DNA from: Ignavibacteria bacterium
Lineage (GTDB): Bacteria > Bacteroidota > Ignavibacteria > Kapaibacteriales > UBA961
Reading direction: 5' to 3'
Length of the DNA stretch: 64,000 nucleotides
Assembly (NCBI GenBank): GCA_947491315.1
Contig: CANLII010000001.1
Coordinates: 1 to 64,000, forward strand
The first letter of the stretch is position 1, and the number at the start of each line of letters is the position of its first letter. The notes beneath the pieces are model-generated. The model worked only from the letters and a program-made list of their open reading frames with translations. It was not told the DNA's origin and searched no databases. A program made the translations under genes and the position numbers. Positions 1 through 64,000 of this stretch are shown here, piece after piece.

Positions 1-240
1 CCACCGGAATCGCCATCGCGTTTTCTGAATCCACCGGAATCACCATCGCGTTTTTGATAACCGCCTGAGTCACCATCGCGTTTTCTGAATCCACCGGAAT
101 CACCATCGCGTTTTCTGAATCCACCGGAATCACCATCGCGTTTTCTGAATCCACCGGAATCACCATCGCGTTTTCTGAATCCACCGGAATCGCCTTCGCG
201 TTTTCTGAATCCACCGGAATCACCTTCGCGTTTTTGGAAA
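1..240. repeat. 30-bp in-frame tandem repeats (8 units, continuing off the window)
   Basis: Eight direct 30-bp units lie head to tail. Most begin ccaccggaatc on the plus strand and contain ccatcgcg or ccttcgcg. A ninth and a tenth, degenerate, follow at 241-300. The unit length is a multiple of three and stays in the methyltransferase frame, encoding GGFRKR(D/E)GDS. Units 4 to 6 are identical, which suggests recent expansion or gene-conversion-like homogenisation. There are no spacers, so this is not a CRISPR array. Confidence 0.95.
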
Positions 241-1163
241 CCGCCTGATTCGCTATCATTATTGTTAAATTCACCCGAATCTTCAGCACTATCTATTTGA
301 CTATCTGAATCTATATCATGAGTTTCAATATCATGCTTTATGGGCAATGAATCTTCATCAGATTCAAAGATCTCATCATGAGTTTCTTCTACCATTTTTA
401 TTTTTTTGGAATCACTAGTAGCAATACGCTCTTTTTTCTTCTCGAAATTTGACAATACGCTAAGAACTGTTCTTCCGGGATGACCCTCAAAGACAATCAC
501 AAATTCCCCTTTGAAAGGAGTATCGGTGAATACTTGATGAAGTTCTGAAAATGTGCCATAATGATGATGTTCAAAAGCCATTGTCAGATTACATCCGATA
601 TACGCTTTACGATCGGGCATCACTTTTGCAGCTGCTTCAAGGAGAGGTTTCAGGCGATAGGGCGTTTCAAGAAGGACAGTTGTTCTTGGTTCCAATGCAA
701 GTGCCTGCAATTCCATTAATCTATCTTCTGTTGTTCTACTCAAGAAGCCTGCGCAGGTAAACACATCAGAAGTAAAACCACTTCGCACAAGTGCTGTCAT
801 GAGCGAACTTGGACCTGGAACTACGACGATATTAATATTCGCATCCAATGCCAAATTCAAAAAGTATCTACCCGGATCCGCAAAGATGGGGGTTCCTGCA
901 TCAGAGATCAAAGCGAAAGTTTCACCATTTTGGAGTCGTTCGATCAATTGAGGAGCATATTCATCCTCATTATGTTCATTGAGTTGTTCGAGATTTGCAC
1001 TGAAGTTATGTCTTTTGGCTAGCAATGCTCCAACTTTCTCTTCTTCACAAATAACTGTATCCACTTTCTTCAGTACTTTCAAAGCACGAAGTGAGATGTC
1101 ATCCTCATTACCAATTGGTGTTGAAACGATGTATAATACTGCCTGTTCTTGATTCTTCCGCAT
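1..1163 (-). CDS. RsmI-family SAM-dependent methyltransferase with repeat tail (partial, 3' end outside window)
   Basis: Tetrapyrrole-methylase fold protein resembling 16S rRNA ribose methyltransferase RsmI. I read it directly on the minus strand; it stays open to the window edge. Visible motifs are TPIGN (residues 15-19), SDAGTP (87-92) and VPGPS (about 115). The usual RsmI AEDTR motif is replaced by CEEEK, and YESPHR by LETPYR, so this may be a paralogue rather than RsmI itself. The methylase core ends near residue 228. An acidic linker follows, then at least eight decapeptide repeats of the type GGFRKRDGDS. The ATG overlaps the stop of the upstream endonuclease gene by one base (TAATG), which suggests translational coupling at the end of the rimP-nusA-infB operon. 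The family call is firm; the exact substrate is uncertain. Confidence 0.85.
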   Translation of the reverse strand, partial: MRKNQEQAVLYIVSTPIGNEDDISLRALKVLKKVDTVICEEEKVGALLAKRHNFSANLEQLNEHNEDEYAPQLIERLQNGETFALISDAGTPIFADPGRYFLNLALDANINIVVVPGPSSLMTALVRSGFTSDVFTCAGFLSRTTEDRLMELQALALEPRTTVLLETPYRLKPLLEAAAKVMPDRKAYIGCNLTMAFEHHHYGTFSELHQVFTDTPFKGEFVIVFEGHPGRTVLSVLSNFEKKKERIATSDSKKIKMVEETHDEIFESDEDSLPIKHDIETHDIDSDSQIDSAEDSGEFNNNDSESGGFQKREGDSGGFRKREGDSGGFRKRDGDSGGFRKRDGDSGGFRKRDGDSGGFRKRDGDSGGYQKRDGDSGGFRKRDGDSG

Positions 1164-2836
1164 TAAAATCCTGTATGGAGTATGAGTGATGATGAATACT
1201 GTGTTGAATAGATTGTCAACATCCGCATTGCATTAGGTATATCATGTTGAATGGAAATGGCTGCATTCAACCCATCCCATTGTATGTTTTGTGTATAGTC
1301 TTGTAATTCTTTCCCTTGCATGTCAAAGAGTTTCACAATGCATTGTTCTCTTTTTGGAAGTGAGAAAGTAATGACTTGTTTTCTTGATTCAAGGGCAGGG
1401 TTAGGGTATGCATTGACTGATGGAGTAAAAGTATAATCAGAAATTGAACTTGCATTTCCTTGAGTTGAAATAGGAATCGACAAAGTTGGAATACCATCTG
1501 CAAAACGAAGTCTGAGGAGCGTTAAAGGCTCAATGGGAGATTTCATTATGAGTGAAATATATTGCATTGTACCGGGTTTAATGATGCTATCAAAGGACAA
1601 GACCCTCGCATTGGAGATAGTTGGTCTGAATTCCGTAGAATTAATTTTCAATGATTGATTCCCTTTATTGATCACGGGAATGCGCATAAGTATAGAGTCG
1701 CCAGAGACAATTTGTACAAATACTCCAAGTGAATCTGTGACCGGCTCAGGATATAAAGGAAAATCAGGTTGTGTTGAGAGTCTGAACATTCGATCGATCA
1801 TATTTGGATGAGCGATATATGGATTCATTCTTTTCTGAACCGAGGCGATAGATAGTCCACGACTTCTTTCTCTTTCATCAACAGGATCTTGCTTGTTCCA
1901 TGTTCTGATGATGGTTTCCATATTGGTTAGAAACCCACTTTGATCAAAGCTTCCTTTGCGATTGCCATACCGTGTGGCGAAATATAAGATGCCTCGAGCA
2001 ATATTACCTTTCATGATGTCTCGTGGTTCAAATACTGTATCGGCAGAGGATTGTGGAAGTCCTAATGTAGAGCCACCAGATTCCCATGAAATGGAACGAG
2101 AAACTATGCCAAATGGATGATTTGATCTTTTTTCATTCGCTTTTGAGTCAGTAGGATACAAATGAAAAATATCAGATCTGGCAGGTTCTTTATCGGCACC
2201 TTTGCTTTGTGGCCAAGAATGTTCGGTATTGAATACACTCGCATTTGGAATGCCATTTGTTTGAATCTTGCGTCCTGTATAAGCGCATTCTACAGTCCCA
2301 TTCACATTATCTGCTTTTGAGAACATATGTTGCCTTGCATCGGTATATGTAAACATGAGCGCTTGATTCAAATATGTAGTCAGCGCATTGTATAATGCCT
2401 GACCTTCCAAGTCTTGCGTGAATGCAAATTCTGTTTCTGAATACTCGGCTCTCCCTTTGAGTTTTACAGCTAATGAGTACCGCGTCTCGGGACAAGTGAC
2501 TCGAAATAGTAGATGACCAATATGCGTTATATTATGCGGGGTTTTGAATGATAGTGGTATCTCTTGTTTTTGACCCGGCTGAATGGTTATGGAACCGGAT
2601 TGCAACACTAAAAACACAGGCCAACGAGAATATGTGAAAACGGTATCTATTATAATTGCTGAATTCGAAGTATTGGTAATAGTAATAATCTTAATGCTTT
2701 CATCACCCGTCAATACAGTACCAAAGTCAATTGAATCTGCTGAAATTGTAGCACTACAGGGTAATTCATTAGCAATCATTGATTGAAAATGATGTAATCC
2801 AACAATCATGAGTAATGTTGTGACTATTATTTTCAT
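1163..2836 (-). CDS. Secreted endonuclease I with N-terminal Ig-like domain and T9SS tail
   Basis: Predicted extracellular DNase of the endonuclease I (EndA/NucM, His-Me finger) family, about 557 residues. The start at 2836 is preferred over an in-frame start at 2866: it begins directly with a signal peptide (MKIIVTTLLM) and forms an ATGA overlap with the upstream gene. A beta-sandwich of the ASPM/SPD-2/Hydin or choice-of-anchor-D type (IDFGTVLTGD) covers roughly residues 25-130. The nuclease core holds NTEHSWPQ near residue 200, then FHLYPTD and a downstream RGILYFATRYG segment. The last 75 residues contain AYPNPAL and look like a type A T9SS sorting domain. It lies inside a translation operon, an odd place for a secreted nuclease. 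Confidence 0.9.
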   Translation of the reverse strand: MKIIVTTLLMIVGLHHFQSMIANELPCSATISADSIDFGTVLTGDESIKIITITNTSNSAIIIDTVFTYSRWPVFLVLQSGSITIQPGQKQEIPLSFKTPHNITHIGHLLFRVTCPETRYSLAVKLKGRAEYSETEFAFTQDLEGQALYNALTTYLNQALMFTYTDARQHMFSKADNVNGTVECAYTGRKIQTNGIPNASVFNTEHSWPQSKGADKEPARSDIFHLYPTDSKANEKRSNHPFGIVSRSISWESGGSTLGLPQSSADTVFEPRDIMKGNIARGILYFATRYGNRKGSFDQSGFLTNMETIIRTWNKQDPVDERERSRGLSIASVQKRMNPYIAHPNMIDRMFRLSTQPDFPLYPEPVTDSLGVFVQIVSGDSILMRIPVINKGNQSLKINSTEFRPTISNARVLSFDSIIKPGTMQYISLIMKSPIEPLTLLRLRFADGIPTLSIPISTQGNASSISDYTFTPSVNAYPNPALESRKQVITFSLPKREQCIVKLFDMQGKELQDYTQNIQWDGLNAAISIQHDIPNAMRMLTIYSTQYSSSLILHTGF

Positions 2837-3573
2837 AAAGGTAAGTTTCCTTCCATTGCTTTCCATGTATTGCTGATTGCTTGTGCAATTTCGGAAAATT
2901 CACATGAATCCCCGGAACATTCCGACAAGCAGGTTGAATGTGAGATAATGCTTTGCTTCATACTCATTTGTTCTTCCTGATCATTTGTGAGTAGCTTCAC
3001 GATATCCAGATATGATTGATCCAAGGGAAGGGAACCATGTTGAAGAAGCACTCCATCAAAGACTCTTTGAGCACTTCCCATTAGTTTTTTACCATTGCAT
3101 ATAAGTTCATATCGAGCTGAAGAGGAGAAACATGCAGAAGAAACTTGAAGAGCATAATGCTCATGGAAATCTGTAGTAGATTTCGCATAATCTAGATTCT
3201 GAACTCCAATGCTTTCAAGCGCCCTCAAAAAAAATGTATGAATTTCTCTGTAAGCATTTCTCGCAGTATCCATCGAGTCACAAGGCATGACAAGACAATA
3301 AGTCAATTCATTGGCATGTAAAACTGCTCTTCCACCGGTGGGTCTTCTGACAATTGGGATATCAAGCGATGCACAATTGACTTCAATATCGCGGGAAATC
3401 ACTTGATTCTTTCCTAGCGACAAAGTTGGTTTATCCCATCCATAGATTCGAAAATGACTGGTAAAATCGAGATTATTTCGCATAGCAATTGACATTGTCT
3501 CGGCTTGCGTGAAGTCCAAGATCATATTTTGTTTGCCGGATAAAAACCCGCTTTCCAAAAAAGTCCATTTCAT
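2833..3573 (-). CDS. Lipoate/octanoate transferase family protein (LipM/LplA-like)
   Basis: Biotin/lipoate A/B protein ligase fold, 246 residues. RRPTGGRAVLH sits near residue 80, and the segment CF...RYELICNGKKLMGSAQR follows from about residue 148, then LQHGSL. A cysteine in this position is the acyl-accepting residue in LipM octanoyltransferases, so LipM-like activity (octanoyl from ACP to a lipoyl-domain lysine) is a reasonable inference; lipoate ligase is the alternative. The ATG overlaps the ribF stop by 4 bases (ATGA), and its own stop overlaps the endonuclease start the same way. A lipoate-dependent E1 dehydrogenase at 32754-34805 is a plausible client pathway. Confidence 0.8.
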   Translation of the reverse strand: MKWTFLESGFLSGKQNMILDFTQAETMSIAMRNNLDFTSHFRIYGWDKPTLSLGKNQVISRDIEVNCASLDIPIVRRPTGGRAVLHANELTYCLVMPCDSMDTARNAYREIHTFFLRALESIGVQNLDYAKSTTDFHEHYALQVSSACFSSSARYELICNGKKLMGSAQRVFDGVLLQHGSLPLDQSYLDIVKLLTNDQEEQMSMKQSIISHSTCLSECSGDSCEFSEIAQAISNTWKAMEGNLPL

Positions 3574-4532
3574 GATTTGTCTTCAATATTGTCCAAACCA
3601 TTCAGTATCTCGCGGCATCTTACTTCGTCTCGATACAATTCTTCTTTCAAATAATCGAGTGATGCAAATGCTTGTTCCTCTCGGATATATTTCAAGAACC
3701 AAATAACCAATTGTGTATCGTACAAATCTGCATTTACATCAAAGAAATGTACTTCGAGCGAGATTTGATCAGTGATTGATACGGTCGGTCTATTACCGAT
3801 ATTCGCCATACCATAAACAGTGATTCCATTGATGTCTGCCGATACAAAATACACCCCTTTTCTTGGGAATAACTTGTACTGATTAGCAGGTTTGATATTT
3901 GCCGTTGGAAAGCCGATTGTTCTGCCTCTTTGATCACCTTTTATCACAATACCTTCAATAAAATAAGGATGACCAAGCATTTCAAATGCTTCAGGTAGAT
4001 TACCATCTGAAAGTGATTTGCGAATCTTTGAACTGCTCACTGTTTTATCATCAATGACATAAGGCTCGACCGGATGTACAATAAACCGTAATTCTTCTGA
4101 AAGTCCATGAAGCGTATTTGCTCCTCCTTCACGTGCTTTGCCGAATCCATGATCATAGCCTATGAATATATCTGAGAAACCGATTTTTTCATGAATATAA
4201 GTTCTAATGAATTCATCAGATGAAGTCTGCGCGAATTCTTTGGTAAATGGAATGATCACCACCATGTCAATCCCGTAGGATTCAAGCAATTGCAAACGCT
4301 CGGAAATATCACTCAGCAATGTAATTGGTGGTTTGTCTTTTCTTGGGATAACCGTTTGAGGATGTGGATCAAAAGTGACGATAACTGTGCGAGAATCCGT
4401 CTTCTTTTGTTTCAAAGTCAACATAGATTCAATGATGAATTGATGTCCTTTATGCACTCCGTCAAATGTTCCAACAGTGATTATAGAGTTATTGTCATGC
4501 GGAATAGCATCGTATAATGTAAAAACTTCCAT
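3570..4532 (-). CDS. ribF: Bifunctional riboflavin kinase / FAD synthetase
   Basis: Converts riboflavin to FMN and FMN to FAD in the cytoplasm. The 320 residues match the usual bifunctional length. The N-terminal FAD synthetase half has TVGTFDGVHKGH near residue 20 and the nucleotidyltransferase segment SSSKIRKSL. The C-terminal flavokinase domain has GDQRGRTIGFPTAN near residue 205. The gene follows truB with a one-base TAATG overlap, the common truB-ribF arrangement. Confidence 0.96.
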   Translation of the reverse strand: MEVFTLYDAIPHDNNSIITVGTFDGVHKGHQFIIESMLTLKQKKTDSRTVIVTFDPHPQTVIPRKDKPPITLLSDISERLQLLESYGIDMVVIIPFTKEFAQTSSDEFIRTYIHEKIGFSDIFIGYDHGFGKAREGGANTLHGLSEELRFIVHPVEPYVIDDKTVSSSKIRKSLSDGNLPEAFEMLGHPYFIEGIVIKGDQRGRTIGFPTANIKPANQYKLFPRKGVYFVSADINGITVYGMANIGNRPTVSITDQISLEVHFFDVNADLYDTQLVIWFLKYIREEQAFASLDYLKEELYRDEVRCREILNGLDNIEDKS

Positions 4533-5293
4533 TATTCCGCCGTAATATCTAATGATTGAAACTCTTCTGCTTGCATCACATGCATAGCTTGCTCAAATTC
4601 TCGAATATTCACGGCATCTTCCACTGAAAATTCACCACTTGAAATCCGTCTAAGTGCTGTCACATAACCAACAGTACCTAATTGCTCAGCTATATCCCTC
4701 GCAAGTGATCTGACATAGGTGCCTTTTGAACACTGAACGGTTATCGTTACATGAATACCATCAAATGCATCGAGAGTGATATACTCAATATGAATGTCTC
4801 TAGGTTCAATCTCAACTTGAATACCCTTCCTTGCCTTATGATACATTGGGACGCCATTCTTCTTGAGTGCGGAATACATAGGTGGAGTCTGCTTTGTATA
4901 ACCAATAAAAGTATTCAAAACCTCTCTGATTATCTCCTCATTCAAATGAGGGGGAATTTCGGCAAAGACAGATTCAGGAGTTTCTGCATCAAAGGAAACG
5001 GTTGAAGCACCAAGTTTGATGGTTGTGACATATGCTTTATGGCTATTCTGATAGGTGGAAATCAATTTTGTGGCTTGTCTTGCAATGCATACGATCAATA
5101 ATCCGGTAGCAAGAGGATCGAGCGTTCCGGCATGACCAATCTTTTTGATTCCAACTATTCTTCTGAGTTTAGCCACGACATCAAATGAAGTCCATGAAAT
5201 TTCTTTGTCAATGAATATAATGGCTCCATGTTCCCGAGCATCAGCATACCATTGCTTGAGGGAAGACAAAGATTGTTTGGTGAGAATATTCAT
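4532..5293 (-). CDS. truB: tRNA pseudouridine55 synthase
   Basis: Makes pseudouridine 55 in the T loop of tRNAs. The 253 residues include the catalytic motif GTLDPLATG near residue 57, with the nucleophilic Asp, preceded by KKIGHA. TPPMYSALK and GTYVRSLARDI are also present. It sits between rbfA and ribF as in many bacterial nusA-infB operons. The 49-base gap before it shows no clear regulatory structure. Confidence 0.96.
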   Translation of the reverse strand: MNILTKQSLSSLKQWYADAREHGAIIFIDKEISWTSFDVVAKLRRIVGIKKIGHAGTLDPLATGLLIVCIARQATKLISTYQNSHKAYVTTIKLGASTVSFDAETPESVFAEIPPHLNEEIIREVLNTFIGYTKQTPPMYSALKKNGVPMYHKARKGIQVEIEPRDIHIEYITLDAFDGIHVTITVQCSKGTYVRSLARDIAEQLGTVGYVTALRRISSGEFSVEDAVNIREFEQAMHVMQAEEFQSLDITAE

Positions 5294-5342
5294 GGAATAA
5301 AGGGAAGAAATGAATCAGCATCAGAGAGTAAATCGCCTGAAA

Positions 5343-5714
5343 TTACTCGGATGCATGACCATCACGAAGACGATCGTTTTTCTTTGTTTGTTCAACAAGG
5401 TTTTGAATTTGTTCCATTGCATCCATTGTTTCATCACGATAAAATCGTAATTCAGGAGCAAAACGTAGTTGAACCTTAGATGCTACATATTTTCTGATTG
5501 CATGTTTTTCAGCATCAATGGCTTGTAGAACATCAGCAATAGATGCTTTTCCGCCGATGGCACTGATATACACTTTGGCTATTTGCAAATCAGGTGACAT
5601 CTTGACAGATGTCACCGTGATAAGTCCTGCTCTGTTTTCAGAAGCAATTCTTCTAAGAGGTTCGGACAATGTTTCCATTATGACCGAAGCTACTTTTTCA
5701 GTTCTGATCGACAT
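5343..5714 (-). CDS. rbfA: 30S ribosome-binding factor A
   Basis: Small-subunit maturation factor of 123 residues, a normal length, with the KH-like fold. The family pattern is seen in VTSVKMSPDLQIAKVYIS and LRFAPELRFYRDET. It starts one base after the infB stop, so the two are probably translationally coupled. It acts late in 16S rRNA processing near helix 1; this role is taken from the family. Confidence 0.94.
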   Translation of the reverse strand: MSIRTEKVASVIMETLSEPLRRIASENRAGLITVTSVKMSPDLQIAKVYISAIGGKASIADVLQAIDAEKHAIRKYVASKVQLRFAPELRFYRDETMDAMEQIQNLVEQTKKNDRLRDGHASE

Positions 5715-5715
5715 A

Positions 5716-8652
5716 TCAGCTTAATTTCCTTTTGACTTCAATTTGCTTATAAGCTTCGATGATATCTCCAACTTGAATATCATTGAAACCATTGACACTC
5801 ATACCACATTCGTAGTTATTATCAACTTCTCTGACATCATCTTTGAAGCGTTTAAGTGCGGATAATGTTGAGTTGTAAACAGAGAAGCCGTCTCGCAGAA
5901 CACGGACACGGTCATTTCTATTAATTTTACCTGAGGTTACATAACAACCTGCAACAGTTCCGATTTTGCTAATTTTAAATACTTGGCGTATCTCTGCTGT
6001 ACCGGTGATTTCTTCTTTAATCTCAGGGGAGAGAAGTCCTTCGAGTGCCATTTGAATCTCATTGATACAGTCATAGATGATTGTATACAATCGAATGTCA
6101 ACACCTTCATTTTCAGCTGATTTACGAGCTTGTGATGTTGGTGAAACATGGAAACCAACTACAACTGCACTGGATGCTGCAGCCAACATGACATCTGATT
6201 CTGAAATTGGTCCAACGCCTTTGTGAAGAATTGTAACCTTTGCTTCATCTCTTGAAAGTTTCTGTAATGAATCAGATAATGCTTCCAATGAACCACTAAC
6301 ATCGCCTTTGATGATAAGTCGCAACTCTTTTGTTCCACCACGCAAGATGTCTTGCGAAATTTCATCGAGGGTGGTTGGTCGCATTTGCTTAAATGTTTGC
6401 TCACGCTTGAGTTGCTGTCTCTTAGTAGCAATTGCTCTTGCTTCGGTTTCTTGTTCAAACACTGCAAATAAATCACCTGCTTGAGGAGCACCATCAAAAC
6501 CAGACACTTGAACGGGAACAGATGGACCTACCTTTTCAACACGATTTCCGCGTTCATCAAACATTGCACGAACTCTTCCGGAATAAATACCAGCCACGAA
6601 TGCATCACCGATGGAAAGCGTACCCTTTTGCACCATGACCGTTGCCAAAACACCTTTGCCTTTGTCAAGATGGGCTTCAATCACAGTTCCTCTGGCAATG
6701 CGATCAGGATTCGCTTTGAGATTCAGAATATCCGCCTCTAGGAGAATCTTCTCCATAAGACCTTCAATATTGGTTCCCTTCTTTGCGGAAATATGAGCAC
6801 ACTGATACTTGCCGCCCCATTCCTCTACCAATACACCGCGATCTGCTAATTGTTGCTTTACGCGATCGGTATTCGAATCCTCTTTATCGATTTTATTTAA
6901 TGCAACAACAATGGGAACACTAGCTGCTTGAGCATGGCTTATGGCTTCAATTGTTTGAGGCATCACATTATCATCGGCTGCTACTACAAGAACAACAATA
7001 TCAGTTACTTGAGCTCCTCTGGCACGCATTGCAGTAAATGCTTCATGTCCTGGTGTATCAAGAAATGCGATAGTACGACCATCGGGCAAATCAACATGAT
7101 ATGCGCCAATATGCTGTGTAATACCGCCGGATTCACCGGCTACGACATTTTCTTTTCTGATATAATCCAAAAGTGATGTCTTGCCATGATCCACATGACC
7201 CATAATCGTAACTATCGGAGGACGTGACACAAGTGATTCTTCTGCATCTTCTATGTCAATGATCTCTTGTGCGGCTTGTTCGTCTAGGAATTCTACCTGG
7301 AATCCATAATCATCAGCAATCAATGTAATTGTGTCTTTGTTGAGTCTTTGGTTAATGCTCACCATTAACCCAAGAGACATACATTTCACTATGATTTCTG
7401 CAGCTGTTGTTCCCATCAATGCGGCAAGATCCGCAGTGGTAACAAACTCAGTTAGACGCAGAATCGTGCTTTCGCGTTCTACTTCTTCAATGCGGCGAGC
7501 TTCTTTTTCCTCGCGTTCCATTTTCTTTCTTTGCTTGAGCTTATTTCTGAAACCGGAACCAGAATCTTCCATTCCGGATAGCGTTTCGCGAATTGCTCTT
7601 GTTACATCCTCTTCGGTTATTGTCTCACGAATAGATTTCTTTTTCTTTTTCTTCTTGTCTATTCCTTTCACATCTTTTGGAGGTGCCGGACGTAGATTCT
7701 TCTTTGCACCTTTATCTTTATCCTCCTCGGCTTTGCCAGGAGCAGGAGCTAGTCCACCCACTTGACCTTTAGCACGGAGTCTTTCACCGATGGATTGTTG
7801 ATTTCCAGTTGCTGGTCTATTTGGTCTGCGATCAATATCTCTACGCTCATTATCTCTTCGCTCGCCTCCTGGACCTTGTGGCTGCTGTGGACGATCTCCA
7901 ACTTTTTTTGCAGTTCGATCGGGACGACCATATCGACCACCTTCCACTCTGCGAGAGGGAATATCAATCTTTCCAACAACAGTCAAGCCACGAAGTTGAG
8001 GCATTGCCCCAGCTTCATATTCAACTTCCATGATGCGTTTCTTTTTCTTCTTTACTAAATCTTTAGAATCATCTTCCTGAGATACTGCTTCCGTTTCTGC
8101 CGGAGTAGCATTTTCGACTTCCTTTTCAGTCTCCTTCACTATGGCAATCTCAGGAGTCGAAATCTCTATTGTTTCGGCTATAGGTTCAATCTTAGGTTGC
8201 GATTCGATTTCTTTTTCAATTTCGATATGAACTATTTCCGGCTCAGAGGGCTCAGGCATGATTTCCGGTTCAGATTGTACTTCTACAATCGGAGCCTCGA
8301 TGATTTCCTCTTTTGGTTCAACCCTTACAGGTTCTTCAATTTCTGCAGGCACTTCATGAACGGGTATTTCTTCAATGACCGCTTCTTCAATAAGTGGTGA
8401 TTCCACAGAATCACCTTTATCAGGATTGCGAGCATGATGATACTTTTCTAATTTCTCTCTCTGCTTTTCAGCAGCTTTCGCCTCACGGGCAAATTTGTCC
8501 ATGACAACTTCGACCATATCTTCGGTTAAGACAGATGTTGGTTTGTTTTCAATGGTGAATCCTTTTCCTTGAAGGAATTCAACAATGGCGTCCTTCCCAA
8601 TATTAATCTGGGAGGCAAGCTTGAAAAGACGTGTTCCGTTAGATGCAGGCAT
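5716..8652 (-). CDS. infB: Translation initiation factor IF-2
   Basis: GTPase that brings initiator tRNA to the 30S subunit. The 978 residues begin with an IF2_N-like segment. A long acidic Glu/Pro/Val-rich linker follows (about residues 75-200), then basic Gly/Arg-rich stretches and a second IF2_N domain. GTPase motifs begin near residue 480: GHVDHGKT (G1), DTPGHE (G3), NKID (G4) and SAK (G5). The C-terminal beta-barrel and initiator-tRNA domains follow. The low-complexity linker generates many spurious antisense reading frames. A hairpin with a T run lies in the 72-base gap between nusA and this gene. Confidence 0.97.
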   Translation of the reverse strand: MPASNGTRLFKLASQINIGKDAIVEFLQGKGFTIENKPTSVLTEDMVEVVMDKFAREAKAAEKQREKLEKYHHARNPDKGDSVESPLIEEAVIEEIPVHEVPAEIEEPVRVEPKEEIIEAPIVEVQSEPEIMPEPSEPEIVHIEIEKEIESQPKIEPIAETIEISTPEIAIVKETEKEVENATPAETEAVSQEDDSKDLVKKKKKRIMEVEYEAGAMPQLRGLTVVGKIDIPSRRVEGGRYGRPDRTAKKVGDRPQQPQGPGGERRDNERRDIDRRPNRPATGNQQSIGERLRAKGQVGGLAPAPGKAEEDKDKGAKKNLRPAPPKDVKGIDKKKKKKKSIRETITEEDVTRAIRETLSGMEDSGSGFRNKLKQRKKMEREEKEARRIEEVERESTILRLTEFVTTADLAALMGTTAAEIIVKCMSLGLMVSINQRLNKDTITLIADDYGFQVEFLDEQAAQEIIDIEDAEESLVSRPPIVTIMGHVDHGKTSLLDYIRKENVVAGESGGITQHIGAYHVDLPDGRTIAFLDTPGHEAFTAMRARGAQVTDIVVLVVAADDNVMPQTIEAISHAQAASVPIVVALNKIDKEDSNTDRVKQQLADRGVLVEEWGGKYQCAHISAKKGTNIEGLMEKILLEADILNLKANPDRIARGTVIEAHLDKGKGVLATVMVQKGTLSIGDAFVAGIYSGRVRAMFDERGNRVEKVGPSVPVQVSGFDGAPQAGDLFAVFEQETEARAIATKRQQLKREQTFKQMRPTTLDEISQDILRGGTKELRLIIKGDVSGSLEALSDSLQKLSRDEAKVTILHKGVGPISESDVMLAAASSAVVVGFHVSPTSQARKSAENEGVDIRLYTIIYDCINEIQMALEGLLSPEIKEEITGTAEIRQVFKISKIGTVAGCYVTSGKINRNDRVRVLRDGFSVYNSTLSALKRFKDDVREVDNNYECGMSVNGFNDIQVGDIIEAYKQIEVKRKLS

Positions 8653-8672
8653 ACAACCTATGGTTGAATGTT

Positions 8673-8704
8673 AAAAAAAATCAATTGCATGAACTTTCAT
8701 GCAA
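8673..8704 (-). terminator. Terminator-like hairpin between nusA and infB
   Basis: On the minus strand an inverted repeat (TTGCATGAA, 2 bases, TTCATGCAA in plus-strand order, 8685-8704) is followed after TTGA by eight T residues. The stem is AT-rich and the T run is offset by four bases, so termination would be partial at best. Its position inside the operon suggests attenuation, or processing of the nusA-infB message. Confidence 0.4.
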
Positions 8705-8724
8705 TATACCGGCTACAGGTTCAA

Positions 8725-10077
8725 TTATTCTGCAGACTCTTCATTTGGAGTTGAATCATCCGGAAAAGTATTAGCTAAAAGTATCGCATCGCGAATCTCG
8801 GATACTTCTTGTTCTTCAAATTCAGAGAGTATAATGTCTCTAAATTCCAGAAGAGTATTCTTTGTCATGCCAGGTATTTCCAGCAAATCATATATATCGG
8901 CATCAAGAAATTCTCTTGCTGTATCAATTCCAAGATTGATGATATTCTCATACATTTCTTTACCGATTTCATCTCTAAACTCGATAAGCTCGATATCTTC
9001 GCCACCTTCTTTGATCAATGTGATATTATAACCTGTCAATTTAGATGCAAGGCGCACATTCTGTCCATTCCGACCAATGGCAAGGGAAACTTGATCATCG
9101 GGCACAACAACAGTTGCCGATCTTGTTTCAGTTGATACAACGATGTCACGAATGCGAGCGGGAGCCAATGCCTTTGCAATGAACACTTTTGGATCCGCTG
9201 AATATTCAATGACATCAATATTCTCATTGTTCAATTCACGAACAATTGAGTGAATACGGATTCCTTTCATTCCAACGCAAGCGCCAACAGGGTCGACCCT
9301 CTCATCATATGACAATACGGCCACCTTGGCTCTTTCACCTGGGTCGCGAGCAATGGACTTAATTTCTATGATTCCATCATATACTTCAGGGATTTCAATT
9401 TCAAAAAGGCGCGCGAGAAAGTCATCAGCAGATCTGGAAACGATGATGTCAGGCGTTCCGCTGCCTTGCATTCTTCGTACTTCCTTGATGACTGCCTTTA
9501 TGGACATGTTCTTCTTATAACGCTCATTGTGAATCTGCTCTTCTCGTGGCATGCGCATTTCATTTTTATTATGCATGATGAGGAGACTTCCGGGACGAAC
9601 TTGATATACTTCGCCAACAATGATTTCACCTACCTTCTCATTGAATTCATTGAAAATATTGTCCTTTTCAACATCACGGATTCTTTGACCTAAAGTTTGA
9701 GTCGCAAGCGCGATCAATCTTCTTCCAAAATTATCAGAAATATTTTCTAGGGTAATTTCTTCAATAAATTCATCGCCAATCTCATGAACTTCCTCTGATC
9801 GAGTTTGTATTTCCTTCAGGGAGATTTCCAAGGAAGGATCTTCTACTTCTTCAACGATTGTACGCATGAGATAGATTTCCAAATCGCCTTTATCCATGTT
9901 TACAACGATGTCGAAATTGGCTTCTTGGCCATACTTTTTTCTAATCAGCATGGAGAGTGTTTCGACAAGCATACCTTGCAATAGGTCTTTGTCAATGCTC
10001 TTTTCTCTTGCCATTTCTGCGAAAGCTTCGATGATAAGATTTTTGTCGTACTTAGGTTTGACTTTACGGCGTGCCAT
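8725..10077 (-). CDS. nusA: Transcription termination/antitermination factor NusA
   Basis: RNA polymerase elongation factor that modulates pausing, termination and antitermination. At 450 residues it has the N-terminal polymerase-binding domain (1-130), an S1 domain (about 135-200, VGEIIVGEVYQV), and two KH domains with GACVGMKGIRI and AIGRNGQNVRLA. A single helix-hairpin-helix-like C-terminal segment (LLEIPGMTK) ends in an acidic tail. It sits downstream of rimP as usual. Terminator-like hairpins on both sides of the rimP-nusA pair fit possible NusA autoregulation (inference). Confidence 0.96.
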   Translation of the reverse strand: MARRKVKPKYDKNLIIEAFAEMAREKSIDKDLLQGMLVETLSMLIRKKYGQEANFDIVVNMDKGDLEIYLMRTIVEEVEDPSLEISLKEIQTRSEEVHEIGDEFIEEITLENISDNFGRRLIALATQTLGQRIRDVEKDNIFNEFNEKVGEIIVGEVYQVRPGSLLIMHNKNEMRMPREEQIHNERYKKNMSIKAVIKEVRRMQGSGTPDIIVSRSADDFLARLFEIEIPEVYDGIIEIKSIARDPGERAKVAVLSYDERVDPVGACVGMKGIRIHSIVRELNNENIDVIEYSADPKVFIAKALAPARIRDIVVSTETRSATVVVPDDQVSLAIGRNGQNVRLASKLTGYNITLIKEGGEDIELIEFRDEIGKEMYENIINLGIDTAREFLDADIYDLLEIPGMTKNTLLEFRDIILSEFEEQEVSEIRDAILLANTFPDDSTPNEESAE

Positions 10078-10118
10078 TGTGTTGACTATGTGTATTGTGA
10101 TACTATCTATGCAATCAA

Positions 10119-10604
10119 TTACAGTGAAATCAGAACGATTGCTTTATGAATTTCTGAATAGGGTAAAGAGAATGTCGTATCTTCGTCAGTCTTAATTTTG
10201 CTTTTCTTCTTCGGCTGTTGAACAATAAGTTTCTGTTCATCAGCTTCAAGCAATATCAATGATTCGGTGACTTGAGCATCTTCTTTTGTATATGTTAATT
10301 CTAGTGTTCTGCCTTTATTCCGAGGGAATTGCCACCAGTGGATCAGCGGTCTGTCAGTCCCCGGAGAAGAAACTTCTATGCTGCGGACAGCATCTAAAAA
10401 GGCACTAGACTCAGCTGCGACAAGCAATGCACGATTGATTGACTCACATTGCTCAAGTGTTATTCCTGCTGGTGTATCCACATACAATTCAAGCATTGCA
10501 CGCTCTTTTGTCCCTCGCAATACAACATCAATGAGCGTTGTTTGCTGTGCTGTACAAGCTGTTTCAAGTATTGGGCGGATATCGCCAGGTAATTCCAATG
10601 CCAT
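10119..10604 (-). CDS. rimP: Ribosome maturation factor RimP
   Basis: Assists 30S assembly. At 161 residues it is typical of the family. The N-terminal domain has ELYVDTPAGITLEQCESINR; VSSPGTDRPLIH precedes the C-terminal SH3-like domain. It is the first gene of the long minus-strand translation operon, 73 bases from the divergent TonB-dependent receptor gene. The leader contains a terminator-like hairpin. Confidence 0.92.
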   Translation of the reverse strand: MALELPGDIRPILETACTAQQTTLIDVVLRGTKERAMLELYVDTPAGITLEQCESINRALLVAAESSAFLDAVRSIEVSSPGTDRPLIHWWQFPRNKGRTLELTYTKEDAQVTESLILLEADEQKLIVQQPKKKSKIKTDEDTTFSLPYSEIHKAIVLISL

Positions 10605-10631
10605 GAGAAATTGTCAATAATCCATACAAAC

Positions 10632-10659
10632 AAAAAAGGGGCTTCTGCTCAGAAGACCC
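10632..10659 (-). terminator. Intrinsic terminator-like hairpin in the rimP-nusA leader
   Basis: The minus strand reads a nine-pair stem with one mismatch (GGGTCTTCT / AGAAGCCCC), loop GAGC, then TTTTTT. This is a canonical rho-independent architecture 28 bases before the rimP ATG. No minus-strand gene lies immediately upstream, so it would act on the operon's own leader or on antisense RNA from the receptor gene. A TATATTTG box at 10672-10679 (minus) could be the -7 element, but it would place the hairpin at the extreme 5' end of the RNA. Confidence 0.6.
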
Positions 10660-10677
10660 AATCACACTTACAAATAT

Positions 10678-12663
10678 ATGTCTTTTTTTAGTTCATCGGC
10701 ATATTCGCCTCGTAAATTTACCATTATCACCACTTTAAGCGTGATAATGCAATTGTCGCAGTTTGGATTATCACTTCATGCAAATTCAGTGGACTCTACA
10801 TCATTATATGTAACAAAACCAATTATGAAATTGGCTGATTCCTCCTCTTTTCTTCTACAAAATGGTACATATTCATTCAAAAGGCACTTAAGTAGTGAAT
10901 TGCAAGGTTTTTTGGGGAATAATCGCTTGCAAGCGATTTCTATGCTGATTCCTTCGATAGAATTGCGTGATTATGGCGGGCCGGGAGCATTGAGTATGTT
11001 CTCCATTCGTGGAATGGGTCCATTGAGAAATGTGATATTATTGGATGGGATACCACTTACATCTTCTCAATCGGGTCTTTTTGATATTTCCTCAATTGCC
11101 ATGTTTCCGGGACAATCCATTGAAATGGACATGGGTGGTGGGTCTTCCATCATTGGGAGTGGAGCAATGTCGGGTATATTGGATATATCCTTGAATTCAC
11201 TCACTGACACGAGTTTTGCATCCATTTCGGGAGGGATTGGAAGTTTTGGTGAAGAAACAGTCCGAATTGGAGGCGGTATTGCGGATAATTCAACATCATT
11301 TATGGTTAATATTGACCATTTGAGTTTTGATGGCACATATCCTATCCGATTTCAACCAACGGGCAATGTACCTATCACATTAGTTGAAAGAGGAAATGCA
11401 GGGAATTCCAAAATGAATGTCTTTGCTCGAGTATCTCATCATTCTAAGGAAGAAAATTTGAAAGCAACTGTATGGACTTCTTTTGTGAATGGCGATAGAG
11501 GAGTTCCGGGTGCTGTTCTGACCGGAAAGATAGAAGATTCAGAAGCTTTTTTTCAAGACCAAGATTTTATGATTGCAGGTACTGTGAATGTCATGATCTC
11601 CAAGATGTTAATTCTGAATATAAAAACTTCACTTCGTTCATTATGGAGCTATTTCAGGGATCCATTTGCTTTCTATGCGGGCTATGAGGGAGCTAAATAT
11701 GTGTTTTCAACCAAGGAATTGTTCTCCCAAGCTGAGTTATTGCTGATGCCTTCCAATGAAATCATCATCAAATCAGGTGCAGTTTTTACAAATGCCGACC
11801 TTAGAGGGGAATTGTTACAACCATTTGCCGGGGATAATCCATCAAGGACTTCAGGCGCATTGTTCACCAGATGGATGATGAATATCGAAGAACATGACAT
11901 TGATGCAGGTTTACGATTGGATGCATTCAGTGATCAACAAGGACCCGCAATTTCCGGTCATGTAGCCATTGCCCATGAAATTTTGTCGGGATATACTATC
12001 TCCGGAAAGGTAACTCGTGATTTTCGAGTACCGTCTTTCAATGAATTGTATTACCTCAATTATGGAACGCAGTTTCTTAAACCAGAAACTTCGATGGGAA
12101 TTGATATCGGGTGTTCCTATGATGCAGGAGATGTAAATGGTCAATTTTCTGTCTATCATATGCAGGTGAAAGATCAAATTCTTGCAATGCCTATTTCTCC
12201 TGTTCAATGGAGAGCTAGTAATATCGGCATGGTATGGTCATCAGGAATTGAAGCATCTTTTGGGCTTAAGATTCCTGTTATCAATGGAGCGATACAGTGT
12301 AATTATGCCTTCAAACATGTCATAGACAAAAGCCCTGAATCGGATACTTATGAAAGCATTCTACCGTATGTACCAACTCACACATTTTCTTCCAATGTGA
12401 CTTCGACTTTTTCCACACAGACATTGGGAATCATGCTAACAGCAATAGGGAAACGCTTTGGTATGTTGGGGGAATTACCTGAAACCACAATGAGTCCTGT
12501 GATACTAGTTAATCCTCATGCGGAATTCCGAATGGAATTATTTGATGGGATGCTTCGAATCAGAGGTGAAATTCGCAATCTTCTCAATGAAGAGTACCAA
12601 ATGATTCTCAATTTCCCACTTCCTGGAAGATCCTATATTGTTTCAATGGGGTATGACATTTAG
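10678..12663 (+). CDS. TonB-dependent outer-membrane receptor
   Basis: Outer-membrane active transporter of 661 residues. An N-terminal signal-like segment precedes a plug domain (about 60-180) with SMFSIRGMGPLRNVILLDGIPL. A beta-barrel follows, with the family terminal signature IRNLLNEEYQ...PGRSYIVSMGYDI. The overall form resembles BtuB-type vitamin B12/siderophore receptors, but the substrate cannot be read from sequence. The 73-base upstream gap is too short for a cobalamin riboswitch. There are no TonB-linked neighbours. I see no obvious TonB box. Confidence 0.85.
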   Translation: MSFFSSSAYSPRKFTIITTLSVIMQLSQFGLSLHANSVDSTSLYVTKPIMKLADSSSFLLQNGTYSFKRHLSSELQGFLGNNRLQAISMLIPSIELRDYGGPGALSMFSIRGMGPLRNVILLDGIPLTSSQSGLFDISSIAMFPGQSIEMDMGGGSSIIGSGAMSGILDISLNSLTDTSFASISGGIGSFGEETVRIGGGIADNSTSFMVNIDHLSFDGTYPIRFQPTGNVPITLVERGNAGNSKMNVFARVSHHSKEENLKATVWTSFVNGDRGVPGAVLTGKIEDSEAFFQDQDFMIAGTVNVMISKMLILNIKTSLRSLWSYFRDPFAFYAGYEGAKYVFSTKELFSQAELLLMPSNEIIIKSGAVFTNADLRGELLQPFAGDNPSRTSGALFTRWMMNIEEHDIDAGLRLDAFSDQQGPAISGHVAIAHEILSGYTISGKVTRDFRVPSFNELYYLNYGTQFLKPETSMGIDIGCSYDAGDVNGQFSVYHMQVKDQILAMPISPVQWRASNIGMVWSSGIEASFGLKIPVINGAIQCNYAFKHVIDKSPESDTYESILPYVPTHTFSSNVTSTFSTQTLGIMLTAIGKRFGMLGELPETTMSPVILVNPHAEFRMELFDGMLRIRGEIRNLLNEEYQMILNFPLPGRSYIVSMGYDI

Positions 12664-12767
12664 TCTCAAGGGATTTGTGATGGAAAACAAGGTCAGATGC
12701 AGTATATTTGTCATTAAATTTTGGATATGCAACCATTTTTGCTTCTCTTTAGATCATCGGAGTCACA

Positions 12768-13322
12768 ATGATCATTGTCATGTTTGGAGCCCCCGGAGTG
12801 GGCAAAGGAACGCAAGCCGCAATTCTTGCCGAGCGTAAAGGAGTGCAACATCTCTCAACTGGTGAGGCTTTCCGTTCAGCAATCTCTGCCGGAACCGAAC
12901 TCGGGAAAACTGCTCAAAGTTATGTGCAATCAGGTGGCTTGGTACCCGATGACATCGTGACAGGAATCGTGGAAGAAGCAATGTCAAAAGCAGAGTATGC
13001 ATCGGGAGTTATTCTTGATGGTTTCCCACGAACACTTGGTCAGGCACAAGCATTGGATGCATTGTTGGAAAAGCAGGGAAAAGCGATTTCTTATATCGTG
13101 AATATTACTGTTGACAATGATGAAATTGTGAAGAGAATGCTATTGAGGGGTAGACAAGATGATAATGAGGATATCATCAGGCATCGTCTGAATGTCTATA
13201 ATGAGCAAACTGCTCCATTATTGGAGTATTATGCAGGATCCGGAAAAATGCTGAATATTGATGGGGATGCAGATGTGGAAATGGTCTATTCACGCATTGA
13301 TCACAGTATTGTAGCTCTTTGA
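12768..13322 (+). CDS. adk: Adenylate kinase (short form)
   Basis: Catalyses ATP + AMP to 2 ADP. P-loop GAPGVGKGT lies at the N-terminus, followed by the AMP-binding STGEAFR and LDGFPRTLGQA. At 184 residues it is the short type: the LID is reduced to a loop around RGRQDDNED instead of the zinc/Cys insertion of the long form. GGAG at about 12758 serves as ribosome-binding site. It stands alone rather than in the ribosomal spc operon. Confidence 0.94.
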   Translation: MIIVMFGAPGVGKGTQAAILAERKGVQHLSTGEAFRSAISAGTELGKTAQSYVQSGGLVPDDIVTGIVEEAMSKAEYASGVILDGFPRTLGQAQALDALLEKQGKAISYIVNITVDNDEIVKRMLLRGRQDDNEDIIRHRLNVYNEQTAPLLEYYAGSGKMLNIDGDADVEMVYSRIDHSIVAL

Positions 13323-13385
13323 TTTTCTCCGGGAACATTTGCTTCTGATGATATGTTTGCGGTGCTTGATTTACAGGTAATCAAT

Positions 13386-13835
13386 ATGCACTCCTTTACT
13401 CGCAACATTATAATCAGATCTCCTATAGAAGAAGTATTTCTCTTCCACACTGATGTGAATAATCTTGTTCGCATCACCCCTTCATTTATAAAAGTTATTA
13501 TTGAACATGCCGATCCGGCTGGCCAAGGGCAACAAGTACATGTACTTGTCAAGCAGTTTGGGTTGATACCAATGCGTATGCACATGGAATTTTTTCTTTT
13601 TGATTATCCTGCATGCTTGGCAGATAGGCAAATAAAGGGTCCATTCAAGAAAATGGTTCAATACAGATATTTTGAAGATATGGGCGGGGGATATACAAGA
13701 ATGCGCGATGTGTTTGAATATGAATTGCCTTTCGGCAGACTTGGGAAATTGGCACATTCACTGCTCATCCGAAAGATGATAGAACAAATGTTCACTCATA
13801 GGCAGAATATCACAAAAAAAATACTTGAGATGTAG
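13386..13835 (+). CDS. SRPBCC-family ligand-binding protein
   Basis: A 149-residue START/Bet v1-like (polyketide cyclase/dehydrase-like) protein. The N-terminal HSFTRNIIIRSPIEEVF and the central YRYFEDMGGGYTRMRD match cell-division-inhibitor or coenzyme-Q-binding SRPBCC proteins. An ATG at 13353 is possible, but 13386 is preferred: it starts at the conserved first strand and has AGGT about nine bases upstream. It is convergent with tpiA, with only two bases between the stops. Ligand unknown. Confidence 0.7.
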   Translation: MHSFTRNIIIRSPIEEVFLFHTDVNNLVRITPSFIKVIIEHADPAGQGQQVHVLVKQFGLIPMRMHMEFFLFDYPACLADRQIKGPFKKMVQYRYFEDMGGGYTRMRDVFEYELPFGRLGKLAHSLLIRKMIEQMFTHRQNITKKILEM

Positions 13836-13837
13836 AA

Positions 13838-14596
13838 TCAGGCCGATTGTGCAATTGCCAAAAATGATTCCACATTCAAAGATGCACCACCAATCAGTGC
13901 GCCATCTATATTGGGCATGGCAAAATATGCTGATGCATTCTCTGGTTTTACACTTCCACCATACAAAATTCGAATCATGTCTGATTGCCCGGGAAGATAT
14001 TCATTGAGTATCGATCGTATGAATGTATGGGCATTCTCTGCCTGATCGGGTTCTGCTGCTAGTCCTGTTCCAATAGCCCATACAGGTTCATATGCAATGA
14101 CGATGTCAGAAATCAACATAGCTTCCAATATTTCTTCATTCGTCAAAATACCAAGTAATTGTTCCCTAATAATTCCTTCGAAATTCCCTGCATTTCTCTC
14201 TTCCAACTTTTCTCCAATGCATATGATTGGTATCATGCCGGCTTCAAGGACAGCATGACACTTTTCTGCAATAATCTCATTGGACTCATTAAATAAAACT
14301 CTTCTTTCTGAATGCCCGATAATCACATATTCCACGCCCATTGATGCAAGCATTAATGGTGAAATTTCGCCGGTATATGCACCAAACTCATGGGAATCAC
14401 AGTTTTGAGCACCTAAACTGATTCGAGCATCATCACTTTCAATAATGACAGAACACTGTGCCAAATGTGTGAATGGAGGGCAAATAAGTATTTCAATTTC
14501 CGGTGAGATACTCTTCATTCCCTCACAAATTTCATGCGTGAGAAGCATGCCCTCATGAGGCAGTAAATTCATTTTCCAATTACCGGCAATTAACAT
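13838..14596 (-). CDS. tpiA: Triosephosphate isomerase
   Basis: Interconverts dihydroxyacetone phosphate and glyceraldehyde 3-phosphate. The 252 residues carry all signature sites: GNWKMN at the start, the catalytic His in IIGHSERR, the catalytic Glu in AYEPVWAIGTG, and the phosphate loop YGGSVKPENA. It starts three bases after the stop of the paaC-like gene and is probably cotranscribed with it, an unusual pairing. Confidence 0.97.
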   Translation of the reverse strand: MLIAGNWKMNLLPHEGMLLTHEICEGMKSISPEIEILICPPFTHLAQCSVIIESDDARISLGAQNCDSHEFGAYTGEISPLMLASMGVEYVIIGHSERRVLFNESNEIIAEKCHAVLEAGMIPIICIGEKLEERNAGNFEGIIREQLLGILTNEEILEAMLISDIVIAYEPVWAIGTGLAAEPDQAENAHTFIRSILNEYLPGQSDMIRILYGGSVKPENASAYFAMPNIDGALIGGASLNVESFLAIAQSA

Positions 14597-14599
14597 GTA

Positions 14600-15373
14600 T
14601 CACCATTCTGCTGAAGGATCAATTCGGAATACTTCTGTCATTTCTTCAAGCAACGGTTGAAGATGATCTGAATGAAAGCCTTTGCGACCACCATATATAG
14701 GAGTAATGGTCTCACGAGAAGGTATGGTCAAACCTGCTTTATCGCAAATTGCTTGTATCCTTTCATGCCATGCTTTTTCAAGTTCTTGCTCACCATTGAA
14801 AATCTTTTGTTCAATCAAAATATGCTCGGATTCGGAAGGTTCGAATATGCCAAGAGCCAAAGGATAACATTCATTCAATGCGCTTTGCATTCTTGATGTA
14901 CTTTCTTCATTACCTTGTGCCCCTAATTGAACAATCCAAGTATCGGCATGAAAAACATGATATTTGATTTCACCACGAATCTTGGTTGACAATTTTGCCA
15001 GTTGTTCATAAGAACTATGTTCAAGCATTTCATATCGCAATAATTCTGCGCTATCAAAAAGAAAATGCCTCATTAAACTAAAATCATATCCACCAATTGG
15101 ATATTCAACGAAGTGACAACAGGTAAAATCTTTCTCATTTCTCGTGAATGCACTAATGTCAGGCTCCGGTTCACCCAATTGTTGGAGCAAAGTGTAGAGA
15201 GCCAATGCATGACCTATCTTATCCTGAGCGATGGATGAAAATGCAATATCTTCTTCCAAAATAGGTCCTAAACCCGTCCACTCAGAGTTTCTATGAGCAA
15301 TGATGAGTGCATCATCTGCCATATGATACAGTAGGTCTTTCAGTGCTTTGATTGAAGTTTGATCATGCGTCAT
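14600..15373 (-). CDS. PaaC-like ferritin-fold protein (phenylacetyl-CoA epoxidase structural subunit family)
   Basis: A 257-residue all-helical protein of the PaaA/PaaC family. MADDALIIAHRNSEWTGLGP, EEDIAFSSIAQDKIGHA and EIKYHVFHADTWIVQLG align with PaaC, the non-catalytic partner of PaaA. None of paaA, paaB, paaD or paaE, nor any other phenylacetate gene, is in the window, so function in that pathway is doubtful. The start at 15373 is chosen over an upstream in-frame start at 15442 because GGAG lies about ten bases before it and the homologous region begins there. A TATGTTTG box at 15403-15410 fits a promoter. Confidence 0.8.
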   Translation of the reverse strand: MTHDQTSIKALKDLLYHMADDALIIAHRNSEWTGLGPILEEDIAFSSIAQDKIGHALALYTLLQQLGEPEPDISAFTRNEKDFTCCHFVEYPIGGYDFSLMRHFLFDSAELLRYEMLEHSSYEQLAKLSTKIRGEIKYHVFHADTWIVQLGAQGNEESTSRMQSALNECYPLALGIFEPSESEHILIEQKIFNGEQELEKAWHERIQAICDKAGLTIPSRETITPIYGGRKGFHSDHLQPLLEEMTEVFRIDPSAEW

Positions 15374-15402
15374 TAAATGTATCTCCGAATTAAAATCACA
15401 TA

Positions 15403-15410
15403 CAAACATA
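15403..15410 (-). promoter_or_regulatory. Candidate -7 element for the paaC-like gene
   Basis: The minus strand reads TATGTTTG, matching the Bacteroidota TAnnTTTG box, about 30 bases before the preferred ATG. No TTG sits at the expected -33 spacing, so this is only a partial match. Confidence 0.3.
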
Positions 15411-15450
15411 CAATAGTTAACGCTTAACATTGATATATCCAATTCTACTG

Positions 15451-15481
15451 CTTGCTCATTTGCTAATCAAGAGTATATTTG
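15451..15481 (+). promoter_or_regulatory. Bacteroidota-type promoter for the first choice-of-anchor-V gene
   Basis: CTTG (15451-15454), a 19-base spacer and TATATTTG (15474-15481) nearly match the TTTG/TAnnTTTG consensus of the Bacteroidota primary sigma factor. A predicted start about five bases later leaves a leader of roughly 20 bases containing AAGGAA before the ATG at 15506. Confidence 0.55.
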
Positions 15482-15505
15482 GGGGTTAAAAGGAAATATA
15501 CCAGC

Positions 15506-16321
15506 ATGTCAAAAAATCTATTATTCCTCGTTATTGGTCTCTTTGCACTCTGTGGAGTGATGCTCCAAGCGGATTTGACTGAAATTATGAGCTTTGGCGC
15601 CCCACCTTCTTCTACAGGTGCGCCCGGTGAAATATCCTGTGCTGAGTCGGGTTGCCATGATGATGGACCAATTCCTCAGAATCATGATTCTCATGTGCTG
15701 AGCATAGAAACGAGTAATGGGACTTTCATTCCAGGTGATACGGCTTTAATCACTGTTCATGTACAAGACCCTGAAGTTCAGAGATTCGGTTTTCAATTGA
15801 CTGCGATAAATGAACATGGAAAGGCGATAGGTGAATTTTTGATTACGGATTCTATGCATACTCAAATCATGCATAATCATGTTGATTTGACAGATAGAGA
15901 ATATGTGACATATACAAAAGCAGGAACTCTTGCATCGCAAACAGGGAAGCATTCTTGGACTTTTAAATGGATAATTCCACAAACTCAGTCGAGTGTTGCT
16001 AGGTTTTATCTTGCAACAGTTTCAGCAAATAATGACAATAGAGATAAAGGTGACAAAGTATTCTTGAGAGATACCACCATTTCTCTTCAGAAAGTACAAT
16101 CTGTCCTCGATAATAAAGAAATTTCGATTGAGCAAAAAGGACAATACTTGATAGTACATCAAGAATCCAACCCAAAACCGATACAAGTCTATACGATATT
16201 GGGTAATATTCACAGAGAATATCCCGGTAATTATGGTCAATCGAGTATTGACCTTACGGATTTTCCCATTGGATTGTATGTATTGAAAACTGGTAGTATT
16301 ATTCATTCATTTATTCCTTGA
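15506..16321 (+). CDS. Secreted choice-of-anchor-V (Reeler-like) protein with CX4CH motif
   Basis: Exported protein of 271 residues. A hydrophobic signal segment (LLFLVIGLFALCGVML) is followed by STGAPGE and CAESGCH, the CX4CH motif common at the head of choice-of-anchor-V proteins. A Reeler-like beta-sandwich follows, and then a C-terminal region resembling a T9SS sorting domain (IGLYVLKTG). The start at 15506 is chosen over a TTG at 15479 because AAGGAA lies at about -11. The motif might bind heme c or a metal; that is inference. The paralogue starts seven bases downstream. Confidence 0.75.
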   Translation: MSKNLLFLVIGLFALCGVMLQADLTEIMSFGAPPSSTGAPGEISCAESGCHDDGPIPQNHDSHVLSIETSNGTFIPGDTALITVHVQDPEVQRFGFQLTAINEHGKAIGEFLITDSMHTQIMHNHVDLTDREYVTYTKAGTLASQTGKHSWTFKWIIPQTQSSVARFYLATVSANNDNRDKGDKVFLRDTTISLQKVQSVLDNKEISIEQKGQYLIVHQESNPKPIQVYTILGNIHREYPGNYGQSSIDLTDFPIGLYVLKTGSIIHSFIP

Positions 16322-16327
16322 CATACA

Positions 16328-17200
16328 ATGAAATCATCAGTATTACTTTCAGTTTTCATGTGTTTTGTTTTTGCAAGTATTGCTTCAGCAGTTTCCGATG
16401 AAAAAAATGGTGAATATACCTTGAAATCATCTGGCTCTCATGAAAGTAGTACAGGTGCACCCGGTGATCGTACATGCGCCCAGTCAGGCTGTCATGAAAT
16501 GAGCGAAATAATCAATGATGATACAACTAATACATTGATCTTTTCAGATAATGATGGATTGTATGGGAATGCAATGGAGGGAATAAGATTGAGAGTGCGA
16601 AAAGAAGATAAAATCAAATTTGGATTTCAAATCGTATGTCTTGATACACTCAGAAAAAATGCTGGCTCATGGGTTTTATTAAATAAAGAAAGAGTGCAAA
16701 CTCAAGGACCTGATTTTTCCTTGATAACTGCTGTGGGAAGATCATATGTTACTCATACATACAAAGGTAATTTGGCTCAAGTACCAGGTGAAATTTATTG
16801 GGATTTCGCTTGGTTACCACCAGCAAATGGTTATCAGGGAAAAGTTACTTTTTATGTCATGAGCAATTGTGCAAACAATGACAATACGAATGGTGGTGAT
16901 ACATTTTATGCTTCAAAATATTCACTGCAACATGTATCTAGCATGACATCCATTGAAGATGATGGACAAATGCCTTTTAAAGTTGGGCAAAACACTTGGT
17001 TCTTACCAATGAATGTTCATCATGAGATTAAACAAATTCGATGCATTGATATCAAGGGAAGAGTTCAACTCTTTGACTGGAACATATATGGTGATCAGGG
17101 ATTGGAAATAACATTGCCATTTACTGATATGAGAGGATTCGTAACTCTCATCATTGAACTCGAGCATGGGATAACCTTGAAAAAACACTTAATTCTGTGA
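16328..17200 (+). CDS. Secreted choice-of-anchor-V protein, tandem paralogue
   Basis: A 290-residue paralogue of the preceding gene and probably in the same transcript. A signal peptide (SVLLSVFMCFVFASIASA) is followed by SSTGAPGDRTCAQSGCH, the same CX4CH head. Aromatic-rich beta-sandwich segments (YWDFAWLPPANG, CANNDNTNGGD) follow, and the C-terminus resembles a T9SS-type domain (IRCIDIKGRVQ). The CANNDN/SANNDN segment is shared with the first copy, supporting duplication. Function unknown. Confidence 0.75.
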   Translation: MKSSVLLSVFMCFVFASIASAVSDEKNGEYTLKSSGSHESSTGAPGDRTCAQSGCHEMSEIINDDTTNTLIFSDNDGLYGNAMEGIRLRVRKEDKIKFGFQIVCLDTLRKNAGSWVLLNKERVQTQGPDFSLITAVGRSYVTHTYKGNLAQVPGEIYWDFAWLPPANGYQGKVTFYVMSNCANNDNTNGGDTFYASKYSLQHVSSMTSIEDDGQMPFKVGQNTWFLPMNVHHEIKQIRCIDIKGRVQLFDWNIYGDQGLEITLPFTDMRGFVTLIIELEHGITLKKHLIL

Positions 17201-17282
17201 ATTTGATTCTTAAGCTGTAAGGAATTTAATACTTTTGTGTCTTACTCTTTGGCGGACGCCTTGTCCGTATTGAGAACCACGG

Positions 17283-17642
17283 ATGCAAGACATTATGGCT
17301 GACTCAGAAGCATATTCAATCAAAGAAGTAAGTTTGATTGTTGACGAAGAACAACATGTTCTTCGCTATTGGGAAAGAGAATTTGCTTTTCTCAACCCTC
17401 AGAAAAATGAAGCAGGAAATAGGATATACACTTCAACTGATTTGACCATTGTCAAGGAATTGAAGCGATTAATCAGAACGGAAAGGAAAACCATACAGGA
17501 AGCAAGGAGAGGTTTTTTGGAACAATATCCTGATGGCACCGTACATATAGGCACAGTTAGCAAAGATGAATCTCATGCAACTTCTGATTTGTCTCAGATA
17601 AAATTTGAGCTAGAAGAGATAATCAAAAAACTTAGAACCTAG
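17283..17642 (+). CDS. MerR-family transcriptional regulator
   Basis: A 119-residue DNA-binding protein with an N-terminal MerR winged helix: YSIKEVSLIVDEEQHVLRYWEREF, then GNRIYTSTDL and a helix ending RKTIQEARRGFL. There is no recognisable effector domain or metal-binding cysteines, so it belongs to the short MerR group common in Bacteroidota. An alternative ATG lies at 17295. A TACTTTTG box at 17230-17237 is a possible -7 element, but its -33 partner is at poor spacing. Confidence 0.85.
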   Translation: MQDIMADSEAYSIKEVSLIVDEEQHVLRYWEREFAFLNPQKNEAGNRIYTSTDLTIVKELKRLIRTERKTIQEARRGFLEQYPDGTVHIGTVSKDESHATSDLSQIKFELEEIIKKLRT

Positions 17643-17695
17643 GTGTTAGTACATTATTCAACTCAATATTTATAGTAATTTGGGAATCACACAAG

Positions 17696-18712
17696 ATGCG
17701 CAATATGCTCAAGTATGTCGCAATCCCTATTGCAAGTTATATGGTTATGTCATTATCGACATTTGCGCAACAACGCACATATGACTTGAAAACAGTAGGT
17801 AAGCATGATGATGAAGTTCTCGGTGTATTTGTCAATGGAGACAATACACGATTTGCAACTTCTAGTTTGGATGAAAGTATCAAAATCTGGTCAATACCTG
17901 AAGGGAAGGACTTGATCACCATCAAAGGCCACCTCGGTCATGTCAATAATATTTCATTTTCCGGTGATGACAAGCAAATTGCAAGTGCAGGCTCTGATCG
18001 TACAGTGAGAGTATGGGATGTTGCCACAGGCACACAACAATATGTACTCACTGGTCATACTGCTGAAGTCATTGGCGTATATTTCAGCCCCAAAAATGAT
18101 TATATCGCAAGTACCAGTTTCGATCGTACTGTAAAACTGTGGGACACCAAACTGCGCACAGAAGTAAAGACTCTCAGAGGTCATACTGATAAAACAAATG
18201 ATGTAGCGTATAGTTATGATGGACAATATCTTGCTTCTTGCAGTGATGATAAAACAATCAAAATTTGGAGCACGGATATTAATTCAAAAGATGCAATATT
18301 GACACTCTCTGGACATGATACTCAAGTGTTGACAGTGCTTTATAGTTTCGATTCCAAAAGACTTGCTTCTGCTGATGAAAAAGGCGTGGTGAAGATATGG
18401 GAAATGCCTTCGGGCAATTTGCTCCGTACAATAAATGCTCATAATGAAATCGTTCAGTCTGTTTCTTGGGCAGAAGACAATCGTACGATTGTAACGGGAA
18501 GTCTTGACAAATTTGTTAAACTCTGGAATAGTGATACAGGTGAAAACTTGATGTCGATGGATGTAGGTTCTGATATATGGGGCGTTGATTTAACAAGCAG
18601 TGCCGATCATATTATGGTTGGATGCGCTGATGGTTCAGTCAAAATGATGGTCGAGAAAAAAGAAGCCATCAAAGGCAAAGAAAAATCCAAAGGCAAAGGA
18701 GGTAAAAAATGA
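17696..18712 (+). CDS. Exported WD40 beta-propeller protein
   Basis: A 338-residue protein with an N-terminal signal peptide (YVAIPIASYMVMSLSTFA) and about seven WD40 repeats, including SLDESIKIWSIP, GSDRTVRVWDV, SFDRTVKLWDT, SDDKTIKIWST and SLDKFVKLWNS. The C-terminus is a short Lys/Gly-rich tail. The stop overlaps the next gene by 4 bases (ATGA). WD40 followed by CRD and OmpA-like domains is the domain order of the T9SS component PorE, so this may be the propeller part of a split PorE-like protein. Confidence 0.85.
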   Translation: MRNMLKYVAIPIASYMVMSLSTFAQQRTYDLKTVGKHDDEVLGVFVNGDNTRFATSSLDESIKIWSIPEGKDLITIKGHLGHVNNISFSGDDKQIASAGSDRTVRVWDVATGTQQYVLTGHTAEVIGVYFSPKNDYIASTSFDRTVKLWDTKLRTEVKTLRGHTDKTNDVAYSYDGQYLASCSDDKTIKIWSTDINSKDAILTLSGHDTQVLTVLYSFDSKRLASADEKGVVKIWEMPSGNLLRTINAHNEIVQSVSWAEDNRTIVTGSLDKFVKLWNSDTGENLMSMDVGSDIWGVDLTSSADHIMVGCADGSVKMMVEKKEAIKGKEKSKGKGGKK

Positions 18713-19413
18713 AAAACCTAACTCACCTAATATTTGTAAGTCTGTTCTTGATTTTTGGCTTTAACTCTGCGGATGCACAGCAAATCATGAGTGTCACTGG
18801 AGCTGTAATAGATCAGACAAACCGAAATCCTGCCAGCATAATCGTCTCGTTCTATGATAAAAACAATAAAAAAATTGGTTCCTCAAAAAGTAACTCTGCA
18901 ACAGGATTTTATCTTGTAACAGGTTTGAAGCAAGGTGAAACCTATAAAGTGCAGCTTGAATCTCCCGATTATTTCAAGGATGAATATGAAGTTACACTCC
19001 CTGTGTCCAAGAAGTATGCCGATGTGTCTCGTGATTTTACGGTGAAGCCACTAGCTAAAGGAATAAAGATCCTTTTGGAAGTACCTCCATTTGAGTTGAA
19101 AAAGTCAAAACTCAGAGTCGGTGCTGAAGATTATCTGGCAGATGTAAAAAAAATGATGATTTTAAATCCCGGTGTTACAGTTGAAATTCAGACTTATCCT
19201 GATGCCGAAGGTGATCCTGTTGTGAATGAGGCATTTACCATGGAGAGAGCGCAAGCAATCAAGAAGTATTTAGTGGATAATGGTGTTCGCGAGCAAAAAA
19301 TCGTGCTCAAAGCTTCAGGTCAAACTGATGGCATCAATCCTCCTCCAAAATATAAAACAGCAAAAGGAAAACGCTATACCGGTCCAATTTATATTGTTGT
19401 AACTAAGGTATGA
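18709..19413 (+). CDS. Exported CRD plus OmpA_C-like protein (PorE C-terminal-like)
   Basis: A 234-residue exported protein with signal peptide (LIFVSLFLIFGFNSADA). A carboxypeptidase-regulatory-like beta-sandwich covers about residues 28-115 (TGAVIDQTNRNPAS...TGFYLVTGLKQGETYKV). An OmpA-family C-terminal domain follows (about 120-234) with NPGVTVEIQTYPD, NEAFTMERAQAIKKYLVDNGV and IVLKASG. OmpA-like domains bind peptidoglycan. ATGA overlap with the WD40 gene indicates stoichiometric coupling. A strong terminator follows. Confidence 0.85.
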   Translation: MKNLTHLIFVSLFLIFGFNSADAQQIMSVTGAVIDQTNRNPASIIVSFYDKNNKKIGSSKSNSATGFYLVTGLKQGETYKVQLESPDYFKDEYEVTLPVSKKYADVSRDFTVKPLAKGIKILLEVPPFELKKSKLRVGAEDYLADVKKMMILNPGVTVEIQTYPDAEGDPVVNEAFTMERAQAIKKYLVDNGVREQKIVLKASGQTDGINPPPKYKTAKGKRYTGPIYIVVTKV

Positions 19414-19452
19414 TGCAGTATTAGCATCTGAAGACTTTTTTACTATTTTGCA

Positions 19453-19486
19453 GGGCATTCATATGAATGCCCTTATTATTTTTATG
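19453..19486 (+). terminator. Intrinsic terminator after the CRD/OmpA gene
   Basis: A perfect palindrome GGGCATTCATATGAATGCCC (stem 8, loop ATAT) at 19453-19472 is followed by the T-rich tract TTATTATTTTTATG. It lies 40 bases after the stop and ends the WD40-OmpA unit. Confidence 0.85.
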
Positions 19487-19501
19487 TTATTTTTATGAAA
19501 G

Positions 19502-21061
19502 ATGAGTAATAACTCAGATAGAAGAGACTTCCTCAAAGTGCTTATTGGTGGAACCGGTGCTGCATTCCTAGCTCTGCATGGTTGTGGCGATTCAACATCA
19601 GAAATAAAAAAAATTACCGGTCCTAATCATGAGACCATACTCAAAAGACAAAGATTCTCTGCCGCTCATCAGTATTTGCGTGATAAAAGTATTGATGGAA
19701 TTGCAAGGAATAGTGAAGTTATTCAATGTGATGTCGTCATCATCGGAGCAGGGGCTTCCGGCTTGGTAGCAGCATTAACATTGCAGGATGCTGGTTATGA
19801 TGTGGTATTGCTTGAAAATGAAAGCCAAATAGGAGGTGCAGGAATTCATGGCAGCATACACGATATAAAATATCCATATGGTTCCGTATATTTTGTTGAT
19901 TACTCGGATGATATAAAAAGTATCTGTGCTAGAACAGGCTTGCAACCATTGATCGCACCCGAAGATGCAGTATTGCACAAAGGACAATTGATTGGTAACT
20001 TTTGGTCAGATGTATCAATTCAATCATTGGATCTTTCTCAAATTGAAAAAGATGGAATGAAGCGATTTAGAGATGTGCTTTTGAATGATCAAATGATACC
20101 GTCTTATCCATTACCAAGAGTATTGTCGCAGTATGAATCAGAATTGGATGCACAATCTGCAAAGGAATATTTGTCTCAGTTTTCTTCCCCCTATCTTGAA
20201 ACATTGTTGGATTTATATTCAAGATCTTCAATGGGTGGTACATTACAAGAATCTAATGCATATTGCTTATTGAATTTTTATTCTGCTGAGATTGGAAGTG
20301 AGTTCGGAAAAGACCGATTTACTTTTCCGGGTGGTATGAATGCACTGTATAAAGCGATTGCATCTCTGATTCCACAGGAAAAGGTGATGACAAATCATTT
20401 GGCATTTACAGTTAACAATACAAAAGAAGGCGTTGAAGTATCCTGTGTGAATGATGCTAATGAAATCCAAACCGTGAGGGCAAAAAAAGCCATCATGACA
20501 GGACAAAAACATGTTTCTGCATTCATGATACATGATGTACCCAATGCTCAAAGATCGGCGATGATGTCAATGCAATATCCTCCATATGCCACCATGCATG
20601 TGACCTATGGAGAAGAACTCTTCCCGAATAATATCATGGATGTATGGACTCCTGAGGCAAGTCCATTTTGTACTGATATCATTTGCTCTAATGCAATGCA
20701 AGGAACAAAGAAGAAATATGATCATTATCTGTACTCGATTTTCGGTGCAATGCCACAACACCAGAGAAGTTTGTTGTTGGATGATCAAGCCATGGCCAAA
20801 TATGGTGTAGATATCGTTTCAAAAACAATGAAATATCTTGGTAAGTCACTTGATGAAATTTCTCAAATTGAAGTGTTTGGATGGGGACATGCACTTGCAA
20901 TTCCATTTCCTGGATCTCATAATGGTCCGGCTCAACTAGCTTCTGCCAGACATGGAAATATCTATTTTGGAGCATCTGATAATGATGCGGCATCAAGCGT
21001 AGAAAATGCACTTGCAAATGGTTTTGCTTCGGGTAGGGAGGTCATTCAGTCTTTGAATTAA
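19502..21061 (+). CDS. Tat-exported FAD-dependent amine-oxidase-like protein
   Basis: A 519-residue flavoprotein. The N-terminus carries a twin-arginine signal (DRRDFLKVLIGG) followed by AFLALHGC, a plausible lipobox, so it may be a membrane-anchored periplasmic lipoprotein. The dinucleotide-binding motif CDVVIIGAGASGLVAAL starts near residue 75, with the acidic end in VVLLEN and then IGGAG. The C-terminus (NIYFGASDNDAASSVENALANG) matches flavin-containing monoamine oxidases. Substrate unknown. Confidence 0.8.
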   Translation: MSNNSDRRDFLKVLIGGTGAAFLALHGCGDSTSEIKKITGPNHETILKRQRFSAAHQYLRDKSIDGIARNSEVIQCDVVIIGAGASGLVAALTLQDAGYDVVLLENESQIGGAGIHGSIHDIKYPYGSVYFVDYSDDIKSICARTGLQPLIAPEDAVLHKGQLIGNFWSDVSIQSLDLSQIEKDGMKRFRDVLLNDQMIPSYPLPRVLSQYESELDAQSAKEYLSQFSSPYLETLLDLYSRSSMGGTLQESNAYCLLNFYSAEIGSEFGKDRFTFPGGMNALYKAIASLIPQEKVMTNHLAFTVNNTKEGVEVSCVNDANEIQTVRAKKAIMTGQKHVSAFMIHDVPNAQRSAMMSMQYPPYATMHVTYGEELFPNNIMDVWTPEASPFCTDIICSNAMQGTKKKYDHYLYSIFGAMPQHQRSLLLDDQAMAKYGVDIVSKTMKYLGKSLDEISQIEVFGWGHALAIPFPGSHNGPAQLASARHGNIYFGASDNDAASSVENALANGFASGREVIQSLN

Positions 21062-21071
21062 AGGGGATAAT

Positions 21072-22163
21072 ATGAAGAATAATATGCGTTGGGGAGCAGA
21101 TGAAATCATTGGTTTGTCTTTATTGAGTTCAATCCACGGACCACTTCTTCGGTCCATTGTCGGAAAATACTCCTCACTTGAAACTTACTGTAGATATGGC
21201 TTGTCACAGTCACTGTTTTTGGGAAATGAACAATCAAGTGCAGATCATATCATTCAAATCGGAAGAACTCATAGGGAAAAACATGAAGAAAAGAATATCT
21301 CAATCATTACTTTTCATTGTGAAAACTATCCTGAAACTCTCAAGCATATAGATTATCCTCCTCCAATTCTCTATATAAAAGGCTCTTTGAATTCATCCAT
21401 TGGTTATGCAATTGTAGGAACAAGGAATCCAACTCTCTATGGCCAAAGAGTGGCGGAACAATATGCTGAAGAATTTTCACGACATGGAATATGCATCATC
21501 AGTGGATTGGCACAAGGCATTGATACAATTGCGCATCGCTCAACTCTGCATGTACATGGTTTAACCTATGCCGTGATTGCATCAGGACATGAAATGATAA
21601 GTCCGAAAACTGCAAAGTTACTGTCTGATGAAATCATTGAAAAAGGTGGTGCAATTATCAGCGAATACTCAATGAATATAAAGGCAAAGCCCCCTTTTTT
21701 TCCGAGAAGAAATCGTATCATAAGTGGTCTGGGTTCTGCTGTATTGATTATTGAAAGCGGTAAATCAGGTGGTTCAATGATAACAGCTCAATTTGCCTTC
21801 GATCAAAATAGAGATCTATATGTTGTTCCAGGAAGTATTTACTCTCCAATGTCCGAAGGAAATCATCTATTGCTCGTTCAACAAAAAGCAATATTGACTC
21901 AAACTCCTCTAGATATGTTGGCAGAAGTACAAAAGCATACTGCAATTCCCTTGAAATGGAGTGAATGTGATTCAAATGAACATGCTATATTGCAAGTATT
22001 GGGCGATGAGCCAGTTCATATAGATGAAATCATCGCTTTAACTACATTTTCAATGCCCATTGTTCTTTCTACTTTATTGGCATTGGAGTGCCGGCAACTT
22101 GTGAAGCAAATGACCGGCAAGAATTTTACACGATTGACACATGCATTCACACTCAAATCGTAA
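21072..22163 (+). CDS. dprA: DNA-processing protein DprA/Smf
   Basis: Binds incoming single-stranded DNA during natural transformation and loads RecA. The 363 residues contain the Rossmann-like core GTRNPTLYGQRVAEQ, ISGLAQGIDTIAHRSTL, FPRRNRIISGL and ESGKSGGSMITAQFA, all family signatures. A C-terminal winged-helix-like region covers about 295-363. It overlaps the next gene by 23 bases. Confidence 0.94.
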   Translation: MKNNMRWGADEIIGLSLLSSIHGPLLRSIVGKYSSLETYCRYGLSQSLFLGNEQSSADHIIQIGRTHREKHEEKNISIITFHCENYPETLKHIDYPPPILYIKGSLNSSIGYAIVGTRNPTLYGQRVAEQYAEEFSRHGICIISGLAQGIDTIAHRSTLHVHGLTYAVIASGHEMISPKTAKLLSDEIIEKGGAIISEYSMNIKAKPPFFPRRNRIISGLGSAVLIIESGKSGGSMITAQFAFDQNRDLYVVPGSIYSPMSEGNHLLLVQQKAILTQTPLDMLAEVQKHTAIPLKWSECDSNEHAILQVLGDEPVHIDEIIALTTFSMPIVLSTLLALECRQLVKQMTGKNFTRLTHAFTLKS

Positions 22164-23160
22164 ACGCGATCATATTGATATCTGTCTTGGACCCGACATT
22201 GAACATGCCTCGAGTAGTGGTTTTGATGGATATCAGTTCGTTCATGTGGCATTACCCGAGATTGATTTTGAAGATATTGAACTTCAAGTCGATTTCTTAG
22301 GCCATACTATCAGCGCTCCATTGTTTATTTCAGGAATGACGGGTGGAATTACTGATGCAGTTAGTATTAATGGTGAATTGGCTGAACTATGTTCAGATAT
22401 GAATATCCCATTTGTGCTTGGATCTCAGCGATCAATGTTACATGATCGTGCTTCTGATGAATCATTCACTATTGCCAGAAGAAGAGCTCCAAATGGATTG
22501 ATATCTGCAAATATTGGTGCAACTGAAATAGCATGTAAAGAAGATCATCCCAGAATATTGGCAATCATTGATCGGATTGAAGCGAACTTTCTTACCATTC
22601 ATGCAAATCCTTTGCAAGAATTGTTTCAACCGGAAGGGAATACTAAATTTTCTGGCGTATTGCGAGGAATTGAACAGATTCGTGAAAGAACAGAAATACC
22701 AATCATTGTCAAGGAAGTGGGTTCAGGTATTTCTTTGGATGTCGCCAAGAAACTACATGATATAGGAGTGGATGCAATTGATGTGGCGGGAAAAGGGGGA
22801 ACCAGTTGGTCTGCTGTTGAAATGAAAAGAAATCAAAGTGAGTTTTCAGAATACTTCAGAGAATGGGGAATGCCAACATCGTATTGTTTGCTATCACTTC
22901 GGGAGTATTGCGGTACAGTTGGAATGAGCATGATGTCATCAGGTGGAATCAGAAATACACATGATATTGCGATGTCTATTGCCATGGGAGCAAAAGCAGT
23001 CGGTATGGCAAGACCAATTCTACTTGCATATCATGAGAATGGAATTCAAGCGGTACAAGCATTATTGGAGGATCATATGAAAAATCTGAAACGAATCATG
23101 TTTCTAACCGGTTCCAAACACTGCAATCAATTATCAAATGCAATGTTCAGAAAAATTTAA
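22141..23160 (+). CDS. fni: Isopentenyl-diphosphate delta-isomerase, type 2 (FMN-dependent)
   Basis: Interconverts IPP and DMAPP using reduced FMN. The 339 residues have the N-terminal RKRDHIDI substrate-binding segment, PLFISGMTGG, LGSQRSML, VKEVGSGI, DVAGKGGTSW and a C-terminal SSGGIRN phosphate-binding site. The start inside dprA is supported by the conserved N-terminal Arg/His motif. The 3' end overlaps the convergent lolA-like gene by four bases. Confidence 0.94.
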   Translation: MHSHSNRKRDHIDICLGPDIEHASSSGFDGYQFVHVALPEIDFEDIELQVDFLGHTISAPLFISGMTGGITDAVSINGELAELCSDMNIPFVLGSQRSMLHDRASDESFTIARRRAPNGLISANIGATEIACKEDHPRILAIIDRIEANFLTIHANPLQELFQPEGNTKFSGVLRGIEQIRERTEIPIIVKEVGSGISLDVAKKLHDIGVDAIDVAGKGGTSWSAVEMKRNQSEFSEYFREWGMPTSYCLLSLREYCGTVGMSMMSSGGIRNTHDIAMSIAMGAKAVGMARPILLAYHENGIQAVQALLEDHMKNLKRIMFLTGSKHCNQLSNAMFRKI

Positions 23161-23825
23161 CGGAACTGATCCTCACTGATACCTTTATTTACTGTAATAT
23201 TAGTATAAGATATTTGTGCACTCCCTTTCGTATTCTTCTTTTCACTACCCTTTTTCTTTTCGGCAAGTAAATCACCTGTCATAGATTTTGGAAGTGAGAA
23301 AGCAGGTACATCAAATGACATAAAAATTGAGGATGGCAGAGCATATTTTTCGAATTGCTTCTCATAACTCATATCCATGATGATTGTTCCACCTTTGGTC
23401 ACAGCAGACATCTTGGCAATCAATTCTTTTTTTGAGTCGATCCATACTGTAGCAAGAATGATTTGACCTGTATCAGCAATGGGAATCACCTTTTTGACTT
23501 TATACATTATCCCCTTGATATTTTCATCCGGAAGATCAACACTTGTGAATGGGGATTCCAGTAAAGCCGCGAATGGTAAACCTGCACCTTGTTTGGGAAT
23601 CATTGAAAAACCTTCGGACTTAACTTTAAGCCTGCCCGGAGCTTTGTAGAGTATTGTGGCTCCAGAAGGTTTAGCTTTTAAAAACTCAACATTAAGAGTG
23701 ATGACTGCCTCAGCTTTGAAATCCTTAATGGTGCGAACTTTATCTCTGACTTTTAACAATAAAGCATCATTTGCAAAAAGTGGGGAAGCAAAAAAGAAAG
23801 AAAATGCGATGATGAACAGATGCAT
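23157..23825 (-). CDS. LolA-like outer-membrane lipoprotein carrier family protein
   Basis: A 222-residue periplasmic protein with signal peptide (LFIIAFSFFFASPLFA). KVRDKVRTIKDFKAEAVITL and the segment YKAPGRLKVKSEG match the LolA/LolB fold, in which a half-barrel carries lipoproteins or lipids. Lysine-rich insertions near the C-terminus (AEKKKGSEKKNTKG) are unusual. Cotranscription with the upstream MFS gene is possible. The exact cargo is unknown. Confidence 0.7.
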   Translation of the reverse strand: MHLFIIAFSFFFASPLFANDALLLKVRDKVRTIKDFKAEAVITLNVEFLKAKPSGATILYKAPGRLKVKSEGFSMIPKQGAGLPFAALLESPFTSVDLPDENIKGIMYKVKKVIPIADTGQIILATVWIDSKKELIAKMSAVTKGGTIIMDMSYEKQFEKYALPSSIFMSFDVPAFSLPKSMTGDLLAEKKKGSEKKNTKGSAQISYTNITVNKGISEDQFR

Positions 23826-23886
23826 GATTAATATACCTTATTGATGATGCGCAGATAACACACTGTATAGTCTTATCGTTCCCCTA

Positions 23887-25113
23887 TCAAACCTCAACAT
23901 AATCCATGTCTTTACCGAATGTCTCTTCCAAGGGCAATACAGATATGATGGCTATTACCGTGCAAGCAAGTCCTACGCAAAGTGCGGCATATTGCATTCC
24001 GATCAATGGTATTAGTGCTGCAAAAGCCACAGATATGATATTCAGTGAACCACGAGCAATGTTTGGTACAGTGGTTGCAACAGTAGCACGCAAATTTGTT
24101 CCAAATTGCTCCGCTGCGATTGTTACAAAAATTGCCCAAAAGCCTACTGAAATTCCCAATAAGAATATCCACCAATACATCATCGTTGCACTCGAAAAAG
24201 GTATGGTAAGATAGCCCACGAAACAGAATGCATTGAAAGTCAAAAACTGCAACATGACTTTTCTTCTGCTTCTATACACTTGGCTGAGCCATCCTGAAAG
24301 AAAATCTCCAATGGCAAGCCCGGCATAGCAATATGCGATTGCATCTCCTCCTGATATCTTTTCGGTTATCCCATGTTCTTTGGCGAATTCAGGTGCGAGA
24401 GTCACCAAAATACCAACCACAAACCAAGTAGGCATTCCAATCAAAATGCACAAAATAAAGCGTCGAAGTAAATGCGGAGTAGTAAGCAATTGCAATAAGC
24501 TACCTTTTTTGTGATCTGATTTCTTGACATGAGAAAACATGTCTGATTCCACCACTTTTATACGCAAAAGCAATAATGCTAGACCCATGATTCCACCAAC
24601 GATATAGGCAGTCCTCCAATCCAACTTCGCAACCATATTTGCGAGTAAAGCTCCTGTGACACCAATTCCAGCTACAATCATGGTGCCATAACCTCTTTGT
24701 TCTTTTGGCAAAACTTCGGAAACAAGAGTTATTCCTACTCCCAATTCACCAGCAAGTCCTATACCGGCAATGAAACGAAGTAATGCATATTGTTCTACAG
24801 AAACCACAAATGCATTTAATGTATTGGCTATGGAGTATAACAGTATGGAACCAAAAAGGGTGGTTATTCTTCCTTTCTTATCACCTAAAACTCCCCAAAA
24901 CACGCCACCAATCAAAGTGCCGGTCATTTGCACATTCAATAAAAACATACCTTGCTTTGTGATTTGTTCAGGTAATAAACCAAGTGATGCCAAGCTGGGA
25001 ACTCGAACTACGCTGAAGAGAATGAGATCGTAAATATCAACAAAATAACCGAGGGCTGCTACTATAACCGCGGCATTCATCGCTGAATTTCGTAAACCTG
25101 CTATGTGAGACAT
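23887..25113 (-). CDS. Major facilitator superfamily transporter
   Basis: A 408-residue protein with about 12 predicted membrane segments. GDKKGRITTLFGS after TM2 is the MFS motif A. RFIAGIGLAGELGVGITLVSEVLPKEQRGYGT resembles the metabolite:H+ symporter and sugar-transporter branches. It starts 14 bases after the J-domain gene and is the fourth gene of the YfhO-led operon. Substrate not deducible. Confidence 0.85.
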   Translation of the reverse strand: MSHIAGLRNSAMNAAVIVAALGYFVDIYDLILFSVVRVPSLASLGLLPEQITKQGMFLLNVQMTGTLIGGVFWGVLGDKKGRITTLFGSILLYSIANTLNAFVVSVEQYALLRFIAGIGLAGELGVGITLVSEVLPKEQRGYGTMIVAGIGVTGALLANMVAKLDWRTAYIVGGIMGLALLLLRIKVVESDMFSHVKKSDHKKGSLLQLLTTPHLLRRFILCILIGMPTWFVVGILVTLAPEFAKEHGITEKISGGDAIAYCYAGLAIGDFLSGWLSQVYRSRRKVMLQFLTFNAFCFVGYLTIPFSSATMMYWWIFLLGISVGFWAIFVTIAAEQFGTNLRATVATTVPNIARGSLNIISVAFAALIPLIGMQYAALCVGLACTVIAIISVLPLEETFGKDMDYVEV

Positions 25114-25127
25114 AAAGTAACCATAAA

Positions 25128-26045
25128 TTAATGTCGACCGCTAAAATATGTTGCATCAATGAATTCTTCATTATACACTCTTTGTTCTTTGATCGAAGGA
25201 TCGGTATTCTCGAGTGTTTCCTGATCAATAGTCCATTCACTTCCTGTCAACATCTTAATGATATCTTGAGATTTGCGAATCTCGGCAGAGTATTTGTCTA
25301 TTTGCTGAATGAGTGTTGTTCCATGACGTGTAATCCAATTGGAATCTTTCAAACCCAATGCATAGCAGAATGGAATCTGAGTTTTGAGTATTGCTATGTA
25401 TTCAACTTCTTTGCTTATGAGAGATTGTATTTTTTGTAATTCATTTATCAATACTTCTGTATTGGAACTTAATTCTTCCAATGAATCTGAAGCTGATAGG
25501 GGAGAATTACATATGAGTGTGTGAAGTGCATGAAGTGTATGTAGATCTTTCTCATCATATGCTTTTTGTACTGAAATCCAGTATTTCTGCGTTAGATCAG
25601 GATCGGCGCCAGAATCAGGATGTAATTTCTTTGCCAATTCTTTATACAACTTTGGTAGAGATGCATGAACATGTGAATGATTAAATGCAATCTTGGATTG
25701 TGATTGCTGATTAAGTAATTCCTGCATTCTATTTTTTAAGGCAGCGAATTCTTTATCAACTACTTTATGAATCAATGCAACCAACTCAGGAGTTAATTTT
25801 TCCCCTCTCTGAAATTTCGTCATCAATAACTCAGCTCTTCTTTGCAATTCACTGTTTTGCAATGCTTTCTGCTGAATTTCAATCTCCAGATGCTTGAAAT
25901 GTAGATCATATTCAGCGTGCAAAGAAATTTTCTCATGTTCCTTCATGCGATGATGTTCATGTAACAATTCCTGCAATTCTCTTCTGGATTTGAGAATGTG
26001 TTGTTTCAGATCAATGATTTCTTGATGAAGTGATATTTGCGACAT
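25128..26045 (-). CDS. Coiled-coil protein with internal J domain
   Basis: A 305-residue cytoplasmic protein. Residues 1-120 are charged and heptad-like, predicted coiled coil. LPKLYKELAKKLHPDSG (about residue 130) has the HPD tripeptide of DnaJ J domains that stimulates DnaK ATPase. A second helical region with SLISKEVEYIAIL follows. It resembles J-domain-containing molecular-chaperone-Tir-like or membrane-associated proteins but matches no family I recognise over its full length. The start at 26045 is chosen because it lies one base after the upstream stop (TGATATG); an in-frame start at 26105 would overlap the lipoprotein gene by 59 bases. Confidence 0.65.
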   Translation of the reverse strand: MSQISLHQEIIDLKQHILKSRRELQELLHEHHRMKEHEKISLHAEYDLHFKHLEIEIQQKALQNSELQRRAELLMTKFQRGEKLTPELVALIHKVVDKEFAALKNRMQELLNQQSQSKIAFNHSHVHASLPKLYKELAKKLHPDSGADPDLTQKYWISVQKAYDEKDLHTLHALHTLICNSPLSASDSLEELSSNTEVLINELQKIQSLISKEVEYIAILKTQIPFCYALGLKDSNWITRHGTTLIQQIDKYSAEIRKSQDIIKMLTGSEWTIDQETLENTDPSIKEQRVYNEEFIDATYFSGRH

Positions 26046-26046
26046 A

Positions 26047-26634
26047 TCATTGCGGCATGAATGAGTGAAAAGCAAGGGCAATTGAGGGAGAGTTTGATAT
26101 TGCATCTTTTGAGGTTGTCAAAATAGCAATATGAAAGAGTTTCTCATCGTAAAGATACATTTCCGAAGTTCCATAATATCTCGTCATGCCATCGAGCAAG
26201 GTATAAAAAGTTCGTACACCATTAGTTGATTGGTTCTGTATTTTTTTTGTACATCTCATTGACTGAGTGCTCTTTGCATCCAAGGCATGAAGAAAATTAT
26301 TCATTGCAGATTCAAAGAGTTTTTCTGGCTTTCTTTTTTGAATCACATTTTTGGAATAGCGTGCCACACTAATAGTCATGGAAATAGAATCATTCTCCAA
26401 CAAATACACATCTTGTATCGCACTGTCATAAATAGTTTTTAAGGTATCTGTTTGTTTAAAAGTAATTCCATGTAGCTCTTTTGACAATGCAATGACAAAA
26501 GAATTATTGTTACCTGTAAATACTTTTGAAGCAGGCCATTGAGTCTTGCGATTCTGAGATGGCAATTGTTGCTCTGTTTCATCCGAACAAGAAGTGAGGA
26601 AGATTACAGCAAATACTATGAAGAGATATTTCAT
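26047..26634 (-). CDS. Hypothetical lipoprotein
   Basis: A 195-residue exported lipoprotein: MKYLFIVFAVIFLTSC has a clear lipobox (LTSC), followed by a polar linker. The remainder is mixed alpha/beta without a family I recognise. ATGA overlap with the YfhO gene ties its expression to that membrane protein. Its neighbour on the other side is the J-domain gene. Confidence 0.7.
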   Translation of the reverse strand: MKYLFIVFAVIFLTSCSDETEQQLPSQNRKTQWPASKVFTGNNNSFVIALSKELHGITFKQTDTLKTIYDSAIQDVYLLENDSISMTISVARYSKNVIQKRKPEKLFESAMNNFLHALDAKSTQSMRCTKKIQNQSTNGVRTFYTLLDGMTRYYGTSEMYLYDEKLFHIAILTTSKDAISNSPSIALAFHSFMPQ

Positions 26635-28940
26635 GATTGATTGTTCTTCCTTCTTTGCATGAACAAACCAAGGATAATACCGATGATTGTGATGCCAAAA
26701 CCTGCATAACTTACTGTTCTTCCTGTTTCATAAGAATCAGAAATGAAATGCAATTCTATTGTGTGTTTTCCTGCAGGAATCTCAATTCCTCGAAGTGACC
26801 AATTTACACGGTGAATGTCCACCGATGATCCATCCAATGTTGCTTTCCATGAAGGAAACCAAATCTCACTAAGACAAAGGATTCCGGGTTGACTTGTTTC
26901 TATGGAATATACTTGATGATTCGGCTCATATGTCAATGTTTTAACAATATGTTGTACTGAATCAGGAATTTGTCCAGACAATGTAATGGATGGTTTTCTT
27001 TCAAGAAAAGCCGAATGGCGCATGTCTGATCCTGCCTTCATTATGGCTCTTTTCAATGATGAATCATCTGAGAAGACTTTTGCATTATATACTATTCTTG
27101 CCTGACCATAAGCGCTTTCTCTTTTTCTGAAATACAATGAACCTGATGTGGAATCAAGTGTGAGAGCATAGCGTATGTTCAATACATCAAATCTGTCTTC
27201 CTCAGATTGGAGTGGAGGATTCCTTCTCGCAAGAAGTATCGGATTATATCCTTCATAGAGCATAATGCCAGAAGCCATTCCTCCATTTCTTTGAAATGCC
27301 ATTCCATATTGATTTCTCATTGATACACGAAAAATGGAATGTGGTGGATTGATGGCGAGTTGTGATTTCAATTCATTTGAAAGTACATACATGCTTTCAG
27401 GATTCTCTTTTGATCCATGAAATCCTTTGAATTGTATGCTGAGATCAATGAATAATAAAGAGGATATTGCAAGACCCGCAATCATGGGACTTACTTTTTC
27501 ATTGCCACGAAGATATATAAGTCCGATGCCAATGATCGCAATCACGAGAATAATACCTGCTTGGCTTGAAACAAAAGAATGTAGTGGATCATTAACGGAT
27601 GCAAATGATTGTAAGATCCCAAGTACTCCAAGCATGAGCAGCGTCAATGGAATGCTACTAATAATATACATGCGAGTTTTCAATGTGGAATTTCTGAAAA
27701 GAGAAGGTAGAGCATCAAATGTCAAGCCGGCCAATAATGGGAATCCAAATGCCGCATAGAACATCATCCTCCCTGGATTTCTGAATTGACCGAATATTGG
27801 AATACCCGAAAGTAATCCATGTAAAAATCCATTATTTCCGATACCATACAGAAATGCAAATATCCATAGAAATTGACAGGTCAATATGATAGGTGTTCTA
27901 GGTAAAACAAGAAAGGATAATGCTCCCAATATGACCGCCAGAATTCCGAAATAAAATGCTGTATCCCAATACCAATGTGTTTGAACGGGTTGATTATTCG
28001 CATCCATCATCATGAATTGAGCATCTGAATCTTTGGGTCCCGGATTCCCAATGATCTTTCCATGAAGTGATGGAAGTATCATATGAAACACTTGTGAAAT
28101 CTGCATGGAACCATCGGTGGTCTTTTCATATGTGATATCATTTCTCTCAGAGAAAGATGCCAATTCCTGACCTGGTACATACTGAATTGCAGCAATGGAA
28201 GATGCAATGATGACAGGTAATGCCAATAAACCAAGACTCTTCACGGCAGATAATCCGTTCAGTTCTTTCTTCAAGATTCCCTGAATCACATGAATGAATC
28301 CGAGCACAGCCAAGAAAATGAGCATATATGTCGAAGTTTGAGCATGTCCTGCAAGCACTGCAATGCCAAGTAATAATCCTGCATAGAGAACATTCTGCAA
28401 TCTTAGGAGTTGTATGCCTTTCAATACATGATGCACAATGAGTGGAAACAGTGCCAAATGATAGATAATCATAGGATGATTGGTACGAACGGCCATTGCA
28501 CCGCTAAAGGCATATGCAATTGAAGTTAGAATTGCACCCCATTGACTCACTCCCAATCCACGCATCATATAAACCATGCTGAGTTGGGCAATGACAAAAT
28601 GCAAAATGATGACATATTCAATCACCTTGGCTTTCAGCATCCCGGTTGCAGGATCAATGAAATACGGGAAAACCCAATGGGCCGGATAAAAATATTGTGC
28701 CTGAAAGTCGGCAAGAAATGGCATTCCATTGAACATGAATGGATTCCAAAATGGAATCTCTCCCTTTGCAGTCATGGATGCTCCAAAACTTGCCATGGGA
28801 TAGACATACTGCGAAATATCATCCCAGAAATAGGATGAACCAAAAAGAATATCCGAAAAGAATATCATTGTGGTAAGTATCGATATTCCAATGATCAGTG
28901 GCCAAGAATATGAACTTGAGGTGGTCGACTTTGTGGTCAT
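26631..28940 (-). CDS. YfhO-family multipass membrane protein
   Basis: A 769-residue polytopic protein with about 12-13 membrane helices and a soluble C-terminal beta region ending in another TM and a short basic tail. The first loop has FWDDISQYVYPMASF and the next IPFWNPFMFNGMPF, the acidic/aromatic signature of YfhO and related GT-C-like proteins. In Firmicutes, YfhO glycosylates lipoteichoic acid; here the acceptor is unknown. The start at 28940 is chosen over 28994 because the preceding 18 residues look non-native before MTTKSTT. Confidence 0.82.
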   Translation of the reverse strand: MTTKSTTSSSYSWPLIIGISILTTMIFFSDILFGSSYFWDDISQYVYPMASFGASMTAKGEIPFWNPFMFNGMPFLADFQAQYFYPAHWVFPYFIDPATGMLKAKVIEYVIILHFVIAQLSMVYMMRGLGVSQWGAILTSIAYAFSGAMAVRTNHPMIIYHLALFPLIVHHVLKGIQLLRLQNVLYAGLLLGIAVLAGHAQTSTYMLIFLAVLGFIHVIQGILKKELNGLSAVKSLGLLALPVIIASSIAAIQYVPGQELASFSERNDITYEKTTDGSMQISQVFHMILPSLHGKIIGNPGPKDSDAQFMMMDANNQPVQTHWYWDTAFYFGILAVILGALSFLVLPRTPIILTCQFLWIFAFLYGIGNNGFLHGLLSGIPIFGQFRNPGRMMFYAAFGFPLLAGLTFDALPSLFRNSTLKTRMYIISSIPLTLLMLGVLGILQSFASVNDPLHSFVSSQAGIILVIAIIGIGLIYLRGNEKVSPMIAGLAISSLLFIDLSIQFKGFHGSKENPESMYVLSNELKSQLAINPPHSIFRVSMRNQYGMAFQRNGGMASGIMLYEGYNPILLARRNPPLQSEEDRFDVLNIRYALTLDSTSGSLYFRKRESAYGQARIVYNAKVFSDDSSLKRAIMKAGSDMRHSAFLERKPSITLSGQIPDSVQHIVKTLTYEPNHQVYSIETSQPGILCLSEIWFPSWKATLDGSSVDIHRVNWSLRGIEIPAGKHTIELHFISDSYETGRTVSYAGFGITIIGIILGLFMQRRKNNQS

Positions 28941-28977
28941 TCGAAAAGACTCATGAATTGTTTGATTGAATGAATCG

Positions 28978-29008
28978 CAAAATACCCCTTGCAAACTCTT
29001 TTTCCAAA
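28978..29008 (-). promoter_or_regulatory. Weak candidate promoter for the YfhO operon
   Basis: The minus strand has TTTG (29008-29005), 20 bases, then TATTTTG, one base short of TAnnTTTG. It is back-to-back with the stronger yqeY promoter in the same divergent region. Confidence 0.3.
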
Positions 29009-29017
29009 GGCTTCTCT

Positions 29018-29048
29018 TTTGTAATGAAGTGCTAAGAGAGTATTTTTG
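29018..29048 (+). promoter_or_regulatory. Bacteroidota-type promoter for yqeY-DUF2256
   Basis: TTTG at 29018-29021, a 19-base spacer and TATTTTTG at 29041-29048 match the consensus exactly. The predicted start near 29053 gives a leader of about 16 bases with GGAG six bases before the ATG at 29069. Confidence 0.65.
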
Positions 29049-29068
29049 AATAACATATGGAGATAATT

Positions 29069-29524
29069 ATGACATTTGAGCAAATAATCAATGAAGATTT
29101 GAAGGAATCCATGAAGTCTGGTGATAAACTACGCCTGGAAACACTTCGTAGTTTACGCGCTTCTATCATTGAATTCACCAAAAGCGGAACAGGTAAGGAC
29201 ATGACCGAAGAAGATGCACAGAAGATTCTGCTCAATGCATCAAAGAAGAGAAAAGATGCCATTGAAATGTATAGGCAAGCGGGAAGACAAGATTTATTGG
29301 AAAAGGAAGAATCAGAACTTGCAATCATAGCAGCATATTTGCCCGAACAATTATCCGAATCCGAAGTTGTTGATGCACTGAAACTGATTATTCAGCAAGT
29401 TGGTGCTGAAGGTCCGAAAGATATGGGGAAGGTGATGGGACTTGCAATGAAAGAACTTCGTGGAAAGGCAGATGGTACTCTAGTACAACAGTGTTTGAAA
29501 GAATTGCTTCAACCCCAATCATGA
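29069..29524 (+). CDS. GatB/YqeY domain protein
   Basis: A 151-residue protein of the YqeY family, related to the C-terminal tRNA-binding domain of GatB. MKSGDKLRLETLRSLRASI, KRKDAIEMYRQAGRQDLLEKEESEL and PKDMGKVMGLAMKELRGKADG are the family pattern. The start at 29069 is preferred over an in-frame ATG at 29057: GGAG lies six bases upstream and the promoter start falls just before it. It overlaps the following small gene by 4 bases. Likely role is tRNA-amidation related or unknown. Confidence 0.9.
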   Translation: MTFEQIINEDLKESMKSGDKLRLETLRSLRASIIEFTKSGTGKDMTEEDAQKILLNASKKRKDAIEMYRQAGRQDLLEKEESELAIIAAYLPEQLSESEVVDALKLIIQQVGAEGPKDMGKVMGLAMKELRGKADGTLVQQCLKELLQPQS

Positions 29525-29664
29525 AAAAACAATTTCTTCCTAGGAAAATGTGTGATACATGCTCTAGGGAATTTGTCTGGCGAAAAAAATGGGAAAAAGT
29601 ATGGGACGAAGTGAAATACTGCTCTGAACGGTGTCGAAATGAGCATAAACGAAAAAAACCCTGA
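29521..29664 (+). CDS. DUF2256-family small zinc-finger-like protein
   Basis: A 47-residue reading frame I translated directly; it overlaps the yqeY stop by ATGA. CDTC...FVWRKKW...WDEVKYCSERC gives two CX2C/CX3C-type cysteine pairs around Trp/Lys-rich segments, the DUF2256 pattern. It probably binds zinc. Function is unknown; the family is widespread and often sits near photolyase or translation genes. The terminator of the opposing tRNA-Val overlaps its last codons. Confidence 0.85.
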   Translation: MKKQFLPRKMCDTCSREFVWRKKWEKVWDEVKYCSERCRNEHKRKKP

Positions 29665-29673
29665 AAATCAGGG
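29652..29673 (-). terminator. Intrinsic terminator of tRNA-Val
   Basis: The minus strand reads CCCTGA TTT TCAGGG followed by seven T residues. It begins 12 bases past the 3' end of the mature tRNA-Val and overlaps the final codons of the convergent DUF2256 gene. Confidence 0.8.
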
Positions 29674-29684
29674 CTTTAACTATG

Positions 29685-29759
29685 TGGGCGAAGAGGGATT
29701 TGAACCCCCGACATCCTGCTTGTAAGGCAGGCGCTCTGGACCAGCTGAGCTATTCGCCC
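29685..29759 (-). tRNA. tRNA-Val (anticodon UAC)
   Basis: A 75-base cloverleaf on the minus strand: acceptor GGGCGAA/TTCGCCC, D stem GCTC/GAGC with GG in the loop, and anticodon stem CCTGC/GCAGG enclosing CTTACAA, so the anticodon is TAC. The T arm has TTCAAAT. CCA is not encoded. A near-perfect promoter lies 16-46 bases upstream and a terminator follows, so it is a monocistronic tRNA. Confidence 0.97.
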
Positions 29760-29774
29760 CTTCAATTATAGCCC

Positions 29775-29805
29775 CAAATATATGCTATTTTTTCAAAAAC
29801 ACAAA
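29775..29805 (-). promoter_or_regulatory. Consensus promoter for tRNA-Val
   Basis: The minus strand reads TTTG (29805-29802), exactly 19 bases, then TATATTTG (29782-29775), followed by GGGG. This is the textbook Bacteroidota primary-sigma promoter, placed so transcription starts about ten bases before the mature tRNA. Confidence 0.8.
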
Positions 29806-29825
29806 TCATTTTCTTTGCAGTGATA

Positions 29826-30068
29826 TTATCTCACCGCTTCAATCCGTTTTAGAGATGGAATTCCTGCTAACAACCACCGCTCAACTCCTGCGCGAAGTGT
29901 CATTAATTGCATAGGACATTGTGTACATTGCCCTAAAAATCGAACTTCAACCACGCCGATTTGATCTTCATAGGCCACGAATTCAATGTCTCCACCATCC
30001 ACCTGTAAATAAGGTCTTACTTGGTCAAGGATTGCTTGAATATGTACTATAACTTCTTCTGTATTCAT
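29826..30068 (-). CDS. NFU-type Fe-S scaffold protein
   Basis: An 80-residue stand-alone NifU C-terminal domain: PYLQVDGGDIEFV at the start and CTQCPMQLMTLRAGVE with the CX2C cluster ligands. It holds or transfers a 4Fe-4S cluster between two subunits. The start at 30068 shares TGATG with the mrp stop, better than an in-frame TTG at 30071. Coupling to Mrp suggests a Fe-S delivery pair. Confidence 0.92.
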   Translation of the reverse strand: MNTEEVIVHIQAILDQVRPYLQVDGGDIEFVAYEDQIGVVEVRFLGQCTQCPMQLMTLRAGVERWLLAGIPSLKRIEAVR

Positions 30069-31156
30069 CAAAGGGTTATTGAAATAGTTTGTGTATTTCT
30101 TGATGCATGAGCGTTCTTGCGTATCATTGATACAATAGAAGCAGTGATATCTCGAATGATATCACCTTGAACCATATACTCGGGGTTTAATACAACCGGA
30201 AATCCATTATCACAGCCTTCTCTGGTGTCAATCGTGAGTGGCACAGAGCCGAGAAAGGCAACCCCAGACTCTGAAGCAACTTGCTCTCCTCCACCTTTGC
30301 CGAAGATATAATATTGTTTTTCAGGTGCATCCGGAGGCACGAAATAACTCATGTTTTCGATGATTCCGAGTATGGTGACATTCACTTTCTTAAACATGCT
30401 GATGCTTCTTCGTACATCTGAAACAGAAATTTCTTGAGGTGTGGTAACAATAACTGCTCCATCAAGTGGTACTCTTTGAGTGAGTGTCAATTGGATGTCA
30501 CCTGTTCCTGGAGGTAAATCAAAGACAAGAAAATCCAAATCACCCCATGCGATTTGATCCATCAATGTGGTGAAATAACCGGCGAGCATCGGGCCTCGCA
30601 TGATGGCTGCTTGATTGCGATCCATGATAAAACCGATAGATGCTATTTTTACGCCATATTGTTCAATTGGAAATCCAATCAAAGCACCTGATTCTGTCTT
30701 CTCGGCTTCCATTTGAGCTCCTGCAACGCCATACATTGTGGGAATGCTCGGTCCATAAATATCTGCGTCAAGAAGTCCAACACTAGCACCTCTTTGTGCA
30801 AGTGAAGCAGCTAGATTTGCAGCTATCGTGGATTTTCCTACCCCACCTTTTCCGGATGATACGGCAATGAGATGTTTTACAGTTGGGAGAACATTTGGAT
30901 TTGTTGCTCTTGGTGTTATGATCTCACGAACATAAATTCGAATGTCATAACCTTCCGAGATGGCAAGAATCTTTTCGCGAATTTGATCTTCAATCACCTT
31001 TGCAATCCAATGTACCGGTGGATATAATTCTATATACACTGATATGGACATGCCTTCAATTTCCATCGACTGTATTGCATTGAGGTCTTTGAGCGTGATT
31101 GCCAAATCAGGATCTAAAATGGAATCTATGGCTTCGCGAATAATCTGTTCATTCAT
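30068..31156 (-). CDS. Mrp/ApbC-type P-loop ATPase
   Basis: A 362-residue Fe-S cluster carrier ATPase. The N-terminal MIP18-like domain (about 1-85) precedes SSGKGGVGKSTIAANLAASL (about 108-127), then DADIYGPSIPTMYG, GPML and FDLPPGTGDIQLTL. The CX2C after ENMSYF that many ApbC proteins use as cluster ligand is absent (PPDAPEK instead); such forms are frequent in Bacteroidota. The adjacent NFU gene, translationally coupled, retains its cysteines. Confidence 0.93.
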   Translation of the reverse strand: MNEQIIREAIDSILDPDLAITLKDLNAIQSMEIEGMSISVYIELYPPVHWIAKVIEDQIREKILAISEGYDIRIYVREIITPRATNPNVLPTVKHLIAVSSGKGGVGKSTIAANLAASLAQRGASVGLLDADIYGPSIPTMYGVAGAQMEAEKTESGALIGFPIEQYGVKIASIGFIMDRNQAAIMRGPMLAGYFTTLMDQIAWGDLDFLVFDLPPGTGDIQLTLTQRVPLDGAVIVTTPQEISVSDVRRSISMFKKVNVTILGIIENMSYFVPPDAPEKQYYIFGKGGGEQVASESGVAFLGSVPLTIDTREGCDNGFPVVLNPEYMVQGDIIRDITASIVSMIRKNAHASRNTQTISITL

Positions 31157-31568
31157 GTGTATCGGTAGTGTTTGGTTGACAAAATTCCATTAATACTCCG
31201 CCTGTTGAACTCGGATGTAAAAATGCGATTTGCATATCATGTGCACCGGGAACCGGGGTCTGATTGATTAGTCTAATGCCATGTTCTTCAGCATGCGACA
31301 GATCATCTTCAATTGCATTTGATGTGAATGCTATGTGGTGAATTCCTTCACCTCTTTTTGCTATGAATTGTGCGATGGGTGAATCATCGGAAATTGCGGC
31401 AGTGAGTTCAATCAAAACACCATTGAGTGAGAAGGATGCTATGCGAACTTTTTGAGTTTCGATTATTTCTTCATGAAATTGTTCCACTCTGAACAATTGC
31501 GCATAGCGTTGTTTGCTTACTTCAAGATCTTTGACAGCAATTCCGATATGATTGATTCCTTGTAGCAT
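31149..31568 (-). CDS. Methylmalonyl-CoA epimerase
   Basis: A 139-residue vicinal-oxygen-chelate protein that epimerises (R)/(S)-methylmalonyl-CoA. INHIGIAVKDLE and HHIAFTSNAI contribute metal-binding His, and VLMEFCQP the Glu. The start at 31568 shares TGATG with the preceding gene. No mutase gene is in the window, but a branched-chain-type E1 dehydrogenase is close by (32754-34805), so degradation of branched amino acids via propionate is a plausible context. Confidence 0.85.
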   Translation of the reverse strand: MLQGINHIGIAVKDLEVSKQRYAQLFRVEQFHEEIIETQKVRIASFSLNGVLIELTAAISDDSPIAQFIAKRGEGIHHIAFTSNAIEDDLSHAEEHGIRLINQTPVPGAHDMQIAFLHPSSTGGVLMEFCQPNTTDTHE

Positions 31569-32329
31569 CAGCAATTATCCTTTTGCATGGCAGCATAAAC
31601 TTCTTCGGCAGAAGCTAATTCCTGCAATGTGTTTATACCCATGAATTCAGTGGAATTCAAAGACGGAATGGCATAGACATGTTTTTGTTGACCATGAAGA
31701 TATGCTATGATATCGGTCAAATAATATTCCCCTTGAGCATTCGCATTTGATATATTTCCAAGTGCTTCAAAGAGAGAAAGGGAATTGACCAAAAACATTC
31801 CCGTATTGATTTCTTGAATTCCTTTTTGTGAATCACTCGCATCTTTTTCTTCAACAATGCCAAAGAAATCACCTGAAGCTGTTCGAAGTATGCGACCATA
31901 TCCTTTGGGTTCGTCAAGAAAAGTCGTAACCGTAATTACATCAGGAATAGTAGGAAAATTCTCTGATTGAATCAGTAATTCTGAGAGTGTTTTTGTTTGT
32001 ATGAGTGGTGTATCACCGGTAAGAATAAGTACAAAACCAGTGAAATCCTTCAACCGTTCTTTGGCCTGCATCACTGCATGACCGGTTCCCAATTGTTCTA
32101 ATTGATAGACAGGAGTCAATCCATTGAAATGAGCATCAAGATACTCTTCGACCATTTCTTTTTTGAATCCAATCACAGGGATTATATGCTGTGGAGCCAA
32201 GGGTAGTATTGCATCAATCACATGTCCAATGAGAGGCTTTCCTGCGAGTTCGGACATTACTTTGGGCTTGTCCGTCAGGCCCATTCTGGTGCCTTTGCCG
32301 GCGGCAAGTATTATGATTGCTAATTCCAT
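31568..32329 (-). CDS. Nucleotidyltransferase, GlmU N-terminal-domain-like
   Basis: A 253-residue Rossmann nucleotidyltransferase: LAAGKGTRM, a KPKVM lysine, QLGTGHAVMQA, LTGDTPLI and EINTGMF match the UDP-GlcNAc pyrophosphorylase half of GlmU. The C-terminal acetyltransferase (left-handed beta-helix) half is absent, so it is a free-standing sugar-1-phosphate uridylyltransferase by inference. The start at 32329 is the first ATG after the panD stop. Confidence 0.82.
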   Translation of the reverse strand: MELAIIILAAGKGTRMGLTDKPKVMSELAGKPLIGHVIDAILPLAPQHIIPVIGFKKEMVEEYLDAHFNGLTPVYQLEQLGTGHAVMQAKERLKDFTGFVLILTGDTPLIQTKTLSELLIQSENFPTIPDVITVTTFLDEPKGYGRILRTASGDFFGIVEEKDASDSQKGIQEINTGMFLVNSLSLFEALGNISNANAQGEYYLTDIIAYLHGQQKHVYAIPSLNSTEFMGINTLQELASAEEVYAAMQKDNC

Positions 32330-32331
32330 GA

Positions 32332-32721
32332 TCAACCATGCATGATAGTATTTGCTTCAACGATATGTGATGTCTCTATGATTTCATTGAGTTCGTTCAC
32401 CAAAACAATAGTTGGAGCATAATTTTTTGCTTCTTCTTGAGACATTGTAGCATAACTAATGATGATGATACGATCTCCTATAACGCCTTTTCGAGCGGCG
32501 GCACCATTCATGCAAATGGTCTTGCTTGCTCTTTCACCGGGAATAACATATGTCTCTAATCGTTCGCCATTATTGATATTGACTATTGCAACTTTTTCAT
32601 AGGGCAATAAATCTGCAGCATCCATGAGATCAAGATCTATGGTGAGACTACCTTCATAATGCAATTCTGCTTGCGTTATGGTGGCACGATGTATTTTCGA
32701 TTTAAACATTATGCGCTGCAT
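32332..32721 (-). CDS. panD: Aspartate 1-decarboxylase (pyruvoyl)
   Basis: Makes beta-alanine for pantothenate. The 129 residues have [22 protein letters not shown] with the Gly-Ser self-cleavage site at about 24-25 that generates the pyruvoyl group, and NGAAARKG with the catalytic region. It is three bases from the nucleotidyltransferase gene and 32 bases after the E1 stop. No panB or panC is nearby. Confidence 0.95.
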
Positions 32722-32753
32722 TGCGCAATCCTCTGTAATGGATATAGTTCGGT

Positions 32754-34805
32754 TCAGAAACGCAGGAGTTGTTCCAATCGTTCCTTGATGAGTTGCGTTG
32801 TTGGAATAACAGCATCCATCAATTGTTTATTATACGGAATTGGAATATCCGGCGTAGCAAGACGCATCACGGGTGCATCCAAATATGTAAAAGCCTCTTC
32901 GGTGATGGTGGCCGCGATTTCAGCTCCAAAGCCCGCGGTGATTGCATCTTCATGAGCAATCATGCAATGACCGGTCTTCTTGACTGATTTCAAAACACAA
33001 TCTCTGTCCCATGGACTGATCGTTCTCAAATCAATGATTTCTAGTGAATACTCACTCAATTGCTTTTGAACTTCCAAAATGCGATGTACCATTTCGCCCC
33101 AAGTGACGATGGTTGCGTCAGTACCTTCACTTAACACATTGGCCACACCGAACGGCACAATATGATGATCGCCGGGATAATTACCCCTTCCTGGAAGTGT
33201 ATCGAGAAGATTTCTATGCTCTAGGAATACTGTCGGATCATTTCCACGAATAGCAGATCTCAATAATCCAACGGCATCTTGAATCGTACTTGGAAAAGCT
33301 ATGCGCCAGCCGATTGTATGAGCAAATATTGCTTCACCTGAAACGCTATGCCATGGATCGCCAACAACCTTACTGTGGCCGACAGGAATGCGAATAACAA
33401 ATGGACAAGCGAAGGTATTGTTTGTTCTCCAACGAACCGTGCCCGCATCATTGAATTGCTCCATTGCGGGATCAAGATATTTTCTGAACTGAATTTCGGG
33501 TACAGGCATAAGGCCTGCATAGGCAAGTCCGAGTGAGCGACCAATAATTCCTTCTTCAGAAAGGGAAGTGTCGAATACTCTGTCAGCACCATGTTTAAGC
33601 TGTAAATCTATGGTTGCTCCATGAACTCCACCTTTTGCCCCAACATCCTCACCGAAGATGATCAATCGTTGATTGCTCATAAGTTCGGTATCGAGTGTTT
33701 TTCTAATGCCTTCAATGAAATTCATGCGTTTCTGTTCGCTTTCCTCGGGCAAAGAGTGTAATCGAATATTTTCCGGTGCAAGTCCACCTATCTTTTGATT
33801 GACTCCATCATGAAATACATGATTGAGTATTCCTTCGGATGTTGGAATAGGTTGTGCAAGTGCTTTTTCCAAACCTGCTCGAACTTGTGTCTCACAATCA
33901 GTAGTCAAGACATCCCACTCTTTTTCTTTTATAAATTTCTTCTTGACAAGAAATTTTTTCAAAGAATGTAGAGGATCTCGCTCCAAATCCTTCTTTTTCT
34001 GCTTTTCAGATTTATATGTTTGGGTATCTTTTCCGGAATGTCCGCAAATCCTTGGTACATCAAGTCTTATAAGAACCGGTGATTTCCGCTTGCGGGCATG
34101 TTCAATTGCATCGTAAATCAATTCAGCGGCTTCTTCTGGGTCAGTTCCATCACCTTCCAAAATCAAAAGATTGGAAAATGCAGCTAAATTATGGGCAATA
34201 TTTGAGCCGGGAGTTTGATAATCACCCGTGACTGAAATACCATAATTATTATCCTCAATGAAGAAAATCATCGGAAAATTCTGCGTCGTGGCGATTGTCA
34301 ATGCAGACCAAAAACCATTCGTTGCACATGAAGCATCTCCGCCAAGAGCAACGGCAATCGATTCATTCCAATCTTCTTCTTCCAATACGGTTGATCTATA
34401 GACCGCGGCTTGAGCCCAACCGACAGCAGGTGTATATTGAGCACCAACATCCCCGCTTGCAGGCATTATTGTAACACCATTTCTCGGAGGAAGATGATGT
34501 ACAACCCCAATATCACGACCACCATTCAGACTTCCTGCATTTGAAATTGGACCCGCAAAAGCCTCTTCGATGGTCATCCCTGCAGCAAGTACGAAAGGTC
34601 TGGAGCGATAATATACTGTTGCACCATCATGAGGGTTGTTCATGAAATGAGCCAGTATTATCTGTCCCAATTCATGTCCTTTTGAAGAAAACTGATACAG
34701 GACTTTGCCTGATGGAGCAAGTTCACTTTCTTCTATGGTATCAATCAGACGGGAAATGACAAGGTTTTTGGCAATTCCAATCCAATCTTCTTTGGTGATA
34801 TTCAT
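32754..34805 (-). CDS. Fused E1 alpha/beta TPP-dependent dehydrogenase (2-oxoisovalerate type)
   Basis: A 683-residue single-chain fusion of E1 alpha (about 1-310; [29 protein letters not shown] and IEDNNYGIS for TPP/Mg) and E1 beta (about 345-683; [47 protein letters not shown]). It decarboxylates branched 2-oxo acids or pyruvate and passes the acyl group to lipoyl E2. E2 and E3 are not in the window. The fusion is typical for some Bacteroidota. A Lys-rich segment (about 270-310) joins the two halves. Confidence 0.88.
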
Positions 34806-34936
34806 TTTGTATTGAATGTTGTGTCAAGATATGAGACCTGCAAAATTACAAATACTCGGACATTCTTTAATGGACTTATTATTTACATTTTTGAATAAAA
34901 GTGACATAATTAGATGAACATGCTGTATCATTTCCC

Positions 34937-34944
34937 TAAATTTG
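34937..34944 (+). promoter_or_regulatory. Candidate -7 element for the T9SS-tailed protein
   Basis: TAAATTTG matches TAnnTTTG and lies 49 bases before the ATG at 34993. I see no TTG at the -33 spacing, so the match is partial. Confidence 0.3.
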
Positions 34945-34992
34945 CAATTATCACAATTTCTATATAACAAGTTCCATGTCTTAGGAGGCATT

Positions 34993-35949
34993 ATGTCATC
35001 GAAGAAATTTACTTTACTAGTCATTCTAAGTTGCCTGTTATTTGGCATCACATCAAATGCATCGGCTCAATTAACGCAACCTTACTTGGTCAAAGAAGCA
35101 TTGCCAAATGTTAAAAAGGTAGCATCGGATTCAGGTTGGATTAATCCCTCCATATCAGCTATTGCGACAATTGGAGATACGGCTGGTTTAGGAGAAACTG
35201 GTGGGTTATTAGGTGGCGTATTTGATCTGAAGACTGGTAGATCACCAGTATGGATCTATGTTGTTTCAATAACGGATGCAAATGGGAATCCCCAATCAAA
35301 GATTTTGACATTTGTCAAAGTTCCTTTCCTTGGTTTGCAACAATTCCCAATTCCTGCCGACGCTGCCCCAGATGAACTTGGTTCTTTCTCACAGGATTCA
35401 TTGCCGGTTTCAAAAATGTTAAATTCAGATGCAATTATAAATGCGTTAAATACCAATAAGTTATATCAAGACTTTTCGAAAGTGAATCCTAAAGCAAAAT
35501 CATCATTTATTGCACTATTTCCTTTTCCATTCCCAATACTTGGATCATCTTTCACAGAAGGTTCTCCATTATGGTCTTTTAATTTTGAAGATGATTCTGA
35601 TTCACTTTCACCAACTATGTCATGCTTTGTTCATGCCGTGACCGGTGAAACATTTTGTTTTGATTCTGCGACTTTTGTTTCTGTGAACGATGAAATCTCA
35701 CAGGAATCATCCTTGCGTATACTAAGTCATCCAATTGCTCATGGTATGAACGGTATATTGACATTTCCGGTAATTTCTGGAAATGCCCAAATTGAAATAA
35801 TGGATTTATTTGGTCGCACAGTTTGTTCTTTTGGTCACATACAAACAAGTACATCTTCAATCACACTTCCGCAATTGTTGCCCGGAGTGTATGTTGCTCG
35901 CTTGAATCAAGAAGGTACTTATTCTTCCATTAGATTTATTCAACAATAA
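34993..35949 (+). CDS. Secreted protein with T9SS-type C-terminal domain, function unknown
   Basis: A 318-residue exported protein: MSSKKFTLLVILSCLLFGITSNASA is a signal peptide. The start is fixed by a perfect AGGAGG at 34983-34988, so the 17 upstream codons in the same frame are leader. The middle is beta-rich with no recognised family. The last 75 residues (MDLFGRTVCSFG...LPGVYVARL) resemble a T9SS type A sorting domain. It ends three bases before glyA, possibly a shared transcript. Confidence 0.75.
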   Translation: MSSKKFTLLVILSCLLFGITSNASAQLTQPYLVKEALPNVKKVASDSGWINPSISAIATIGDTAGLGETGGLLGGVFDLKTGRSPVWIYVVSITDANGNPQSKILTFVKVPFLGLQQFPIPADAAPDELGSFSQDSLPVSKMLNSDAIINALNTNKLYQDFSKVNPKAKSSFIALFPFPFPILGSSFTEGSPLWSFNFEDDSDSLSPTMSCFVHAVTGETFCFDSATFVSVNDEISQESSLRILSHPIAHGMNGILTFPVISGNAQIEIMDLFGRTVCSFGHIQTSTSSITLPQLLPGVYVARLNQEGTYSSIRFIQQ

Positions 35950-35952
35950 ATT

Positions 35953-37248
35953 ATGTACGAAATCACCAAACAAGAAGATCCAGAATTATACTCAGCATTG
36001 GAAGGCGAATATTCACGCCAATGTGATAAAATAGAACTCATTGCCAGCGAAAATTTCACCTCACGCGCTGTCATGGAAGTACAAGGTTCGGTCCTGACAA
36101 ATAAATATGCGGAAGGATATCCCGGCAAGCGCTATTATGGTGGCTGTGAATGGGTTGATATCGCAGAAGACATTGCCAGAGATAGACTTAAACAACTGTT
36201 TGGTGCCGAATATGTGAATGTTCAGCCGCATAGTGGCAGTGGTGCCAATATGGCCGTGTATTTTGTGTATTTGAACCCGGGAGATACAGTTCTTGGTATG
36301 GACTTATCACATGGAGGTCATCTCACCCATGGTTCGCCTGTGAATTTTTCCGGTAAGTTTTATAATTTCATACCTTATGGACTTGACAAAGAAACCGGTA
36401 GAATAGATTATGATAAAGTAGCAGATCTTGCCAAAGAACATAAGCCAAAAATGATCACTGTTGGTGCTTCTGCTTATTCTCGAAATATTGATTTCAAAGC
36501 ATTTAGAACCATTGCTGATTCAATAGGTGCATATTTACTTGCTGATATTGCGCATCCTGCAGGTTTGATTGCAAAAGGGAGATTGGATAATCCGATTCCT
36601 TATTGTGATATCGTTACAAGTACAACCCACAAAACACTCCGTGGACCACGCGGTGGAATAATCATGATGGGTACTAATTATGAGAATCCATTTGGAGCGG
36701 TTGCACCAAAATCTGGTCGCAAAAAACTCATGGGTGAATTGATTGATTCAATGGTTATGCCCGGAATTCAAGGCGGACCACTTATGCATGTAATTGCTGC
36801 AAAAGCAGTTGCTTTCAAAGAAGCATTGTCCGATGAGTTTGATGATTATACCAAGCAGGTTGTAAAGAATGCTCAATCAATGGCAGATGCTTTAATTCAA
36901 AAAGGATATGACATCGTCAGTGGTGGTACAGATAACCATTTGATGTTGATTGATTTAAGAAATAAAGGCGTTACCGGAAAGCAAGCCGAAATTGCACTTG
37001 ATTCTGCAGGTATTACTTGCAATAAGAATGCCGTTCCATATGACACACAGCCACCTCTTGTAACTTCTGGTATTCGGCTTGGTGCAGCAGCCATGACATC
37101 TCGTGGTTTCAAAGAAGAAGACATGAAACAGATTGCTGAGTTCATTGATAGAGTGATTTCCCAATGCGGTGATTCATCAATTGCAGAAAAAGTCAAGGAC
37201 GATGTAAAAGAATATTGCTCGAAATTCCCCTTATATCCCGGTTTGTGA
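35953..37248 (+). CDS. glyA: Serine hydroxymethyltransferase
   Basis: PLP enzyme that converts serine and THF to glycine and methylene-THF. The 431 residues include [34 protein letters not shown] and the PLP lysine in [13 protein letters not shown] (about residue 226). Length and motifs are standard. A strong terminator follows 20 bases later. Confidence 0.98.
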
Positions 37249-37268
37249 TTGAGTGGATTTTAAATTTT

Positions 37269-37306
37269 AACGGTCAATTTTTACTTGAAATTGACCGTTT
37301 TTTTAT
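37269..37306 (+). terminator. Intrinsic terminator after glyA
   Basis: A 12-bp inverted repeat (AACGGTCAATTT / AAATTGACCGTT, loop TTACTTG) at 37269-37299 is followed by a run of T residues. It is the clearest terminator in the window. A TATTTTTG box at 37311-37318 just beyond may belong to the next unit. Confidence 0.92.
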
Positions 37307-37410
37307 GTGATATTTTTGCAATTCTCATCAACAAATAGTAGTTTAGGCAAAAATCATACCACGATGCAAAGCAGCACTTGCATTAGGCGTATCCACCCAT
37401 TTTTAACGCC

Positions 37411-37974
37411 ATGATTCTGATAGACTCCATATTGTTGGATGAGGAAATCATCCAAAAACATTTTGCTTGCGATTTACATGCATGCAAAGGTGCTTGTTGC
37501 ACTGTATCCGGCGGTGAGGGTGCTCCATTAAAAAAAGAAGAAATTCCATTGATTCAAGATGCTATACCTTTTGCAATGGAGTATCTGAATGAAAGATCAA
37601 GAATCATTTTGCAAAAAAATGAATGGGTTGGAAATTCCGGCGATGATTTATATATACAATGCATAGATGATGCAGATTGTGTCTTTGTCTATAGAGAAGA
37701 GGGTATAGCTAAATGTGCTTTGGAAAAAACATTTCATGAGGGAAAATCTACATTTCGGAAACCCATTTCATGTCATCTTTTCCCAATCAGAGTGCGAAAT
37801 TTTGGTGGTGAGTATTTGAGTTATCAACCATTTGAGGAATGCAAGCCCGCACTTCAATATGGTAAACAAGAAGGAACATTAGTCATACATGCTGTCAAAG
37901 ATTCTTTGATTCGTGCTTTTGGGGAACATTGGTATGAACAAGCAATCGACATGACTACTCAGGAGGATCAATAA
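37411..37974 (+). CDS. DUF3109-family cysteine-rich protein
   Basis: A 187-residue cytoplasmic protein with CDLHACKGACC near the N-terminus and further cysteines (CIDDADC, KCALEK, CHLFPIR), the DUF3109 pattern related to YkgJ-type putative Zn/Fe-S proteins. Function unknown. It shares TAATG with rpoN, so the two are translationally coupled. Confidence 0.85.
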   Translation: MILIDSILLDEEIIQKHFACDLHACKGACCTVSGGEGAPLKKEEIPLIQDAIPFAMEYLNERSRIILQKNEWVGNSGDDLYIQCIDDADCVFVYREEGIAKCALEKTFHEGKSTFRKPISCHLFPIRVRNFGGEYLSYQPFEECKPALQYGKQEGTLVIHAVKDSLIRAFGEHWYEQAIDMTTQEDQ

Positions 37975-39656
37975 TGCCAATGAAAGTCAGCATGAATCTG
38001 CAAACATCGCTGTTGCAGACTCTTACACCACAACAAATACAGTATCTAAAACTCCTGCAATTACCAATATTGCAGTTGGAGCAACATGTTCGTCAGGAAG
38101 TTGAGCAAAATCCTATGCTTGATGAATCTTCGGATGAGATGATTGCAATTGAAGATGACACTGATTTTGCCCCTACAGAAAATCTACTAAGCACTGTTCC
38201 CAAAGATGTCATGGATGGAAATGATCATAATGATCATTCCCATGATTATGATGAACCCGTTCCATTTGAAGCTGAACATCATGATCCATTTGATTTCTAT
38301 GAATCAGCATGGAATGAAACTCAAACTCCAGAGCAAGGAAGCGGTGACAATGATGATGATGATGATTTCTGGGGAAATGATCAAAGTGAAATCCGCACTT
38401 TCACCGATGATTTGATTGAACAAATCAATGTACTAAATCTTACGGATCAAGAAAAACTCCTTTGTTATACCATCATTGGAAACCTAGAGGATGATGGTTA
38501 TCTGAGAAGATCATTGGAAGACCTCGTTGATGATGTCAATTCAAGAATCATGGAGGAAAATCACAAACTATATCGTGAATATCTTCGCAGGCATAAACGA
38601 TTCTTGGAAGAATCACTCAGAAAAAACTCCTATTCCTCTTCGTATTTTGACAATCTTGATGATGAGGATACCGATTTGTCTATGGAGGAACCTGTGCCTC
38701 CGATACCGGTGCCAAATATCACCTTAGAGATGGCTGAAAGAGCATTGCATTCCGTTCAGCAACAAGACCCACCAGGAATTGCAGCAAGAGATTTGCGTGA
38801 ATGTTTGCTTCTTCAATTGAATGCAAAGCAGAATCCGAGTGCTTCTGAATTATTGGCAAAAAGAATACTTGAAAAAAGTTATGAAGTGTTTGTAATGAAG
38901 CATTATACAGTCCTTTGCAGACAGTTCTCAATCAATGAAGTTGATTTGAAAGCCGCCATTGATGCAATCAGAAGATTGAATCCAAAACCTGGAGGAATGG
39001 GAATATCCATTGCAACATCAACAGTTATTCCCGATTTTCTTATCTCTATTGATGATGATGATGATGTGTTCATCAATGTTAATGATACTCGAATCCCTCA
39101 GCTTAAACTCAATAAGATGTATGAAGATTTGAAGAAAGAAGGACGGTATCGGAAATACAATAAAGAAACAAAAGAATGGCTCAGAAAAAAGTATGATGAT
39201 GCGAAATTCCTTTTGCAAGCAATCAGACAGCGTAAGAAAACAATGCTGAAAGTCATGACAGGTATTGCAGGCGCACAAAAAGACTTTTTTAGATTTGGTG
39301 AGAGCGCTCTCAAACCATTAATCTATAAAGATGTTGCAGATGTTACCGGAATGGATGTTTCAACCATATGCAGAATAGTCAATGGAAAATATGTTCAAAC
39401 TAATTTCGGAACATATGAATTGCGCTTTTTCTTCAGTGAATCTTTGCCAAGCGATGATGGCGAGGAAATATCAACAACTGTTATCAAACAAAAAATCAAA
39501 GATATGATTGAAAAAGAGCCAAAGCTCAAGCCACATAGTGATGATAAATTAATGTCTGAGTTAAAGAAACTAGGTTTGAATGTTGCGCGAAGAACTGTCG
39601 CCAAATATCGTGAACAAATGCGGATTCCTGTTGCAAGACTTCGTAAGGAATTGTGA
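37974..39656 (+). CDS. rpoN: RNA polymerase sigma-54 factor
   Basis: Alternative sigma factor needing activator ATPases. The 560 residues show region I (QTSLLQTLTPQQIQYLKLLQLPILQLEQ), an acidic region II rich in Asp/His/Asn (about 60-140), the core-binding domain, an HTH (ADVTGMDVSTICRIVNGKYV) and the RpoN box ARRTVAKYRE near residue 537. An extra charged stretch (about 185-230) lengthens it. No enhancer-binding protein is adjacent. Confidence 0.97.
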   Translation: MPMKVSMNLQTSLLQTLTPQQIQYLKLLQLPILQLEQHVRQEVEQNPMLDESSDEMIAIEDDTDFAPTENLLSTVPKDVMDGNDHNDHSHDYDEPVPFEAEHHDPFDFYESAWNETQTPEQGSGDNDDDDDFWGNDQSEIRTFTDDLIEQINVLNLTDQEKLLCYTIIGNLEDDGYLRRSLEDLVDDVNSRIMEENHKLYREYLRRHKRFLEESLRKNSYSSSYFDNLDDEDTDLSMEEPVPPIPVPNITLEMAERALHSVQQQDPPGIAARDLRECLLLQLNAKQNPSASELLAKRILEKSYEVFVMKHYTVLCRQFSINEVDLKAAIDAIRRLNPKPGGMGISIATSTVIPDFLISIDDDDDVFINVNDTRIPQLKLNKMYEDLKKEGRYRKYNKETKEWLRKKYDDAKFLLQAIRQRKKTMLKVMTGIAGAQKDFFRFGESALKPLIYKDVADVTGMDVSTICRIVNGKYVQTNFGTYELRFFFSESLPSDDGEEISTTVIKQKIKDMIEKEPKLKPHSDDKLMSELKKLGLNVARRTVAKYREQMRIPVARLRKEL

Positions 39657-39662
39657 ACGCTC

Positions 39663-40775
39663 ATGTCTCTGGCAACTCTCTTATCAAGAATTGATCATTC
39701 GCTGAGACCTCTATTAGGAAGTCTGCATTCTAGAATATTTACTCATGTATATTCAGCAACTCGACCTTGGTTCTCATCAATTGCAGCGAAAGACATCATT
39801 CACCCAATCATTATTCCCGATACTCTCAAAGTACGTATAAGAAATTTAACTTTTCGTTCTCCAATCGGTAATGCGGCAGGCATGTATAAGCATGCTGAAG
39901 GGTATGAAAGGGCATATGCTCAGGGTGCTGGTTTCTATTTGGCAGGAACAACCACTTCGCTTCCTCGTAAGGGTAATGTAAAGAACGGAATCGCATTACC
40001 ATTTATACCTTATCCCAATAGCCATTCTGCGTCCAATTGGTTGGGTTTACCGAATAAAGGGCATATCGAAACCGCAAATCTCATCGCAACATTTTCACAT
40101 TATCCTGAATTTCCAATCGGGGCAAGTGTATCAATGGATCCTGGAATGAATAGAAGTCAGGGATTGAAAGGGTTGATTGAAGGGATTAAAGCATATCAAG
40201 ATGCAGGATGTGATTTTATTGAACTCAATGAGAGTTGTCCAAATGTACCCGGACATGCCACTGAACATGATATGATTGATGATTCACTCATTGCAAGACT
40301 TGATGCAATCGCAGATACTATCGATTTGGAGACATATCCGATCATAGTAAAGTTTTCAAATGACACCGATCCTTCATTGATTAAACCTCTCATGTCCATA
40401 CTTATCGAAAGAAACTATGCTGGAATAAATCTAGGCAATACTTCCACAGCATATCAAAAGCATGAAAGTCATATCCATGCTGATGACAAAAAACACTATG
40501 AGTATTTCACAAAGGAATATGGCGGTGGATTAAGTGGGGCAATATTGCGTGAGTCTTCTCTTCAGATTTGCTCGATTGCACTTGAATATCTTAGAGAATG
40601 TTCCATCAAAGATTGTATTGTTATTGCAACGGGGGGGATTGAAACATCAGATGATATTCGAGATGCAATGAATGCAGGTGCTCATCTGACTCAATGGTAT
40701 ACAGGATATTTTGAACGCTTTGGTATTGATGGGAATAAAGTCTATTCAAATATGTATCAGCAATTGCATTCTTAA
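39663..40775 (+). CDS. pyrD: Dihydroorotate dehydrogenase-family enzyme
   Basis: FMN TIM-barrel of 370 residues. FRSPIGNAAGMYKHAEGYE near residue 65, IELNESCPNVPG (catalytic Ser/Cys region), GINLGNTS and ATGGIETSDDIRDAMNAGAH match class 2-like dihydroorotate dehydrogenases, which oxidise dihydroorotate to orotate in pyrimidine synthesis. NESCPN is slightly divergent. It overlaps the opposite-strand permease 3' end by four bases. Confidence 0.8.
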   Translation: MSLATLLSRIDHSLRPLLGSLHSRIFTHVYSATRPWFSSIAAKDIIHPIIIPDTLKVRIRNLTFRSPIGNAAGMYKHAEGYERAYAQGAGFYLAGTTTSLPRKGNVKNGIALPFIPYPNSHSASNWLGLPNKGHIETANLIATFSHYPEFPIGASVSMDPGMNRSQGLKGLIEGIKAYQDAGCDFIELNESCPNVPGHATEHDMIDDSLIARLDAIADTIDLETYPIIVKFSNDTDPSLIKPLMSILIERNYAGINLGNTSTAYQKHESHIHADDKKHYEYFTKEYGGGLSGAILRESSLQICSIALEYLRECSIKDCIVIATGGIETSDDIRDAMNAGAHLTQWYTGYFERFGIDGNKVYSNMYQQLHS

Positions 40776-41785
40776 CGAAGAGCTTCGCGCACTCTTGCAG
40801 ATACATAATCCATTACCCAAACCACAAATGCTATCATGATGATGATAAGTCCGACTTCATTCCATTGAGCAAGTCCTTGATATTGCATGAGCATTGTTCC
40901 TATTCCACCACCTCCAACCAAGCCAATGATAGTTGCCATCCGAACATTGATATCCCAACGATAAATCGTGAAACTTAAGAATGGAATGACAATCTGAGGA
41001 ATGATTGCATAACTGATGACTTGCAATGGATGTGCACCAGTTGCTTCGATTGCTTCAATCGGACCATTATCAATATCTTCAATTTGCTCGGAGTATTGCT
41101 TTGTAAGTGAAGCAACTGTATGAATCATGAGTGCAAGCATTCCAGCAAATGGACCAATACCTACCCAAACAGAGAAGATAATTGCCCAAATAAGGGGTTC
41201 GATTGATCGTGCAAAATTTGAAATGAATCGCACTGTAGAGTATATGGCGAAAGATAGCGTACTTCCTTTCATCAAAGTTCTTGCACTCAAAAAGCTCAAA
41301 AGTAAAGAGGGAGGAAGAGCTATAATAGTTGCAGTCAAAGCTATATAAATGGTTTCAATAAGAGCTTTGAGCGCAATGTCGAAAATGCTGAGTTCAGGTG
41401 TAATTAGTGCAGTGAATATATTCGAAGCTGCTTCAATTCCTTTTGTAGAAAAGAAATCAATAGGGGAAATATCAGTGGTAATCCAGCCTGCGACAATCGA
41501 TGAGCTAAATGCTAGCCAAAGTATATGTTTGCCCAAAAATGGCATTGATACTTTTGCATTCGATAAGATTGCCTGCCCAGGTGATTGTTGGGTAATTCTA
41601 AGCATAAGTGCAGAAATGAATGCAAAGAACAGATATGCCAATTGTATGACAAAACCTTGCACGGGAACATACGAAATTAATGCGGGTAGAATTATTCTGT
41701 CAATCGTTATACAAACATACCAAGTAAAGAAAATGTCTATGAGGAAGGCCTGTATGATCATGCCTTTTTTCTGTTCCAAATTCAT
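40772..41785 (-). CDS. PhnE-like ABC permease (orphan)
   Basis: A 337-residue inner-membrane protein with about 6-8 helices. The EAA-like loop EAIEATGAHPLQVISYAIIPQIV and GLVGGGGIGTML identify a phosphonate/phosphite-type importer permease. No PhnC ATPase or PhnD binding protein is in the window, so its partners must be elsewhere or it is a remnant. Its N-terminus carries about four extra helices compared with ordinary PhnE. Confidence 0.8.
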   Translation of the reverse strand: MNLEQKKGMIIQAFLIDIFFTWYVCITIDRIILPALISYVPVQGFVIQLAYLFFAFISALMLRITQQSPGQAILSNAKVSMPFLGKHILWLAFSSSIVAGWITTDISPIDFFSTKGIEAASNIFTALITPELSIFDIALKALIETIYIALTATIIALPPSLLLSFLSARTLMKGSTLSFAIYSTVRFISNFARSIEPLIWAIIFSVWVGIGPFAGMLALMIHTVASLTKQYSEQIEDIDNGPIEAIEATGAHPLQVISYAIIPQIVIPFLSFTIYRWDINVRMATIIGLVGGGGIGTMLMQYQGLAQWNEVGLIIIMIAFVVWVMDYVSARVREALR

Positions 41786-41818
41786 GCAATTCTCAATTAG
41801 TGCAGGACTAAAATACTA

Positions 41819-41848
41819 AACCCCCGACTAAAATAAAAGTCGAGGGTT
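41819..41848 (-). terminator. Probable terminator after the RRM gene
   Basis: An eleven-pair stem with one mismatch (AACCCTCGACT / AGTCGGGGGTT on the minus strand, loop TTTATTTT) lies 40 bases beyond the RRM stop. The following tract is only moderately T-rich. Confidence 0.6.
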
Positions 41849-41888
41849 ATTACTGATGTCTGTATCGATTCTAGGGAGTTTTAATCTC

Positions 41889-42197
41889 TTATTCGTATCG
41901 ATCTGACCTACGATCTCCGCCGCGAAAATCGCGACGTGGTCCGCGTGATTGCTCCTCGCGAGGGCGAGCTTCATTGACTACCAATGTGCGTCCACTGAAC
42001 TCTTGGCCATTGGTTGTTTCGATGGCACCTCTTGCTTCATCATCACTTTCCATTTCAACAAAACCAAAACCGCGTGAGCGACCTGAGATTTTGTCTGTGA
42101 TAACGAAGGCACCTGTGACATTGCCGTAGCCTTCGAATAGGGTGCGAAGTTCTTCGGAACCCATGTTGTACGGCAAATTGCCTACATAAATATTCAT
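41889..42197 (-). CDS. RRM RNA-binding protein with short RGG-like tail
   Basis: A 102-residue protein: an RRM (residues 1-80) with RNP2 IYVGNLPYN and RNP1 RGFGFVEM, followed by a basic RGPRRDFRGGDRRSDRYE tail. Such proteins are common cold-inducible RNA chaperones in Bacteroidota and cyanobacteria. A long leader of 65 or more bases with a TATATTTG box precedes it. Monocistronic. Confidence 0.93.
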   Translation of the reverse strand: MNIYVGNLPYNMGSEELRTLFEGYGNVTGAFVITDKISGRSRGFGFVEMESDDEARGAIETTNGQEFSGRTLVVNEARPREEQSRGPRRDFRGGDRRSDRYE

Positions 42198-42262
42198 AAC
42201 AAACCTTCTATAGATGTGTAGTGATTAGCGAGACCGACAAACAAACAATTATACGAGTGATC

Positions 42263-42270
42263 TCAAATAT
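42263..42270 (-). promoter_or_regulatory. Candidate -7 element for the RRM gene
   Basis: The minus strand reads TATATTTG about 70 bases before the ATG. A TTTG lies 16 bases upstream, shorter than the 19-21 preferred spacing, so only the -7 box is convincing. Confidence 0.4.
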
Positions 42271-42367
42271 ATGGCGCACATCAACACCAAAACCTTTTCA
42301 AAAGTAATACAATGCTTTGGTTTAACAATACTTTTTTTGTAAATATCTGATATTATGAATACTTAAC

Positions 42368-42397
42368 AAAAAAGCCCACATATATAAATATGCAGGC
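42368..42397 (-). terminator. Terminator after glutamate dehydrogenase
   Basis: The minus strand reads a ten-pair stem with two G-U pairs (GCCTGCATAT / ATATGTGGGC, loop TTAT) followed by six T residues. It lies about 20 bases past the gdhA stop. Confidence 0.75.
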
Positions 42398-42419
42398 TTT
42401 TTATTCATTCTAGGGCAAA

Positions 42420-43856
42420 TTAGGGAAAAATGCCCATCTGATCATATGAAGCAGCAATTTTATCAATTGCGGAAATAAATGCTGCTGTTCGCATATCTTT
42501 CACATTTGCGTTATTTCTCCAGACTTCCATAATTTCATGATAAGAACCAATCATTGAATCTTCCAAGCCGGAATTCACTAAATCCACTTCATTAGGACCT
42601 TGAACAAGCAAAGATCTTTCTGAAGCAGACAATGATTTACCGGTAAGATTTTCAATTGTTGCAATCAAACCTTTCTTGGAGTTTTCTTCATATCGCTTAT
42701 CAAGACGACCAAAGCGTACATGAGAGAGATTCTTTAGCCATTCAAAGTAGGAAACAACCACACCGCCAGCATTGATAAACATATCAGGGATAACTAAGAT
42801 ATTCTTGGCAAGCAGTGTTGGTTCAGCAGAAGCCGCTATTGGACCATTTGCACCTTCAGCAATGATTTTCGCTTGAATTCTATCAGCATTCCAATCAGTA
42901 ATCTGAGATTCCAATGCTGCCGGAACGAGAATATCGCAAGGGTATTCAAGTACGGTATTTCCAATATCTATTGTTTGAGCGCCAGAAAAATTTCTAATTG
43001 AACCTGTATTTGCTTGATGTATTTTCAAAGCATTGACATCAATACCATCAGGATTATACACTGCTCCGTCCCATTCAATAATACCTGTGATTGTTGCACC
43101 ACCTTCTTGAATGAATTTTGCCGCATAATACCCAACATTACCAAATCCCTGGACTATGACTGTCTTATCACCTAATCCTGTTGTTAACCCAAGAGATTTC
43201 ATGAGTTCAACATCATTGACTGCTTCTCTTACACCAAAGAAAACTCCACGACCGGTGGCTTCTGTTCTACCATTTACGCCACCTTGTGCAATTGGTTTTC
43301 CTGTAACACAGCCAAGAGCATTCACATCATCGAATTTGATTGTTTGATAGGTATCTGCTATCCATGACATTTCACGCATGCCAGTTCCATAATCAGGGGC
43401 GGGAACATCAACTGCTGGACCAATGAAATTTTTTCGAATCAATTCAACAGTATAACGGCGAGTGATTCTCTCCAATTCATCTATAGTATAATGCTTGGGA
43501 TTTATTTTAATTCCACCTTTACCACCTCCAAAGGGAACATTCACGACAGCGCATTTATATGTCATCAATGCAGACAATGCGATCACTTCATCTTGATTTA
43601 CATCCTCACTGTAGCGAATTCCGCCTTTGCATGGAAGTTTATGATGACTGTGTTCTGCTCTCCAAGCAGAAATAACTTGAATTTCTCCTTTTACTCGAAC
43701 AGGAAATTGAATTTGATATACAGCATTGCAAGCTCTAATCTGATCGAGAAGACCTTGAGAATGATCTAGCAAGGCTGCTGCTTTGTCAAAATAAGTGTTC
43801 ACCGATTGGAAAAACGGAATTTCGTGATAACTCGGTGGATTTGTTTGAGAAGACAT
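42420..43856 (-). CDS. gdhA: Glu/Leu/Phe/Val-family glutamate dehydrogenase
   Basis: Oxidative deamination of glutamate to 2-oxoglutarate (or a related amino acid). The 478 residues include PFGGGKGGIKINP with the catalytic lysine, AVDVPAPDYGTG and the Rossmann motif VQGFGNVGYYAA. Longer than hexameric NAD enzymes of 415-450 residues but within the family. AGGAAG lies seven bases before the ATG; hppD ends 50 bases upstream, so the two may be cotranscribed. Confidence 0.93.
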   Translation of the reverse strand: MSSQTNPPSYHEIPFFQSVNTYFDKAAALLDHSQGLLDQIRACNAVYQIQFPVRVKGEIQVISAWRAEHSHHKLPCKGGIRYSEDVNQDEVIALSALMTYKCAVVNVPFGGGKGGIKINPKHYTIDELERITRRYTVELIRKNFIGPAVDVPAPDYGTGMREMSWIADTYQTIKFDDVNALGCVTGKPIAQGGVNGRTEATGRGVFFGVREAVNDVELMKSLGLTTGLGDKTVIVQGFGNVGYYAAKFIQEGGATITGIIEWDGAVYNPDGIDVNALKIHQANTGSIRNFSGAQTIDIGNTVLEYPCDILVPAALESQITDWNADRIQAKIIAEGANGPIAASAEPTLLAKNILVIPDMFINAGGVVVSYFEWLKNLSHVRFGRLDKRYEENSKKGLIATIENLTGKSLSASERSLLVQGPNEVDLVNSGLEDSMIGSYHEIMEVWRNNANVKDMRTAAFISAIDKIAASYDQMGIFP

Positions 43857-43906
43857 AGTACTTCCTAATGAAACAATATGTATGGGTAAATAAGAAACCT
43901 TCTGAA

Positions 43907-45037
43907 TTAAAGATTTCCTCTCAATGCTTGTTCTCTTTCTATGGATTCAAATAATGCTTTAAAATTACCTTTGCCAAATGAGGTGGCACCTTTTCTTTGT
44001 ATGATCTCAAAGAACAAAGTTGGTCTGTCTTCAACGGGTTTTGTGAACAATTGAAGAAGATAGCCTTCTTCATCACGGTCAACCAAAATACCTAGTTCTC
44101 TAAGTGGCGCAATGTCCTCATCGATTACACCAACTCTATCCAATAAGTCATTATAATAGGTATCCGGTACTCTGAGGAATTGGACTCCTCGAGATTTCAA
44201 TGCTGAAACAGTTGCAATGATATCATGAGTTGCCACAGCAATATGTTGCACGCCGGGACCATGGTAAAACTCAAGATATTCATCAATTTGTGATTTTGCT
44301 TTTTTCCCATCAGCAGGTTCATTTATTGGGAATTTGATAAAACCATTCCCATTAGATACAACCTTGCTCATCAATGCGCTATACTCAGTAGAAATGTCTT
44401 GGTCATCAAAAGTGAGGAGTAGTGAAAATCCCATGACATCTTCATAGAATTTCACCCATTCATCCATTTTCCCAAGCTCAACATTACCAACGCAGTGATC
44501 TACATATAATAAGCCAACATCATCTGTTCTATATCCATCATCCATTGCCACATAACCAGGCATGAAAATGCCTGTATAATTTTTTCTCTCAACAAATGTG
44601 TGAATGGTGTCACCATAGGTATGAATCGATGCTATTTTCACTTCGCCGAATGCATCTTTTAATGTTGTTGGTTCTTGGTGACTTTTTGCTCCACGAGATG
44701 TAGTTTCTTTCCATGCTTTTTCGGCATCATCAACCCAAAGAGCCAGAACCTTAACGCCATCACCATGTTTCTCAACATGCATGCTGATATCATTTCCTGG
44801 ATGCATCGGTGTTGTCAATATCAAGCGGATCTTACCTTGCTTCAATACATAACTTGCTCTATCACGAATACCTGTTTCAGGTCCGGAATAAGCAATCAAT
44901 TCAAATCCAAATGCTGTGCGATAAAAATAGGAAGCTTGTTTTGCATTTCCGACATAAAACTCGATAAAGTCCGTTCCATTGATCGGAAGAAAATCAGTGA
45001 TTGCTGTTTGTGATGATGCAGCGGACATAGTTTCCAT
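43907..45037 (-). CDS. hppD: 4-hydroxyphenylpyruvate dioxygenase
   Basis: Fe(II) enzyme turning 4-hydroxyphenylpyruvate into homogentisate in tyrosine breakdown. The 376 residues have the three iron ligands in VDHCVGNVE (His), [11 protein letters not shown] (His) and [10 protein letters not shown] (Glu), with the two vicinal-oxygen-chelate halves. The C-terminal [14 protein letters not shown] helix gates the active site. Downstream homogentisate genes are not in the window. Confidence 0.96.
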
Positions 45038-45082
45038 GACTAGATACCAGATGGTTGTGATTTGGTAAAATTACGAAATTGA

Positions 45083-46189
45083 TTAAGCAAAATACTGGGA
45101 AAGTTCAGCCATTATTGACACCACTCTTTGATTTGCTTCATCTGTGCCTGTGCTGATTCTCACACAATGTGGCAATTTGAAACCTGGAAGTCTTCTAACA
45201 ATTATCCCATTTTTCTCTAATTCAAGTGTCAAATCTATCGCTTTTTGCTCCGTTCCACAGTCAATCATAGAGAAATTTGCCACTGATGGAGAGATTTTCC
45301 ATCCTTGAGTCTTGAATGAATCTTGGAAGAGTTGTACACCTCTCTTATTGAGTTCAATGGTTGCACTTACGAATTCGTGATCATCCAATGCTGCCATGGC
45401 TGCAATCTGAGAGAGTGTTCCTGGGTCAAATGTCAATTTGGATTTTGACATGACTTGTATGAGCTCGGAAGGTCCGATCGCATAGCCTACACGCAATGAA
45501 GCTAGGCCATAAGCCTTTGAAAATGTTCGTAGTGTGATCATATTGGGTCTTCTGTGAAGAAGACTATTTGGATAATCATCAACTAATACTTCAGTATACT
45601 CGAAATATGCCTCATCCATGATTAGTAAAACAGAATCAGGAACAGCATTGAGTAGTGTATCAAATTCATGCTGATTGATATATGTTCCGGTAGGATTATT
45701 CGCATTTGCGATATAGACGATTCTAGTGTTTGAATCAATCGCATCAATAATCCCATCAATGTCAAATCTATAATCGGAAGTGAGAGGAACTGATTTGCAA
45801 TTGAGATTTGCAATTGAAGTGGCCACATAATATCCAACAAAAGTACCATCGCTGGACACAATTGTATCGCCGGGTACTGTAAAACAGCGCATTATTAAAT
45901 GCAGCAATGCATCAGAACCATTATATGTGACAACTTCTTCAGGTTGTACACGGAATTTTTGTGCAAGTGCATTTCTCAATGAAACCCCACCGTCCGGATA
46001 CACGGATACATCATCTGCTATCATTTTTTTCAATGCATTCAATGCCAAAGGGGATGTACCTAATGGATTTTCATTGGAAGCCAATTTTACAATATCCGTG
46101 ATACCATATTTTTCTCGAACAGCTTTGATTGATGTGCCAGGAGTATATGGAGAGAGTTTCTGAATATGCTCGGGTATGAATATTGACAT
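45083..46189 (-). CDS. hisC: Histidinol-phosphate aminotransferase family
   Basis: PLP aminotransferase of 368 residues: KLASNENPLGTSP, NGSDALLHLI, NPTGTYI, MDEAYFEY and the PLP lysine in RTFSKAYGLASLRVGY. It could act in histidine synthesis or as an aromatic aminotransferase; proximity to hppD hints at tyrosine transamination (inference). The 199 bases between it and the next, divergent gene hold only a TAAATTTG box at 46325-46332. Confidence 0.88.
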   Translation of the reverse strand: MSIFIPEHIQKLSPYTPGTSIKAVREKYGITDIVKLASNENPLGTSPLALNALKKMIADDVSVYPDGGVSLRNALAQKFRVQPEEVVTYNGSDALLHLIMRCFTVPGDTIVSSDGTFVGYYVATSIANLNCKSVPLTSDYRFDIDGIIDAIDSNTRIVYIANANNPTGTYINQHEFDTLLNAVPDSVLLIMDEAYFEYTEVLVDDYPNSLLHRRPNMITLRTFSKAYGLASLRVGYAIGPSELIQVMSKSKLTFDPGTLSQIAAMAALDDHEFVSATIELNKRGVQLFQDSFKTQGWKISPSVANFSMIDCGTEQKAIDLTLELEKNGIIVRRLPGFKLPHCVRISTGTDEANQRVVSIMAELSQYFA

Positions 46190-46388
46190 GGTGAAATGTG
46201 TGATTGTTGGTCTAAAAACTTACTAATTTAAGAAAACCGCATTGATAGAAGCCATGAATTGATAGCATGGTGGAAAAAGAGAATGAAATACCTCCTAAAG
46301 CCAAGAATAGCTGGATATTTTGTGTAAATTTGGCAAGTATTTACTCAATTTGAATGTACAAACACCTATTTGGCTTTGAAAAGTTTAT

Positions 46389-47153
46389 ATGTCCCTTAAA
46401 ATTTCTATACCCGATAATCCGGCATATTCTTCAATAACTGCGAATGCTGAATCAGTATGCAGGGAGAAGGGGTTTGTATTAAAAACTATGTCAGAATACG
46501 ATTGTGCCCAAAGTCTATATCTTGGTACAGCGGATATAGCACTTATCGATCCTTTAAATTTTGCAAGGAATCCTTCAGAATTGCGAATTATTCCTTCAAC
46601 TGCCTTATCGGCCGAAGGATTTTCAAATCTTGCATCGATTCAGTTTCTACCGGGCCGAGAAAACATTAACAAAGTTGCCATCGAGGAAGATGTCTTTCTA
46701 TTCCAAATTGGCGCATTATGCTTATCAGAAAAATTTGATTTATTCCCTGAAATCATCATTGACAAGTCGATTGCTGACCCAAGTCTGCCGATCAATGAAA
46801 CATATGATGCATTTATGTCTTGGAATCATTCTATGAAGGCACAAGGAATGCTTGATATTGTGGAAGAATGGTCTGATATTCAAACTGCACCTTTGCCACT
46901 CATGTTTTGGTCATGTAAAGATGTAGATATACCTGATCCAATAGAATTGACTACTCTGTTTGCGGCCGATGATTTGCCTCAATCTGATGAGATGCTTTCA
47001 TCAACGTTAGGTAGCGATGCAGATGCAAGAATAGGTACAGTGAACTTCCACTATTCTGATGCATTTATGGCATCTCTCGAATCAATTCAACATTTCTTGT
47101 TTTATCATCGCATGATCGAAGCAGTTCGTGCGACAACTTTGTTGGGAAATTGA
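46389..47153 (+). CDS. MqnA/MqnD-like or solute-binding-fold protein
   Basis: A 254-residue cytoplasmic protein without signal peptide. IPDNPAYSSI at the start, GTADIALIDPLNFARNP, and DIVEEWSDIQTAPLPLMFW resemble the menaquinone-synthesis enzyme MqnA (chorismate dehydratase of the futalosine route), whose corresponding segment reads D-x-GEEW-x-x-x-TGLPFVFAVW. Identity is low, so an unrelated periplasmic-binding-protein fold is possible. One base separates it from psd. Confidence 0.45.
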   Translation: MSLKISIPDNPAYSSITANAESVCREKGFVLKTMSEYDCAQSLYLGTADIALIDPLNFARNPSELRIIPSTALSAEGFSNLASIQFLPGRENINKVAIEEDVFLFQIGALCLSEKFDLFPEIIIDKSIADPSLPINETYDAFMSWNHSMKAQGMLDIVEEWSDIQTAPLPLMFWSCKDVDIPDPIELTTLFAADDLPQSDEMLSSTLGSDADARIGTVNFHYSDAFMASLESIQHFLFYHRMIEAVRATTLLGN

Positions 47154-47154
47154 T

Positions 47155-47817
47155 ATGCTTTCAAAATATGGTTATGACAATGCCATTCCGATGCTCATCA
47201 TTGGATTTTCTCTAGTTCTTTTGTCCGGGTTTGTTCTACAAAATGTATGGTCATGGATCTCTGCGATACTTGGAATCATCATCATATTATTCACATTGTG
47301 GTTTTTCAGAGATCCTCAAAGAAGCATTCCTTCATCAGCTATATCCGATCATTCCATCATCATTGCTCCGGCTGATGGTAAAATTGTTGAGATCATTGAG
47401 ATGGAAGAAAAAGAATTCTTCAAAGGGAAGGCACGCCAAATCAGCATTTTCCTTTCACCACTGGATGTGCATGTAAACCGTTCTCCCGTATCTGGAACTG
47501 TAGAGTTTTATCGGTATATGCAAGGAGATTATATGGTTGCATGGCATCCAAAAGCATCCGAACTCAATGAACAGAGCAGAATAGGAGTACAAAATGAATT
47601 CGGAAAAGTGTTTTTCAAGCAAATCACAGGTGTATTGGCAAGGCGCATTGTTTGTACCGTTAAACAAGGTGATGTTCTTGCAACAGGAGAGCAGATAGGC
47701 ATGATGAAATTTGGATCAAGAATGGATATTATCCTTCCTCTTGATGCTGAAATACTTGTACATAAAGATGAAAGAACTCGAGGTGGTGAGACAATCATCG
47801 CTCGACTCAAAAAGTAA
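47155..47817 (+). CDS. psd: Phosphatidylserine decarboxylase (short, pyruvoyl type)
   Basis: Makes phosphatidylethanolamine at the inner membrane. The 220 residues have two N-terminal membrane helices, FFRDPQRSIP, PADGKIVEI, LSPLDVHVNRSPVSGTV and FGSRMDIILP, in which Gly-Ser is the self-cleavage site forming the pyruvoyl group. The first ATG after the preceding stop is at 47155; an in-frame start at 47128 would overlap that gene. It shares TAATG with lnt. Confidence 0.94.
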   Translation: MLSKYGYDNAIPMLIIGFSLVLLSGFVLQNVWSWISAILGIIIILFTLWFFRDPQRSIPSSAISDHSIIIAPADGKIVEIIEMEEKEFFKGKARQISIFLSPLDVHVNRSPVSGTVEFYRYMQGDYMVAWHPKASELNEQSRIGVQNEFGKVFFKQITGVLARRIVCTVKQGDVLATGEQIGMMKFGSRMDIILPLDAEILVHKDERTRGGETIIARLKK

Positions 47818-49463
47818 TGACTCCAATCCCACCGGCATATTCCATTCTACATCGATTGCTTCCAAATACGGTAGCAAAAAAATATGCTTATGCAATACTC
47901 TCAGGCATGATGCTAGGTTTTGCTTTTCCTCCATTTAATCTTGGATTCATTGGATATGCAGCTTTCTTGCCTTTGCTTCTACTTATAGAACAACTTGTGC
48001 AAGAGAAGAAATCTAGAATCACAACCTATTTGTATATCACATATTTTCTCTATCAAGGAATCGCAAATTGGTGGGTAGGTAGTTGGCAAAAAGAAAGTGA
48101 TCCATTTTTGATGATTGCTGGTATTGCCTTGCAAATAGGTCATCCCTTTTTTCTGATGTTACCCTTTATTGCGTATTTCTATGTAAGAAAAAGAATAGAA
48201 CATCGATTCATTATGTTCACTCTTCCTGTGTTCTATGTGTCATATGAATGGTTGCATACATTAACCGATGCATCCTATCCATGGTTGACAATTGGTTATA
48301 TGAATGTGAATATTCCTCTCTTGGCTCAATTCGCAGATGTATTCGGAATATGGGGTCTGTCATTTCTTATGGTATTCATCCAATCTTTGTTGTATTGGAT
48401 ATTGACAGCACATGAAAAACGAGATATCATAGGTGGATTCCTACTGTTATCCATGATTGTGATTGGCATCATTGGATATGGATTTATCCGATTGAATGAT
48501 ATTCAAGAACTTACTTCGAAAGCTCCGAAGCTCGAAATCGGAATTGTTCAGCCAAATATCAATCCATGGAATAAATGGTCAAGCGAAGTTAGTGATCAGA
48601 TTCACATTCATAAAGAAACAATTCGATCATCGAAACTCTCATCTCCGGATTTATGGATATGGAGTGAAACCGCAATTCCATTCATGAATATTGAATTGAA
48701 TGTCAATAAAGATTTCACTTATTTCAAGAGCATAATGGGTAAGACCCCGATCTTGACGGGTTTTGCTCATTTAGAACTTGTGAAAAACCCCGAATCAGAA
48801 CCACTTGCAAAGCCATTCAGACTCATTCCTGGATCGTATTATGTTGCGTATAATGCTGCGGCTTTAGTTCAAGATACCATGATTCAAGTTCACAAAAAGA
48901 TGAAACTCACACCATTTGGTGAAGGGGTTCCATTCTCTCAAGACATTCCATGGCTTGGTCAGATATTGCAATGGGGTGTCGGGATTTCAGGATGGAAAAA
49001 AGGTGATATCCAACAATCTTTGGATTTATACAGAAATGATACAGTCATTGCTTCCATTGGCACTGTTATTTGCATTGAATCCATTTATCCCAGATTTGTG
49101 AAATTGTATATTGACTCAGGTGCAACGATGCTGGCTGTGATCACGAATGATGCATGGTTTGATAATACGCCTGGACCAATGCAGCACTTTGCTATTTCAC
49201 AGATGAGAGCCATTGAAAATAGAAGGGCAATTGCGCGATGTGGCAATACCGGTATTTCCGGAATCATCATGCCTGATGGAAGTATTTCCAAAATAGCACC
49301 GGCACAACATAGAATAGCAATATCCGGTAGAGTCCCTCAGATGGAAGTTAAGTCACTCTATGCTATCATTGGCGATGTCTTACCAATTTCTTCAACTATT
49401 TTCTCCTTTATAATGATTATTTATGCCGGGTTTAAAGGCTATAATATCAGGAGAAAAGAATGA
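47817..49463 (+). CDS. lnt: Apolipoprotein N-acyltransferase
   Basis: Adds the third acyl chain to lipoproteins in the inner membrane. The 548 residues begin with about seven membrane helices (FAFPPFNLGFIGYAAF is the family head), then a nitrilase domain with catalytic Glu in WSETAIP (about 282), Lys in KKMKLTPFGE and Cys in CIESIYP (about 418). The final helix is at the C-terminus. ATGA overlap with nadD. Confidence 0.95.
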   Translation: MTPIPPAYSILHRLLPNTVAKKYAYAILSGMMLGFAFPPFNLGFIGYAAFLPLLLLIEQLVQEKKSRITTYLYITYFLYQGIANWWVGSWQKESDPFLMIAGIALQIGHPFFLMLPFIAYFYVRKRIEHRFIMFTLPVFYVSYEWLHTLTDASYPWLTIGYMNVNIPLLAQFADVFGIWGLSFLMVFIQSLLYWILTAHEKRDIIGGFLLLSMIVIGIIGYGFIRLNDIQELTSKAPKLEIGIVQPNINPWNKWSSEVSDQIHIHKETIRSSKLSSPDLWIWSETAIPFMNIELNVNKDFTYFKSIMGKTPILTGFAHLELVKNPESEPLAKPFRLIPGSYYVAYNAAALVQDTMIQVHKKMKLTPFGEGVPFSQDIPWLGQILQWGVGISGWKKGDIQQSLDLYRNDTVIASIGTVICIESIYPRFVKLYIDSGATMLAVITNDAWFDNTPGPMQHFAISQMRAIENRRAIARCGNTGISGIIMPDGSISKIAPAQHRIAISGRVPQMEVKSLYAIIGDVLPISSTIFSFIMIIYAGFKGYNIRRKE

Positions 49464-50062
49464 ACATAGGTATTATGGGTGGCACATTTAATCCTGTTCA
49501 TTCCGGACATATTGCATTCATCAGAGCTTTTACAACTCAGATAGACTTGGATATTTGTTTTGTTATTCCGGCTCGTAGATCACCATTTCGAATGAATGAG
49601 CCTTTGGCTGAAGACATACATCGCTTGAAAATGCTCGAACTCGCATGTGAAGACATTCCAAATACTATTGTTTCCGATATGGAAATACTGAGAGAAGGAT
49701 TTTCATATACAATAGATACTGTTGCTGAGATACAGAGTAGATATCCGGAAGCACAGATATATCTTTTGATCGGAGAAGATCAAGCTCATCGTTTTAAGGA
49801 ATGGAAACACTGGGATGAATTATTATCAAGTGTACAATTATGCATCGTGCAAAGAACGCAAGAAGCAAATATGCATGCATTGATACATGATTTGATTGCA
49901 GAAGTGGATGTCAATAAACCCATAATTCTGAATGCACCTTTATTCCATGTATCATCAACTTTGATTCGTGAATCTGTTTTGAATGGAAAAGCCATACATG
50001 GACTTGTGCCTGAATCGGTAGAGAAATATATTAAAGAACATAATCTCTATGCATTGAAATGA
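49460..50062 (+). CDS. nadD: Nicotinate-nucleotide adenylyltransferase
   Basis: NAD biosynthesis: NaMN + ATP to deamido-NAD. The 200 residues have [30 protein letters not shown] and the ISSTLIRE-like segment VSSTLIRES. It overlaps lnt and queC by ATGA at both ends. Confidence 0.95.
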
Positions 50063-50745
50063 AAGAATTAGCAATTGTATTGATGAGTGGTGGAATGGAC
50101 TCCACGGTGTGCGCTTCATGGGCCTTGAAACAAGGATATGAAGTTTGTGCTTTACATGTACATTATGGACAGAAAACAGAAGAAAGGGAAGGGAGAGCAT
50201 TTCGAGAGATATGCCAGGAGTTGGGTGTAATAACTACTTTGGACATTGATATTTCTCATTTGGCCGCAATAGGTGGAAGTAGCTTGACTGATGCTTCTAT
50301 TGCTGTTTCCAAAGCTGATTTGCAGAATATGGATATTCCCACAAGTTATGTACCATTCAGAAATGCAAATTTGCTTTCAATTGCCGTGAGCTGGGCAGAA
50401 GCCATAGGCGCTAAAACAATCATCATTGGCGCAGTTGAAGAAGATGGAAGCGGTTATCCGGATTGTAGAAAAGTCTTCTTTGATGCATTTGAGAGCATGA
50501 TTCAGTTAGGAACAAAACCCGGAACACATATCACAATTCAGACACCATTGATTGATTTGGATAAGGCGCAGATCGTTAAAAATGGGATCGCTCTCAATGC
50601 ACCCCTAAGATTGACTTGGAGCTGTTATTCAGGCAGTGATAAAGCATGTGGTATATGTGATTCTTGTGCCCTAAGACTCAGAGGATTTGCAAAGGCGGGA
50701 TATGAAGATCCGATTGAATATGAACAAAGACCCGATTATGCATAA
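50059..50745 (+). CDS. queC: 7-cyano-7-deazaguanine (preQ0) synthase
   Basis: ATP-dependent step of queuosine synthesis. The 228 residues have the pyrophosphate loop [14 protein letters not shown] and the zinc cysteines in C...[15 protein letters not shown] near the C-terminus, as well as [11 protein letters not shown]. Last gene of the psd-lnt-nadD-queC run. No other que genes are nearby. Confidence 0.96.
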
Positions 50746-50768
50746 AAATGGCCGCTAAAAGCGGCCAT
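50744..50768 (-). terminator. Terminator shared between convergent queC and choice-of-anchor-V genes
   Basis: A perfect 8-bp stem ATGGCCGC/GCGGCCAT (loop TAAAA) at 50748-50768. On the minus strand it is followed by TTTT, so it mainly ends the operon coming from 54.4 kb; plus-strand readthrough lacks a T run. Confidence 0.75.
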
Positions 50769-50773
50769 GTACG

Positions 50774-51589
50774 TTATTGCTTGATAAAAGGTATCGATTG
50801 TCTTCCCCCGGATGCTTGAATCGAAATCAAATAATGACCGCTACTCAATATCGAAGATAATCCTAGAAAATTCACGCTATGTACACCTGATGTCACATAA
50901 CCGAGTTTTTGAGAAAACACTGTTTGTCCCATCATATTGATGATTGAATATGATGCTTCAGAAGGTAGATCTACTTCAAATTGAAATATCGAATATTCTT
51001 GTACCGGATTGGGAAACACAGACAAAGAACTAATCTGATTTGCCTCATGTACTCCAGTTGATGCCGCAACAGTAATTTGAATCGGTGTCATGAAATTCCA
51101 TTCATCACCGCTGTCACCGCCATTTCTGTTTACAGCATTAGCAGTCGCCATCAAATAATAAACACCTTCTTGACTGGGAGCTGTCCAAGTAAATGAAAAT
51201 TCAGCTTTGCCACTTGACATAGTTTTGGGAGAGGTATGAGTAAGTTCACCATCATTTTGAACAAGCTTTAGTCCTTGGCCTGGAACCACTGCTAATGTTC
51301 CAGTATTAGTGTTTGATGTAAGCGAAGATTTAACGCCAATATTAATTCCTGCATAGGGCTTGGAAGTATGAGCCACAATCGCTGTAAACTCTGCCTTGGC
51401 TCCCGGCTGTATTGTGAATGAACCCGATTTGCTGACTATCGAAATATTTGTATTCGAAGATGCACTTCCATGACAACCACCGCAACCACCCATTGAAGAT
51501 AGCAAGCTTTTAGTCTTTCCACCTGAATTAGAATATAATTCTCCAAATGTCAACATGAATGAAATACAAAGTACAGAAAAGCGTAACAT
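50774..51589 (-). CDS. Secreted choice-of-anchor-V protein with CXXCH motif and T9SS tail
   Basis: A 271-residue exported protein: signal segment, then MGGCGGCHGSAS, a canonical CXXCH cytochrome-c-type motif, near residue 33. A Reeler-like beta-sandwich (about 45-175) follows with GVYYLMATANAVNRNGGDSGDEW. A clear T9SS type A domain closes it (SVFPNPVQEY...INMMGQTVF). It is related to the pair at 15506-17200 and ends the operon that also encodes YceI and an ABC exporter. Confidence 0.82.
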   Translation of the reverse strand: MLRFSVLCISFMLTFGELYSNSGGKTKSLLSSMGGCGGCHGSASSNTNISIVSKSGSFTIQPGAKAEFTAIVAHTSKPYAGINIGVKSSLTSNTNTGTLAVVPGQGLKLVQNDGELTHTSPKTMSSGKAEFSFTWTAPSQEGVYYLMATANAVNRNGGDSGDEWNFMTPIQITVAASTGVHEANQISSLSVFPNPVQEYSIFQFEVDLPSEASYSIINMMGQTVFSQKLGYVTSGVHSVNFLGLSSILSSGHYLISIQASGGRQSIPFIKQ

Positions 51590-51600
51590 ACTTACCTCTT

Positions 51601-52248
51601 TTAATTAGATGTGCTACCGAATAATTTTATGTCCAAATCAATGCTTTCACCAACTTTACTTCCAATTATATCTCCTCGGCCAAGCACATTATAGTCCTTG
51701 AGGGAAACGGAAAAATCAGAATCAATCATCACCAAGTTACCCTGGGCTCTCTTGCGGGTTATATCTGATTCAAGTACATACTTGACAAATAATTTTGCCT
51801 TGGCCGGTTTGGCTATTCCTTTTACAGAACACATTCCTTCGGCAATTGCAGAGAACTCAACTCCGGAATTATCGGATTTTTTGATTGAAATGGAAGAAAG
51901 CTTCTTCAGTTCAAATTCAATATTGGGATAATTTTGTGCATCAAGCCAATCTTTACCATACATATGATCATCTCTTTTTGAAAGTCCTGTTTTCATTGAA
52001 CGCACCGGGAAAGATATCTTACCTATGCTTTGTTCAAGATTGTCGGCGTTCAATGTGAATGATCCTTGAAGTGCCTGAGAATTTCCTTCAAACTTTTCTA
52101 GAGGTGAATTGGAGTTGAATTTGGCAATGGAAGTTCCGACTGAATTTTGAAGTGTGACAATCTTCTTTCCCTTGACATTGCCTAATTGCGTGGAATATGC
52201 CGGTGAACTTATGATCAAAATACAGGCGAGGATAAGTAGTGCTTTCAT
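51601..52248 (-). CDS. YceI-family lipid-binding protein
   Basis: A 215-residue periplasmic lipocalin-like protein: signal peptide (ALLILACILIISSPAYS), then FNSNSPLEKFEGNSQALQGS, SFPVRSMKTGLSKRDDHMYGKDWLDAQNYPNIEF, the YceI pattern. YceI proteins bind polyprenoid quinone-like lipids. The start at 52248 is set by the ATGA overlap with the upstream small gene and the signal peptide; 20 upstream in-frame codons are excluded. Confidence 0.92.
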   Translation of the reverse strand: MKALLILACILIISSPAYSTQLGNVKGKKIVTLQNSVGTSIAKFNSNSPLEKFEGNSQALQGSFTLNADNLEQSIGKISFPVRSMKTGLSKRDDHMYGKDWLDAQNYPNIEFELKKLSSISIKKSDNSGVEFSAIAEGMCSVKGIAKPAKAKLFVKYVLESDITRKRAQGNLVMIDSDFSVSLKDYNVLGRGDIIGSKVGESIDLDIKLFGSTSN

Positions 52249-52550
52249 GGTCGAGTATTCTCTTGTGAGTGTATACGATTTTGCGCAAAAAGAATGAGTG
52301 CAATGCAAATCAATGAAGGAAATGCCAGTGAGCGATAAGGGTGAACAGGATCATCAGGCAATAAGCCAAGCTGAAAGTTCTCAATCCATTCTCTTTTTTC
52401 GATGTCAGTACCAAAAATCTCATCTTTGACGATTGTGATCTTTTCGGTTTTATCCTTCGTAAACACTTGGAAGTCATCCATTATCCAGAAGATGGAAAGA
52501 GTGACAATCACAATGGTTGAAAAGATTTGAATGATGCGCCAAAGATTCAT
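52245..52550 (-). CDS. Small membrane protein of unknown function
   Basis: A 101-residue protein with two predicted helices (IFSTIVIVTLSIFWIM and FPSLICIALILFA) flanking a charged periplasmic or cytoplasmic loop (VFTKDKTEKITIVKDE). The start at 52550 is preferred over 52598 because GGAG lies eight bases before it. I do not recognise a family; it is coupled to YceI by ATGA. Confidence 0.6.
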   Translation of the reverse strand: MNLWRIIQIFSTIVIVTLSIFWIMDDFQVFTKDKTEKITIVKDEIFGTDIEKREWIENFQLGLLPDDPVHPYRSLAFPSLICIALILFAQNRIHSQENTRP

Positions 52551-52608
52551 GCTCACTGCTCCAATTCTGCAAAAATGCATGTGATAAGACATTATCACAT
52601 GTGACTTT

Positions 52609-53454
52609 TCATGACAAAATATCTTTTTTTACGATAATGAACAGTGCAATCAGTAATGAAGCAATCGAATGACCACCCAAAACCCAGGTTGAAAGCATAA
52701 TTCTATCCATTGGAATGGTTTCTTCGAAGAACAATTTCCAAGAAATTAAATGATTTGTAAAGAGCATGTATTTCACATCCTTAATAAATCCTGCATCCAA
52801 TGCTGATACGATTGTGAACACGATGATGATGGCCATAGTCATTGCAATCGGACCGATTGAATTTTCGACCAAAGCTGAAAACATGAATGCAATCGATGCA
52901 ACTGTTCCCATACTCAGTATCCCGAACACATAGGCCCATAAAAATCTCCAAAGAATGTCGTCTTGTTGGAGAACCGTAATTGAACTGGAAACAATGAATA
53001 ATTCACCGGGACCGAAGAGCATAAGACTCATTCCCATGGAAAGAACTGACATCCATAGAATAAGACCAATGGTATATAATTGAGCAGCGCAATATTTGGC
53101 CAATACGATGATATGACGAGAGACGGGTCTTGTAAAGAGTAATCTATAAGTACCACTTGTTGCTTCGCCTGCGAGCATATCTCCCGCAACTAAAGCCACG
53201 AGCAAAGGAACATGAACGAGTAAGCTTTGTAATACAATGAATGCAATCAGATATCCATTGAGGAATGTGCCGGTAAAACTAAATTGTTGCTGAAGACCTT
53301 GAGTAAATAAACTGAAATACGCTTCGCCTTCGCTATACATCGCTGCTTGAACTATCGGAACAAGAATTGTGATTGCTCCAAAGCCAATATAGGATCTGCC
53401 TTTTGAAAAGATCTTTGACAATTCAATAGATAAAACGGAAAGGAACATTGTCAT
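52609..53454 (-). CDS. ABC-2 type transporter permease
   Basis: A 281-residue protein with six predicted helices. LVAGDMLAGEATSGTYRLLFTRPVSRH is the ABC-2 exporter loop found in NatB/GldF-like permeases. It is coupled to its ATPase by ATGA. GldF-like or copper-export roles are possible; the substrate is unknown. Confidence 0.85.
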   Translation of the reverse strand: MTMFLSVLSIELSKIFSKGRSYIGFGAITILVPIVQAAMYSEGEAYFSLFTQGLQQQFSFTGTFLNGYLIAFIVLQSLLVHVPLLVALVAGDMLAGEATSGTYRLLFTRPVSRHIIVLAKYCAAQLYTIGLILWMSVLSMGMSLMLFGPGELFIVSSSITVLQQDDILWRFLWAYVFGILSMGTVASIAFMFSALVENSIGPIAMTMAIIIVFTIVSALDAGFIKDVKYMLFTNHLISWKLFFEETIPMDRIMLSTWVLGGHSIASLLIALFIIVKKDILS

Positions 53455-54365
53455 GATCTCGTAATAGATAAAAAGTATTCTTCAAGTGATCGTGTGGAAG
53501 TGATGCCATCTATAGCAATTTCATTATCTACAAGGTATGAAGTACAATCCGCAATGCGTTCTTTGGATAATTTCATGTGTAATTGATGCTCATTGATCCC
53601 AAGGAAAGATTGAGCAAGTGCAGAATTCTGGATAAGTGTTTGTGACTTGCGAGCATCATCCACTGAGAATGAAACGGTGAGCATACCCGAATTCAATAGA
53701 TCGTTTACGCTTCCCTCAATGATTGCAGAACCTTTGTTTATGATAACCATTCGATTTGCAATGAGCTCTACTTCGGGTAAAGTATGACTGGACAGAAAAA
53801 TTGTTTTATTATGATCAGATTTCAACCGCAAAATCAATTCTCTGATTTCTTTCACGCCAACAGGATCCAAACCGTTAGTGGGTTCATCGAGGACAATCAA
53901 TTCTGGATCATGAAGCAATGCTTGTGCAATTCCTAGTCTTTGTTTCATACCATAAGAAAAAGTCTTTACTTTACTTTTTGCTCTATCAAGTAAACCTACT
54001 TGATCCAATGACTGATGAAGATGCTTTGTTGTTATATCCATTCCGGATAATTTTCCCAAGATCCGAAGATTTTGTTCCGCAGTCAAATACAGATAGAAAT
54101 CAGGTTTTTCTACAATGGCTCCGATTCTGCGCAAAATATCATTGCGATCAATAGCCAAGGATTGACCAAATATCGAGATTTCACCTGAAGTGGGAGTTAT
54201 GAGAGATAGCAACATGCGTATGGTTGTGCTCTTTCCGGCTCCATTTGGACCCAAAAAGCCATAAATATCACCCTTGTACACAGTTAGATCTAAATTCCCT
54301 ACAGCACGGAACTGACCGAACATTTTGCATAATGATTTGATCTCAATGACCGGATATTTATCCAT
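53451..54365 (-). CDS. ABC transporter ATP-binding protein
   Basis: A 304-residue ATPase: Walker A GPNGAGKSTTIRML, signature FSYGMKQRLGIAQAL, Walker B LIVLDEPTNGLDPVG and the H-loop SSHTLPEVE. The C-terminal extension is typical for CcmA/NatA/GldA-type ATPases. It heads the operon ATPase-permease-small protein-YceI-choice-of-anchor-V. Confidence 0.93.
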   Translation of the reverse strand: MDKYPVIEIKSLCKMFGQFRAVGNLDLTVYKGDIYGFLGPNGAGKSTTIRMLLSLITPTSGEISIFGQSLAIDRNDILRRIGAIVEKPDFYLYLTAEQNLRILGKLSGMDITTKHLHQSLDQVGLLDRAKSKVKTFSYGMKQRLGIAQALLHDPELIVLDEPTNGLDPVGVKEIRELILRLKSDHNKTIFLSSHTLPEVELIANRMVIINKGSAIIEGSVNDLLNSGMLTVSFSVDDARKSQTLIQNSALAQSFLGINEHQLHMKLSKERIADCTSYLVDNEIAIDGITSTRSLEEYFLSITRS

Positions 54366-54511
54366 GTAGTGAAATTCCGATTGGATATGGAAAATTGGTA
54401 GTTTTGCCTTTGTAATGGGAAACCATCATCAAAAGTTCCATATTCTGTAACCGATTGCATCGTATAGCGTATGGATATGCATATTTCTTCATGTTGTTTA
54501 TTCAGGATTTT

Positions 54512-56410
54512 ATGAATACAATTATCGTACCGCCTTTAGGATCTTCAAGTACATCCAAAAAAAGAACATTTTGGATGATTTTGGGTATCATTTTCGGATT
54601 GGGAATAGTATCCATTCTAACATTAGGAATATTTTTTGGTTCGGAAGATACCGTCGAAGTTAAAGAATATAGCGTTCTTAAGTTGACATTTCCTCCTCAA
54701 TTGAATGAATATGGAGTGAATGACAATATTTTCGATGATTCGACTCCCATGAGATTTTATGATGTTCTTGTAGCAATTCGCAAAGCGGAGCTCGACCCAA
54801 GAATCAAAGGGATCTATATTCCAATTGGATCCAGTCAGATAGGTTTTGTCAAATTGGAAGAAATACTAGAAGCATTGCAATCATTCAAAAAGAAAGGGAA
54901 ATTTATCTACGGTTATATGGAAACGGGTAGTAGGGGAGATTATATGCTTCTCAGCATTGCAGATTCGATATTTATGCCAAAAGAAGGAATGGCGGAAATT
55001 TCTGCTCTTGGAATATCAGGTATATTCTTCAAAAATATGTTTTCAAAACTTGGCGTTAATTATCATGTTCAGCAATTCGAAGAGTATAAATCTGCAGGTG
55101 AACAATTCTCTCAGGAGCGTTTTACTCCTCCGGCAAAAGAGGCTCTCAATGTAATTATACAATCTAGAGCTCAAAGAATGTATCAGTTGATTGCTCAACA
55201 TAGAAGCTTACCATTGAGCGATGTGCAAAAAGCTTTTGATAGAGGTGTATATTCGGCTGATTCCATGAAGGCAATTTCATTTATTGATGGATATGCTCAA
55301 GAATGGGAAGTGCGTGATATCATCAAAAAGAGAATGGAAAGCATTCGAAAGAAGGAGAAATCAACTTCTGATACTTTAGATGTATTACCAATGATTTCAC
55401 TTCAGGATTATGTGAATGCAGAATGCAAAGAATATGATCAACACATTGCTGAAGAATCAAATGCTATTGCAATAGTATCTGCGGTTGGTCCAATTCGATC
55501 AGGAACTTCCGGTGGAAGTAATCCTTTCAGTGGTGGAGAACAAGAAATTGCATCGGGTTCACTGGTAAAAGATTTGAGAAAAGCATCTGAAAATGATAAT
55601 GTGAAAGCAATCATTCTACGAATTGATAGTCCCGGCGGTTCGGTCATAGCATCTGATGAAGTATGGTCATTGATTCAATCTATAAAAAAGAAAAAGCCAA
55701 TCTATGCTTCAATGAGTGATGTAGCGGCTTCTGGTGGATATTATATACCCATGGCTTGTGATACTATTATTGCGCATAAACAAACAATAACCGGATCCAT
55801 TGGAGTGATTGGAATGATTCCTGTGATCGATGAAGCTATGTCAAAAATCGGAATCACCATGGATACAATCTCTACCGGTGCATCATCACAAGACTTGAAT
55901 ATGATGCTTCCAATGACAGAAGAAAGAAAAAAGAAATTGTATGATCAAATGTATCCAATCTATCAGCGATTTGTTTCGAAAGTTGCACAAAGCAGAAATA
56001 TGCAGTTTGAGCAAGCCAGATCATTTGCAAAGGGAAGAGTATGGTTAGGCAATGATGCAAGAAAACATGGATTGATTGATACTCTTGGTGGTTTGGGAAC
56101 GGCTATTTCCATTGCAAAAAAGCGCATTGGAATGCCAAAAGATAAAAATCCTTATATCATTCATTATCCTAAAAAGAGGGATATGATCTCTGAATTAATT
56201 GCCTCTTTGTCAGGAAATAAGGATGAAGAAAGCTCTGCAGGGATACAAAAATCTATTGAATTGGTTATAGGAAAAGATAATCCTCTGAATATCATGCTGA
56301 AGTCACTTCCATTAGAAATTCAGCAAGCTATGCATTATGCCATCTCAGTTTTTCAAATGACTCAAAGAGAAAGCGTATTGGCAATTCTTCCTTTCATGCC
56401 GATAATTTGA
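54512..56410 (+). CDS. sppA: Signal peptide peptidase SppA (67-kDa type)
   Basis: A 632-residue inner-membrane serine protease that digests cleaved signal peptides. A single N-terminal helix (FWMILGIIFGLGIVSILTLGIFF) is followed by two tandem S49 domains. The second has SPGGSVIASDE and the nucleophile in ASGGYYIPM. The first half carries GYMETGSRGDYMLLSIADSIFM with the region of the catalytic lysine. The start at 54512 (AGGA upstream) is preferred over 54455. A TAGTTTTG box lies at 54399-54406. Confidence 0.92.
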   Translation: MNTIIVPPLGSSSTSKKRTFWMILGIIFGLGIVSILTLGIFFGSEDTVEVKEYSVLKLTFPPQLNEYGVNDNIFDDSTPMRFYDVLVAIRKAELDPRIKGIYIPIGSSQIGFVKLEEILEALQSFKKKGKFIYGYMETGSRGDYMLLSIADSIFMPKEGMAEISALGISGIFFKNMFSKLGVNYHVQQFEEYKSAGEQFSQERFTPPAKEALNVIIQSRAQRMYQLIAQHRSLPLSDVQKAFDRGVYSADSMKAISFIDGYAQEWEVRDIIKKRMESIRKKEKSTSDTLDVLPMISLQDYVNAECKEYDQHIAEESNAIAIVSAVGPIRSGTSGGSNPFSGGEQEIASGSLVKDLRKASENDNVKAIILRIDSPGGSVIASDEVWSLIQSIKKKKPIYASMSDVAASGGYYIPMACDTIIAHKQTITGSIGVIGMIPVIDEAMSKIGITMDTISTGASSQDLNMMLPMTEERKKKLYDQMYPIYQRFVSKVAQSRNMQFEQARSFAKGRVWLGNDARKHGLIDTLGGLGTAISIAKKRIGMPKDKNPYIIHYPKKRDMISELIASLSGNKDEESSAGIQKSIELVIGKDNPLNIMLKSLPLEIQQAMHYAISVFQMTQRESVLAILPFMPII

Positions 56411-56513
56411 GAGTATTATCATTCCAAATGATTCAAAATGATAGTAAGATCTGGTAAATATGGTATTGATGATGAAAACAGACTCGAATATTTACTAACA
56501 AAATTGTTGTTTA

Positions 56514-56545
56514 TTGGACTATTAGGCGTTTCTTTCGTAATTTAG
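56514..56545 (+). promoter_or_regulatory. Possible promoter for the HU gene
   Basis: ATTG at 56513-56516 is followed after 21 bases by TAATTTAG (one mismatch to TAnnTTTG), about 45 bases before the HU ATG. A moderate match only. Confidence 0.3.
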
Positions 56546-56590
56546 TCTCTCACTATCACCATATTGATCACTAATGTTATTATGTGTGCA

Positions 56591-56944
56591 ATGACGAAAG
56601 CAGACATTGTCGAACAAATAGCCACCGAAACAGGCCTGTCCAAAGTTCAAACGAAAGCCGTAGTTGAAGGAGTACTTTCTTCTGTTATGGGTATTTTGGC
56701 AGGAGGAGGCCGTATTGAGCTTCGTGGCTTCGGTGTTTTCTCTGTGAAAAGTCGAAAATCCAGAATGGCTAGAAATCCTAGAACCGGTACTCCGGTTGCA
56801 TTGGACAAAAGATATGTACCCGTGTTTAAAGCTTCTCCTGATTTTCAAGAACATGTAGATAATGTTTTGAAAACCAAAGATCAGACTGGCATATTGCCGA
56901 GTGTGACTAAAAAGGGAACAAGTGCAAGGACAAAAAAAGGATAA
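56591..56944 (+). CDS. HU/IHF-family DNA-binding protein
   Basis: A 117-residue nucleoid protein: MTKADIVEQIATETGLSK, the beta-arm core GRIELRGFGVFSVKSRKSRMARNPRTGTPV and a basic C-terminal tail (KKGTSARTKKG) extending past the usual 90 residues. The start at 56591 gives the conserved family N-terminus; a TTG at 56564 is less likely. Confidence 0.94.
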   Translation: MTKADIVEQIATETGLSKVQTKAVVEGVLSSVMGILAGGGRIELRGFGVFSVKSRKSRMARNPRTGTPVALDKRYVPVFKASPDFQEHVDNVLKTKDQTGILPSVTKKGTSARTKKG

Positions 56945-56953
56945 TGCAATTGA

Positions 56954-57436
56954 ATGAGTGATTATAACTCACAAAAAAAAAATCGTATTGACAAAATGAC
57001 GTTCATTGCCATCTTGTCTGTTACGTTCATTGCATCTACTTCATTTGCCATTTCACGTTTCGTGATTGAGCAGCAAAAACCGGGTAAAGAAGAAACATTG
57101 CGATTGGCCAATTTGGCTTATGATCGCGGTGATTTCCAAAACTCAACATATCTGTATCAGCGCTATATTGATGTTTTCGATGGAGAAAATACAAGTGTTC
57201 TCATTGATTTTGGTTATTCTTTACATAATGTAGGGAATTCATCAAAAGGCATTGAGATACTCAAAGTTGTATTGAAAAAACAACCCAATAATGCTTTTGC
57301 ATTATTCAACATAGCTGTCATTTATTATCGTGATGGAAATAAAGCCAAAGCAAAAGAATGGATGAAGCTATGTGTCGAAAAGGGTGATGCACCGGAGATT
57401 GTGCAAAAAGCCACGCTATTATTGCAACAGATGTAA
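56954..57436 (+). CDS. Membrane-anchored TPR protein
   Basis: A 160-residue protein with one N-terminal helix (FIAILSVTFIASTSFAI) and about three TPR motifs (LANLAYDRGDFQNSTYLYQRYI, VLIDFGYSLHNVGNSSKGIEILKVV, FALFNIAVIYYRDGNKAKAKEWM). It follows HU by nine bases. Such proteins scaffold complexes at the membrane; partner unknown. Confidence 0.8.
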   Translation: MSDYNSQKKNRIDKMTFIAILSVTFIASTSFAISRFVIEQQKPGKEETLRLANLAYDRGDFQNSTYLYQRYIDVFDGENTSVLIDFGYSLHNVGNSSKGIEILKVVLKKQPNNAFALFNIAVIYYRDGNKAKAKEWMKLCVEKGDAPEIVQKATLLLQQM

Positions 57437-57483
57437 CTCAATAATTAAATTAAACATTGTTCAACAGTATTTGAGAGGATACC

Positions 57484-57579
57484 ATGCCTTGTGGAAAAAA
57501 GCGTAAGCGCCATAAAATGGCAACGCACAAGCGCAAAAAGCGTCTGCGCAAAAATCGTCATAAAAAGAAAAACCGGTAG
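57484..57579 (+). CDS. AURKAIP1/COX24-domain mini-protein
   Basis: A 31-residue, extremely basic protein (about half Lys/Arg): MPCGKKRKRHK followed by KRKKRLRKNRHKKK. The spacing matches the AURKAIP1/COX24 domain, the bacterial counterpart of mitoribosomal mS38, found mainly in Bacteroidota. AGAGG precedes the ATG and a perfect terminator follows directly, so it is a real gene. A ribosome-associated role is an inference from the mitochondrial family. Confidence 0.88.
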   Translation: MPCGKKRKRHKMATHKRKKRLRKNRHKKKNR

Positions 57580-57583
57580 ATAG

Positions 57584-57615
57584 ATGGCGTATTCATTGAA
57601 TACGCCATTTTTTTA
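57584..57615 (+). terminator. Intrinsic terminator after the COX24-type gene
   Basis: A perfect 11-bp stem (ATGGCGTATTC/GAATACGCCAT, loop ATT) is followed by seven T residues. It begins five bases after the stop and its T tract overlaps the stop of the convergent ABC ATPase gene. Confidence 0.92.
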
Positions 57616-58389
57616 TCCCTTACGGGTATTTCTCTGTTCAACTGCCAGCAATTGTCCCACTTCAGTTAAGATGCTCAATTTTCCACCATAAGTTTCCTGC
57701 AATATTGGGTCTTGCAAGACATCCTTTGTTTTACCAAAAGCAATTTTCCTCAAATTGAGAAGCAGAGCATTGTCAAAATGTTGAGAGACTGACATCAAAT
57801 CATGATGAATGGCAATGATTGTCTTACCTGCTTTTTTCATGGATTTCAATACACCCATGATCATTTCTTCAGTCCCTATATCAACCCCTGCGAATGGTTC
57901 ATCCATAAGATAGATATCAGCATCTTGGACCAATGCGCGTGCAAGAAACACTCTTTGTTGTTGTCCACCCGATAATTCAGATATTTGTCTTTTGGCAAAT
58001 GCTTCAATTCCTACTTGTTGCAATGCTTGAGAAACGAGGGAATAATCTGCAGCTCGTGGTTTTTTGAATAATCCAATGGATTGATTTCTACCCATCATAA
58101 CAACTTGTTCAACATTGATTGGGAAGTCCCAATCAACAGATTCTCTTTGAGGCATATAACTAATTTTTGATCTCACTTGTTGTATGTTCTGACCCCAAAA
58201 CAATGAATAACCACTTGCATGAGGTATGAGACCAAGCATTGCTTTCATGAGGGTTGATTTACCTGCTCCATTCGGGCCTATGATGGCTGTCATTTCACCT
58301 TCGGGAATTTCGCAGTCAATACCCCACAATACGGGTTTTCTATAATAAGAAACAGTTAGATCATGTATTTCAATTGCAGTTGTAGTCAT
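57613..58389 (-). CDS. Metal-type ABC transporter ATPase (MntB/TroB/ZnuC-like)
   Basis: A 258-residue ATPase: GPNGAGKSTLMKAML, ISYMPQRESVDWDFPINVEQVVMMGR (typical of Mn/Zn/Fe importers), LSGGQQQRVFLARAL and YLMDEPFAGVD. No permease (MntC/ZnuB) or binding protein lies in the window. The ATG at 58389 is one base after the HD gene stop; an upstream in-frame TTG is excluded. Confidence 0.85.
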   Translation of the reverse strand: MTTTAIEIHDLTVSYYRKPVLWGIDCEIPEGEMTAIIGPNGAGKSTLMKAMLGLIPHASGYSLFWGQNIQQVRSKISYMPQRESVDWDFPINVEQVVMMGRNQSIGLFKKPRAADYSLVSQALQQVGIEAFAKRQISELSGGQQQRVFLARALVQDADIYLMDEPFAGVDIGTEEMIMGVLKSMKKAGKTIIAIHHDLMSVSQHFDNALLLNLRKIAFGKTKDVLQDPILQETYGGKLSILTEVGQLLAVEQRNTRKG

Positions 58390-58390
58390 A

Positions 58391-58996
58391 TTATCCAAGA
58401 AATTTATTGCGTTCTTTTTTTAGCTCTTCTGACAATTTTTGTAAAAATGCATTATTGGACGAATCTGCCAAAGGAAGATATAGTTCATTAGTTCTATTAA
58501 CATATATCAATGGATTTCTTTTTAACTGAAAATCCAAACACCTGAAATTATCCAAACGGGCGGCGAGTTTGATGATCAAACAGTCCGAAGGAGATTTTGC
58601 GAGTAATTCCACATGTGCTCTTTCAATAGATTCAGGATCTACTTTTTGTTCATCGAGATTCTTTGTTAATATCTGAACAATATATGCCGCATATTCACCA
58701 AAATTATACGCCAAAACTTCCTGTGTCAAACTAGGTGAATCCTCAAGCACATCATGAGTCAAACCTGCAATGAGAATATCGGGATCTTGAATAAGTATCT
58801 CTTTCATTAGGATTCGACAAACTCGGGCACAATGAAAAAAGTACGGAGAATCATCATTTCTCTTTTGGTTACGGTGAACCTCCTCCGCAAGATCATATGC
58901 ACTCATGACTCTATGAATGTCAATCGGATCTAGGAAATTGGTTAAATCCCTCTCCAGATCATATCGATCATATCCTGTTTGATTATATGGAGTCAT
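58391..58996 (-). CDS. HD-domain hydrolase, small-alarmone-hydrolase-like
   Basis: A 201-residue single-domain protein. FFHCARVCRIL, GLTHDVLEDS (HD) and IIKLAARLDNFRCL give the metal ligands and nucleotide pocket of SpoT/Mesh1 (p)ppGpp hydrolases. No synthetase or regulatory domain. The ATG at 58996 has GGGA nearby and lies after the recN stop; the longer frame inside recN is rejected. Activity on ppGpp is inferred from the family. Confidence 0.75.
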   Translation of the reverse strand: MTPYNQTGYDRYDLERDLTNFLDPIDIHRVMSAYDLAEEVHRNQKRNDDSPYFFHCARVCRILMKEILIQDPDILIAGLTHDVLEDSPSLTQEVLAYNFGEYAAYIVQILTKNLDEQKVDPESIERAHVELLAKSPSDCLIIKLAARLDNFRCLDFQLKRNPLIYVNRTNELYLPLADSSNNAFLQKLSEELKKERNKFLG

Positions 58997-59009
58997 AGTA
59001 TCATCCCTT

Positions 59010-60734
59010 TTAAAAATCTTTTGCCAATAATAATTCTTTTGCAGATTCAATCGCTGAATTTGTAATGGTCGCACCACTTATGAGTGAGGCTATTTCATAT
59101 ACTCTCAGTTCATCGTTCACAGGCATTGCTTGAACTTTTGTCGTATCTGTATCAGAAGATTTTTTAACTACTATATGATGATGAGCAAGTGAAGATATTT
59201 GTGGAGAATGACTGATAGCGATGATCTGCTTATGCAAACCAAGCTGTTTCATTACACCACCAACTTTTCTTGCGATTTTACCACTGATGCCTGTATCGAT
59301 TTCATCAAAAACCATTACCGGAACACCTGCCTTTTCATTGATGAGTGATTTCAATGATAGCATGATGCGAGAAATCTCTCCACCTGAAGCAACTTTTGCA
59401 AGTGGCTTACACTCTTCACCTGAATTCAAGCTTATCATGAATTCTACTATGTCTATGCCATGTGAAGATGCAGAATATTGTCCTGTTTTGGTGATTGCTT
59501 TTACATGCGTCTCATCTGTCGATGTCAATGATTCATACGTTTTAGATACTTTAAATGTTGGTTTTTCAATTCCCATCTGTTTTAGATGTAATTCAACTAA
59601 TGATTCAAGTCGGGAAATTGCAGAATCTCGCTTTTGAGAAAGTTCCATTGCTTTTAATCCAAGAATCTTTTGATCATGCAATAAACAATCACCCAAAGCT
59701 ATTATCTCACCATCTATATCAACAGACAAAAGGGCTTGTTCTTTCAATGTATTCCAGACTTCGAATATGTGTTCGAATGAACCATACTTTTTCTTTAACC
59801 AAATCAACTTTGAAATTCTTTCTTGAAGGGAATCAGGATCTATATCTTCATCCAATTTTTTGGCTTTTATGATTTCATATACTTCTTCGATGGATGCAGA
59901 TGCAGATTGTAGCTCCTGTAAAGCTGATTCATACCCTATGTCAATCTTGCTTAATTCTTCCAATATCATTCGAATTTTGCCAATGGAATATTGTACAGAA
60001 ACATCATCATCATGAATGATTTGTGACAAAACATGCTGTTTGTCTGTTATGAATACTGAATGTTTTATCCGTGAAAGTTCCATTTCTAGTTTTTCAAGTT
60101 CACCCGGAATTGGTGAAACATCTTCAATTTCACGAAAAGCAAAAAGTGTTTGCTCTCTATTCTTTATTATATGTTCTCTTCTATCAATCAAATCTTTGTA
60201 TCTACTTGATAAGTCAAGAACAATTGTCCATTGTGATTGATATGCTGAATATTCTTCTTTCGTATCTGCAAATGCATCAAGAAATGTTAGATGAGAATCT
60301 ACTTTTAGCAATGATTGTTGGTCACGCTGTCCATGAAAATCCACCAAGAGTTCACCAAGGTTTCTTGCCATTAATGCAGTTGCTGGGGAATCATTGATGA
60401 AAGATCTATTCAATCCTTTTGAAGTAAATTCTCTACGAATGATTATGAAACGGTCATTATCTGAAAGATCATCCTCAAAGTATTCTTCTTCAATCAATCC
60501 TTTGGGAAACTTCATTGAAGCCGTTACTCGAAACTTTGCTTCAACAAACCCTTTGTCTGCCCCTTTTTTTATTATATCACCCTGAACTCTTTCGCCTAAT
60601 GCACATAAAAGGGCATCAATCAAAATGGATTTTCCTGCTCCGGTTTCTCCGGTTATAACCGTAAAACCAGATTGAAATTCCAAATCTGCCGACTCAATCA
60701 GTATGAAATTTCGTATGATCAGGGAGGCAAGCAT
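59010..60734 (-). CDS. recN: DNA repair protein RecN
   Basis: SMC-like ATPase that acts early in double-strand-break repair. The 574 residues have the N-terminal Walker A VITGETGAGKSILIDAL, long coiled-coil arms, and the C-terminal signature ASGGEISRIMLSLKSL and Walker B VMVFDEIDTGISG. The ATG at 60734 gives the conserved start MLASLIIRNF; a GTG at 60749 is possible. Confidence 0.95.
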   Translation of the reverse strand: MLASLIIRNFILIESADLEFQSGFTVITGETGAGKSILIDALLCALGERVQGDIIKKGADKGFVEAKFRVTASMKFPKGLIEEEYFEDDLSDNDRFIIIRREFTSKGLNRSFINDSPATALMARNLGELLVDFHGQRDQQSLLKVDSHLTFLDAFADTKEEYSAYQSQWTIVLDLSSRYKDLIDRREHIIKNREQTLFAFREIEDVSPIPGELEKLEMELSRIKHSVFITDKQHVLSQIIHDDDVSVQYSIGKIRMILEELSKIDIGYESALQELQSASASIEEVYEIIKAKKLDEDIDPDSLQERISKLIWLKKKYGSFEHIFEVWNTLKEQALLSVDIDGEIIALGDCLLHDQKILGLKAMELSQKRDSAISRLESLVELHLKQMGIEKPTFKVSKTYESLTSTDETHVKAITKTGQYSASSHGIDIVEFMISLNSGEECKPLAKVASGGEISRIMLSLKSLINEKAGVPVMVFDEIDTGISGKIARKVGGVMKQLGLHKQIIAISHSPQISSLAHHHIVVKKSSDTDTTKVQAMPVNDELRVYEIASLISGATITNSAIESAKELLLAKDF

Positions 60735-60883
60735 TAGATAAATCGACACATAAAAGTGGAATATGACGTTTACAGGTAATAATTTACAAAATTCATTGCT
60801 TACATCATTTCATCAATCGGCAAAGCAATCAGTATTTCCCGTATTTTTGTCATCATGAATATCTCACAAGTACTTAATTCAGC

Positions 60884-62317
60884 ATGATAGAAAGAAAAAA
60901 AACATATTCTCTGCTCTATGTTGACTTGGATGGAACATTCCTAAAAACAGACATCTTATGGGAGCAGTTAATCATTCTTCTGCGATCTCCTATCAGGTTC
61001 ATGGGAGCACTGTTCTCCTTCATGAAAGGTAAAGCAGCATTCAAAGCATATTGTTTGACAAATGCGGGGATACCAGACATATCAATCTTACCAATTCACG
61101 ATGAAGTTCTTAGAATTATATCAGATCATCATACACAAGGTGTAAAGATCATTCTTGCAACCGCATCCATGCATGAGATAGCACTTGAAGTGAAACGAAT
61201 ATATCCCATTATTGATGATTGTATAGGTTCATCTTCGCTAATCAATATGAAAGGGAAAGTCAAAGCAATAGCAATTGTTGAGCATGCATTGGGAAGAGAA
61301 TTTGCATATATCGGCAATGATCATGCAGATATTCCTATTTGGGATAAAGCTCATGAAGTGATGTATGTAGGTGCTTCACCTTCAATCACTTCTCATATTA
61401 TGAGGTCTTATTCGACTGCAACTATTATTGATCCTGGTAAGAAAACAGGGATCATAGAATATATACATCTAATGCGTTTGTATCAATGGGTCAAAAACAC
61501 TCTTGTGTTCATACCAGCTTTGCTTGCGCATATGATGAATATTGAAATATTCACATCACTGACACTCACATTCATTGTCTTTGGACTACTTGCGTCTTCA
61601 GTGTATGTCATGAATGATCTGCTTGATTTACATTCTGATAGAATGCATCCCCGAAAGAAATATAGACCAATGGCATCAGGTCAAATAACAATTCCTGTTG
61701 GGATTGCACTATATGCATTCCTGCTCATTATATCAGTCCTTTCAGCCTTTATATTTCTACCGTTCAATGTCATATTTGTATTGGCAATCTATTTTGCTGT
61801 GACATCGTTTTATAGCATGTATGGAAAGAAAATCGCCATACTTGATGTGATGCTTTTGGCGGGACTATATACACTTCGTCTGATAGCAGGTGCGCAAGCC
61901 GCCAATGTTGTTTTGAGTGAATGGCTCATGGGATTCTCCATGTTTTTCTTTTTGAGTTTGGCTTTTGTGAAACGATATTCTGAATTGATTGCTCAAAAGG
62001 ATGAACTCGACCAATTACCTGGAAGAGGATATGGAACAAAGGACTCCATCATGCTGCTAACTGCAGGATTATCATCTGCAATGCTTTCAATAATGGTGCT
62101 CGCATTATACATAAACAGCGATGCGGTCAGAAAACTGTATGAGTTTCCAGCATATATCTGGTTGATCTGTCCTGCAATTCTCACATGGTTATTGCAAATG
62201 TGGCTTATCGCTCATAGAGGTAGAATGAATGATGATCCTATTATCAGCATGGCGAAAACTCCCGTGACATATTTCGTTCTCACCGTCATCATTTTTACCA
62301 TTTGGTTTGCAACATGA
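60884..62317 (+). CDS. HAD phosphatase-UbiA prenyltransferase fusion
   Basis: A 477-residue fusion. The N-terminal HAD domain (1-195) has YVDLDGTFLKTD, ATASMH and YIGNDHADIPIWDKA (metal Asp). The UbiA domain (about 200-477) has seven to nine helices with NDLLDLHSDRMHP (Asp motif near 246) and a second KKIAILDVMLLAG segment. HAD-UbiA fusions occur in decaprenyl-phosphoryl-5-phosphoribose synthases and related genes; the HAD part would remove the 5-phosphate. Coupled by ATGA to the DprE1-like oxidase. Confidence 0.85.
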   Translation: MIERKKTYSLLYVDLDGTFLKTDILWEQLIILLRSPIRFMGALFSFMKGKAAFKAYCLTNAGIPDISILPIHDEVLRIISDHHTQGVKIILATASMHEIALEVKRIYPIIDDCIGSSSLINMKGKVKAIAIVEHALGREFAYIGNDHADIPIWDKAHEVMYVGASPSITSHIMRSYSTATIIDPGKKTGIIEYIHLMRLYQWVKNTLVFIPALLAHMMNIEIFTSLTLTFIVFGLLASSVYVMNDLLDLHSDRMHPRKKYRPMASGQITIPVGIALYAFLLIISVLSAFIFLPFNVIFVLAIYFAVTSFYSMYGKKIAILDVMLLAGLYTLRLIAGAQAANVVLSEWLMGFSMFFFLSLAFVKRYSELIAQKDELDQLPGRGYGTKDSIMLLTAGLSSAMLSIMVLALYINSDAVRKLYEFPAYIWLICPAILTWLLQMWLIAHRGRMNDDPIISMAKTPVTYFVLTVIIFTIWFAT

Positions 62318-63612
62318 ACTCATTTGGTTTATATCCGGCTTCCAAACCACGAGCTGTCACTCATATCGCATGGCAGGATTGTCTTATTCAAACTATCCGT
62401 GGTTTTGAATCTCCCTTTCTACCAATTGGAATGCGGAGAAGTTATGGAGACTCATGTTTGAATAATGACGGTATATTACTAGATATGACAGGAATGGATA
62501 AACTGATTGCATTTGACAGACATACAGGTACAATACTATGCGAAGCCGGAATAACATTCCATGAACTGTTGACAATTATTGTCCCTGAAGGATATTTTCT
62601 ACCCGTGACTCCGGGTACGCAATATATCACGGTTGGTGGGGCTATTGCCAATGATATACACGGAAAAAACCATCATAAAGCCGGTACATTTGGTAATCAT
62701 GTTAATAGAATCGGACTCATCAGATCTGATCAAGATGAAATACTGATTTGCTCTGAGTTTGAAAATTCGGAATTGTTTCTTGCCACAATCGGTGGATTGG
62801 GTTTGACTGGGATCATTGTATGGGCAGAATTTTCTTTGACAAGAATTCCATCACCAATGATTGAATCGAAAACTGAACAATATCATGGGTATGATGAATA
62901 TCTTGAAATTGCAAAGAGGGAAGAAGCAGTCTGCGACTATACAGTTTCTTGGTTCGATTGTTTCTCTGGTGATGCTCGGGAACTGAGAGGACTTTACACG
63001 AGTGGAAACTTTGTGGAAGGGAATGGATTATCAACATCTAAATCTTCGATTGTAATACCTTTCCAAGCTCCTGAAATTCTATTGAATAGATATTCCATTT
63101 CACTTTTCAATGAATTGTATTTTAGAAAACAATTCAAGAAAATGAAACAATCAACTGCACATTATACTCCATTTTTCTATCCTCTTGATGCTATAGGTGA
63201 TTGGAATAAACTCTATGGTAAAAGTGGTTTTTTGCAATATCAGTGTGTGATACCTCTTGATTCAGCCCGTGAAATCATATCAGAAATGCTTGGTCTGATG
63301 AACAAGAAAAAAATGGGATCATTTCTTGTCGTTTTAAAGTCTTTCGGAGATATTCAATCCAAGGGATTGCTTTCATTTCCAATGCCTGGTATGACAATCG
63401 CAATGGATTTTCCAATGCGTGGCAGAGAAACATTACAATTACTTGATCAATTTGACGAGATATTGCAAGAGGTTGGAGGAAGGGTATATCCTGCCAAAGA
63501 TGCTAGAATGAGTCCTCAACATTTCAAAGAATGGTACCCTGCATTTGAGAAAATCGAGAAACTCAAAGATCCAATGATTGAGTCAACATTCTGGAAGAGA
63601 ATGATGAGCTAA
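62314..63612 (+). CDS. DprE1-like FAD-binding oxidoreductase
   Basis: A 432-residue VAO-family flavoenzyme: PIGMRRSYGDSCLNN, the FAD loop VGGAIANDIHGKNHHKAGTFGNHV, IGGLGLTGIIV and the C-terminal KDARMSPQHFKEWYP match decaprenyl-phosphoryl-ribose 2'-oxidase DprE1. The residue matching the benzothiazinone-target cysteine of mycobacterial DprE1 appears to be Ala (segment TIAMDFPMR). DprE2 is not in the window. The start at 62314 overlaps the UbiA stop; a shorter in-frame upstream start at 62302 is less likely. Confidence 0.88.
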   Translation: MNSFGLYPASKPRAVTHIAWQDCLIQTIRGFESPFLPIGMRRSYGDSCLNNDGILLDMTGMDKLIAFDRHTGTILCEAGITFHELLTIIVPEGYFLPVTPGTQYITVGGAIANDIHGKNHHKAGTFGNHVNRIGLIRSDQDEILICSEFENSELFLATIGGLGLTGIIVWAEFSLTRIPSPMIESKTEQYHGYDEYLEIAKREEAVCDYTVSWFDCFSGDARELRGLYTSGNFVEGNGLSTSKSSIVIPFQAPEILLNRYSISLFNELYFRKQFKKMKQSTAHYTPFFYPLDAIGDWNKLYGKSGFLQYQCVIPLDSAREIISEMLGLMNKKKMGSFLVVLKSFGDIQSKGLLSFPMPGMTIAMDFPMRGRETLQLLDQFDEILQEVGGRVYPAKDARMSPQHFKEWYPAFEKIEKLKDPMIESTFWKRMMS

Positions 63613-64000
63613 TTATGTTGTTTTCTTCTTCACGACTTTTTTGGCTGTTGTTTTCTTAGGAGCGGTTTTTTTAGCAGTAGTTTTCTTTGCAGCAGTAGTT
63701 TTCTTAGCTGCAGAGGTCTTCTTTGTTGTTGTTTCTTTTTTCTTCGATGAGCTTTTGGATTTCGGGGCAACTTTCTGCAATGTTTTACCCTGCTCTTCTG
63801 CAAATGCAAAGCATTGTTCAAGAGTCAATGAGGCAGGATCGGTTCCTTTGGGGATTTTTACATTGCTTTTTCCAAAGCTTATATAGGGTCCGAATCTTCC
63901 ATTCACGATTGTTATTTCAGATTGTTCAGGAAATGCTTTAATCAATCGTGAAGCTTGCAATTCTCTCTTTTGTATGATGAGTTCTATCGCCTTTTCAAGT
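63613..64000 (-). CDS. topA: DNA topoisomerase I, C-terminal part (partial)
   Basis: The frame is open to the window edge (LEKAIELIIQKRELQASR precedes an internal TTG at 63960). It carries the topoisomerase C-terminal repeat signature VNGRFGPYISFG and PASLTLEQC. The last 50 residues are Lys/Thr/Ala-rich (KKTTAKKTAPKK type), similar to a histone H1 tail. The catalytic domain lies beyond 64000. Convergent with the DprE1-like gene, the two stops abutting. Confidence 0.85.
   Translation of the reverse strand, partial: LEKAIELIIQKRELQASRLIKAFPEQSEITIVNGRFGPYISFGKSNVKIPKGTDPASLTLEQCFAFAEEQGKTLQKVAPKSKSSSKKKETTTKKTSAAKKTTAAKKTTAKKTAPKKTTAKKVVKKKTT

Follow-up and report, generated by a model that had tools for sequence, protein, structure and literature searches.

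The left end of the window, by which we mean the whole stretch of 64,000 nucleotides analysed here, carries a gene for an RsmI-like methyltransferase that runs into an array of near-identical repeats and is then cut off. The locus raises three linked questions: whether the repetitive tail is real, whether the protein that carries it is RsmI, and what the tail might do for the enzyme. The contig that holds the window (C1, 264,828 bp) begins at window position 1, and the frame is therefore cut by the contig end and not by a stop codon. The features are:

3..1163, minus strand: RsmI-like paralogue, 387-aa open frame, with ATG at 1163 and the frame cut by the contig start
483..1148, minus strand: tetrapyrrole-methylase/RsmI core, 222 aa (Pfam PF00590, TIGR00096, alignment, model, residue table)
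246..482, minus strand: 79-residue linker, mostly acidic, net charge per residue -0.16
1..245, minus strand: eight 30-bp units GG[FY][RQ]KR[DE]GDS plus 5 bases (tandem repeat analysis, register reading)
G000:C6:1-372, plus strand: continuation of the RsmI-like paralogue to its stop, on contig C6 of the same genome
1163..2866, minus strand: secreted protein upstream of the paralogue, which we take to be endonuclease-I-like, used as a synteny anchor (open frame, gene order)

The stop of the endonuclease-I-like gene shares one base with the paralogue ATG (TAATG), and its homologue adjoins the paralogue in loci of several families; judged from this gene order, the pair is an old neighbourhood.

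Tandem Repeats Finder places the array at 1-234, with a period of 30, 7.8 copies, 92% match and a score of 396. Read in register, it consists of eight units at 6-245, of which units 3-5 are identical, with 5 leftover bases at 1-5. The repeat tail and acidic linker described in the first-pass annotation were both found as reported. Its count of eight units is correct for the window but falls short for the gene. A DNA search of the genome gave one other match to the array, at the start of contig C6, where eight further units are followed by 43 residues ending in GMRPPRKRY and then a stop; the C-terminal end encoded there is basic. The ends of C1 and C6 have GGTGG in common, in phase. In another genome of the genus (G006) the order endonuclease, paralogue, small protein, anti-sigma-like protein and sigma factor is unbroken, while in G001 the order is endonuclease, paralogue, small protein, sigma factor and GreA (names assigned by reading the sequences); these are the genes that flank C1 and C6. 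Together, the units on C6, the in-phase GGTGG and the gene order indicate that C1 and C6 most likely adjoin and that the gene has at least 16 units, a minimum value with the assembly breaking inside the array. A stop just past the window edge, which the annotation had named as a possible refutation, is ruled out: extending the contig past position 1, as it had proposed, carries the frame on into C6.

That the contigs were wrongly ended or joined within a repeat is extremely improbable. Contigs do end within the array in four of the seven genomes of the genus (G000, G002, G003 and G005), as an assembly artefact would predict; however, G001, G004 and G006 carry the paralogue with its array unbroken, and the gene order across the proposed junction matches that in G006 and G001, leaving uncertainty in the copy number. 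It is on the unbroken relatives and the gene order that the artefact is rejected.

The array also stands out in the part of its genome that was sampled. In these 472 kb (20.5%), its C1 and C6 halves score 396 and 417, against 216 for the next best tandem array. Apart from the two halves of the paralogue, a low-complexity filter on about 395 open frames let through only three sequences: the InfB linker, an RRM-like protein and a protein of 880 aa. With so few frames passing in this sample, a genome-wide habit of repeat tails was rejected. A RhlE-like helicase of the DEAD-box type and pseudouridine synthases, the further RNA enzymes of the genome that were read, have no such repeats either, and there is therefore no sign of a multi-protein system in it. 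Codon differences between units (16 synonymous and 10 nonsynonymous in frame) make a weak test of the reading frame, since one antisense frame does better, with 21 and 4.

Some other low-complexity sequences were observed. The protein encoded at 5716-8652 (minus strand), presumably InfB, has a long Arg/Gly/Pro-rich linker near residues 230-305. A small RNA-binding protein at 41892-42224 (minus strand), assumed from its motif to be of RRM type, ends in an R/G/D-rich tail. Short tandem arrays of 15/18 bp lie at 63637-63725, possibly in a lysine/alanine-rich protein end. Elsewhere in the order, two family f8 proteins (L047 and L048), pseudouridine-synthase-like by eye, have long N-terminal NYGNRDGYNRQGGG-type repeats, a second case in which an enzyme that modifies RNA is extended by low-complexity repeats.

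The core scores 176 bits against TIGR00096 (177 in the genome search), above the curated cut-off of 167.9, which places it in the broad RsmI family, as first annotated. Beside it, the genome encodes an ordinary RsmI that bears CEDTR and RELTK and has no tail. The tailed protein has CEEEK where that copy has CEDTR, and in the alignment it has E-E-E-K against the canonical E-D-T-R and C-N-L-T-M against R-E-L-T-K. Every canonical RsmI examined has the EDTR and RE(L/I)(T/S)K residues, and the window protein lacks both sets. The first-pass annotation had taken CEEEK as a hint that this may be a specialised paralogue, and the protein is indeed distinct from the ordinary RsmI of its own genome.

Phylogenetic analysis leads to the same view. 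In a tree of 138 cores, the 17 canonical rows lie on one side of a branch with support 100/100, and the 65 Kapabacteria paralogue rows form one group, also with support 100/100. Around that group lie 56 CEE relatives without tails, which come from the class, from Cloacimonadota and Chloroflexota and from other lineages. The window protein sits in the Kapabacteria CEE clade, outside the canonical clade. The Kapabacteria label was given to cores scoring above 300 bits, and L049 (256.8 bits) was added by hand; the tail played no part in this, and the tree recovered the group. Before counting, duplicates were removed by the first 200 core residues, and L009 and L052 (core gap), L035 and L091 (core cut) and L107 (partial match) were dropped. 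The rows L099-L135 are RsmI relatives of the CEE type that have no tail and come from records of Chloroflexota, Cloacimonadota and Nitrospinota. By the evidence of the cores, the tailed gene is a separate, old RsmI paralogue belonging to this CEE clade.

Among 61 genomes (its own and 60 relatives), the paralogue core occurs in 50, a canonical-like copy in 60 and both in 49, as tallied by hand with a split at 176 bits and with G044 (146 bits) counted as canonical without being read. An ordinary tail-less RsmI in close relatives, which had been expected to count against the tail, therefore does not do so, because relatives have both genes. Of the 11 genomes without the paralogue core, seven (G014, G023, G030, G047, G052, G056 and G060) account for every genome of genera g5 and g14, both in family f2. 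These seven lack the CEE paralogue though near-complete, and so provide a natural contrast in the search for the site that it methylates. In G005 the core is absent and a tail fragment has the same neighbours, and G013, G044 and G054 are fragmented or incomplete.

The residues of the core were compared with E. coli positions taken from PMC5053481, using an assumed offset of 17 that reproduces D100, A124, F144, Y169 and R174. In that text, D100, A124 and F144 are AdoMet-pocket residues and R174 is modelled as contacting an RNA phosphate. The equivalents of D100 and R174 are each present in 64/65 Kapabacteria and 56/56 other CEE rows, and that of F144 in 56/65 (the window protein included) and 42/56. 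A124 is replaced by Ser, also a small residue, in 61/65 and 56/56 rows, and D45 by Glu in the same proportions; Y169 mostly becomes Leu or Met. R196, E197 and K200 are found in all 17 canonical rows; at these positions the commonest Kapabacteria residues are C or M, N, and mostly M or L, and HHYG follows. The predicted pocket (D kept, A to Ser, F kept) is thus that expected of an AdoMet-dependent class III methyltransferase. The structural model of the core has a pLDDT of 90.9, and its best matches are 3kwp (TM 0.94) and RsmI on the 30S subunit, 9pzg (TM 0.93); among the matches listed, TM is 0.88-0.94 to RsmI-type chains and at most about 0.69 to tetrapyrrole enzymes. The retained pocket residues, the lost EDTR and RELTK residues and the fold match indicate that AdoMet use is likely kept in the paralogue and that its target site has likely changed from that of RsmI.

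The tail, first annotated as a feature of one gene, is real but belongs to a whole order. A search for tails among homologues, counted over non-redundant complete proteins, found tails of at least 50 residues in 48/59 Kapabacteria paralogues, 0/56 other CEE proteins and 0/17 canonical proteins. Over the 59 the median length is 168 and the maximum 474. The other 11 have tails of only 6-48 residues: six rows of family f6 (11-27), L055 (6), L088 and L090 (34), L078 (44) and L082 (48). Two tails are acidic (L095 and, strongly, L094). By these rows, the tail is one that can be lost or changed. L043, a possible tail relative, is an unrelated VTTAKLADGS-repeat protein and was rejected.

The 48 tails are alike in composition rather than in sequence. 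Their median charged fraction is 0.46, net charge per residue +0.085 and aliphatic content 0.07 (cores, 0.37), with median Gly of 10% and acidic residues 17%. Defining a strong polyampholyte by a charged fraction above 0.35 and a net charge per residue within 0.35, 39/48 qualify, as do the units in the window and those on C6, whose charged fraction is 0.47-0.50 and whose net charge per residue lies between +0.07 and +0.10. The net charge is positive in 44 and not in four; the last 15 residues are basic in 37/48; a basic doublet followed by an acid occurs at least four times in 30/48; and 10/48 contain a 30-residue stretch of net -8 or lower. The suggestion of RGG/FG-type repeats is at best a loose fit: RGG is absent from the window part of the tail and from 26/48 tails, and occurs three or more times in only 12/48. 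These motif counts rule out a classic RGG domain, and the repeated RGG/RG with little acid of RGG/GAR-type domains is not what these mixed-charge, modestly Gly-containing tails present.

Repetition is common and its form changes quickly. Compared with 200 shuffles, 31/48 tails are more self-similar than all of them and 17/48 are not; among the self-similar tails the best period takes 17 different values, the shortest being 3 and the longest 44. The unit is GGFRKREGDS in the window genome, GGYKKRE in G006, SGDRKDSRGGSGF in G001, RRSGGFRDDRG in G007 and KKFGDKKFG in G020, so that unit sequences vary by genus, and even inside a genus, while composition is largely kept. G001 and G004, whose cores are 90.9% identical in DNA, have 10 and 3 units, and G007 and G010 (99.4%) have arrays of 151 and 105 residues, with short-read collapse possible in both comparisons. 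The first-pass annotation expected repeat number to vary between strains; it varies between near-relative genomes, though variation between strains is not proven by these figures. As judged from its sequence, the tail is in frame, consists mostly of repeats, is poor in aliphatic residues and mixes both charges; it is specific to the Kapabacteria order, and its composition predicts that it is probably disordered.

What might such a protein do? We propose, with about even confidence and by analogy, that it is an AdoMet-dependent RNA methyltransferase with a target different from C1402. Its tail, probably disordered, would hold the enzyme near RNA or form RNA-dependent condensates. The paralogue would methylate RNA, most likely rRNA, at a 2'-O or another position away from C1402, leaving C1402 to the canonical copy. 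Basic doublets and aromatic residues of the tail would bind RNA weakly and multivalently, and its acidic residues would allow tail-tail contacts; the tail might in this way keep the enzyme near nascent or assembling ribosomes, possibly in RNA-dependent condensates. Repeat slippage would let the length drift while composition is kept. From the short tails (11/59) and the seven f2 genomes without the gene, it follows that neither tail nor gene is indispensable.

A possible though unlikely explanation is that the tail has no selected function, the C-terminus simply accepting insertions, with replication slippage making and replacing repeats. Unit replacement by slippage needs no selection, and variation of units between genera and of their number between near relatives, together with several almost tail-less lineages, is what this explanation would lead us to see. 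Against it, composition is largely kept as units change (39/48 strong polyampholytes, median aliphatic content 7%), the final 15-mer stays basic in most tails, tails are confined to one clade (0/73 relatives outside it), and the sampled 472 kb holds no comparable array. It is also unlikely that the tail serves to attach the enzyme to a ribosomal protein or some other protein partner instead of RNA, or that it works as a spacer or keeps the protein soluble. Self-association, or binding to proteins of opposite charge, is known of strong polyampholytes, and the long acidic blocks of 10/48 tails would suit such contacts, but the predominance of net positive tails and the lack of a conserved docking motif across genera (tails read by eye) argue otherwise.

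The enzyme itself may be questioned. Its fold is common to porphyrin methylases and it has lost the signature residues of canonical RsmI, so the CEE clade might act on something other than RNA. Proteins and small molecules come into question, given that elsewhere in the tetrapyrrole-methylase superfamily such substrates are used. We consider this decidedly unlikely: the protein is by far closest to RsmI, both in its TIGR00096 score and in the TM values for the matches listed, and the equivalent of R174, the modelled RNA-phosphate contact (PMC5053481), is kept.

If an RNA methyltransferase with a changed target is the correct reading, family models can give the name of the C1402 enzyme to a widespread CEE clade (in the class, Cloacimonadota and Chloroflexota) that lacks its signature and, in the Kapabacteria order, lives beside it; the mark that the clade places would then be a new one. 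The tails form a natural series, in which close species carry one enzyme with different unit sequence, period and number. With it one could ask how disordered tails retain their function under sequence turnover, and whether tethering of rRNA-modifying enzymes, as in nucleoli, occurs in bacteria. No prior description of a repeat-tailed RsmI was recognised by title and abstract in the open-access literature.

Among known systems, RsmI itself (TIGR00096, 16S rRNA cytidine-1402 2'-O-methyltransferase; E. coli 5hw4, 9pzg) resembles the paralogue in predicted fold (TM 0.93), core length, D100, mostly F144, and the R174 position; unlike it, the paralogue has CEE.K for EDTR, CNLTM for RELTK, Ser for A124, Leu for Y169 and an added tail, and coexists with a canonical copy. 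Bacteroides 1wyz, RsmI-like and of unknown function, is another such protein in Bacteroidota, but at 20% identity and TM 0.79 it probably belongs to a different subfamily.

For the tail, the nearest likenesses lie further afield. Fibrillarin has an enzyme fold unrelated to RsmI and is RNA-guided, and its GAR domain has almost no acidic residues. The KKE/D domains of snoRNP proteins are Lys-rich and not known to carry Gly/aromatic repeats, and the disordered region of Bacteroides thetaiotaomicron Rho lies at a different position within its protein from the paralogue tail, with no tandem repeats known there. Further differences are that the fibrillarin tail is at the opposite end, that the KKE/D proteins are eukaryotic, and that Rho is a different protein. 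The GAR domain nevertheless resembles the paralogue tail in being a Gly/basic/aromatic low-complexity tail added later, in its case to an rRNA 2'-O-methyltransferase; PMC11599257 describes it as present in eukaryotes and not archaea, self-associating and holding pre-rRNA. The KKE/D tails of Nop56, Nop58 and Cbf5 are alike in charge, being net positive strong polyampholytes with acid-spaced basic doublets on rRNA-modification proteins. According to PMC11528048 they draw snoRNPs towards rRNA as it is made, help the modification along and coacervate with RNA. Rho offers a disordered region on a universal RNA enzyme in the same phylum, and it does not condense with RNA unless the KE-rich part of that region is present (PMC13269538). 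It would be a long shot to suppose that Kapabacteria convergently built a full counterpart of the fibrillarin and snoRNP tails, with a self-renewing polyampholyte tail on an rRNA methyltransferase, a condensate at nascent rRNA and a mark new to bacteria. By resemblance to KKE/D, Rho and GAR tails, and not by membership of any of these groups, the paralogue tail may be a multivalent RNA tether.
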